Assembly (NCBI GenBank): GCA_943348815.1 | Contig: CALQYT010000007.1 | Span: 1-33,610, forward strand | DNA length: 33,610 nt | Direction: 5' to 3' | From: Candidatus Nomurabacteria bacterium | GTDB taxonomy: Bacteria > Patescibacteriota > Minisyncoccia > Phycocordibacterales > SBAW01 | Shown: positions 1 to 33,610 of the stretch, piece after piece | Layout: the number at the start of each line of letters is the position of its first letter | Position numbering within the stretch: the stretch's first letter is position 1 | Notes under the pieces: model-generated | Told to the model about the DNA's origin: nothing | Seen by the model: only the letters and a program-made list of their open reading frames with translations | Database searches by the model: none | Translations under genes and position numbers: made by a program

Positions 1-153
1 CCAAAAACCCTCCAGGCCATAGAAATATTGCGACAGCCTATCGACCATAAAGTTTTCTTCGCGGGTGAGGCAACAACGCCAGGGTACGCAAGTGCAACGG
101 TTGAGGGTGCACTCGAAACAGGAAAGGAAGCGGCCGAACAGATTTTGGGTTGA
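1..153 (+). CDS. FAD-dependent amine oxidase, C-terminal end (partial)
   Basis: The frame is open from the first base of the window and stops at 151-153, giving 50 residues. It contains FFAGEATTPGYASATVEGAL followed by ETGKEAAEQIL. This is the classic C-terminal signature of flavin-containing monoamine oxidases and phytoene-desaturase-like amine oxidases, where the GE(A/H) and the TVEGA segments contact the FAD pyrophosphate. Only the last domain segment is present, so the substrate cannot be told. The gene reads in the same direction as pepA, but pepA has its own -10 box, so they need not be co-transcribed. The family assignment is firm; the exact function is unknown. Confidence 0.8.
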   Translation, partial: PKTLQAIEILRQPIDHKVFFAGEATTPGYASATVEGALETGKEAAEQILG

Positions 154-168
154 CCCAGCTGAGCTGGG
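150..168. repeat. Short inverted repeat after the amine oxidase stop
   Basis: The arms ACCCAGC and GCTGGGT meet across three bases directly at the stop codon of the amine oxidase fragment. No U-tract follows on the plus strand (the next bases are TGAAAAAA), so a plus-strand intrinsic terminator is not convincing. It may be a weak terminator or an mRNA 3'-end stabiliser. Confidence 0.4.
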
Positions 169-190
169 TTGAAAAAAGGCCGCATTTTGG

Positions 191-196
191 TATAGT
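191..196 (+). promoter_or_regulatory. -10 box of pepA, leaderless spacing
   Basis: TATAGT preceded by TTGG lies nine bases before the pepA ATG at 206. There is no Shine-Dalgarno sequence. Transcription would start within about three bases of the start codon. Confidence 0.6.
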
Positions 197-205
197 GCAA
201 GCCCT

Positions 206-1585
206 ATGAAATTCCAGCCGAATGTCCCCAAAAAGGCCGTAAAAACAAAGTTTATTGAGGGTAGCCTCAGCCGTTTTGATGGCAAAACCCTCTCGGTAGG
301 CTATGGCACCACTAAGCCCCTCTCGCGCCGCAAATTTGTGCTGTTGATGCGCAAAGTCATTTCGCTCGCCAAACAAAACAAAGTCGACACCATCGCCGTG
401 GGCTACAAAGATATTAAAAGTTTTGCTCCTACCGAATTTTCAGACTACGAAGTAGGTAAAATTGCCGGCACTGCGTTTGTGATGGCCGACTACGAATACA
501 CGACGTACAAATCTAAACCCAAAGATGGTTTTGTGCGCGTGCAAACCGTTGCCATTCCCAACACACCAAAGGCAGGGAAGGAAGGCTTCTGGCATGGCGA
601 AGTTATCGCGACCGAAATTAATGCTTGTCGCGAGCTTGCCAACACGCCGGGCTCTGACATGACCCCGGTACTTCTTGCTGACGCAGCACGCAAGGCAGCA
701 CGGGGGACTAAGGTAGAAGTTTCGTCGCTTGGCCGCACCGAAATGGAGGCGCTTGGCATGGGCGCGCTGCTGGGCGTTGCCAAAGGCTCGCCCGAAGAGC
801 CTCAACTTATTGTGATGGAGTACAAAGGCGGCAACCCGAAACAAAAACCGATCGTCTTGGTTGGCAAAGGCGTTACGTTTGACACGGGCGGCTTGCAGAT
901 CAAACCCGGCGATCATATGTACGAAATGCACATGGATATGTCGGGCGGCGCAGCGGTTATACACGCGGTCGCGCTTGCAGCCAAACTTAAAATCAAAGCC
1001 AACGTGGTAGGGATCATCCCCTCGGTCGAAAATGCTGCATCGGGTAGCGCGATGCGCCCCGGTGATATTTTGACCTCGCTCTCGGGTAAGACGATCGAGG
1101 TGTTGCACACCGATGCCGAAGGTCGGCTTATCTTGGCCGACGCCCTTACCTATGCCAAACGTTTTAAACCGGCGCTTGTAGCCGATGCCGCAACATTAAC
1201 GGGGGCTGCACTGATCACCCTTGGCGAGCAGGCTTCGGCATTTATGACCAATCGCGAAGAGCAAATTCCTGAGTTTATGCAACTCGGCGAGGAGAGCGGC
1301 GACTACCTGTGGCCGCTGCCGCTGTGGGAGGAATACGACTATATTTTGCGCAGCTCGTTTGCCGACATGGCTAACATCCCGTCGAGTGGCAACTCTCGCT
1401 ATGCCGGTACGATTGGCGGCGGCAAATTTTTGGAAGCTTTTGCTAAAGAACTCAACTGCCCCTGGATCCACGTCGACATGGCGCCCAAAATGACCTCAAA
1501 CCCCGAAGAGTTTTTGGCCAAAGGTGCCGCCGGTGCCCCGGTGCGCTTCTTCTTGGCCCTCATCCAAAAACACGCTCAAAAGTAA
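206..1585 (+). CDS. pepA: Leucyl aminopeptidase (M17, cytosol aminopeptidase)
   Basis: This 459-residue protein is a two-metal cytosolic aminopeptidase that removes N-terminal residues from peptides. The C-terminal catalytic domain carries VGKGVTFDTGG (Lys221, Asp226), MHMDMSGGAAV (Asp244) and HTDAEGRL (Asp303, Glu305, Arg307). These supply the metal ligands and the catalytic Lys and Arg of family M17. The N-terminal 140 residues correspond to the macro-like domain. Length is slightly below the usual 480-500. The ATG at 206 follows a TATAGT box by nine bases with no ribosome-binding site, suggesting a nearly leaderless mRNA. The stop lies just upstream of the scpA promoter. Confidence 0.96.
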   Translation: MKFQPNVPKKAVKTKFIEGSLSRFDGKTLSVGYGTTKPLSRRKFVLLMRKVISLAKQNKVDTIAVGYKDIKSFAPTEFSDYEVGKIAGTAFVMADYEYTTYKSKPKDGFVRVQTVAIPNTPKAGKEGFWHGEVIATEINACRELANTPGSDMTPVLLADAARKAARGTKVEVSSLGRTEMEALGMGALLGVAKGSPEEPQLIVMEYKGGNPKQKPIVLVGKGVTFDTGGLQIKPGDHMYEMHMDMSGGAAVIHAVALAAKLKIKANVVGIIPSVENAASGSAMRPGDILTSLSGKTIEVLHTDAEGRLILADALTYAKRFKPALVADAATLTGAALITLGEQASAFMTNREEQIPEFMQLGEESGDYLWPLPLWEEYDYILRSSFADMANIPSSGNSRYAGTIGGGKFLEAFAKELNCPWIHVDMAPKMTSNPEEFLAKGAAGAPVRFFLALIQKHAQK

Positions 1586-1596
1586 GGCTTTTGCGC

Positions 1597-1602
1597 TATA
1601 CT
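1597..1602 (+). promoter_or_regulatory. -10 box of the scpA-murG operon, leaderless spacing
   Basis: TATACT ends seven bases before the ATG at 1610. This places the expected transcription start on or next to the start codon. It is the only clear promoter-like element before the operon. Confidence 0.65.
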
Positions 1603-1609
1603 AATCGTG

Positions 1610-2329
1610 ATGCCGATCACGGTTAAAACCAGTGTTTTCGAAGGCCCCTTGGAGTTGCTTTTGGAGTTGATCGAAAAGCGCAAGCTGCTTATCAACGATA
1701 TTTCGCTTGCGACCGTCACCGACGAATATATTGCGAAAGTAAATAGTCTACCCCACATGCCCGTGGGGGAGACGGCCGAGTTTGTTGCGTTGGCCGCAAC
1801 ACTGTTGTTAATTAAATCCCGTTCGCTCTTGCCTAACCTGACCTTGAGCGACGATGAATCGCGCGATATAAAAGAGCTCGAGTACCGTTTGGCTTTGTAT
1901 CAACTTATTAAAGACGCCTCACGTGGGCTCGAGCGCCTTGATTTGCCGTATCTGCCCGAAGGCACCCCGCAAGAACTCGAACCTCTGTTTATTCCCGACC
2001 TAACCGTGACTCCGGCAGCCTTGCGCAGTGCGGCGCAAACACTGATAGAAGGATTCCCCACAACACTCACGCTGCCAAAAGTTGCGGTTCGGAAAATAAT
2101 TTCGCTTGAAGAAATGATCGAGACCATGGCCGCGCGCGTTTCGGCTGCCTTTAAAACAACCTTCCGCGAGTTTTCGAAAGGCGAAAGGCAGAGCGTTATT
2201 GTGAGCTTTTTGGCGCTCTTAGAGTTGGTCAAACAAGGTATAATTAATGCCGAACAAGACGCCGAGTTTGGCGAAATTTCGATGGAATCCTCGAGCGTCT
2301 CAACACCCAGTTATGGACAAAAAGATTGA
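1610..2329 (+). CDS. scpA: Segregation and condensation protein A (ScpA kleisin)
   Basis: ScpA is the kleisin subunit that bridges the two SMC heads in the bacterial condensin complex. The N terminus, TSVFEGPLELLLELIEKRKL followed by LINDISLATVTDEYI, is the typical SMC-neck-binding helix bundle. The next stretch, EFVALAATLLLIKSRSLLP, is also diagnostic. The C-terminal winged-helix part follows after residue 160. I use the ATG at 1610 rather than the in-frame GTG at 1607, because the protein then begins MPITVKTSVFEGP, as in the family, and the -10 box spacing fits. It overlaps scpB by 17 bases, which points to translational coupling. Confidence 0.95.
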   Translation: MPITVKTSVFEGPLELLLELIEKRKLLINDISLATVTDEYIAKVNSLPHMPVGETAEFVALAATLLLIKSRSLLPNLTLSDDESRDIKELEYRLALYQLIKDASRGLERLDLPYLPEGTPQELEPLFIPDLTVTPAALRSAAQTLIEGFPTTLTLPKVAVRKIISLEEMIETMAARVSAAFKTTFREFSKGERQSVIVSFLALLELVKQGIINAEQDAEFGEISMESSSVSTPSYGQKD

Positions 2330-2852
2330 AGCACTACTCTTTGCACTTGGCCGACCGCTCTCGCGCCAAGAATTGCAAAAAATGCTAGGCACCTCTGCCG
2401 AAGAAGTAGAGTCGGGGATTGCTACCCTGAGCGAGCGCGCGACGGGCGTAGTGCTGATCGATGACGGCAAAGAGGTAGAGCTGCGTGTCGGTTCTGAAGC
2501 TTCGGCATTGATAGAAAAGATCCGCAAAGAAGAGTACTCCCGCGAGATAGGCAAGGCGGGTTTTGAGGCCCTTTCGGCAATACTGTACCGCGGCCCACTG
2601 ACCCGTAGCGAAATAGATTTCATCCGCGGCGTTAATTCGTCACAAACTTTGCGTACCCTGACTCTCCGCGGGTTAGTGCGCAAAATAACTAATCCTAAAG
2701 ACGAACGCTCATTTTTGTACGAGCCAACTACCGAGCTGCTTGCCCAACTTGGCGTCACGCGCCCGCAAGATTTGCCGGACTACGCCGAGGTACGCCAAAA
2801 ACTGCAAGCGCTCGAAGAAGCTTATCGTGCTAAACAAGAAAGCCCCGTATGA
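2313..2852 (+). CDS. scpB: Segregation and condensation protein B (ScpB)
   Basis: ScpB is the dimeric winged-helix partner of ScpA in the SMC condensin complex. The start MDKKIEALLFALGRPLSRQE matches the usual ScpB N terminus (an IEALLFA helix with predicted sensitivity to partner binding). The repeated winged-helix pattern continues to GFEALSAILYRGPLTRSEID, also typical. I place the start at 2313, inside the end of scpA. An upstream in-frame start at 2247 would add 22 unrelated residues from the scpA reading region. The product has 179 residues, normal for the family. Its last codons overlap the next gene by ATGA. Confidence 0.94.
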   Translation: MDKKIEALLFALGRPLSRQELQKMLGTSAEEVESGIATLSERATGVVLIDDGKEVELRVGSEASALIEKIRKEEYSREIGKAGFEALSAILYRGPLTRSEIDFIRGVNSSQTLRTLTLRGLVRKITNPKDERSFLYEPTTELLAQLGVTRPQDLPDYAEVRQKLQALEEAYRAKQESPV

Positions 2853-3724
2853 GCACTCGCGCTATTACTGCAGTGTTGGCCGTAGTACTAATTTTTGGCG
2901 CGTTTGGTGTTGGCGTATTGGCTACCACGCCGCATAGCCCTAGCTCGCTTGCCGCAACGCCTACGGCCGCGCACACCGTGGTGCTCGAGCCAGCCAAACT
3001 AGCGGCACAAGCAGCAATACTCTACGACTTGCAGAGCGGGCAAGTGCTCTACCAAAAAGAAGCCTATGACCCATTGCCGCTCGCATCAGTGGCTAAACTT
3101 ATGACCGCCGAGGTAGTACTGTCGCGCAAATCGCCCGATACTCCGGTCGAAATTACGGCGGCGGACATTAAACCCGAAGGCGATTCTAAACTCCGCGTGG
3201 GTCAAACACTACTGCTGCGCGATCTTATTAGTTTGGCATTAGTTGCCTCGAGTAACGACGCCATCGAGGCTGCCGCGCATACCCTGGGTAGTAACTACTT
3301 AATGGTGATGAACGAAACGGCCCAAACCCTGGGGCTTACTAAAACGCGTTTTTATAACGCAACCGGTCTGGACATAGACATACAAACTGCCGGCGCCTAT
3401 GGATCGGCCTACGATGTCACGCGCTTGGCGGCACTGCTGTACCTTGATCATCCGGATTTTTTTGAGTTGACCACGCGCTCGGACATCGGCATTAACTTAG
3501 ATGGTGGCGAAATAGTGTTACCGGCAACTGCCGTCCAACTCCACTCACTCCCGGGTTTTGTAGCGGCCAAAACCGGGTATACCGACTTGGCAGGCGGCAA
3601 CTTGGTGGCAGTGTTTGACCTTGAACCGGGGCATACCGTCGTAGCCGCCATTTTGCACTCAACCCGCGAAGGGCGCTTTACCGATATGAAAACGCTTATT
3701 GAATCCGCACGCATACAACTATGA
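2849..3724 (+). CDS. D-alanyl-D-alanine carboxypeptidase (serine, S11 family)
   Basis: This penicillin-binding-protein-type enzyme trims the terminal D-Ala of peptidoglycan stem peptides outside the membrane. An N-terminal hydrophobic segment (about residues 5-27) acts as signal or anchor. The three active-site motifs are present: SVAK (Ser80, Lys83), SSN (134-136) and KTG in AAKTGYTDLAGG. The 291-residue length covers the catalytic domain only, without the C-terminal beta domain and amphipathic anchor of DacA-type enzymes. The start overlaps the scpB stop (ATGA) and the stop overlaps the mraY start, so it is embedded in the operon. Confidence 0.93.
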   Translation: MSTRAITAVLAVVLIFGAFGVGVLATTPHSPSSLAATPTAAHTVVLEPAKLAAQAAILYDLQSGQVLYQKEAYDPLPLASVAKLMTAEVVLSRKSPDTPVEITAADIKPEGDSKLRVGQTLLLRDLISLALVASSNDAIEAAAHTLGSNYLMVMNETAQTLGLTKTRFYNATGLDIDIQTAGAYGSAYDVTRLAALLYLDHPDFFELTTRSDIGINLDGGEIVLPATAVQLHSLPGFVAAKTGYTDLAGGNLVAVFDLEPGHTVVAAILHSTREGRFTDMKTLIESARIQL

Positions 3725-4773
3725 GCCCCGATATCATGCGCATACTCATACCTGCGACGCTTGCTTTCCTGGTGGGGATAGGAATCACGCCGTTTGTAAC
3801 GCACATTTTGTACCGCCATCAATTGTGGAAGAAAAAAGCCGGCAAAACGGCGTTTGACGGAAACGCTGCGCTTGAGTTTAACCGCTTGCACGAAACCCGC
3901 GAAGTCGGCGTGCCGCGTTTTGGTGGCGTTATTGTCTGGACGAGCGTACTGTTGGTTGCCGACCTCTTGTCACTGTTGGCCCGCATTTATCCGGCAGGGT
4001 TTGCAAACCTCGCATTCATTAGCCGTGCGCAAACCTGGCTGCCGCTCGCGGCACTGGCGGTGGGCGCATTGGTCGGTTTTATTGACGACTTGTTCGAGGT
4101 TGCAGGCACCAGCGGATTGCGCCTGCGCGCGCGACTTTTAGTTGTTGCGGCTGTAGCAGCGTTTTGTGGATGGTGGTTTTATGACAAACTCGATGTACAC
4201 GCAGTTTCGTTTCCACTCCTACATGGCCCACTTGAGTTAGGTTGGTTATTTATTCCATTTTTTGTACTCGTCGCGTTGTTTATGTATGCCGGTGGAGTCA
4301 TTGATGGTATCGACGGTTTGGCGGGCGGTATATTTGCCACTATTTTTGCCGCCTACGCAGGTATAGCGTTGTTCCAAAATCAAATGGACCTCGCCGCATT
4401 TTGCGCAGCCGTAGTCGGCGGACTCTTAGCGTTTGTCTGGTTTAACATCCCACCGGCGCGGTTTTATTTATCCGAAACCGGCACGATGGCACTTACGTTG
4501 GCGTTGGTAGTCGTAGCCTTTTTGACCGACACGTTAGGCGAGGGAAGAGGCGTAACGGTATTGCCGGTGATTGCCCTGCCGCTCGTCGTAACCGTACTCT
4601 CCAACTTGCTCCAGATTTTTGGCAAAAAAGTTTTGGGTCACAAAATTTTGCGCATTGCGCCCTTGCACCATCACTTCGAAGCGCTCGGTTGGCCGCCGTA
4701 TAAAGTGACCATGCGCTACTGGATCGTCGGTGTGGTTGCGGCGGTTATCGGAATGACGATCGCACTCTTTTAA
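3721..4773 (+). CDS. mraY: Phospho-N-acetylmuramoyl-pentapeptide transferase (MraY)
   Basis: MraY makes lipid I by transferring phospho-MurNAc-pentapeptide to undecaprenyl phosphate in the cytoplasmic membrane. The 350-residue protein is hydrophobic throughout with about ten spans. Diagnostic motifs are VPRFGG (65-69), the Asp pair in GFIDD (122-123), VIDGIDGLAGG (193-203) and the HHHFE signature (316-320). The motif that usually reads FMGDTGS reads FYLSETGT here, so an invariant Asp is replaced by Glu252. The gene overlaps the preceding stop by four bases and precedes ftsW by five, so it is translated as part of the operon. Confidence 0.95.
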   Translation: MSPDIMRILIPATLAFLVGIGITPFVTHILYRHQLWKKKAGKTAFDGNAALEFNRLHETREVGVPRFGGVIVWTSVLLVADLLSLLARIYPAGFANLAFISRAQTWLPLAALAVGALVGFIDDLFEVAGTSGLRLRARLLVVAAVAAFCGWWFYDKLDVHAVSFPLLHGPLELGWLFIPFFVLVALFMYAGGVIDGIDGLAGGIFATIFAAYAGIALFQNQMDLAAFCAAVVGGLLAFVWFNIPPARFYLSETGTMALTLALVVVAFLTDTLGEGRGVTVLPVIALPLVVTVLSNLLQIFGKKVLGHKILRIAPLHHHFEALGWPPYKVTMRYWIVGVVAAVIGMTIALF

Positions 4774-4778
4774 TTGCA

Positions 4779-5876
4779 ATGAAACGTGCCGTTGACACAC
4801 CCTTCCTGCTTGCATTTTTGGCGCTTATTGTTTTTGGGTTGCTCATATTTACTTCGGCCGCGCTTGGCCTGCTTGCACGCGACGGAGGAGCAACGTTTAG
4901 TTCGGTCGCGGTGTCGCAACTACTGCTCGGATTTTTAGCGGGAGGGGTCGCGCTTATCGTATTATCACGAATGGATTACCGCGAGTGGAAAGCTTATACG
5001 CCGTATTTTTTTGGATTCGCGCTTTTGCTCACCGTTCTTACCTTTGTGCCGCATGTCGGGCTCGAGCTTAAGGGCGCCGCACGGTGGCTAAGCCTCGGAC
5101 CGCTGTCATTTCAACCTGCAGAACTCCTTAAACTTGCATCCGTAGCGTTTTTAGCCGCAATCTACGCTGCTAACATCCGCAAAACGCACACCCTGCGCGG
5201 AAGTTTTGTACCCCTCGCCTTGGTGGGTGGCAGTGCGGCAGCACTGCTCCTTTTACAGCCGGACACCGCAAGTGCGGTGATATTAGTTATCGGCTGTGCG
5301 GCGGTATTGTTCGCCGCTGGCGGCCGGGTGCTCTACTTTATGCTGCTGGCATTAGTAGGAGTTGGGATCATTGTCGGCGCGGCAACGGTATACCCGCACG
5401 TTAAACAACGCTTGGTTACGTTTATCGACCAATCGGCTGATCCGCAGGGGGGTGGCTATCAAATTCAACAATCGCTTATTGCGGTCGGCTCGGGTGGCCT
5501 CAGCGGCCGCGGATTTGGACAAAGTGTCGAAAAATTTTCTTACTTGCCTGAGCCTATTGGCGACTCTATCTTTGCGGTCGCGGCCGAGGAGTTTGGTTTC
5601 CTTGGCTCCGTTGCCTTAGTACTCTTATACGTATGTGTGGCGCTCTTGGGGCTGCGCATTGCGGCACGAGCTCCGGACCCGTTTGGCGGACTTCTGGTAG
5701 TCGGGATAGTGGCACTTATTGTCAGCCAATCGCTGCTTAATATCGCTTCGTCGGTGGGGCTCGTGCCACTTATTGGCGTGCCGCTTATTTTTGTTTCGCA
5801 CGGCGGCACCGCATTGGCGATCTCGCTCGCCGAAGTCGGCGTTATACTGAGCGTATCGCGCCGAATGAAATCTTAG
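4779..5876 (+). CDS. ftsW: FtsW, SEDS-family septal peptidoglycan glycosyltransferase
   Basis: SEDS proteins polymerise lipid II into glycan strands; FtsW does this at the division septum with a class B PBP. This 365-residue protein has about ten membrane spans. It carries GAARWLSLGPLSFQPAELLK, QPDTASAV, GSGGLSGRGFGQS followed by VEKFSYLPE, and a C-terminal SHGGTALA. The GQS-x-EKF-x-YLPE form and the position between mraY and murG favour FtsW over RodA. The conserved Asp after the PEP motif (PEPIGDSIF) is present. No class B PBP gene lies in the window. Confidence 0.92.
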   Translation: MKRAVDTPFLLAFLALIVFGLLIFTSAALGLLARDGGATFSSVAVSQLLLGFLAGGVALIVLSRMDYREWKAYTPYFFGFALLLTVLTFVPHVGLELKGAARWLSLGPLSFQPAELLKLASVAFLAAIYAANIRKTHTLRGSFVPLALVGGSAAALLLLQPDTASAVILVIGCAAVLFAAGGRVLYFMLLALVGVGIIVGAATVYPHVKQRLVTFIDQSADPQGGGYQIQQSLIAVGSGGLSGRGFGQSVEKFSYLPEPIGDSIFAVAAEEFGFLGSVALVLLYVCVALLGLRIAARAPDPFGGLLVVGIVALIVSQSLLNIASSVGLVPLIGVPLIFVSHGGTALAISLAEVGVILSVSRRMKS

Positions 5877-5877
5877 T

Positions 5878-7008
5878 ATGAAAATTCTTCTTACCGGAGC
5901 AGGATCAGGCGGACACTTTTATCCGCTCGTTGCCGTTGCTGAAGCTATTAATGACCTCGTGCGCGAGCGCCGCTTGCTTGAACCGCAACTATTGTACGCT
6001 GCGCCCGACCCGTACGACCGCGAGGTGCTTATTGCCAATAACATCACGTTTGTCAAAACCTCCGCCGGTAAAATACGCAACTATTTTTCGGTCATGAACT
6101 TTTTCGATCTGTTTAAGACGGGTTGGGGAGTACTCCGCTCTGCGCTGCGGATATTCTTTTTGTATCCTGACGTAATTTTTAGCACCGGCGGTTATGCCAG
6201 CTACCCTATGCTCCTTGCGGGTAAGTGGTTTCGTATCCCGGTGGTCTTGCTTAACTGCGACGCAAGTCCTGGCCGCGTTAACCGGTGGGCTTCAAAGTTT
6301 GCGGTCAAAATTGCGGTTGCCTTTGCCGAGGGTGCGGGGCAATTCCCCGCAGACCGCGTTGCGCATACTGGTAACCCGGTGCGCAAAGCGGTGTTAGTTC
6401 CCTCGCGCGAAGGTGCGTTTGAATATCTAAAACTCAACCGCGACATACCGGTTGTTTTGGTAACCGGCGGTTCGCAAGGATCACAAACTTTAAACGAGGC
6501 GGTTTTGGGAGCCTTGCCGCAGCTGTTAGAAAAATATCAAGTGATACATCAAACCGGCACACCCAATATCGACGAAGTTGCCGGCCGCGCCAAGGTGGTG
6601 ATGGGGGACTCACCATACTTAGAGCGCTACAAACCCTTTGGCTATCTCAGCGACTTGGCTACGCGCATGAGCGCCGGTGCGGCGAGTTTGATAGTCTCGC
6701 GCGCGGGGGCGGGGAATATTTTCGAGGCCGCAGCCTGGGGCATCCCGGCAATACTGGTGCCTATACCCGAGCCAACCAGCCACGACCAAACTAAAAACGC
6801 TTTTTCGTACGCGCGCGCCGGCGCAGCGATAGTGATAGAACAAAATAACCTCAGCCCGCGCCTCCTAACCTCAGAGGTCAACCGCATACTCACCAACGAT
6901 GCGGCGCGGCATGCGATGCAAAACGCCGCCCGTGCCTTTGCGCGCCCCGACGCCGCCAAACTCATCGCCACCGCCATCCTCGACATAGCCCTCTCTCACG
7001 AGCAGTAA
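5878..7008 (+). CDS. murG: UDP-GlcNAc:lipid I N-acetylglucosaminyltransferase (MurG)
   Basis: MurG adds GlcNAc to lipid I to form lipid II on the cytoplasmic face of the membrane. This 376-residue GT28 protein has the N-terminal glycine loop TGAGSGGHFYP (6-16), STGGYASYP, TGNPVRK, a second Rossmann loop TGGSQGSQTLNEAV, and the sugar-binding segment SRAGAGNIFEAAAWGIPAIL. The later PEPTSHDQTKNA replaces the more usual ADNHQ-type loop. The start lies one base after the ftsW stop. It is the last gene of the operon here; murC, murB and ddl, which often follow, are absent. Confidence 0.95.
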   Translation: MKILLTGAGSGGHFYPLVAVAEAINDLVRERRLLEPQLLYAAPDPYDREVLIANNITFVKTSAGKIRNYFSVMNFFDLFKTGWGVLRSALRIFFLYPDVIFSTGGYASYPMLLAGKWFRIPVVLLNCDASPGRVNRWASKFAVKIAVAFAEGAGQFPADRVAHTGNPVRKAVLVPSREGAFEYLKLNRDIPVVLVTGGSQGSQTLNEAVLGALPQLLEKYQVIHQTGTPNIDEVAGRAKVVMGDSPYLERYKPFGYLSDLATRMSAGAASLIVSRAGAGNIFEAAAWGIPAILVPIPEPTSHDQTKNAFSYARAGAAIVIEQNNLSPRLLTSEVNRILTNDAARHAMQNAARAFARPDAAKLIATAILDIALSHEQ

Positions 7009-7017
7009 ACTGTCGTA

Positions 7018-7056
7018 TATAAAAATAAAACGCCGCACCCTTTCCCAGGTGCAGCG
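7018..7056 (-). terminator. Rho-independent terminator of the 7060-7512 gene
   Basis: On the minus strand a stem made of CGCTGCACC and GGTGCGGCG (arms at 7048-7056 and 7031-7039, one mismatch) is followed by TTTTATTTTTATAT. It starts four bases after the stop codon. Confidence 0.75.
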
Positions 7057-7059
7057 ATG

Positions 7060-7512
7060 TCATGCGGCTGACGACTGTCGATTGCGCTCTTCCACCTCAA
7101 GCCGGGCTAACTCAAGAATGGCATACCAGATCGTGAGGTTTACAAAAAAGCCTAAGCCTTTCTTCTCGCGTTCACTCTCCTCGCGTTTGTCACGCATAAA
7201 ACTGTAGAGCTCTTGCGCCCGGTGTGCTTTCTGCCACTCAGTGTCACAGGCGATCCATCCCATGACCTGGATGTAAAGATCTTGAGCTTGTCGCGGATTC
7301 TCCCATGACATTCGCCTGAAGACTGTTATCTTCGCTGCGAAAGGGAGACGAAAAAAATGAGCGTGCAGGAGATTCCAGGCGCATCCTGCATCCGGGTTGC
7401 CCTTCCACCCTTCCTCATTCCGTCTACATGCATACTCGCTTAAGGCGAGCATGAGGTCTTTTTCCGGAAGGGAAGACGCCCTTGCCGCAGTCAGAAGTTC
7501 GGACGGGGTCAT
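7060..7512 (-). CDS. Hypothetical protein, accessory single-gene unit
   Basis: I do not recognise this 150-residue soluble, helix-rich protein. It is rich in Trp, Arg and Glu, has two Cys in the middle (CRRNEEGWKGNPDAGCAW), and ends in a basic-acidic tail. I start it at the ATG at 7512 because AGGGAGA lies six bases upstream, rather than at the ATG at 7542, which would add ten residues and has no ribosome-binding site. It has its own sigma-70-like promoter (TTGACA at 7571-7576) and its own terminator, and lies antisense between murG and gltX. This arrangement suggests a self-contained inserted unit. Confidence 0.7.
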   Translation of the reverse strand: MTPSELLTAARASSLPEKDLMLALSEYACRRNEEGWKGNPDAGCAWNLLHAHFFRLPFAAKITVFRRMSWENPRQAQDLYIQVMGWIACDTEWQKAHRAQELYSFMRDKREESEREKKGLGFFVNLTIWYAILELARLEVEERNRQSSAA

Positions 7513-7547
7513 GACCCATCTCCCTGTTTGTGCTGGGTTCACTTTTC

Positions 7548-7576
7548 GTTTTATAATAAATAGGCGGGTGTGTCAA
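7548..7576 (-). promoter_or_regulatory. Sigma-70-like promoter of the 7060-7512 gene
   Basis: On the minus strand a perfect TTGACA (7571-7576) precedes TATAAA (15-base spacing) or TAAAAC (17-base spacing). A leader of about 30 bases and a Shine-Dalgarno AGGGAGA (7519-7525) follow. Confidence 0.6.
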
Positions 7577-7612
7577 GGATCGCAAATCAAAGCAAAATAA
7601 GGAGAAAATTGG

Positions 7613-7618
7613 TATAGT
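7613..7618 (+). promoter_or_regulatory. -10 box of gltX, leaderless spacing
   Basis: TATAGT preceded by TTGG ends seven bases before the ATG at 7626. The AAGGAG at about 7600 lies upstream of this box, too far away to serve as a ribosome-binding site. Confidence 0.65.
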
Positions 7619-7625
7619 TTCGTCT

Positions 7626-8918
7626 ATGGCAGATAAGGTAGTTACACGTTTTGCCCCTAGTCCTACCGGCAACCTTAACCTTGGGGGGGTACGGGCGGGT
7701 ATATTTGCGTGGTTGTTTGCTCGTCATAACAAAGGGAAATTTATTGTCCGCATTGAAGATACCGACAAAGAACGCTCTAAAAAAGAGTTTGAAGAAAATA
7801 TTTTTGAATCACTACAATGGCTTGGCGTCGATATCGATCAAAAGTACCGGCAAAGCGAGCATGCGGGTCGTCATGAAGAACTTCTGCGCAAATTAATTGC
7901 AGAAGACAAGGCGTATATATCGAAAGAAAAACCGAAAGAAGAGGGTGGCCGCACTGAGGTAATCCGCTTCCATAATCCAAATAAAGTGGTTACCTTTTTT
8001 GATGCCGTACACGGACAAATATCTTTTGACACCACGGACCTTAAAGATTTTATTATCGCGAAAAGCTTTACCGAACCTCTCTTTCACTTTGCGCTCGTGG
8101 TAGACGACTGGGATGAGGGAGTGACCCATGTAGTGCGCGGTGAGGATCACGTATCCAACACCCCGCGGCAAATCTTGATTCAAGAAGCGTTGGGCGCGCC
8201 GCGACCGGAATATGCTCATTTACCACTTATTACCGGCGCTGATCGCACCAAACTTTCTAAACGTAAAGGTGCCATGGCTATTACCGAGTACCGAGCACTT
8301 GGTTATATTTCCGAAGCTATTTTGAACTTTGATACCATGCTAGGTTGGCATCCTTCAGACGAGCAAGAAATTTTTTCTAAAGAAGAACTTATAGCTGCTT
8401 TTACGCTCGACCGCGTACAAAAAAGTCCTGCGGTACTCGATGAGACTAAATTGCTCTGGTTTAACCACGAGCACCTCAAACGACTCTCTGACAATGAGTA
8501 TGCTAAGCGATTGGAGCAAGAGATTGATCCGCGATTGATTCCGCTCCTTAAAGAACGCGCAAAAACGCTTGTTGAGGCGCGCGAGATGCTCACGACAGAG
8601 TTTGGGTTTATGCAGGGTGCGTCGCCCAGCGTTGAACTGCTCACTCAAGACGGAAAGATTACGGCTGAGGTTGCGTCAAATCACTTGAAAGCTATTGCAG
8701 ACATGTTCGAGCACATACCTGATGAAGGATTCAGTGCCGCACAAATTAAAGACATACTCTGGCCCTACGCTACCGCCCAGGGGAGGGGAGACGTGCTGTG
8801 GCCTCTACGTACCGCACTCTCTGGCGCCACAAAATCGCCCGACCCATTCATCATCGCGGGACTTTTGGGCAAAGCGGAGTGCCTCGCCCGCATTGCCGCC
8901 GCAGTCGAAAAATTATAA
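7626..8918 (+). CDS. gltX: Glutamyl-tRNA synthetase (class I)
   Basis: GltX charges tRNA-Glu (and, in bacteria using the amidotransferase route, tRNA-Gln). The catalytic core begins RFAPSPTGNLNLGGVRAGIF and includes FVIRIEDTD-like FIVRIEDTDKERS, HVVRGEDHVSNTPRQ and the second signature KLSKRKGA. The HIGH-type motif normally reads H-[IV]-G-G in this family, but here reads NLGG, with Asn18 in place of the first His. Length is 430 residues, shorter than the usual 465-490, mostly through a reduced anticodon-binding region. The mRNA appears leaderless. Confidence 0.94.
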   Translation: MADKVVTRFAPSPTGNLNLGGVRAGIFAWLFARHNKGKFIVRIEDTDKERSKKEFEENIFESLQWLGVDIDQKYRQSEHAGRHEELLRKLIAEDKAYISKEKPKEEGGRTEVIRFHNPNKVVTFFDAVHGQISFDTTDLKDFIIAKSFTEPLFHFALVVDDWDEGVTHVVRGEDHVSNTPRQILIQEALGAPRPEYAHLPLITGADRTKLSKRKGAMAITEYRALGYISEAILNFDTMLGWHPSDEQEIFSKEELIAAFTLDRVQKSPAVLDETKLLWFNHEHLKRLSDNEYAKRLEQEIDPRLIPLLKERAKTLVEAREMLTTEFGFMQGASPSVELLTQDGKITAEVASNHLKAIADMFEHIPDEGFSAAQIKDILWPYATAQGRGDVLWPLRTALSGATKSPDPFIIAGLLGKAECLARIAAAVEKL

Positions 8919-8921
8919 AAT
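8916..8921 (+). promoter_or_regulatory. Possible -10 box of the M23 peptidase gene
   Basis: TAAAAT overlaps the gltX stop codon and ends seven bases before the ATG at 8929. The overlapping TATAAA (8914-8919) is an alternative. Confidence 0.45.
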
Positions 8922-8928
8922 AGAGTCA

Positions 8929-10206
8929 ATGTTGGCTCGTTTTAGCGGTGCATCGGTGCTCATCGTAGCTTTGTTGCTGCCCGCTTTTGTACTTGCGGAT
9001 GCCACCAGCACCCAACTGCAGATAGACTCGACCAACGCCCAAATCGAAAAGCTTAAGGATGAAATAGCCCAACTCCAGGGGCAACTAAACACAACCACCA
9101 CTCAAAAAAAGACGCTCCAAACCGCTATTAAAGAGCTCGACCTCCAAATCCAAAAGCTGCAAAAAACTATTACCCTCACCACCACCCAGATAGGTCAAAA
9201 AGATCGCGATATAAGTAAACTCTCTACCACTATCTCTACAACTTCAAACGAAATTTCTAAAGTGGAAGAAAGCGTCGGCAGCACCTTGCGCAACTTGCGC
9301 GAGTTGGACGAAGAGCCGCTCACCAACTCATTGCTCGCAAGCGGCTCGTTGTCGGATTTTTTTGATCAGTCGGTAACCCTCGGCAGCGTGCGCGGCGAAT
9401 TACAAAATAAAATCGAAGAGCTGAGCGCCCTGCGCGCCGATCTTGAGTCAAACAAAAGCTCGGCCGAAAGCAGGCGCCGCGAGTTAGCCGCGCTCAAGAA
9501 CAACCTCAGCACCCAAAAACAGGGTGTTGCCGCAGCAAAGGGCGCACAAACTCAACTCTTGGTGCAAACCAGCAATCAAGAAAGTAATTATCAAAAACTG
9601 ATTGCGCAAAAACAAATCGAAGAAGCAAAATTTGAACAAGAGCTGCTTGCTTTTGAGCGCCAGCTTGGCCTGCATGTCGACACCTCAGCTTTGCCGAGCG
9701 TCGCCCCGGGCGAACTTGCCTGGCCGCTCGACTCTGTCCGCATTACCCAATACTTTGGCAATACCGATTTTGCTACCAAGAATCCTCAAATTTATAGCGG
9801 TAAGGGTCACACCGGCCTCGACCTGGCGGCCTCGACCGGTACCCGTATCCTGGCGGCGCGCGGCGGAGTAGTGCTTGGCACCGGCAACACCGACCTTACC
9901 TGCCCCAACGCTTCGTTTGGTAAATGGGTGTTTGTTAAACATGACGACGGACTTTCAACCCTTTATGCGCACCTTTCAGTTATCAACGTCTCGGCGGGGC
10001 AGCCCGTCGACCAGGGCGAGGTGGTGGGCTACTCGGGCTCAACCGGTTACGCCACCGGCCCGCATCTGCACTTTGGCGTATACGCCTCGAGCGGCTCCGA
10101 GATAGCGTCGTTTAAGAGTTCGAGCTGCAAAGGCAAAACTTACACTATGCCGGTGGGGGACCCAAGCGCCTATTTAAATCCACTTTCATACCTGCCGACG
10201 CGCTAA
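8929..10206 (+). CDS. Murein hydrolase activator/endopeptidase, EnvC-like with M23 domain
   Basis: The 425-residue product starts with a signal peptide (about residues 1-22, ending VLADA). A long coiled coil of Gln/Lys/Leu heptads follows to about residue 245, and a C-terminal LytM/M23 domain closes the protein. The zinc-site residues of M23 are visible in GHTGLDLA (His, Asp) and in GPHLHFGVY (HxH). The family cleaves peptidoglycan cross-links or activates amidases at the septum. I chose the ATG at 8929 because an upstream in-frame start would read back through gltX and because the signal peptide then begins at residue 1. Confidence 0.9.
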   Translation: MLARFSGASVLIVALLLPAFVLADATSTQLQIDSTNAQIEKLKDEIAQLQGQLNTTTTQKKTLQTAIKELDLQIQKLQKTITLTTTQIGQKDRDISKLSTTISTTSNEISKVEESVGSTLRNLRELDEEPLTNSLLASGSLSDFFDQSVTLGSVRGELQNKIEELSALRADLESNKSSAESRRRELAALKNNLSTQKQGVAAAKGAQTQLLVQTSNQESNYQKLIAQKQIEEAKFEQELLAFERQLGLHVDTSALPSVAPGELAWPLDSVRITQYFGNTDFATKNPQIYSGKGHTGLDLAASTGTRILAARGGVVLGTGNTDLTCPNASFGKWVFVKHDDGLSTLYAHLSVINVSAGQPVDQGEVVGYSGSTGYATGPHLHFGVYASSGSEIASFKSSSCKGKTYTMPVGDPSAYLNPLSYLPTR

Positions 10207-10213
10207 GGGCGGG

Positions 10214-10219
10214 TATACT
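10214..10219 (+). promoter_or_regulatory. -10 box before the DUF378 gene
   Basis: TATACT ends six bases before an in-frame GTG at 10226 and 45 bases before the ATG at 10265. The spacing to the GTG matches the leaderless pattern elsewhere in the window. Confidence 0.55.
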
Positions 10220-10264
10220 AGAGGTGTGGCCTGGTCGAGCCGCATCATTTCTCTACCTCTTCTT

Positions 10265-10489
10265 ATGAAAATTCTACACATCATCGCGTTTATCCTGGTC
10301 GTCGTAGGTGGTCTTAACTGGGGTCTTACGGGCCTCAGCATGTTGATCTACAACACCATGGATTGGAACATCGTGCATATGGTACTCAGCTCGTCGATGC
10401 AGCTCGAAGCAGTCGTCTACGTCCTTGTAGGCCTCTCGGCAATCTGGCTCGTCGTTACGCACAAAGGCGAGTGCAAAGTCTGCATGTAA
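10265..10489 (+). CDS. DUF378 family small membrane protein
   Basis: The 74-residue product has two hydrophobic segments with IAFILVVVGGLNWGLTGL and VYVLVGLSAIWLVV. These are the hallmark of DUF378, a family of small inner-membrane proteins of unknown function. It ends with a Cys pair (ECKVC). The ATG at 10265 gives the family-typical start MKILHIIAF, but no Shine-Dalgarno precedes it. The in-frame GTG at 10226 has leaderless spacing from TATACT and would add 13 residues (MAWSSRIISLPLL). Either start is possible. Confidence 0.8.
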   Translation: MKILHIIAFILVVVGGLNWGLTGLSMLIYNTMDWNIVHMVLSSSMQLEAVVYVLVGLSAIWLVVTHKGECKVCM

Positions 10490-10514
10490 TTCCTAAAAAA
10501 TTTGGGCGTTGTGG

Positions 10515-10520
10515 TACACT
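10515..10520 (+). promoter_or_regulatory. -10 box of the ABC exporter operon
   Basis: TACACT preceded by TGG ends nine bases before the GTG at 10530 and partly overlaps the left arm of a perfect inverted repeat. Confidence 0.5.
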
Positions 10521-10543
10521 GCGTGAGTTGTGACTCACGCAGT
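10518..10543. repeat. Perfect 11-bp inverted repeat around the ABC ATPase start codon
   Basis: ACTGCGTGAGT (10518-10528) and ACTCACGCAGT (10533-10543) are exact reverse complements separated by TGTG. The GTG start codon (10530-10532) lies within that loop and the left arm overlaps the -10 box. The position suits an operator that would block both transcription start and translation start. Confidence 0.75.
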
Positions 10544-11306
10544 TTCTGTTTCTAACCTCTATAAAACGTACGACCCACCCAAGGGGCAGGGGAGCCCGGT
10601 CGAAGCTTTACGCGGGGTTACTCTTGCCGTTGAAGAAGGCGACTTTTTTGCGCTATTAGGGCCTAATGGCGCGGGCAAAACCACGCTCATTGGCATACTC
10701 ACGGGTTTGGTTACCAAAACCTCCGGCGAAGCTAAGATTTTTAATCATCCTGTTGATACCGATGCCTCGCGCGCTAAAACCTACATTGGATTGGTACCGC
10801 AAGAGTTTAATTTTAATATTTTCGAAAAAGTTGAAGATATTATCGTGACCCAAGCGGGCTACTATGGCACCCCGCGGGCCGAGGCACTGAAGGCCGCTGA
10901 GCCTATTCTTAAAGATTTGGGGTTGTGGGATAAGCGGTATACCCCAAGTCAGCAACTCTCCGGTGGTATGAAGCGCCGCCTCATGATTGCTCGTGCGCTC
11001 ATACACGGTCCTAAACTTTTGATACTCGACGAGCCGACCGCGGGCGTGGATGTGGAGATGCGTCGTTCGATGTGGACCTTTTTACGCAAAATAAATAAAG
11101 AGGGGACGACGATCATCCTCACGACGCACTATTTGGAGGAGGCCGAGCAGCTGTGCCGCAACGTGGCCATCATTAACAAAGGGAGCATTTTGGTTAACCA
11201 ATCTATGCAAAGTTTGCTTGCCGACCACGGCGAGGAAAAGCTCGAGCAAGTGTATCTCGACTTGATTGGTGCCGGAAAAGAGACCGAAAACGAACAAACA
11301 CTATGA
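10530..11306 (+). CDS. ABC transporter ATP-binding protein (ABC-2 exporter type)
   Basis: This 258-residue ATPase energises the membrane protein encoded next. It has Walker A GPNGAGKTT, a Q-loop VPQEFNF, the signature LSGGMKRRL, Walker B LLILDEPTAGVD and the switch His in TTHYLEE. The sequence resembles the YadG/DrrA group, which drives export of drugs, lipids or polysaccharide. The start is a GTG lying in the loop of an 11-bp inverted repeat; no other start fits the family N terminus (VSVSNLYKTYD). The stop overlaps the permease start by ATGA. Confidence 0.93.
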   Translation: MTHAVSVSNLYKTYDPPKGQGSPVEALRGVTLAVEEGDFFALLGPNGAGKTTLIGILTGLVTKTSGEAKIFNHPVDTDASRAKTYIGLVPQEFNFNIFEKVEDIIVTQAGYYGTPRAEALKAAEPILKDLGLWDKRYTPSQQLSGGMKRRLMIARALIHGPKLLILDEPTAGVDVEMRRSMWTFLRKINKEGTTIILTTHYLEEAEQLCRNVAIINKGSILVNQSMQSLLADHGEEKLEQVYLDLIGAGKETENEQTL

Positions 11307-12076
11307 CCCCACAAAAACAATGGACGGCCTTTTATACCATGTTGCGCAACGACTTTGTGCGCATTGTACGTATTTGGTCGCAAACGCTTTTGCCGCCAGT
11401 AGTTACAACCACGCTGTACTTTGTGGTCTTTGGTACGTTTATTGGCTCGCAACTCAAGCCCATACACGGGCTTACATACATTCAGTTTATTGTCCCCGGG
11501 CTCATTATGATGTCGGTTATTACGAGCTCATATATGAACACCGTCTCAACCTTCTACTTTGCTAAGTGGACAAAAACGCTCGACGAGATTTTAGTTTCGC
11601 CGATGCCCGAGTGGTTAGTGATAGTGGGGTTTGTCAGCGGGGGAGTCATGCGCGGACTTATGGTCGGCGTGTTGGTAGGGGTGGTGGGGCTCTTCTTTAC
11701 CCATCTCGCGATACAAAACATTGCAGTACTTATTTTGACACTCGTGCTTACGTCGACACTCTTTTCGCTCGGCGGTTTAATTAACGGCGCGTTTGCTAAA
11801 GGCTTTGATGGGATGTCGATAGTGCCGACCTTTGTACTCACGCCGCTGACGTATTTAGGCGGCATTTTTTATTCGATCCAACAGTTCCCCCCATTTTGGC
11901 AGACGGTATCGCTCTTTAACCCGATACTCTATATGATCAACGCCTTTCGATGGGCATTCTTTGGCGTCTCCGATATCAATATCGGTATCTGCCTTAGTGT
12001 ACTCATCGGCTTTGTCGTCCTCTTCCTACTAGTTCTCCTCTGGCTCTTCCGCCGCGGCATCGGCGTGCGGTTGTAA
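11303..12076 (+). CDS. ABC-2 type transporter permease
   Basis: The 257-residue protein has about six membrane spans and the ABC-2 core, including KTLDEILVSPMPEWLVI (the coupling region) and LTYLGGIFYSIQQFPPFWQ before the last spans. It pairs with the upstream ATPase, with overlapping ATGA, as in YadGH/DrrAB exporters. The substrate cannot be deduced from sequence. The stop is separated by a single base from the convergent transglutaminase-like gene, with no recognisable terminator between them. Confidence 0.92.
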   Translation: MTPQKQWTAFYTMLRNDFVRIVRIWSQTLLPPVVTTTLYFVVFGTFIGSQLKPIHGLTYIQFIVPGLIMMSVITSSYMNTVSTFYFAKWTKTLDEILVSPMPEWLVIVGFVSGGVMRGLMVGVLVGVVGLFFTHLAIQNIAVLILTLVLTSTLFSLGGLINGAFAKGFDGMSIVPTFVLTPLTYLGGIFYSIQQFPPFWQTVSLFNPILYMINAFRWAFFGVSDINIGICLSVLIGFVVLFLLVLLWLFRRGIGVRL

Positions 12077-12077
12077 C

Positions 12078-12749
12078 TTAAAAAAGTTTTTTGCCGGAGC
12101 GCGACCACTCATCGCTTTGCATTAGATTTATTTCTATCTTCGTTGCCGGACGCAAAGTTCGGATAGCCGAGATTGGGGCAATGGGGGAGTGAGGTGAAGA
12201 ATCTAAGGGGTCGGCCAGCCAGTCTATAGAGTCGGCCGTCAGCCAGAGCTCTAATTTAAATTTCCGCAAATCAAACGGCTTAGAATACGCGCACAAAGTT
12301 TTTTGTCCTCTGCGCTTCCCGTCTTTTTTATTCCACAAAAAATATTCGTGCGCATAACTCATCGCGAGTTCGCGCGGCGATTTATAAATCGGGTCGCGCC
12401 AACGCAGTACCGGATGGTTGGTCTTACTCAACGCGCCCCACAAGCCGCGCTCTTTAAAGACCGCGAGCACGTGGTCTTCGTCGTTGCTCGTGGTTTGGAA
12501 GTCTATCAGGAGCGGCGGGCGGCCATGATAGGCGAGTAAGGCGGCTCCTAACACGGCACCTTCCATACAATGAGCCTTTTTGAGGCTCAAAACCCCTCTT
12601 GGGCTCAGCATGCCTTCCCCACCTGTTACAAAATGTTGGGGGAGGGCTTCTAAATAATCTTGAATCTTTTTTGGGGTGGAAAGTTTTTTAAACACCCGGC
12701 GCTCCGCGGGGGAGAGTAGGGCGTCGATTTGTTTGGCATAGCGAGTCAT
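12078..12749 (-). CDS. Transglutaminase-like (papain-fold) protein
   Basis: The 223-residue protein contains KKAHCMEGA (Cys61) and NDEDHVLAVF (His93). These match the Cys and His of the transglutaminase/protease-like fold, where the Cys sits at the N terminus of a helix and the His begins a strand. The third residue of the triad is not obvious. The C-terminal part (from about residue 150) is strand-rich and unassigned. The start at 12749 is chosen over the ATG at 12767 because TACAAT ends eight bases upstream of it, matching the window's leaderless pattern. The substrate is unknown; protease, amidase or inactive roles are all possible. Confidence 0.75.
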   Translation of the reverse strand: MTRYAKQIDALLSPAERRVFKKLSTPKKIQDYLEALPQHFVTGGEGMLSPRGVLSLKKAHCMEGAVLGAALLAYHGRPPLLIDFQTTSNDEDHVLAVFKERGLWGALSKTNHPVLRWRDPIYKSPRELAMSYAHEYFLWNKKDGKRRGQKTLCAYSKPFDLRKFKLELWLTADSIDWLADPLDSSPHSPIAPISAIRTLRPATKIEINLMQSDEWSRSGKKLF

Positions 12750-12757
12750 AGGTACGT

Positions 12758-12763
12758 ATTGTA
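12758..12763 (-). promoter_or_regulatory. -10 box of the transglutaminase-like gene
   Basis: On the minus strand TACAAT preceded by TGG ends eight bases before the ATG at 12749. Confidence 0.6.
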
Positions 12764-12839
12764 CCAAAGGCCAAAGTATCTAACGTCGCACAATATATCT
12801 TTTACGCGGGTAGCTTATGCGACATATATAGGTGCCGTA

Positions 12840-13550
12840 TTAGCGCTTCGCACTTAATCCGAGCTTCTCTTGGGTTCTCTTCCCCTCTAATACCTGCAGC
12901 GGGTTCCGCAGCGAACAAAATTCTTTAAACGTATTCCATTCCATCAAATACTGCCCCGCCGGCAAAGGTCGCTTTTTTGCCTTGGCGAGCGCGTCTAGCC
13001 GAGTTTGCGATATAGACTCGTTCATTTGCAGAAATACGACCGGGTAGTCGAGGTAGGTCTGCATTCCGGCATATTTGGTAAGCTTTATGTTTAAACATCC
13101 GCTCAAGTTGCGTGGCGAGGCCGGATAAAATACATCGACACAAAACCCCTTACCTGAATCATATACAAAAAAATCTGCCCTTGTCCGGTGGTCGTCGGTA
13201 AAGAAATATTCACGGTGTACAAACTCTTTTTTAAAACGCTGAACCAGATACTCGTAAACAACCTGTTCGGTCGCATGGGCACGCTTATTTATCTTTAAAG
13301 AACGTTCAGAGCTATGCTTGCCCGTTCTAAAATCGTGATTATTATCTCCAAGGTTAAGCTTTTTGCGTAGTTCTACGAGCCCACCAAAACTTCGTTCGAT
13401 AGAACGCGAGGACGGCAAAAAACGGTACCCGTCGACTTCGGTCGCGGTAGGATAATGTCCATATTCTTTATAAAATTCCAAAAGCCCGACCTTGAGCTCG
13501 GGCAAGGACCAGGGAACCTGCTTGCCCATTTTTTGAGTCCGGAGTCCCAT
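12840..13550 (-). CDS. Protein with homing-endonuclease-associated repeat and possible nuclease domain
   Basis: Residues 13-67 (WSLPELKVGLLEFYKEYGHY, then LPSSRSIERSFGGLVELRK) match the helical DNA-binding repeat found beside HNH and LAGLIDADG homing endonucleases. The C-terminal half lacks HNH or LAGLIDADG motifs. Instead it has RADFFVYDSGKGFCVDVFYP (about 124-142), a pattern resembling the core strands of PD-(D/E)xK nucleases with Asp126 and Asp139 as candidate metal ligands, but no clear ExK lysine. Function as a nuclease is inference. The 236-residue gene has a TATACT box six bases before its ATG. Confidence 0.7.
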   Translation of the reverse strand: MGLRTQKMGKQVPWSLPELKVGLLEFYKEYGHYPTATEVDGYRFLPSSRSIERSFGGLVELRKKLNLGDNNHDFRTGKHSSERSLKINKRAHATEQVVYEYLVQRFKKEFVHREYFFTDDHRTRADFFVYDSGKGFCVDVFYPASPRNLSGCLNIKLTKYAGMQTYLDYPVVFLQMNESISQTRLDALAKAKKRPLPAGQYLMEWNTFKEFCSLRNPLQVLEGKRTQEKLGLSAKR

Positions 13551-13556
13551 AACAAA

Positions 13557-13562
13557 AGTATA
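13557..13562 (-). promoter_or_regulatory. -10 box of the 12840-13550 gene, leaderless spacing
   Basis: On the minus strand TATACT ends six bases before the ATG at 13550. Confidence 0.65.
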
Positions 13563-13658
13563 ACCTATGTGTCGCTTAAGCTACTCTATTTTCTCCCCAC
13601 TCCTAAAAAATCTCGCCAAAACGGGGGAGCCACTTCCCTCTTTTCCTAGCTTTAAAAA

Positions 13659-14732
13659 TTAGACCTCAAATGTGTTACCGCAGGTTAAACATTTGTAACT
13701 ATTTTTACTAAAATAGAATGCAGTGGTATTTAATCTGACTAATTGATTTTTTTCTGCGCCGCAACTAGGACAAAAATTTACATTTACAGTAGCCACATTG
13801 GTGAAAAAATTGTTGGCTCCACTGCTAGTAAAAGTACTACCGGCCCCAGACACTGTTGTCCAATTTGTTCCCGCAACAGAGGCAGGATTAACAAGATAAG
13901 TACCCCCAGTAACTGTTTTTGGCACCACCCACATAGTAGATGAATCTGATACTGAAACCAAGTTTGATGAAGATTCTAGCAACCCCTCTTCGGTAGAAGT
14001 TTTTTTAAGAATTTGTGGTCTTTTTGAGACGGTTAGTTTCTTTTTTTCTCCAATCGCCTCGAGAAAATCGCCAATATAAGGATAGATTTTTATCTTTTCA
14101 GAATGGTCCTTATCCCACTCTATCTGTAAAGATTTACGAAGACTTCCATCTTCTGTTACAAAGTCAGTATCTTTCGTTATAAAAACGTATTCTACATCGT
14201 CAGGCTGCGAGAGTAATATTTCCCAGTTTATAGCATCTCCAATCGAGCCGTTAGTTTTTGGTGGATACTTGCCTTGCGATAAGCGTATTTCAACTGCACG
14301 GAGTATATCGTCGTCACAGGCTATGGGATTTCCGGCCAATTTAAATAAATCCTCCATTAATCTTTTAACTTCACCGCTTTTTTTATCAAATGAAGCCATC
14401 TCTTTTTTCACCAGCGCATCAAAAGAACTTTCAATTTTTTTAGCTCGTTCAACCAACGCTTTTTCATGAACAGATTGTTTATCTGTTGGTTTTTCGAATA
14501 AAGCAAAGGCAACCTTTTTTTCTGAAATCTTCTTTCTATTACTTTTTATCTGAACATCTTCTTCTCGGTAATATTCGTCAATTACCTGTTCTGTAGTAAC
14601 AAGCGTATAGGGCTTAGTACCTTCTTTGCCAGGTTTTTTTAATATTTTTTTTAAGATTTTTAAGTCACCCAGATCTGGTTTTGTTGTACGAATAAAACGC
14701 TGGTATTCGTTTGCGTCAATAAAAATCTTCAT
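13659..14732 (-). CDS. PIN-domain protein with C-terminal zinc ribbon
   Basis: The 357-residue protein begins MKIFIDANEYQRF, with the first acidic residue of a PIN nuclease (Asp6). Later acidic positions are IACDDDILRAVEIR (Asp139-142), IGDAINWEILL (Asp166) and FITKDTDF (Asp188, Asp190). This is the large PIN-like layout (DUF4935 type) of Mg-dependent RNases. A low-complexity Ser/Thr/Gly/Asn linker (about 255-318) leads to CPSCG and CLTCG (321-351), a zinc ribbon. The gene is visibly richer in A+T than its neighbours, suggesting transfer. No antitoxin-sized partner is clear. Confidence 0.8.
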   Translation of the reverse strand: MKIFIDANEYQRFIRTTKPDLGDLKILKKILKKPGKEGTKPYTLVTTEQVIDEYYREEDVQIKSNRKKISEKKVAFALFEKPTDKQSVHEKALVERAKKIESSFDALVKKEMASFDKKSGEVKRLMEDLFKLAGNPIACDDDILRAVEIRLSQGKYPPKTNGSIGDAINWEILLSQPDDVEYVFITKDTDFVTEDGSLRKSLQIEWDKDHSEKIKIYPYIGDFLEAIGEKKKLTVSKRPQILKKTSTEEGLLESSSNLVSVSDSSTMWVVPKTVTGGTYLVNPASVAGTNWTTVSGAGSTFTSSGANNFFTNVATVNVNFCPSCGAEKNQLVRLNTTAFYFSKNSYKCLTCGNTFEV

Positions 14733-14798
14733 AAGATATTACTAGTCTACACCTTTTAGATCCTCCAAAAAAACAGGGAACTGACTCCCCCACCAAAC

Positions 14799-14826
14799 AA
14801 AAAAGCCGCCGGGGAGGGCGGGCTTT
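14799..14826 (-). terminator. Terminator of the 14828-15136 gene
   Basis: On the minus strand AAAGCCCGCC and GGCGGCTTT form a stem with one bulge around CTCCCC, followed by TTTTTTG. It begins directly after the stop codon. Confidence 0.75.
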
Positions 14827-14827
14827 A

Positions 14828-15136
14828 TCAGCTAATTTGCCGTGGCGGCGAGGTGCGGATGATTGCGGCAGCCGCCAGAACGGCTTGATGAACTTCCAAG
14901 GGCCAGAAGCCGTCTTCAGGCTTTTTAGCAGCTGCGGCACGCAGAACCGCTTGGATGGCCTGAGCTTCTTCGCCGGTGATCGTCCTGTCCTGAGCGATGC
15001 TCGACGAGCCCAAGCCAGGTTCAGGCAAAGTTGCCATACGCCGGGCGTAGTCATAGTAATCCTTGTAATCCTTGAATTCCGGGCTCGGGTTGGCGAGCCC
15101 TTGGATTGTCGCGAGCGCAGAGATTCCGTGGCGCAT
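14828..15136 (-). CDS. Small hypothetical protein
   Basis: The 102-residue product is soluble and contains a Tyr-rich stretch (FKDYKDYYDYARR) and an Ala-rich helical half (EEAQAIQAVLRAAAAKKPED). I do not recognise a family. The ATG at 15136 is preceded at nine bases by AAGGGG; a longer frame starting at 15178 lacks such a signal. It has its own terminator and stands at the downstream end of the minus-strand block up to 18543. A different reading of the same DNA (14716-15054, minus) gives a Trp/Arg/Lys-rich, unlikely protein. Confidence 0.6.
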   Translation of the reverse strand: MRHGISALATIQGLANPSPEFKDYKDYYDYARRMATLPEPGLGSSSIAQDRTITGEEAQAIQAVLRAAAAKKPEDGFWPLEVHQAVLAAAAIIRTSPPRQIS

Positions 15137-15237
15137 CGGTGTGTTACCCCTTGTTAGGCCAGGACACTTCCCCAGCATCTGATACCGACCACAAAATACC
15201 TTTAAAAACTGCTTTGGTCAATAGAAGCCACTAACAC

Positions 15238-15269
15238 AAAACCGTCCCACCTTTCGGCGGAGCGGTTTT
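15238..15269. terminator. Hairpin with flanking T-run
   Basis: AAAACCG (15238-15244) and CGGTTTT (15263-15269) bracket a GC-rich core; GGTTTTAT follows on the plus strand. It lies downstream of the lysozyme-like gene on the minus strand and may act with the tandem hairpins at 15283-15321. Confidence 0.5.
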
Positions 15270-15282
15270 GGTTTTATATTAT

Positions 15283-15321
15283 GCCGACGTTTCAGTCGGC
15301 ACCCCGACTAAAGCGTCGGGG
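15283..15321. terminator. Tandem hairpin pair of the CCCGAC-N6-GTCGGG type
   Basis: Two hairpins follow each other: GCCGAC-N6-GTCGGC (15283-15300) and CCCCGAC-N6-GTCGGGG (15302-15321). They begin just after the stop of the lysozyme-like gene on the minus strand. The same design occurs at 20651-20688. Confidence 0.7.
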
Positions 15322-15322
15322 T

Positions 15323-15757
15323 TTATTTCAGTGCAAGGCTCTGGAGATCTTTGTAAGCCTGGGACTTCTTCCAGCACGGGCCGGACGAGATCCAGGGCTG
15401 AACTCCCTCTTTGTCGTACAAGTATTTACCGTACGCGAGGTTGCCTTGGAGGCTGTAGATGTCGATACCGAGCTTCTGCGAAACTTCCAAGTGATAGTGC
15501 TCGTTGATCTGCATCACACCCACGTCTTGGTTATTGACCACGCCGCGGTGCACGGTGCCATCTTTGTCGAACTGTTTAAAGTGCGACTCACATTTGGCGA
15601 TTTCGGCCAACAGGGGCTCCTCTTTAAAGTAGCCACGAACGTAGTCCTCGACGGACTGAGCAGCAGGCATCGGTGCTGTCGAAGCCTGGACCGGACCGGC
15701 TTGGGAGCCGCCTAGTGCCAAAGATACGGCAAGAGCGAAACTAGCTGCGAAAGGCAT
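15323..15757 (-). CDS. Secreted lysozyme-like/transglycosylase-like protein
   Basis: The 144-residue product has a signal peptide (about 1-20, cleavage near GGSQA) and then a compact lysozyme-like domain. LLAEIAKCESHFKQFDKDG supplies the catalytic Glu in the context typical of SLT transglycosylases. It continues with NNQDVGVMQINEHYH, the equivalent of the GLMQI motif, and a C-terminal YLYDKEGVQPWISSGPCW. Two Cys may form a disulfide. It probably cuts peptidoglycan, either its own or that of a neighbour cell. No good Shine-Dalgarno is seen; CATATG overlaps the start and is repeated 14 bases upstream. Confidence 0.85.
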   Translation of the reverse strand: MPFAASFALAVSLALGGSQAGPVQASTAPMPAAQSVEDYVRGYFKEEPLLAEIAKCESHFKQFDKDGTVHRGVVNNQDVGVMQINEHYHLEVSQKLGIDIYSLQGNLAYGKYLYDKEGVQPWISSGPCWKKSQAYKDLQSLALK

Positions 15758-15774
15758 ATGATTAGTTGCATATG
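15755..15774. repeat. CATATG pair at the start of the lysozyme-like gene
   Basis: CATATG occurs at 15755-15760 and 15769-15774, separated by eight bases; the first contains the start codon. Each unit is itself a palindrome, so the pair could be a protein-binding site. This is a weak signal. Confidence 0.3.
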
Positions 15775-15810
15775 AATGGTTGTTCTTTTCGTGACTAACA
15801 AAAAGAAGGC

Positions 15811-15829
15811 CCCGGGGCTGTACCCGAGG
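15811..15829 (-). other. Hairpin with U-rich tail in the lysozyme-like gene leader
   Basis: On the minus strand CCTCGGG and CCCGGGG can pair (one G-U) around TACAGC, and CCTTCTTTTTGTT follows. It sits at the expected transcription start region of the -10 box at 15830-15835, so it could be an attenuator or a terminator for readthrough from upstream. Confidence 0.4.
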
Positions 15830-15857
15830 TTAATACAACACTATCAGACTTTGTCAA
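15830..15857 (-). promoter_or_regulatory. Sigma-70-like promoter of the lysozyme-like gene
   Basis: On the minus strand TTGACA (15852-15857) and TATTAA (15830-15835) are separated by 16 bases. An inverted repeat, GTCAAGC-N5-GCTTGAC (15862-15880), sits five bases upstream of the -35 box. Confidence 0.5.
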
Positions 15858-15861
15858 TAGG

Positions 15862-15880
15862 GTCAAGCGTAGAGCTTGAC
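15862..15880. repeat. Inverted repeat upstream of the lysozyme-like promoter
   Basis: GTCAAGC (15862-15868) and GCTTGAC (15874-15880) are exact reverse complements around GTAGA. The site lies between the regulator gene's 3' end and the lysozyme-like promoter, a natural place for an operator. Confidence 0.5.
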
Positions 15881-15881
15881 A

Positions 15882-15906
15882 AACAAAAAGACCTTCCGGT
15901 GGGTCC
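15882..15906 (-). terminator. Weak terminator after the OmpR-type regulator
   Basis: On the minus strand GGACC and GGTCT pair (one G-U) around CACCGGAA and are followed by TTTTGTTTG. The stem is short. Confidence 0.45.
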
Positions 15907-15931
15907 GAAAAGCCTATATTTGACTTACTAT

Positions 15932-16645
15932 TTATCCGCTTACCTTCTCGATGGTGGGGCGGAGATTGAGGATATAGCCGCCTGCGCGGACGGTCTCGAC
16001 TAGATTCCCTGCATCAGGGTGTTTGGCTACGAGTGCTTTGCGCAAACGCCCAATATGCACGTCGATCGTCCTCTCGTCGACCTCAATATCACCCCACACT
16101 CCGTCGAGGATCTCTTGCCGCGTACGTACACGGCCTGGCGACCGCGCAAAGAAGAGCGCGAGATTTAACTCAGTCGGGCCCATCGCCACCCTCTCACCAT
16201 TCACCTGGATAGTGAAAGCAGCTTGGTTCATCTTAACCGTCGCCTTCCCCACCTGGAATACCAAAATATCGAGGAGTCCGCCTTTAAAGCGCCGTGCAGC
16301 CGCTCGGAGCGAAGCTGCAAGTTCGCGGGGGTTGGGAGGCGACTTAAACAAGTCATCCCCGCCCTGCTCTAAGAAGGTCGCCCGGCGAACGGGCCACGGG
16401 TCGTCGCCCAACTCGCAGATACCAATGATCGGCACCGAGAGCCCGTGTTTGGTACGCAATGGACGCGGGGTATACAACCCCAGGTCGCCCTCAAACGCAA
16501 AAACAAAAGCGTCGTATTGATTGCCGCTCAGCCATGCGGGCAGATCTTCGGCAGTGAGCGGCTCATCGGACTTGTTCGCGACGATGCCAGCTCCTTGCAA
16601 AAATCCGACCGTCGTATCATCGAGTCCTTGTTGCAGGATGCGCAT
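15932..16645 (-). CDS. OmpR/PhoB-type transcription regulator with degenerate receiver
   Basis: The C-terminal half (about 140-229) is a clear winged helix of the OmpR family, with GPTELNLALFFARSPGRV, VDERTIDVHIGRLRKAL and the terminal hairpin VRAGGYIL. The N-terminal 120 residues align with a receiver domain, but the phospho-acceptor Asp position falls on Ala50 (YDAFVFA where YDLVILD is usual). The N-terminal acidic pair is displaced. The Lys before Pro (KSP, Lys101) remains. It is therefore likely phosphorylation-independent. The start at 16645 has AGGAG seven bases upstream. No histidine kinase is in the window. Confidence 0.85.
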   Translation of the reverse strand: MRILQQGLDDTTVGFLQGAGIVANKSDEPLTAEDLPAWLSGNQYDAFVFAFEGDLGLYTPRPLRTKHGLSVPIIGICELGDDPWPVRRATFLEQGGDDLFKSPPNPRELAASLRAAARRFKGGLLDILVFQVGKATVKMNQAAFTIQVNGERVAMGPTELNLALFFARSPGRVRTRQEILDGVWGDIEVDERTIDVHIGRLRKALVAKHPDAGNLVETVRAGGYILNLRPTIEKVSG

Positions 16646-16697
16646 CGTCGAGCTCCTCTTGTGCGTCCGAAAAGAGTAAAGCATGACGAAAATTAAA

Positions 16698-16722
16698 AAG
16701 CGAGCCCTTTCGGAACTCGCTT
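16698..16722 (-). terminator. Terminator of the ParB-like gene
   Basis: On the minus strand AAGCGAG and CTCGCTT form a seven-base stem around an 11-base loop, followed by TTTAATTTT. It starts three bases after the stop codon. Confidence 0.8.
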
Positions 16723-16725
16723 CTG

Positions 16726-17691
16726 CTACTTTTTTGGCTTCTCTGGCGGTGCAATACGGTCTGCCAAGCTTACCAGACTTGCAGCAATAGATCTGAGACT
16801 CTTCGCATCCGCTGCCCGTTCGTCATCTTCGTTGTCGCGAGTGTTGTACATTGTGTCGAAGTCGTGACCCCGATAACGCCTGAGTGCCGCAACAATGCGA
16901 CCAAGGAAGATAGCCCACTTCTTATAGTCATCGCGCGGCCTGCGAAGTGCGCCGCCGACGCCATAGCCTGCCTTGCCGGCTTTTCGCTCAATCAAGGCTT
17001 TGACCTCGCCGGTGTCGAGTTGGCGATCGACTGCCTCCTTGGCCAGTTCAATACGCAGGTCTACCGCTTTGGGCGGTATACTTATCGCAACATCTATGGC
17101 CGAGGTTACCGCGAGCTGCTGTTCACGAGGCAAACTCGGGTCGAGCATCTTTTTTACCTCCTCGGGCAATCCATGCATCTTGATCCGGCCGATCACGTAG
17201 GAGTCTGACTTGCCACCAGCCTTCTTTCCAATCTCTGCGTAAGACAGACCTTGTTCGGCGTAGAGGGCGAAAGCGCGAGCCTCATCCAACACCGGCAAGT
17301 CCTCTCCGCCGACATTGTCGAGAAACGCTTCGTCAAATAACTCTTCCCAACTCTTGAGATCCTCGATCGTGCAATCGATGGTGGGTTCAACCCCCGTGCG
17401 TTCCCAGATACGCATCAATGCGCGGTACCGGCGACCACCACCAATCAAGATGAACTTACCCTTCAACTCGGGCGCAAAACGCTTTGTGGTCGAAAGTCGC
17501 AACGGCCGCTTCAAGCCTTCCTTCTGGATGTGATCAGCAAGTACCTCGATCGTATCCGGATCAAAGGTTTGGCGAGGCTGACGATCATTGGGTACGATCT
17601 GGGAAAGTCGTACCCGGTAGGTTGGTCGGCTTGGTTTTTGAGGTGCGTTACTGTCCTCTTGTGGAGGAACAGCGATCTGTGTCTGAGCCAT
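16726..17691 (-). CDS. ParB/Spo0J-like protein
   Basis: The 321-residue protein has a ParB N-terminal domain (about 25-125) with VPNDRQPRQTFDPDTIEVLA and the CTP-binding Arg motif as GGGRRYRAL (84-92). In canonical ParB that motif reads GERR-x-RA; here the Glu is Gly. A helix-turn-helix follows (LSYAEIGKKAGGKSDSYVIG, 149-168). The C terminus is a non-canonical, partly acidic tail. No ParA or evident parS cluster is in the window, so it may act as a CTP-switch DNA-binding regulator and not in partition. GGAGGAG lies eight bases before the ATG, the strongest Shine-Dalgarno in the window. Confidence 0.9.
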   Translation of the reverse strand: MAQTQIAVPPQEDSNAPQKPSRPTYRVRLSQIVPNDRQPRQTFDPDTIEVLADHIQKEGLKRPLRLSTTKRFAPELKGKFILIGGGRRYRALMRIWERTGVEPTIDCTIEDLKSWEELFDEAFLDNVGGEDLPVLDEARAFALYAEQGLSYAEIGKKAGGKSDSYVIGRIKMHGLPEEVKKMLDPSLPREQQLAVTSAIDVAISIPPKAVDLRIELAKEAVDRQLDTGEVKALIERKAGKAGYGVGGALRRPRDDYKKWAIFLGRIVAALRRYRGHDFDTMYNTRDNEDDERAADAKSLRSIAASLVSLADRIAPPEKPKK

Positions 17692-17764
17692 ATTATGGTC
17701 TCCTCCGGGGGGTCAATACGCACTTACTCTTCCTCAGAAACCTTAACAAATCGTTTAGTAAAAT

Positions 17765-17796
17765 CAAAATAAAAAACCCTCGTATTGCTCGAGGGT
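17765..17796 (-). terminator. Terminator of the 17801-18130 gene
   Basis: On the minus strand ACCCTCG and CGAGGGT form a perfect stem around AGCAATA, followed by TTTTTATTTTG. It begins four bases after the stop codon at 17801. Confidence 0.85.
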
Positions 17797-17800
17797 CTAA

Positions 17801-18130
17801 CTAACTTCCGATGTCCATCACGAAGCTCTCACCGGTTTCAACATTAACGAAGAGGGCAATAACCGAGTGATTAATGGGTGGAAGTTCCTTTTCAGCCTTA
17901 CCCTTCCGCTTCCTTCTCGAGGCTTGCGGCTCGGGTTCCCATTGATGAGGCGCGTCACGAACCGTCGGTTGGCGACAGCGACGATCTGCCTCATCTGCCT
18001 GTCTAACCCGGCACCTCCGTGTACAAGTGCCGTGGTCATAAAAACCCCCAAGCAGGGTGGCGGGGCATCCGGGATGATGATGGCAACCTTGAGGCCCATC
18101 ACCAGCCACGTAGAGTATGCGGTATGACAT
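17801..18130 (-). CDS. Cys/His-rich small hypothetical protein
   Basis: The 109-residue product begins MSYRILYVAGDGPQGCHHHP and contains five to six Cys plus several His in residues 16-55 (GCHHHPGC, HGTCTRRC, RRC). A basic stretch (RRKRKGKAEK) and a folded-looking C terminus (HSVIALFVNVETGESFVMD) follow. A metal-binding module is possible but unproven. AAGG lies six bases upstream of the start and the stop sits at a strong terminator, which supports this frame. The overlapping frame at 17818-18180 (minus) also reads plausibly (ATALVHGGAGLDRQMRQ-like text), so a frameshifted gene cannot be excluded. Confidence 0.5.
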   Translation of the reverse strand: MSYRILYVAGDGPQGCHHHPGCPATLLGGFYDHGTCTRRCRVRQADEADRRCRQPTVRDAPHQWEPEPQASRRKRKGKAEKELPPINHSVIALFVNVETGESFVMDIGS

Positions 18131-18154
18131 AGCTCGCCTTCCTGCGGCTTGTGC

Positions 18155-18171
18155 GACCCACTTCCTGGGTC
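18155..18171 (-). other. Leader hairpin before the Cys/His-rich gene
   Basis: On the minus strand GACCC and GGGTC pair around AGGAAGT about 25 bases upstream of the start codon. No U-run follows, so it is not a terminator. Confidence 0.35.
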
Positions 18172-18187
18172 AGGAAACAACTAGCGC

Positions 18188-18204
18188 AACGGTAGCAAAC
18201 CGTT
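18188..18204. repeat. Inverted repeat in the promoter area of the Cys/His-rich gene
   Basis: AACGG (18188-18192) and CCGTT (18200-18204) flank a seven-base spacer, overlapping a possible minus-strand promoter (TTGCTT, 17 bases, TACCGT). The arms are short. Confidence 0.3.
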
Positions 18205-18214
18205 TGTCCTAAAG

Positions 18215-18253
18215 CAATAAAAATCAAAACTCCCCGATCCGGATATCGGAGAG
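18215..18253 (-). terminator. Terminator of the 18256-18543 gene
   Basis: On the minus strand CTCTCCGAT and ATCGGGGAG form a nine-base stem with one mismatch around ATCCGG, followed by TTTTGATTTTTATT. It begins two bases after the stop codon. Confidence 0.75.
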
Positions 18254-18255
18254 TG

Positions 18256-18543
18256 TCACTTATGGGGCTGGGCAGCAGATTGCAACTCCCTCATCATGCG
18301 CTCGATGACGTAGGGAAGTTTACCGGTCCTAAGAAAGTTGATCACATCCTGCTTGATGTAGGCGTGCCAGTCGGGACCATAACCCAGCCCAGTCATCTTT
18401 TCGCTATTACACGCACGATGCGCTGCGATGATAACTCTGATCCGCCAAGTACGATCGGTCTTGAGTACTGGTGTCTCCTGCAGAAGACTGATCGTATAGA
18501 GGGCATGCGTCGCCGCAAACTGCCTATCGGTGACCGAAGTCAT
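18256..18543 (-). CDS. Small hypothetical protein
   Basis: The 95-residue product (MTSVTDRQFAATHALYTISL at its start) is predicted soluble and helical. It contains RVIIAAHRACNSEKMTGLGYG and a C-terminal basic helix with FLRTGKLPYVIERMMRE. I do not recognise it. The start at 18543 follows GGAGGT at short spacing (three to four bases); an upstream ATG at 18609 would add 22 residues with no ribosome-binding site. It is the first gene of the minus-strand block that faces away from tRNA-Pro, and has its own terminator. Confidence 0.6.
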   Translation of the reverse strand: MTSVTDRQFAATHALYTISLLQETPVLKTDRTWRIRVIIAAHRACNSEKMTGLGYGPDWHAYIKQDVINFLRTGKLPYVIERMMRELQSAAQPHK

Positions 18544-18668
18544 GATACCTCCGCTGGTATGAAAACGGCCGGACCAACAAGGTACGGCTCTAAAGCCTAA
18601 ACATACCACAACCTCCTGAAGACAACTGGGGATAAGTGCGGTATCTTAGAAAAGCACAACAGAAAAAA

Positions 18669-18739
18669 CGGGCCGTAGTATACCGGTAGTACGTATGCAT
18701 GGGGTGCATATAGACCGGGTTCGATTCCCGGCGGCCCGA
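18669..18739 (+). tRNA. tRNA-Pro (anticodon GGG)
   Basis: A full cloverleaf folds. The acceptor stem is CGGGCCG with CGGCCCG and discriminator A. The D arm is GTA/TAC, with GG in the loop. The anticodon stem TATGC/GCATA encloses ATGGGGT, giving anticodon GGG. The variable loop is TAGA, and the T arm CCGGG/CCCGG encloses TTCGATT. C1-G72 and A73 are the proline identity elements of bacteria. The 3' CCA is not encoded. The gene separates the accessory minus-strand block (to its left) from a minus-strand hypothetical on its right. Confidence 0.93.
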
Positions 18740-18749
18740 GAGTAAAGCC

Positions 18750-19562
18750 TTAGTCTTGTCCGTAGAAAGGATGGTCTTTTATTTTTTTGTCGATCTCGGC
18801 AGCATCGGCAGGATCAAGCAAACCCAACTTGGTAAACAACTCGAACGACTCGGTAACCTCTTTGCGTTTAGGATCGCCTTTTAACATAGACTCGAAAGCA
18901 CGTTTTGCCTGCGGTTTTATATGATTGCACAACTCGGTGTCCTGAGAAATATCTTCTTCGGTGAGAATACCCTCTACGAGAAACCCGTTAAGATAATTCG
19001 CGAAATTAGTCGGCCAAACACCCAACTGGTTTAGGTATTCTTTCATAACCTCTTTGGCCCACTTTTTTACCGGGCCCTGCATGGTCTCTTCTTTATTAAT
19101 GAGCCCCAGACTCACCATTTTATCTATCTCCTCAATTTTTCCCCGGATCCCGGTGCGGTTGTTGTGGAGAACACTCTGGACATGCAGGTCTATCCCGTCC
19201 TGCACCACGGGCCGTTGCGCAATTTCTGGAGGTATGTCGCCGGGCTGCAGGCGATGTGCTGAACGGCCTAGGAGATGTACTATCTGTTTGTCGTTGTTTT
19301 CCGTTATAAGTCCCTTCAAACGCTCGCGTATAAGGCCGGTGAACTCTTTTTGCATCTCCTCTGCTACGGCAGGATCAGCCGGTCCACTCTTATTGTGTCC
19401 GTGCGCTAAGTAGCCTTTTAAATCTGATTCAGCAATAGTAAAAGCATTGCGAGCGATAGCGGCCTTTGCGTTGGGCATATCCCTCTGCTCATACTTCCTA
19501 GCTTCTTCAGTCCCAAACTTTCTGGCAAAAAATCCTGGTCGTTTCGGTGCTCCTCCTGGCAT
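18750..19562 (-). CDS. Hypothetical helical protein
   Basis: The 270-residue product is soluble, charged and almost entirely helical, without signal peptide or membrane segment. Phrases such as IEEIDKMVSLGLINKEE, LVEGILTEEDISQD and LFTKLGLLDPADAAEIDKK repeat a theme of a hydrophobic 'LGL/EGI' followed by an acidic helix start, suggesting alpha-solenoid-like repeats. I do not recognise a family. I start at the ATG at 19562, since an earlier start at 19697 would overlap the exonuclease gene on the same strand and give a Cys-rich, unlikely N terminus. A TATACT lies about 43-48 bases upstream. Confidence 0.65.
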   Translation of the reverse strand: MPGGAPKRPGFFARKFGTEEARKYEQRDMPNAKAAIARNAFTIAESDLKGYLAHGHNKSGPADPAVAEEMQKEFTGLIRERLKGLITENNDKQIVHLLGRSAHRLQPGDIPPEIAQRPVVQDGIDLHVQSVLHNNRTGIRGKIEEIDKMVSLGLINKEETMQGPVKKWAKEVMKEYLNQLGVWPTNFANYLNGFLVEGILTEEDISQDTELCNHIKPQAKRAFESMLKGDPKRKEVTESFELFTKLGLLDPADAAEIDKKIKDHPFYGQD

Positions 19563-19614
19563 ACAACTTGGTATGAAAAAATTAATAAACTGCCTACCCC
19601 CTAAGTATACCCCC

Positions 19615-20214
19615 TTACGAAAGCCAAGGTATCTGATACTGCTCAAACTCTGGCAGCAGTTTTTTGTCGTACAAAAGGCGAGAGATCGCTTCGGCACTTA
19701 CTTTAGCGCCGGTGAGCGCATTGTGGGGCTTGGTTTCCTTTGGAATTCCTACGTAATTACACACTGCCTCCAAATTGAGCGCCGAGTGATGCTTTTCTGC
19801 ATCGAGCGGGGGAGCCTCTCCCCCCTTTATTTTGTGCTCCCAACACAGCGAGTGCAGGTCGATGATCCGGTGTGCAAAAGGCCAAGCGGTATGCCCCGCG
19901 CGCTTGGCAGCCGCCTGCAAAAAGAAAAAATCAACAAAGACATTCTGTCCGGCGAGGGTCGTATCCTGCATACCATTGGCAAAGGCAATAAATTTGTGCA
20001 CCAACTCCCCTTCGGTTTGCTTGGTTGGGTCGGCGATTTGCTCGCGCGTAAATCCGCACACCGCCAAAGCCTCGTCCTCGACTTTTGCGCCGTCCCACAT
20101 CCGGCACTCTTCGTACAACTGCCGCTCAGGGTGCTCGAGGTCTATAACTCCGACGCTTAAAATTGAATGTAAATGGGGCTCGAGCCCTGTCATTTCGCAA
20201 TCAGTCACCAACAT
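19615..20214 (-). CDS. DEDDh-type 3'-5' exonuclease family protein with altered motif III
   Basis: The 199-residue protein has the DnaQ/oligoribonuclease fold. Motif I is VTDCEMTGL (Asp5, Glu7), reminiscent of oligoribonuclease. Motif II is AGQNVFVDFFFL (Asp95). Motif III reads HNALTGA (His164), where the family has H-x-A-x-x-D-A; the metal-binding Asp is Gly169. Activity may therefore be weak, shifted or lost. The C terminus LLPEFEQYQIPWLS is distinctive. TATACT ends seven bases before the ATG at 20214, a leaderless arrangement. Confidence 0.85.
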   Translation of the reverse strand: MLVTDCEMTGLEPHLHSILSVGVIDLEHPERQLYEECRMWDGAKVEDEALAVCGFTREQIADPTKQTEGELVHKFIAFANGMQDTTLAGQNVFVDFFFLQAAAKRAGHTAWPFAHRIIDLHSLCWEHKIKGGEAPPLDAEKHHSALNLEAVCNYVGIPKETKPHNALTGAKVSAEAISRLLYDKKLLPEFEQYQIPWLS

Positions 20215-20221
20215 GGCATTT

Positions 20222-20227
20222 AGTATA
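20222..20227 (-). promoter_or_regulatory. -10 box of the exonuclease gene, leaderless spacing
   Basis: On the minus strand TATACT ends seven bases before the ATG at 20214. A nearer ATG two bases after the box is out of frame with the exonuclease. Confidence 0.65.
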
Positions 20228-20239
20228 ACCGCCCGCTAG

Positions 20240-20359
20240 TTAAAGACCTACCGACAGCCGGCCCAGGCCAAAGGCCGTAAGCCCGACCAACACCACTATC
20301 GCGGGGATAATAAGCGCCTCCAAGGTATCCTTGCGAGGAAAGGGGTTTTTTGGTACCAT
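20240..20359 (-). CDS. Predicted 39-residue single-span membrane protein
   Basis: A short frame encodes [20 protein letters not shown] and then [19 protein letters not shown]. It is a charged N terminus followed by one hydrophobic span ending in GLGRLS. The layout resembles the N-terminal anchors of larger membrane proteins, so it could be a truncated remnant or a real micro-protein. TATACT ends nine bases before the ATG on the minus strand. The frame fills the gap between the exonuclease promoter and rpmA, with codon choice like its neighbours. Function unknown. Confidence 0.5.
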
Positions 20360-20374
20360 GGCACCCTAAGTATA
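20354..20374. promoter_or_regulatory. Interlocked divergent -10 boxes between rpmA and the 39-residue gene
   Basis: TACCAT (20354-20359, plus, preceded by TTTTTTGG) is a possible -10 box for rpmA and contains the minus-strand start codon (20357-20359). TATACT on the minus strand (20369-20374) is the -10 box of the small gene and touches the rpmA ATG at 20374. Confidence 0.45.
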
Positions 20375-20649
20375 TGGCAAGTAAAAAGGCAGGCGGCACA
20401 GCTAAAAATCTAACTGACTCCAAGGCAAAATATCTTGGCGTTAAGCTTTTTGCCGGTCAGACCGCCAAAAAAGGCGCCATCATCGTCCGCCAACGCGGCA
20501 ACCGCTACCTTAAAGGCACCAATGTGGGCCAGGGCAAAGATCACACACTTTTTGCACTCCAAGAAGGCACTGTCGCTTTTAAAACCGTCCGCAAAACAAC
20601 GTTCGATGGCAGCAAAGTCATGCGCTCCAAGGTCGACGTTATTGTTTAA
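20374..20649 (+). CDS. rpmA: Ribosomal protein L27
   Basis: The 91-residue product begins [12 protein letters not shown] and continues with [20 protein letters not shown] and [14 protein letters not shown]-like text, the standard L27 core whose N-terminal tail reaches the peptidyl transferase centre. The ATG at 20374 gives the canonical start; the upstream ATG at 20350 would add eight residues. There is no N-terminal cleavage extension. L27 usually follows L21, but here rplU is about 8 kb away on the other strand. Confidence 0.95.
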
Positions 20650-20650
20650 A

Positions 20651-20688
20651 CCCGACGCTCCGGTCGGGTCCCGACTAGCACGTCGGGA
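20651..20688. terminator. Tandem hairpin pair between convergent genes
   Basis: CCCGAC-N6-GTCGGG (20651-20668) is followed at once by TCCCGAC-N6-GTCGGGA (20669-20688), then TAGTTTTT. It starts one base after the rpmA stop and ends six bases before the stop of the convergent gene, so it can serve both. Confidence 0.8.
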
Positions 20689-20694
20689 TAGTTT

Positions 20695-20940
20695 TTACCA
20701 CCACCCACCCCAACTCCAGGGGCTCGCGTAGTTGTTATAACTGTAACTATAGGAATAACCGTTAAAGCCAGAGTTGTATCCGGTATTAAAATTAGAGCCG
20801 GTGTTTGGGTAGTACCACGCTGCAGCCGGAGCCGCCATATACCAACTCGATTGCGGTGCATAATAATATCCTGAGCCCGTGTAGCCCCAACCGCCAAAAA
20901 ACATCAGCATGAGGACAGCTCCCAATAAGCACTTTTTCAT
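20695..20940 (-). CDS. Small secreted Tyr/Gly/Trp-rich protein
   Basis: The 81-residue product has a signal-like N terminus (MKKCLLGAVLMLMFFGGWG) and then a low-complexity mature part dominated by Tyr, Gly, Ser, Asn and Trp. It includes YSYSYSYNNY and a terminal WSWGGWW. About thirteen Tyr and seven Trp occur in 81 residues. No family is recognised. Such composition suits surface adhesion, self-assembly or tyrosine cross-linking, but this is inference. The -10 box may be TAGTTT, six bases before the ATG on the minus strand. Paired hairpins terminate the gene. Confidence 0.7.
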   Translation of the reverse strand: MKKCLLGAVLMLMFFGGWGYTGSGYYYAPQSSWYMAAPAAAWYYPNTGSNFNTGYNSGFNGYSYSYSYNNYASPWSWGGWW

Positions 20941-20981
20941 AGGTATAAACTAGCACTTACGGCTAAACGTGCAATGAAGTC

Positions 20982-21425
20982 TTAAGCGGCCACAATCACG
21001 ACCCCAAACTCGGCTTTGTGCGATTTGCTCTGGAGCATAATCACGTGCTCGCCCAGGGTTTTTATCGGTTCAGAAATAACAATAGAATCGGTTGGAATTT
21101 CCAAACTAAGCTGCCCCAAAATCGCTTTGGCGATATCCGACTCGTGTACGTTTTTAAACAAGCCGCCTTTCTCGGTTGCGCGGATACTCAACGAGATTTT
21201 TTTGCCACGCAGCGATTGGATTTTGTTATCCAATTGCTCAACCTCTTTTTGACGCGCGGCCTCTACCTCGGCCTTACGGGCTTCAAACTGCTGTATCTTT
21301 TCTTCGGTCGCCGGCTCGGCAAACTTTTGTGGAAAGAGCCGGTTAGTAGCATACCCATCGGCCACGTTCTTAATCTCCCCATGCTGCCCCACTCCCCTCA
21401 CGTCTTTCAGTAGTATTACTTTCAT
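20982..21425 (-). CDS. rplI: Ribosomal protein L9
   Basis: The 147-residue product starts [20 protein letters not shown] and continues with [16 protein letters not shown], the N-terminal RNA-binding domain of L9. A long connecting helix (about 45-75) and the C-terminal domain ([19 protein letters not shown]) follow. The start is the ATG at 21425, two bases before the S41 protease stop on the same strand; an upstream start at 21551 would run into that gene. Co-transcription with a protease gene is not the common rpsF-rpsR-rplI arrangement. Confidence 0.95.
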
Positions 21426-21426
21426 G

Positions 21427-22674
21427 TTATTGCGTCGCGAGCCAGGCATTAGCCGCTTCTTTTTGCGGGTCGCGGCCGGCTTTAACATCGTCGGCAGTGC
21501 GGTCGGCTTTGATATCAGGAGTGAGACCACCATCCGAAATAGATTTACCATCAGGTGTGAGCCATTTAGCGACCGTCACTTTAAGTTCTGCGCCATCAGG
21601 GAGATCAATCAGCTGCTGCACCGAGCCCTTGCCAAAGGTGCGGGTACCCACCAGCTTGCCAATGCCGTGCGACTGCAGCGCGCCGGCCAAAATTTCGGCG
21701 GCGCTTGCCGAACCCTGGTCGACCAAAATCGCCAACGAGAGTTTTTTGTTCGCAAACACGTTGTAGCCCAGCGAGCGATGCACGACATTAGTTTGTTTGC
21801 CGCCAAAGTCCTCACTCACGACCGACTCGCCCACCGGCAAGAAGTAGCTCGCCATCTGCACAGCGGCATCCAAATAGCCGCCCGGATTGCCGCGCAAGTC
21901 GAGTACCAGTTTGGTCGAGCCCGACTGGAAGTACTGCCGCAGCGCATCGCGGAAGAGGTCGACCGAATTTTCAGAAAAGCTGTACAGTTCTATCACGTAC
22001 GTGCCACCCTGGGTGTACGACTTGAGTATCGGAATCTGGATCGTCTGCCGCACGATTTTAATCGTAAGAGGCTGTGCCGCGCCCGCGCGTTTAACGGTGA
22101 TAGTGACCGGCGTACCCACCGGGCCGCGGATCAGTTTGACGGCTTCGTCGACCGCCATGTGCTCGGCAGCTTTGTCGTCGATGGCCAAAATAATATCTCC
22201 GCTACGGATGTCTGCGGCGGCGGCTGGCGTGCCCTTGAGCGGCGACACAACCGTCAGCGATCCATCGCGCGCGCCAAGCTCCATCCCGACGCCCCCAAAA
22301 CTGCCCGCAATATCTTCGTTAAATTGTTTAGCGTCCGTCGGCGGCAAAAATACCGTGTACGGATCTTTATAGCTGTCGGTCAGGCCCGCAATAATGCCGT
22401 ACAATTTTTCTTTATCAGTCGGGATCGTGTTTGAGGCATGGGTTTGAACAAAATTGTCGTTGAGTAAGTTCCACACCTGCCAGAGCTCGGTAAAGTCAAC
22501 TTTGTCGGGCTGCGCGTCGGGCGTACCAAAGCTAATGCCGGTACCCGGGATGGTAACTTGCGCTGCTGAGGCGATGTTTTGGAGGCGCTCGGAGACACCA
22601 ATGTAAATACCTGCACCAAACGCGACCGAGAGCGCCAACACTACTCCCGCTGCCGCGATGCGTGTTCTGTTCAT
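21427..22674 (-). CDS. C-terminal processing protease (S41 family, PDZ domain)
   Basis: The 415-residue protein has an N-terminal anchor or signal (about 6-28), a PDZ domain ([20 protein letters not shown] to [10 protein letters not shown]) and an S41 core with [14 protein letters not shown]. The catalytic Ser lies in [11 protein letters not shown] and the Lys in [11 protein letters not shown]. Family members cut C-terminal tails of periplasmic or envelope proteins. The start at 22674 gives [15 protein letters not shown]; the frame extends to 22719, but TATACT lies eight bases before 22674. It is the first gene of a unit with rplI and is divergent from corA. Confidence 0.93.
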
Positions 22675-22682
22675 AGCAAAAC

Positions 22683-22688
22683 AGTATA
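22683..22688 (-). promoter_or_regulatory. -10 box of the S41 protease gene, leaderless spacing
   Basis: On the minus strand TATACT ends eight bases before the ATG at 22674. It lies back to back with the corA box only 26 bases away. Confidence 0.65.
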
Positions 22689-22714
22689 ACACACCGCCGA
22701 ATATATTTTGGTGA

Positions 22715-22720
22715 TACAAT
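22715..22720 (+). promoter_or_regulatory. -10 box of corA, leaderless spacing
   Basis: TACAAT with an upstream TGA (extended -10 form) ends six bases before the ATG at 22727. An earlier ATG at 22723 is out of frame. Confidence 0.65.
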
Positions 22721-22726
22721 TTATGT

Positions 22727-23629
22727 ATGTTAACGCGTCATGCGCAACGCGATTTGGTGTGGGTCGATTTGGCCAATCCTTCCTCCGCGGAGGTCCGCCA
22801 AGTGATGCAAGAATTCCAACTCGACCCAGTGATTGCCGAAGAACTTTTAACTCCGTCGTTCAAACCCAAAGTCGAGCGTCGCGGCGAAACGGTGTTTTTG
22901 ATACTGCACTTCCCCTCCATGCGCACACTCTCAAGCCGCCCCGAGCACGAAATAGACTTTGTCGTGGGCAAACACTTCCTCATTACGACCCGTTACGAGA
23001 GCGTCGACCCGCTGCATATATTTGCAAAGGCGCTCGAAGTTAAAACGGTGTTGGGCCGCCAAGAGGCTACGCACGGCGGGCATTTATTTGTCGAGATGGT
23101 ACGCACCCTCTACCAGGCAGTCGGCAACGAGTGCGACACGCTGCAACAACGTTTGCAAACCATCGAGGAAAACATATTTAAAGGCAACGAACGGCAGATG
23201 GTAATAGAGCTCTCCCAAATGGGTCGTATATTGTTTGACTTCCGCGAGGCACTGTTGCCCCACAAAGACATAATCGATTCGCTCGAGCCGGCAGGTGCGC
23301 GCCTCTTTGGCGCGAGCTTTGGCTATCATGTGCACACGCTCCAGGGCGCGTACATCCGCATTGCCCATACGCTCCAGCATTTGCGCGACTCGCTCCAAGA
23401 AATGCGGGAGACCAACAACTCGCTCTTGACCACCAAACAAAACGATACGATGAAGACGCTGACCGTGCTTGCGTTTTTATTCCTCCCGCTGTCGTTTGTG
23501 GCGTCTCTTTTTGGGATGAGCAATATCCCCCTTGCCTCGACGCCTCCCGGCTTTTGGCAGGCGGCGGGGATGATGCTTGTGCTAGCGCTTAGTTGTTTAG
23601 TATATTTCAAACGCAAAGGTTGGTTGTAA
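22727..23629 (+). CDS. corA: CorA-family divalent-cation transporter
   Basis: The 300-residue protein has the soluble N-terminal domain and long helix of CorA (EIDFVVGKHFLITTRYESVD and HLRDSLQEMRETNNSLLTTK) and two C-terminal spans (about 243-262 and 277-294). The loop after the first span reads FGMSNIP (262-268), whereas Mg-selective CorA proteins have GMN there. Substrate choice may thus differ. The C terminus ends in basic KRKGWL as in the family. The stop is three bases before the cysS ATG, suggesting an operon. Confidence 0.92.
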   Translation: MLTRHAQRDLVWVDLANPSSAEVRQVMQEFQLDPVIAEELLTPSFKPKVERRGETVFLILHFPSMRTLSSRPEHEIDFVVGKHFLITTRYESVDPLHIFAKALEVKTVLGRQEATHGGHLFVEMVRTLYQAVGNECDTLQQRLQTIEENIFKGNERQMVIELSQMGRILFDFREALLPHKDIIDSLEPAGARLFGASFGYHVHTLQGAYIRIAHTLQHLRDSLQEMRETNNSLLTTKQNDTMKTLTVLAFLFLPLSFVASLFGMSNIPLASTPPGFWQAAGMMLVLALSCLVYFKRKGWL

Positions 23630-23631
23630 TC

Positions 23632-25074
23632 ATGTCATTTCTTGAAGCACTATTTGAAGCACTCTCCGCGGGAGGAACCGAGGCTTTGACCTATGTCGCC
23701 GCTCATGCGCTGACCGGGCAAAATCTCTACCTCCACAACACCCTTACCAAAGAGCTCGAGCCTTTTAGACCACTCGGTAAAAAAGTGCTGATGTACAACT
23801 GCGGGCCGACCGTGTATGACTTTGCAACTATTGGCAACCTGCGCTCGTATATTTTTGCTGATACTCTGCGCCGCACACTCGATATATTTGGCTACGAGGT
23901 TAAGCAGGTGATAAATATCACCGACTTTGGACACCTCACGTCTGACGCCGACGAAGGCGAAGACAAAATGACCAAAGGTTTGCGGCGTGAGGGGCTTGAG
24001 CTGACGATGCAAAATATGCACACGCTTGCCGGACGCTACATGGAGGCTTTTTTGCGCGACATCGAAGCGATAGGCGTTAACACCAAAACGATTACCTTCC
24101 CCCGCGCGAGCGACTATATTCCGCAACAAATTGCGTTGATCGAGCGGCTGGAGAAGAAAGGATTCGCCTACCAGACCGAAAGCGGCGTGTATTTTGATAC
24201 GGCGCAGTTCCCCGAGTACGGCAAGCTGGGCAGCATCAACCTGTCCGGCCAACAAGCGGGCATGCGGGTTGAAGCAAGCGGCAAAAAAAATCCGCAGGAC
24301 TTTGTGCTCTGGAAGCCGGACGCAAAACTTGGCTGGGAGTCGCCGTGGGGTATGGGCTTCCCCGGGTGGCATACCGAGTGCGTGGCGATGATCTTTGCAC
24401 TACTTGGCGAACATATCGACATCCACACCGGCGGTATCGATCATATCCCCGTGCACCACAACAACGAGATAGCGCAGGCCGAGGCCGCAGCCGGTGGGCA
24501 GTTTGTGCAGTACTGGATGCATAACGAGTTTATTACCATCGACCAAAACCGCGTTGGCAAATCGCAAGGCAATGCCATTGTTTTGCAAGAAGTTAAAGAC
24601 AAAGGGCTCGACCCGCGTGCGCTGCGCTATTGGTACCTCACCGGTCACTACCGCACGCCAATGAACTTTACCTGGGAGGCGCTCGAGGGCGCAGCAACGG
24701 CGCTTAAACGGTTACAACAGGCCTACACTTCCCTGCCCAAGGGCGAGATTGATCATAAATTTTTAGAAAGCTTTTTTGAGGCGATCGGCAACGACCTTGA
24801 TACTCCTAAAGCACTGGCGCTAATTTGGGAAAATATAAAAGTTCTGAATCAGACAACCCTTGCCGAAGCCGACAAAGTTTTGGGGTTGGGGCTCGCCGAT
24901 CGGAAGGTTAAACCTTCCGATATACCCGTGGAGATTAAAAAACTTGCTGAAGAACGCGAGTCTGCCCGCATGGCCAAAGACTTCGCCCGCTCAGATGAGC
25001 TGCGCAAAAAAATAGAAGAGGCTGGGTATGAGGTTAAAGATACCGACAGCGGTCCTAAACTTTCTAAAAAATAA
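23632..25074 (+). CDS. cysS: Cysteinyl-tRNA synthetase (class I)
   Basis: The 480-residue protein charges tRNA-Cys. Zinc ligands are visible in NCGPTVYDF (Cys57), the WHTEC segment and DHIPVHHNNEIAQ. The HIGH-type motif reads TIGN (66-69), with Thr in place of the first His, and the KMSKS-type motif reads VGKSQGN. An N-terminal extension of about 33 residues precedes the usual start (LHNTLTKELEPF); it is rich in Ala and Leu and not in typical CysRS. No closer ATG is available before Cys57, so the extension appears real. The gene follows corA by two bases. Confidence 0.93.
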   Translation: MSFLEALFEALSAGGTEALTYVAAHALTGQNLYLHNTLTKELEPFRPLGKKVLMYNCGPTVYDFATIGNLRSYIFADTLRRTLDIFGYEVKQVINITDFGHLTSDADEGEDKMTKGLRREGLELTMQNMHTLAGRYMEAFLRDIEAIGVNTKTITFPRASDYIPQQIALIERLEKKGFAYQTESGVYFDTAQFPEYGKLGSINLSGQQAGMRVEASGKKNPQDFVLWKPDAKLGWESPWGMGFPGWHTECVAMIFALLGEHIDIHTGGIDHIPVHHNNEIAQAEAAAGGQFVQYWMHNEFITIDQNRVGKSQGNAIVLQEVKDKGLDPRALRYWYLTGHYRTPMNFTWEALEGAATALKRLQQAYTSLPKGEIDHKFLESFFEAIGNDLDTPKALALIWENIKVLNQTTLAEADKVLGLGLADRKVKPSDIPVEIKKLAEERESARMAKDFARSDELRKKIEEAGYEVKDTDSGPKLSKK

Positions 25075-25099
25075 AAGGCCCCAACAAAGTGTCGGGGCC
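25065..25099 (-). terminator. Terminator between cysS and the 25127-26584 gene
   Basis: GGCCCC (25077-25082) and GGGGCC (25094-25099) form a stem around an 11-base loop. On the minus strand TTTTATTTTTT follows, so it mainly serves the minus-strand gene, though it also lies just after cysS. Confidence 0.8.
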
Positions 25100-25126
25100 C
25101 AAGGTTGACGATCGATCGGAAGTTTT

Positions 25127-26584
25127 TTAGCCTGCGTAGTTTCTGCAGACCATCTGCTTCAGAGCAATGGCATAGAACCGGACCGTCCGAGGTCCGAACG
25201 GTAATTGCCAGACATCCGGCGTCTTAGGACCGGTCGCCGAGCAGATTAACCGAGCAGCTTCAGCTTCAAGAGCTCGACGTTTCCTCTCGTCTTCGAGGGC
25301 CTTGCGAGCTAACTCGCGGGCCCTCTTGTCCATACTCGCATCCCACACTTGGAAGAGGGATACGACGACGCAGACAAACAATCCTCCGCCAAACGTATAG
25401 GCGAACAGCCGGACCCAGTCGTAGAAACCGAGTCTGTCGAACAGTACCAGTGCTGTGGCGATGAAGGCACACACCAACAACGCCGCCGGAGAGATAGCGA
25501 GAGGCAAGCTGACCGATGTCCTCTTAGTCTTGAGCTTGAACACCGATCCGTCGACGTATCGCCAAATCGATTTGACCGGGTAGCGGAACCTACGAATTGA
25601 ATCGAAGTCGATGCCGCGCTTGCCTACCGAGAGAAGCGCCGCCACGATTAAGAGGCGGAGCACCCAAAGCAAAGCTAGGACGAAGTAGAGAATCGGTATC
25701 GCCAGCAACGGCTGGAACGTATAGGCCACGAACCGGCGACGCCGGAACGCACATTGGTCACGTGGCTTACTTGAGAACATCCAATTAACCCAATTCCAGT
25801 CCCAGGGCGGACTGGCAAAGAGCGTTTTTGGAAGCTCGGCCTGGATGTAGCCTGAGCCGAAGAAGTGGATCTTCCGCTCGTCGGAGTAACGGGCATCTGG
25901 CTTTTCTTCCAGAGAGATGCTGATACCTTCGTTCGAAACGACAGTGGTTTTGTAGCGACTGCCGCTCGTCGAAAGATAAAGATTCACAAGATCGTTGGGC
26001 GTGTCAGCCCAGACGATAAGCGCGAACACCCGATGAAGACCTGGCCGATTGAAAGACAGGTGCACCATCGGCGCAGCAAGGTCAATAAGCTGACGCCGCT
26101 CGGTGTACCAAAATCCGCCGACACTAGAACTGTCGTGGCCTTGTATCAGTAGCAGCTGCACCGTCTTGCCTCCCATAGTCTTTTCCTTGACCTTGGCGGC
26201 AAGTGCGGCTGAGATGCACCAGGTGGCGAGAACGCTGGAGTGCTCGATAAAACGCCCGCCATCATAACCTTGCAGAGCCAGTTCGATTCCGCCTTTGGAC
26301 AGCTGATCGAGCTTGTTCTTGTCGGTTTCCACGGCAGACTTGGCACGATAATGACCCTCGCCGCGCCGCTCGTCCGGATGGATTTCGAACCGAAGTTCCA
26401 TGCCTTCTTGAAGCGGAGCTGCGCAGTCATCGGAGTGGATGAACAGGTCATAAATGGTCATTTCGCGCAGCATGGTGGGGATACTCCCGTCCAGCATGCG
26501 CACCGTATGAAGGCCGATAAAAGCATAAGGCTTTGCGGCGTCCTGTATGACCGTAGTCACGATTCCAGTGAATTTTCCTTCCAT
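25127..26584 (-). CDS. Membrane protein with N-terminal cold-shock/OB-like domain
   Basis: Residues 4-85 of this 485-residue protein follow the cold-shock domain pattern: GKFTGIVTTVI, then PYAFIGL, a DLFIHSDD core, LQEGMELRFEI, and a closing GHYRAKSAVE. A beta-rich region of unknown type fills about 95-280. Membrane segments are at about 287-320 and 360-412, probably four spans. A charged helical tail (ASMDKRARELARKALEDERK) closes it, probably cytoplasmic. I do not know a described family with this order. GAGGA lies six bases before the ATG. The gene has its own promoter region and terminator and sits between two core operons. Confidence 0.7.
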   Translation of the reverse strand: MEGKFTGIVTTVIQDAAKPYAFIGLHTVRMLDGSIPTMLREMTIYDLFIHSDDCAAPLQEGMELRFEIHPDERRGEGHYRAKSAVETDKNKLDQLSKGGIELALQGYDGGRFIEHSSVLATWCISAALAAKVKEKTMGGKTVQLLLIQGHDSSSVGGFWYTERRQLIDLAAPMVHLSFNRPGLHRVFALIVWADTPNDLVNLYLSTSGSRYKTTVVSNEGISISLEEKPDARYSDERKIHFFGSGYIQAELPKTLFASPPWDWNWVNWMFSSKPRDQCAFRRRRFVAYTFQPLLAIPILYFVLALLWVLRLLIVAALLSVGKRGIDFDSIRRFRYPVKSIWRYVDGSVFKLKTKRTSVSLPLAISPAALLVCAFIATALVLFDRLGFYDWVRLFAYTFGGGLFVCVVVSLFQVWDASMDKRARELARKALEDERKRRALEAEAARLICSATGPKTPDVWQLPFGPRTVRFYAIALKQMVCRNYAG

Positions 26585-26713
26585 AACGCATCCTCGTTGC
26601 AGTGGATAGCAGGAGTCAGATCTGTGAAGGAACTATCCTTTCCTCCAGAGATCCCAAACACCCCTCAATGGGCATCCAGGAGACTGGAGAAAACTGAGAT
26701 TACATTGGTATAA

Positions 26714-26730
26714 ATAATAACAGTTGTCAA
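26714..26730 (-). promoter_or_regulatory. Possible promoter region of the 25127-26584 gene
   Basis: On the minus strand TTGACAACTGT (26720-26730) is followed at once by TATTAT. TTGACA is too close to TATTAT to be its -35 box. Either TATTAT uses an upstream -35, or another -10 is used and the 11-mer is a binding site. The same 11-mer is the -35 region of the 31810 gene. Confidence 0.35.
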
Positions 26731-26814
26731 TACTTTCTGTCTGGCTGCAATTGGAATTTCTTATCCCCTTTTTGTCCCCTTCATCCCCAGTTTTGCAGGG
26801 TTGCAAGTTAGGGG

Positions 26815-26820
26815 TACTCT
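26815..26820 (+). promoter_or_regulatory. -10 box of dnaB, leaderless spacing
   Basis: TACTCT ends six bases before the ATG at 26827, with no Shine-Dalgarno. Confidence 0.5.
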
Positions 26821-26826
26821 TAACCT

Positions 26827-28200
26827 ATGGCCGGAAAGAAGGATAAAGCGCTGCGGATACCACCGCAGACTTTGGAAACCGAAAAAGCATTTTTGGGTGC
26901 GCTGATGATCCGCCCCGAGGGCATGAGCGAAAGCACGGATGTAATTTCGCAAGACGCATTTTATGCCGAAAAGCACCGCATTATTTATCGCGCGATGTTG
27001 GCGCTGTATCAAAAAAACGAACCAATCGACGTTGAGTCGGTACGCGCAAAATTAAGCGACGAAGGTCATCTCGAGCATATGGGCGGTGTGCAGTACCTGG
27101 CCGAGCTTGCCGCCGAGGTGCCTGCCGCGAGCAACGCGCGCCACTATGCGAGCCAGGTGCAAAAAAAACACATGCTCCGCAGCCTCATTGACGCTGGCGA
27201 GTACGTGGCTGAACTGGGTTATGACGAGGCCGAGGATTTGGAAGAGACGCTTGATCGCGCTGAGAAAAAAATCTACGAAGTAACCTCGACGCCTACTCTC
27301 TCTAAATTTACCCCGCTCGGCGACTCGCTAAAAGACGCCTGGCAGCGACTCGAGCACTTGCACGAACACAAAGACGAGATGCGCGGCGTGCGCACGGGTT
27401 TTAAAGACTTGGACAACATGCTCGCCGGATTGCAAAAATCTGACCTCATAATTTTGGCGGCGCGGCCCTCGATGGGCAAAACCTCGCTCGCACTCGACAT
27501 CGCACGTCAAACGGCGGTGCAACACGGCACGGTGGTCGGGATATTCTCGCTCGAAATGGCGGCGCAGCAACTTATCGACCGCATGGTCGCCGCCGAAGCC
27601 AAGGTCAACTCGTGGAATTTGCGCACCGGGCATATCTCAGACCAAGAGGATTGGGGGCGGATCCGCGATGCCTACGAGCGGCTTGGCCAAGCACCTATAT
27701 ATATAGAAGACTCGCCCGCTAACAACATCCTCAAAATGCGCGCCGTTGCACGACGGCTTAAAAAAGAGCATGGGCTTGGGCTCTTGGTGGTCGACTATCT
27801 CCAGCTGATGGTCCCCACCGGCGCGCGTGGCTCTGATTCGCTGGTGCAGCAAGTGACCGAGATTTCGCGCTCGCTCAAACAGCTTGCCCGCGAGATGGAT
27901 GTGCCTGTGCTGGCACTCTCACAACTAAGCCGTGCGGTTGAGCAGCGCCGCGGCAAGCCACGCTTGAGCGACTTGCGCGACTCGGGCTCTATCGAGCAGG
28001 ATGCCGACGTCGTTATGTTTATCCACCGCGACGACAAGATGAACGAAAACAGCGACCGCCCCAACATTGCCGAAATTATGATCGAAAAACACCGCAACGG
28101 CCCGGTGGGCAAAATCGACCTCTACTTTGATGAAAAGCGCACGACCTTCCAGAGTCTCGAAAAAGCAGATTTGGCCGCCTTTGACGGAGCACCCTTCTAG
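26827..28200 (+). CDS. dnaB: Replicative DNA helicase DnaB
   Basis: DnaB is the hexameric 5'-3' helicase of the replication fork. The 457-residue protein has the N-terminal primase-interaction domain (PPQTLETEKAFLGALMI) and the RecA-like ATPase. That domain shows Walker A ARPSMGKTS, the LEMAAQQLIDRM segment, Walker B LLVVDYLQLM and the arginine-finger region ALSQLSRAVEQR. No intein is present. The stop abuts the recR ATG with no gap, so the two genes are likely one unit. Confidence 0.97.
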   Translation: MAGKKDKALRIPPQTLETEKAFLGALMIRPEGMSESTDVISQDAFYAEKHRIIYRAMLALYQKNEPIDVESVRAKLSDEGHLEHMGGVQYLAELAAEVPAASNARHYASQVQKKHMLRSLIDAGEYVAELGYDEAEDLEETLDRAEKKIYEVTSTPTLSKFTPLGDSLKDAWQRLEHLHEHKDEMRGVRTGFKDLDNMLAGLQKSDLIILAARPSMGKTSLALDIARQTAVQHGTVVGIFSLEMAAQQLIDRMVAAEAKVNSWNLRTGHISDQEDWGRIRDAYERLGQAPIYIEDSPANNILKMRAVARRLKKEHGLGLLVVDYLQLMVPTGARGSDSLVQQVTEISRSLKQLAREMDVPVLALSQLSRAVEQRRGKPRLSDLRDSGSIEQDADVVMFIHRDDKMNENSDRPNIAEIMIEKHRNGPVGKIDLYFDEKRTTFQSLEKADLAAFDGAPF

Positions 28201-28791
28201 ATGTCTCCGATAGATAAACTCACGCAGCTGTTCGAGAAGTTCCCCGGCATTGGACCGCGGCAGGCGCGGCGGTTTGTGCAGTACTTGTTGGTTGCCAACC
28301 CTGCTATTCGGCGCGAGCTTGCCGAACAAATACAGGCGCTTGGGGCCAATACGAGCCAATGCAAAAAATGTTATCGCTGGTTTACGAAAGAAAATAAAGG
28401 GGTCGAGTGCAATATCTGCGCCAACAGCAGCCGCGATAAAAACTTGTTGTTTGTAGTCGAAAAGGATGTTGACATCGACAACGTGGAGCGCAGCGGTTAC
28501 AAAGGGCTCTATTTTGTATTAGGCGGGATAATCCCGCTTGCCGCGGCCGAACCTGCCGAGCACGTGCGCTTGCGCGAACTTTTAAAAAGAGTCGAGACCG
28601 AAAATCCAACCGAAGTAATTTTGGGCCTCTCGGCGACAACCGAGGGCGACCATACGCGCGAACTCTTGCAAGAAAAATTAAAAAATATCGGCGCCAAAAT
28701 TTCCTCCTTGGGCCGCGGTCTTTCTACGGGTTCTGAATTGGAATACGCCGACCCTGACACGATAGGACAGGCACTAGCCAATAGGAGCTAG
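28201..28791 (+). CDS. recR: Recombination protein RecR
   Basis: RecR acts in RecF-pathway gap repair, loading RecA with RecO. The 196-residue protein has an N-terminal helix-hairpin-helix (FPGIGPRQARRFVQYLL), a four-Cys zinc finger (CKKCYRWF to VECNIC) and a TOPRIM domain (LLFVVEKDVDIDN, then FVLGGIIPLA and GLSATTEGDHT). The start lies directly after the dnaB stop, and its stop abuts the convergent rplU stop without a gap. Confidence 0.95.
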   Translation: MSPIDKLTQLFEKFPGIGPRQARRFVQYLLVANPAIRRELAEQIQALGANTSQCKKCYRWFTKENKGVECNICANSSRDKNLLFVVEKDVDIDNVERSGYKGLYFVLGGIIPLAAAEPAEHVRLRELLKRVETENPTEVILGLSATTEGDHTRELLQEKLKNIGAKISSLGRGLSTGSELEYADPDTIGQALANRS

Positions 28792-29145
28792 TTATTTGAA
28801 CCCAGTGATCTTGACCTCCATGAACGGCTGGCGATGGCCGCGCTTTTTAAAATAGTTGCTTTTTGCTTTGTATTTAATAACCACCACTTTGTCGTCGCGA
28901 TCAACTTTGGTTATTTCTGCCGAAACCTTGGCGCCCGAAATAAAGGGCGTGCCAATCGTCGTGTCAGAGCCATTGTCTACCATCAATACCTGGTCAAACA
29001 CGACCTTGTCGCCTACGGACATTGCGGCATAACCCTCTTTGCCAAGGGCGCCTTTGATCTTTTCGATCTTGACCGTGTCCCCTTCGGCAACCATATATTG
29101 CTTGCCGCCGGTCTCTATAATTGCGAATTCTTTAGTGTTTGCCAT
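28792..29145 (-). CDS. rplU: Ribosomal protein L21
   Basis: The 117-residue product starts MANTKEFAIIETGGKQYMVA and ends FKKRGHRQPFMEVKITGF, both standard for L21. I place the start at 29145 rather than 29172, since the longer frame would run through a hairpin and U-run. L21 is usually in operon with L27 (rpmA), but here the two are 8 kb apart. The start codon lies only about three bases after the U-run of a hairpin, an unusual leader. Confidence 0.95.
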   Translation of the reverse strand: MANTKEFAIIETGGKQYMVAEGDTVKIEKIKGALGKEGYAAMSVGDKVVFDQVLMVDNGSDTTIGTPFISGAKVSAEITKVDRDDKVVVIKYKAKSNYFKKRGHRQPFMEVKITGFK

Positions 29146-29148
29146 GGA

Positions 29149-29167
29149 AAAACGAGCCCTGGGCTCG
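29149..29167 (-). terminator. Hairpin with U-run directly before rplU
   Basis: On the minus strand CGAGCC and GGCTCG pair around CAG (29153-29167) and TTTTT follows. It lies 16 bases after the rmuC stop, so it may be the rmuC terminator. The -10 box at 29175-29180 would place the hairpin at the extreme 5' end of rplU mRNA. Confidence 0.7.
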
Positions 29168-29174
29168 CCCACAG

Positions 29175-29180
29175 AATATA
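29175..29180 (-). promoter_or_regulatory. Possible -10 box of rplU
   Basis: On the minus strand TATATT lies 29 bases before the rplU ATG and close to the rmuC stop. The predicted start of transcription is around 29168, at the base of the hairpin. Confidence 0.4.
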
Positions 29181-29182
29181 GC

Positions 29183-30283
29183 CTATTCTTTGGCCTCCAG
29201 CAAGGGGCGGTCGACCCCTACCAGCTCTATTCCTGCAGCCTCGCCCGCTATACGCAAGACGTCCTTGTCTATCTGCCGAAAGGCCTTGCCCGAGGACTCA
29301 AAGTGGCTCACTACCGTATTGAGCGAATTGCCAAGCTTGTTGTGCGACTCCTCGTAGGCTTTTAAATGCTTACCCAGCTCAGTAACATTTTTGATAATAT
29401 CTTTTGCCGCGTCTTGTATCTTTTGACGTTGATTACCAAAGAGCACGGTTTGGAGATAGGCCAAAAAGGTGGTCGGCGAAACGATCACCACCTTTTTTTC
29501 TTTGTATGCGTACTCAATCAGGTCGCGGGAGTTAACTCCTGCACCGACATCGTTATTTAACAAGTCGTAATAGATGCCTTCGGCCGGGATATACATAAAC
29601 GCAAACGGCATGGTCCCCTCCTCCTCACGGATATATTTTGAGGTCTCGTCTATCCTCTTTTTTACATCCGATTTAAAGTCTTTGCGATATTGATCACGAA
29701 GCGTTTCGTCGGTTGCGTCACTCAAGCGAATATAATTTTCTAAAGGAAATTTGGCGTCGATCGGAATGAGACCCTCGCGGGTTTTAACCACCATATCTAC
29801 GATCTCCCCATCTTTAAATTTGTATTGCGGCACATACTGCCCCGGCGGCAAAACGTTGGAGAGAATAAGTTCGAGAGACGCCTCGCCCAAATTCCCGCGT
29901 TGCTTCTGATTTTTAAGAACTTTCTCAAGGTTGTTGAGCTGTTCGGCAATAGTAAAGACTTGTTTGGTCGACTCTTTTGTCTCGGTGACACCCTTAACCA
30001 CCTCTAACAACTGCTCCTGCATTTGTTTATTAATAGTCGAGAGGAGTGCGCGGGCCTCGGTTGACTGTGAGGTCATAAACTCCGACATTGTTTTGTTGCC
30101 CTCACCGAGTTTGGAGTCCATGGCGCGGGTCAACTCGGCAAGCTGGTTTTGCAGCAGGAGCATGCTCTGCGTGTCTTGCGGGGCAGCCGGTTGCTGCAGC
30201 TTGCGCCACAACACATACACCATGGCCAAAGTACCGCCGAGCAAAAGTGCGGCAATAACTACTAGAATCGTCAGCAAATCCAT
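29183..30283 (-). CDS. rmuC: DNA recombination protein RmuC
   Basis: RmuC proteins limit recombination at inverted repeats and have a nuclease-like core. The 366-residue protein has an N-terminal membrane anchor (about 3-25), a coiled-coil region (to about 125) and the conserved core with GNLGEASLELILSNVLPPGQ, EGLIPIDAKFPLENYIRL and VVIVSPTTFLAYLQTV. These match the RmuC domain, related to PD-(D/E)xK nucleases. TACAAT ends six bases before the ATG on the minus strand. Confidence 0.93.
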   Translation of the reverse strand: MDLLTILVVIAALLLGGTLAMVYVLWRKLQQPAAPQDTQSMLLLQNQLAELTRAMDSKLGEGNKTMSEFMTSQSTEARALLSTINKQMQEQLLEVVKGVTETKESTKQVFTIAEQLNNLEKVLKNQKQRGNLGEASLELILSNVLPPGQYVPQYKFKDGEIVDMVVKTREGLIPIDAKFPLENYIRLSDATDETLRDQYRKDFKSDVKKRIDETSKYIREEEGTMPFAFMYIPAEGIYYDLLNNDVGAGVNSRDLIEYAYKEKKVVIVSPTTFLAYLQTVLFGNQRQKIQDAAKDIIKNVTELGKHLKAYEESHNKLGNSLNTVVSHFESSGKAFRQIDKDVLRIAGEAAGIELVGVDRPLLEAKE

Positions 30284-30289
30284 CTACCC

Positions 30290-30295
30290 ATTGTA
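30290..30295 (-). promoter_or_regulatory. -10 box of rmuC, leaderless spacing
   Basis: On the minus strand TACAAT ends six bases before the ATG at 30283. Confidence 0.65.
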
Positions 30296-30310
30296 ACTTT
30301 TTTGCAATTA

Positions 30311-30343
30311 AAAATCCCGCCGCGATTTGTGTATCGGGGCGGG
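30311..30343 (-). terminator. Terminator of the 30344-31147 gene
   Basis: On the minus strand CCCGCCCCGAT and ATCGCGGCGGG pair over eleven positions with one mismatch around ACACAA, followed by ATTTTTAATT. It begins directly after the stop codon. Confidence 0.85.
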
Positions 30344-31147
30344 CTATACAAACTCGGTAAGGCCTTTCTTTAACATCCGCTGGTTGAGCGAGCGGACGTG
30401 GTCGCGATGCCGCGCGAAACAGTCGTGCAGGCGCAACGCACGGTAGAACTTTGGCGAGCTGGTAGCGTACAGAAGGTCGGTAGCTAGTTTGAGATATTCG
30501 CTGTCCCCCGTCGGGAGAGCGCGCATAATCCCCTCATGAGCCCAAAACTTGACCTCCTGTTCATCGAGGTCGAACCTCATTCCACTTGGGTCGGTGTAGA
30601 GATAGTTCACATTTCCCCGGGCAACCATCTCGAGCCCTTGCGGGTTGAAGTGGAGGTTTTGAACATCGCCAAAGTCGACGAAGTAGCTACCTTTGTCCGT
30701 CATCCCGCCGACTTTACCCTCCTTATTCAGCCATGGGTTGTAGTCCGGATGTTCAACCCTTACTACTCGGACCGTGTCGCCCGGGTAGTAGAGGAGCGCA
30801 AACGGCAGGTTGCCCACCCGCTGAGCTTCAAAGTCGAAGCCTGCGGGCAGTACCTTGTGTGAGCGTGGATGATTGAGGCTGAAGAACCCCACGTCGACCT
30901 TTTTGGGGTCAGTCTCGCCGTCGAACTTCACCATGATGTGGTGAATGTCGGCATAGAGCCCCGGCAAGCGGCCCCGAGGATCAAGCGGGCCGATCACGTG
31001 GGTAGCGTAGCCCACGAAGGTTGCCGATTTCCCATTGTAGTTTTCGTGGAACCGTTTGCTTTCGTGGCTATCCCAGCCGGGGCAGTCGCACTTCAAACCA
31101 TCTCCTGGAACGAGTTCGAAGTTCGCGCGAAGCGGAATGTAAGCCAT
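30344..31147 (-). CDS. Hypothetical protein with two SH3/KOW-like strand-rich segments
   Basis: I do not recognise this 267-residue soluble protein. Residues 121-176 (PGDTVRVVRVEHPDYNPWLN, then GKVGGMTDKGSYFVDFGDVQ and LEMVARG) look like a KOW/SH3-type barrel, in which a strand-loop-glycine pattern ends in 'LE-x-V'. Residues 39-95 (NGKSATFVGYATHVIGPLDP to KFDGE) may be a second, longer one. The C terminus (from 195) is helical. It has a DCPGWDSHES segment with two Cys near the start. AGGAAGAG precedes the ATG, and it has its own terminator. Confidence 0.6.
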   Translation of the reverse strand: MAYIPLRANFELVPGDGLKCDCPGWDSHESKRFHENYNGKSATFVGYATHVIGPLDPRGRLPGLYADIHHIMVKFDGETDPKKVDVGFFSLNHPRSHKVLPAGFDFEAQRVGNLPFALLYYPGDTVRVVRVEHPDYNPWLNKEGKVGGMTDKGSYFVDFGDVQNLHFNPQGLEMVARGNVNYLYTDPSGMRFDLDEQEVKFWAHEGIMRALPTGDSEYLKLATDLLYATSSPKFYRALRLHDCFARHRDHVRSLNQRMLKKGLTEFV

Positions 31148-31238
31148 GGTCTCTTCCTCATGTTAGGCCTAGGGCCGTGGATCTGGGTGGCGGAGGTTGG
31201 TTTAGGCAGTTCGTCTAGCCGCAAAGTACCACATCTGT

Positions 31239-31244
31239 TAAACT
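31239..31244 (+). promoter_or_regulatory. -10 box of yqeY, leaderless spacing
   Basis: TAAACT ends eight bases before the ATG at 31253. No Shine-Dalgarno is present. Confidence 0.5.
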
Positions 31245-31252
31245 GTGGCTAT

Positions 31253-31705
31253 ATGAATCAAGCACAGCTCAAAGAGCAAATGAAGGACGCCATGCGCGCC
31301 AAGGACCAGGTGCGGCTTAGCGTTATCCGCGGACTCCTCTCGGCCATGCAAAACGACGCGGTCCAAAAGGGCAAAGGCCCCGATGGCATGTTAGACGAGG
31401 CCGAAGCCTTGGCCGTAATTACCCGCGCCTCCAAACAACGCAAAGACTCTATCGAGCAATTTGAGAAAGGCGGGCGCCCCGAGTTGGCCGAGAGCGAAAA
31501 GGCTGAGCTCGCCATCATTATGTCCTTCCTCCCCGCTCAGATGAGCCGCGACGAGATCGTTGCCGCAGCCACGGCCAAAGCAACAGAACTTGGTGTTGCT
31601 GATAAAACCGGCGCAAATAAATTGATGGGTATGTTGATGAAAGATCTCCGCGGCAAAGCCGACGGTAACGATGTAAAAGCGGTTGTAGACAGTATGTTTG
31701 CATAA
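31253..31705 (+). CDS. YqeY/GatB-domain family protein
   Basis: The 150-residue product matches YqeY-type proteins, which are related to the tail domain of GatB (the tRNA-dependent amidotransferase). It has LKEQMKDAMRAKDQVRLSVI at the start, LAVITRASKQRKDSIEQFEK in the middle and LPAQMSRDEI to GKLMGMLMKDLRGK-like text at the end. The exact role is unknown. A start at 31253 gives the family length; the frame extends upstream to 30869, but that part reads through the opposite gene. The last codons (GAC-AGT-ATG-TTT-GCA-TAA) recur at 32405-32422. Confidence 0.9.
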   Translation: MNQAQLKEQMKDAMRAKDQVRLSVIRGLLSAMQNDAVQKGKGPDGMLDEAEALAVITRASKQRKDSIEQFEKGGRPELAESEKAELAIIMSFLPAQMSRDEIVAAATAKATELGVADKTGANKLMGMLMKDLRGKADGNDVKAVVDSMFA

Positions 31706-31708
31706 ATT
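31688..31708 (+). repeat. Left copy of the yqeY 3'-end repeat
   Basis: GAC, three variable bases, then ATGTTTGCATAAATT. It includes the last four codons and the stop of yqeY. The right copy is at 32405-32425. Confidence 0.75.
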
Positions 31709-31717
31709 CAATAAGAC

Positions 31718-31746
31718 TTGACAACTGTCAAGATATTTGCTAGTAC
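31718..31746 (+). promoter_or_regulatory. Promoter of the 31810-32340 gene
   Basis: TTGACA (31718-31723) and TAGTAC (31741-31746) are separated by 17 bases. The -35 box is inside the inverted repeat CTTGAC-AACT-GTCAAG (31717-31732), a possible operator. A palindromic AGATCTAGATCT near 31786-31797 precedes GGGAG (31799-31803) six bases before the ATG. Confidence 0.65.
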
Positions 31747-31809
31747 AGCTCCAGTCTGTATGTGTGTTGCGTCTGTGTATCCCTCTAGATCTAGATCTGG
31801 GAGCAGACT

Positions 31810-32340
31810 ATGACCGAGACCACTGTTGTGGACACCACCCCCAAGCCGACGGGCTGGGACGCCTTCAAGGAATGGTGGAATAAGTTCTGGGCCGCCCTGT
31901 GGTGGCTGTTTGTGAAAGCGTGGCTGCTCTGGCCCATCACCATGATGGGAGTGCAATATGCTGACAGCACTCTGCGTTTGCGCGTGCATGAATACGCGTC
32001 ACTGAGTGACGACCAAGACGCCCATCTGTGGAAGCTCCTGGGCATCGCTGCCGCCCTCGGCTTTTGTTGGGTGGCGGCGCTCGCCGGGCGGCTCATCGTC
32101 TCCGGCACAAGCTTCTGGTACATGATCATCGCTAGCCTGGGCAACATCCTGCTCGCCTACGGCATGCTGGTGATGCTCGGCTGGAAGATCGCCAAGGGCA
32201 CGCTGTCATGGTGGTACATTATGCCGGTTTCCTTCGGCGCTATCGCCGGCATCGTGGCGACATTCGTGTCGATCGCCATCCTCGCGCGCACCCTGCGTGA
32301 CACGCTCGAGCGGCTCGACGCCACCGGCCGCAAAGACTAA
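31810..32340 (+). CDS. Four-span membrane protein, unknown
   Basis: The 176-residue product has a Trp-rich amphipathic N terminus (WDAFKEWWNKFWAALWWLFV) and four hydrophobic segments at about 28-48, 75-98, 101-124 and 133-157, with a charged C terminus (RDTLERLDATGRKD). No family is recognised. The gene has a full sigma-70-like promoter, GGGAG six bases before the ATG, and a strong terminator. It uses AAG rather than AAA for most Lys, unlike dnaB in this window. The whole unit lies between two copies of the yqeY 3' end. Confidence 0.7.
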   Translation: MTETTVVDTTPKPTGWDAFKEWWNKFWAALWWLFVKAWLLWPITMMGVQYADSTLRLRVHEYASLSDDQDAHLWKLLGIAAALGFCWVAALAGRLIVSGTSFWYMIIASLGNILLAYGMLVMLGWKIAKGTLSWWYIMPVSFGAIAGIVATFVSIAILARTLRDTLERLDATGRKD

Positions 32341-32362
32341 ACGCGGCCATCTGTTTGTAACG

Positions 32363-32390
32363 ACCCCCGGAACCTATGAGTACCGGGGGT
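32363..32390 (+). terminator. Terminator of the 31810-32340 gene
   Basis: ACCCCCGG and CCGGGGGT form a perfect eight-base stem around a 12-base loop, followed by TGAGTAATTTTAT. Confidence 0.75.
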
Positions 32391-32404
32391 TGAGTAATTT
32401 TATT

Positions 32405-32425
32405 GACGACATGTTTGCATAAATT
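32405..32425 (+). repeat. Right copy of the yqeY 3'-end repeat
   Basis: GAC, GAC, then ATGTTTGCATAAATT, identical over 15 bases to 31694-31708 and with the preceding GAC also matching. Read in the yqeY frame it gives Asp-Asp-Met-Phe-Ala-stop. Its TTTGCA also serves as a possible -35 box for the next gene. Confidence 0.75.
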
Positions 32426-32442
32426 TGAGTTTAGGGTATAAT
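32414..32442 (+). promoter_or_regulatory. Promoter of the 32488-32721 gene
   Basis: TTTGCA (32414-32419) and a perfect TATAAT (32437-32442) are separated by 17 bases. The predicted transcript starts near 32449, so a coding start at 32425 is not possible. Confidence 0.65.
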
Positions 32443-32487
32443 TTTTCCCCAGTAAGTCAGTTAGGCGTGCGGATCATAGGCAGCAAT

Positions 32488-32721
32488 ATGGGGATACCCG
32501 CTATGCTACGACCCGTCACCTACCCACCTCAACCGCCGTTGGCCGAAATTGAGGCGCACAAGCGCGCCGTACGCGGCCTTTACCGGCACGTGAAGAGCTT
32601 CGGCGTACCGCTCGAAGTGTTGCTCAGTGCTGCGCCACTGGCTCCGTCAATGGCCGACATCGTCGATACCGTAAGCAACCATCTCAACGCCGGCGAACGC
32701 CAGACCTGCCACGCGTTCTAA
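32488..32721 (+). CDS. Small hypothetical protein
   Basis: The 77-residue product (MGIPAMLRPVTYPPQPPLAE at its start) has a Pro-rich N terminus, a basic helix (HKRAVRGLYRHVKSFG) and a helical C terminus. No family is recognised. The ATG at 32488 lies downstream of the promoter; the ATG at 32503 (preceded at eight bases by GGGGA) is an alternative that would lose five residues. Neither has a strong Shine-Dalgarno. A long hairpin terminator follows. Confidence 0.5.
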   Translation: MGIPAMLRPVTYPPQPPLAEIEAHKRAVRGLYRHVKSFGVPLEVLLSAAPLAPSMADIVDTVSNHLNAGERQTCHAF

Positions 32722-32754
32722 GCGTCGCGTCGTCGAGTTTGCGTCGTAGAGTTC

Positions 32755-32791
32755 AGGGCCCCTAGTTTCCCCCGGGAGACTAGCGGGCCCT
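32755..32791 (+). terminator. Terminator after the 32488-32721 gene
   Basis: AGGGCCC and GGGCCCT pair, then CTAGT with ACTAG and TTCCC with GGGAG-type pairing inside after one mismatch. TTGTTAGTTTTAT follows. The same T-rich stretch begins the promoter of the next gene. Confidence 0.75.
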
Positions 32792-32818
32792 TGTTAGTTT
32801 TATATTTAGTGGTATTGT
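32791..32818 (+). promoter_or_regulatory. Promoter of the 32843-33052 gene
   Basis: TTGTTA (32791-32796) and TATTGT (32813-32818) are separated by 16 bases; the start would be near 32825. Confidence 0.5.
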
Positions 32819-32842
32819 TCGGTTAGAGGAGGGTCCCGCACG

Positions 32843-33052
32843 ATGATTAGTTACATCCTGGGGTCTGACCAACCCCATCCCGAGCAACTTCCGGGTGAGA
32901 ACTTTATCGGCAACGTACGCCTCAATCACCCTGAGGATTACGAACACCGTACCGACCTTCGGTTCGGCGAGATCGCCTACCACACCGTCACAGGCGAGAA
33001 GCTTGAGGGGCTTGTCCCGGCTTTCGCCCCAGCTATCCAAAAGGCAGCGTAG
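32843..33052 (+). CDS. Small hypothetical protein
   Basis: The 69-residue product begins MISYILGSDQPHPEQLPGEN and contains NFIGNVRLNHPEDYEHRTDL and FGEIAYHTVTGEKLEGL. It is acidic, soluble and His-rich, with no recognised family. GGAGGG lies nine bases before the ATG. It has its own promoter and a terminator that overlaps the stop codon, so it is a complete single-gene unit of 32791-33083. Confidence 0.6.
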   Translation: MISYILGSDQPHPEQLPGENFIGNVRLNHPEDYEHRTDLRFGEIAYHTVTGEKLEGLVPAFAPAIQKAA

Positions 33053-33083
33053 TGTCGAGGACCACCATCTCTCGGCACTTTTT
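33052..33083 (+). terminator. Terminator of the 32843-33052 gene
   Basis: GTGTCGAG (33052-33059) and CTCGGCAC (33071-33078) pair with one G-U, followed by TTTTTGTTT. The stem begins at the last base of the stop codon. Confidence 0.8.
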
Positions 33084-33102
33084 GTTTATAAGGGTCCTCG
33101 GC

Positions 33103-33108
33103 TATACT
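33103..33108 (+). promoter_or_regulatory. -10 box of the gene at 33116, leaderless spacing
   Basis: TATACT ends seven bases before the ATG at 33116. Confidence 0.65.
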
Positions 33109-33115
33109 GGTGCTT

Positions 33116-33610
33116 ATGCCAGAACCACGAGACCCGCGCCGAAGAGGACCGACCCAAGCCGCAGATGTATTTGGCCCCGCGTTTAAAGAAGCATTCCGTA
33201 TTTTAAAAGACAAATTAGAGGACGCCCGGATCAAGCCAAGCCGTTTTATAGGGCAGCCAGGATTTAAAGACATAGCGAGCGATTTGGCTGAGGTTGAAAA
33301 AAATCATGCCCGCTGGGAGCGTCGTTATGTTCGCGAGCCGAAGTTACGCCAATACAAAGAAGCCTCAGAAGTTTCCGAAGCCTTGATCGCCTTCCACCCA
33401 AAAATATTGCTTGGACCTAATGTCGAAGCCATCGTGATGTCTGACTTTGATAACGAGCGCCATGGGCTCGACATCGGACTCATCATAAAAGACGCTGAAG
33501 GGAATGAACTCACTACTATTGCTCTACAAATTACCTTTAATACAGAAACATTGCAGGCAAAACTGCAATCGGTAAAAGACAAAATAAATGAAGGAAGTTT
33601 AGGGACTATA
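33116..33610 (+). CDS. Hypothetical protein, possible diverged nuclease-like fold (partial, open at window end)
   Basis: The frame from the ATG at 33116 runs 165 codons to the last base without a stop. The N terminus is basic (MPEPRDPRRRGPTQAADVFG), followed by helices (ARWERRYVREPKLRQYKEAS). The end reads DNERHGLDIGLIIKDAEGNE, then ALQITFNTETLQAKLQSVKD and KINEGSLGTI. A strand bearing Asp followed by a second strand and a helix with Lys is reminiscent of the PD-(D/E)xK core, but the second acidic residue is Gln here, so activity is doubtful. The TATACT box and leaderless spacing match core genes. Confidence 0.7.
   Translation, partial: MPEPRDPRRRGPTQAADVFGPAFKEAFRILKDKLEDARIKPSRFIGQPGFKDIASDLAEVEKNHARWERRYVREPKLRQYKEASEVSEALIAFHPKILLGPNVEAIVMSDFDNERHGLDIGLIIKDAEGNELTTIALQITFNTETLQAKLQSVKDKINEGSLGTI

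Follow-up and report, generated by a model that had tools for sequence, protein, structure and literature searches.

The closing bases of yqeY occur twice in the DNA studied here, on the plus strand and 717 bases apart, and the question that this locus raises is how the second copy came to lie there. The window, meaning the whole stretch of 33,610 nucleotides that was analysed, is the end of contig C7 of a metagenome-assembled genome of 0.82 Mb (labelled G000). A preliminary description of this DNA took the segment between the copies to be a complete gene unit that had either integrated into the 3' end of yqeY, restoring that end, or arisen by tandem duplication. We arrive at a different history, which is the best explanation as a whole at roughly even odds (probability of about 0.5): a slot in which the junction at copy 1 would be inherited, the gene behind it (gene A) swapped, and a module carrying a further gene (gene B) joined later.

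The named records closest to this genome are Candidatus Adlerbacteria and other Paceibacteria. Comparisons were made with a congeneric set of 35 genomes, G000 counted in, in 33 of which YqeY was found, and with a wider set of 80 yqeY records drawn partly from the same genomes as these 33 loci. In a tree built from DnaB and YqeY, G000 stands beside (G033,(G003,G008)).

yqeY occupies positions 31253..31705 (+) and encodes 150 aa (Pfam YqeY, 1.4e-39) ending in KAVVDSMFA-stop. Copy 1 of the repeat, ATGTTTGCATAAATT at 31694..31708 (+), consists of the last 12 bases of the gene, including the stop codon at 31703-31705, plus ATT. Copy 2, again ATGTTTGCATAAATT, is found at 32411..32425 (+) in the terminator tail of gene A; the TTTGCA within this copy doubles as a -35 box. 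The GAC at 31688 recurs at 32405, but the three bases that lead from it to ATG are not the same in the two copies. Identity over 26 nt is 81%, and 5' of GAC there is no clear homology between the copies. What copy 2 holds of yqeY is limited to GAC, the last 12 coding bases and three more. The duplicated gene end was therefore correctly reported, exact over 15 bases with GAC upstream. This 15-mer has no further exact occurrence, either in the window or elsewhere in the assembly. That the repeat might act in regulation at both promoters was considered and set aside on sequence grounds, copy 1 lying upstream of gene A's -35 box and copy 2 overlapping that of gene B. An assembly misjoin at the repeat was likewise rejected, because 15 bases are too short to cause a k-mer misjoin.

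Gene A (31810..32340, +) encodes an orphan membrane protein of 176 aa and has a third-position GC of 0.82. It is preceded by a promoter and 5' leader with GGGAG (31712..31809, +) and followed by a terminator hairpin (CCCCCGG...CCGGGGG) with its tail (32360..32404, +; z -3.7). The promoter reads TTGACA-17-TAGTAC, with TGC before TAGTAC, and its TTGACA, at 31718, sits in a TTGACA..TGTCAA inverted repeat. The account of this segment as a complete unit with a four-span membrane protein holds for the strong terminator and for three clear hydrophobic spans, but the fourth, a Trp-rich span at the N-terminus, is weaker and the -10 hexamer is poor. No match to the protein was obtained in Pfam, PHROGs, NCBIfam or PDB, and a homolog is absent from 41 family genomes, the genome contig collection, viral contigs and phage records. 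A search of the window and the leaders against Rfam returned tRNA only, the rest being sub-threshold noise.

Which of the two junctions is the older one is indicated by the relatives. Across promoter, leader, ribosome-binding site and ATG, the 107 bases that follow copy 1 match what lies behind yqeY in G033 (z 8.2, reached by 0 of 20,000 dinucleotide shuffles). Among the 33 loci compared this is the only significant match, the next best having a z of 1.4. The G033 leader in turn matches that of G003 (z 10.9), and G008, which is nested in the same group, has a different leader. Behind the common leader lie mutually unrelated orphan genes, of 176 aa in G000, 105 aa in G033 and 87 aa in G003; since unrelated orphans follow a conserved leader in three genomes, the cargo has been exchanged at least twice in this clade. 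The homology of the leader, together with the tree position of G000, implies that the copy 1 junction predates the split of G000, G033 and G003. On the most parsimonious reading, yqeY, promoter and leader are probably ancestral as a block, and copy 1 would then be no fresh junction. This runs against the expectation that the old site resumes after 32425, as the homology to G033 lies after copy 1 and not after copy 2. Nor was an empty site, in which yqeY is joined directly to the sequence after 32425, found by DNA search, among 30 inspected post-yqeY sequences or in the wider set. The preliminary reading survives in part: for this gene end the repeat exceeds chance, the relatives lack it, and the spot varies and holds many orphans, but that the unit between the copies is the insert is not supported.

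Variable small genes come next after yqeY in the relatives. Most of these then have tRNA-Glu(ctc), and 17 of the compared sets have murF as well. The flanks yqeY, tRNA-Glu and murF are conserved and the ORFs between them differ from one relative to the next. About half of the relatives (L045-L073) have tRNA-Glu(ctc) and yqeY on one strand; in the rest the tRNA gene faces the other way, and its orientation differs even within close tree pairs such as G030/G034. In G003 and G012 (L048, L061), a -35-like TTGACA lies inside the coding end of yqeY (Val-Asp codons), with TATAAT or TATACT 17 nt on, just 3' of the stop codon. Around tRNA-Glu or the yqeY end there are short palindromic repeats such as TATAATCTAGTGGAGCGAGG... 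and AAGTTGGACTTACGAAGTCCAACTT (L051 1093-1190, L070 1665-1783, L066 602-727), some with direct repeats at their borders. A candidate genus-wide leader motif, GTAGTNTTGCGTNCC, was discarded, being no more frequent than in a reversed control.

Behind copy 2, a promoter-like site, TTTGCA-17-TATAAT (32414..32442, +; 10 of 12 positions, a score that about one site in the scanned region should reach by chance), precedes gene B (32503..32721, +), an orphan of 72 aa with an alternative in-frame start at 32488. A terminator hairpin follows (32740..32815, +; z -3.2), then a 69-aa orphan ORF (32843..33052, +), which lies in the stretch where the window departs from contig C5 of the same genome, and ORF E (33119..33610, +), which is open at the contig end. 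ORF E has a low third-position GC of 0.42 and is possibly foreign; it has no match in viral contigs or plasmids. With gene A unmatched in viral contigs and phages as well, a phage or plasmid origin was rejected. The leader of gene B has no significant match to the post-yqeY sequences of the relatives (best z 3.3 in 33 tests).

The first bases of contig C5 fall within another version of gene B, a near-identical copy or allele. Window positions 32618-32720 and C5 1-103 (L040) have two silent differences, after which the 3' regions diverge. Since C5 runs from gene B through another orphan gene to tRNA-Glu and murF, C7 and C5 probably lie next to each other in the chromosome. The second gene B may represent either an assembly branch point caused by strain variants or real stacking of genes, and the last 0.9 kb of the window is accordingly either extra sequence between two gene B copies or a strain variant. 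A branch in the assembly graph would fit the 67 bases of identity at the start of C5, and through them the assembly may be chimeric at gene B. That C5 starts in a gene B copy or allele means that stacking or strain variation goes on downstream. The orphan on C5 is a membrane protein of 194 aa (L040 250-834), and a 36% identical homolog occurs in the Adlerbacteria record L170 (3325-3876), where it lies directly upstream of yqeY, on the flank opposite to the one studied here.

We propose that the stretch from yqeY to the tRNA-Glu(ctc)/murF block is, in this genus, a variable slot in which small orphan genes would stand behind promoters beginning at the end of yqeY or just past it. The junction of yqeY, promoter and leader at copy 1 would have been inherited, gene A being exchanged coding cargo. 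Later, a second module, made up of a scrap of the yqeY tail, a promoter and gene B, would have come from another version of this locus and been attached behind the terminator of gene A. The likely route is RecA-type recombination with incoming DNA in which one end was homologous and the other was joined by microhomology. Genes for competence and homologous recombination, and natural competence itself, have been reported in Patescibacteria (PMC12455944), and in naturally transformable bacteria homology-facilitated illegitimate recombination pairs homology at one end with microhomology of 3-10 bp at the other (PMC3240628). Several points weigh against this history: the candidate homologous anchor at copy 2 comprises 15 bases only, a donor locus with gene B immediately behind yqeY did not turn up, the leader of gene B has no significant match behind yqeY in the relatives, and G008 has a different leader although it belongs to the same clade. 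The order of these events, their donor and the recombination route are what we infer from the arrangement.

The main competing history reverses this order. The whole A module, with its yqeY tail, leader and gene A, could have been imported from a G033-like lineage. In a related version, a unit consisting of gene A and a yqeY tail was inserted between what are now the two copies, restoring the end of yqeY, and the promoter of gene B is the older neighbour. It would have entered either by site-specific integration in trans or by single-crossover recombination with the DNA of a G033-like relative. The borders do carry what an element that restores a gene end predicts, namely a gene-end direct repeat with an exact core of 15 bases and divergence just upstream of copy 2. 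A promoter-like site follows each copy, and gene A is missing from all relatives. Against these points, G033 matches the sequence after copy 1 while no relative matches that after copy 2, and none has the predicted empty site. As the preliminary description had noted, no recombinase ORF lies between or near the copies. The one Phage_integrase match in the genome is a tyrosine recombinase (316-aa frame) located away from the unit, which we take to be most likely a housekeeping Xer protein. The predicted excision joint of the unit was not found in viral contigs, and the literature searched yielded no report of integration at yqeY. Terminal inverted repeats at the unit ends were dismissed as marginal (TCAATAA/TTATTGA only, p ~0.03). 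With no homologs of gene A in the genomes, viral contigs or phage records searched, no excision joint in viral contigs, only this marginal inverted repeat and a single tyrosine recombinase in the genome, nothing speaks positively for site-specific integration, and insertion of the unit between the copies is possible, if rather unlikely.

We also weighed chance or convergence, in which copy 2 is an AT-rich promoter region that happens to resemble the end of yqeY. Copy 2 does overlap a -35 box, and the similarity upstream of the ATG is weak. In these genomes, close direct repeats of at least 15 nt, all kinds taken together, number 60 in 767 kb, or about 2.6 per 33.6 kb, the length of the window; since such repeats are this common, the one at yqeY proves no mechanism by itself. 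In the 1.9 kb that follow yqeY, nevertheless, about 1e-6 matches to this particular 15-mer are expected. When yqeY tails were compared with their own next 2 kb at the 33 congeneric loci and in the 80 wider records, the longest match was 6-11 nt, the sole exception being G010, with 14 nt in a dispersed hairpin. The original judgement that the yqeY end was unlikely to recur by chance therefore stands, and we hold this explanation to be quite improbable. A tandem duplication of yqeY tail, promoter and gene with later divergence of one copy, which the two successive promoter-gene-terminator units led by the same 15 bases might suggest, is highly improbable because neither the two genes, A and B, nor their leaders are related (leaders z -1.4, products without similarity) while the 15 bases remain identical.

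Returning to the slot with its inherited copy 1 junction, we considered whether it exemplifies something more general, namely a standing expression site at the yqeY end of Adlerbacteria. Promoter and leader would be kept there, orphan genes would be swapped, and stacking would leave scraps of gene ends, giving a cassette-like slot that is free of recombinases and driven by DNA uptake. This generalization is offered as speculation and is itself unlikely on the present comparison.

A separate observation came up when tRNA-Glu was checked for duplicated ends. Shortly 3' of tRNA genes (Glu, Ser, Leu, Val and others), and on the same strand, Adlerbacteria and some other Paceibacteria carry a structured element of ~85-110 nt (G000:C12:2647-2718, equal to L240 1501-1572; L236-L249; L056 8949-9032; L063 2147-2230). 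DNA matches occur in 20 of the 35 congeneric genomes, and in nearly all checked cases the model hits lie 11-93 nt after the tRNA. The element forms two strongly covarying hairpins, with double changes in 12 of 24 pairs; it matches no Rfam family, and nothing was found in the literature on a tRNA-linked RNA in this phylum. Its 3' end is an exact copy of 17-20 nt of the end of the adjacent tRNA-Glu (L056 8873/9025, L063 2067/2223, L064 6886/7085), each copy matching the variant of its own tRNA. The T-arm within this copy pairs, in several genomes, with the 5' side of the element itself. The copied end may be either an attachment-site-like or a tRNA-mimicking duplication.

If the proposed history is true, tiny host-dependent bacteria can acquire and swap expressed orphan genes while encoding no mobile elements, and do so at a fixed address with a ready promoter. 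At present the result is modest, one well-described case of local genome plasticity, and its lesson is that the ancestral junction should be established before duplicated gene ends are called integration sites. The locus resembles genomic islands and integrative elements that target 3' ends in that a gene-end direct repeat flanks lineage-specific DNA. It differs from them in that the unit measures only 0.7 kb and lacks an integrase, neither an empty site in relatives nor a circular form is seen, and the proximal junction looks ancestral. There is also a likeness to homology-facilitated illegitimate recombination, in which insertions of ~1 kb lie beside homologous anchors, with 3-10 bp of microhomology at the other end (PMC3240628). 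That process is usually accompanied by deletion, whereas here a 15-base scrap of a gene end is duplicated and no deletion is demonstrable. Finally, as in variable gene slots, conserved yqeY and tRNA-Glu/murF enclose orphan genes that differ among the relatives examined; unlike in the usual slot, three related genomes keep the promoter and leader and differ in the coding cargo.
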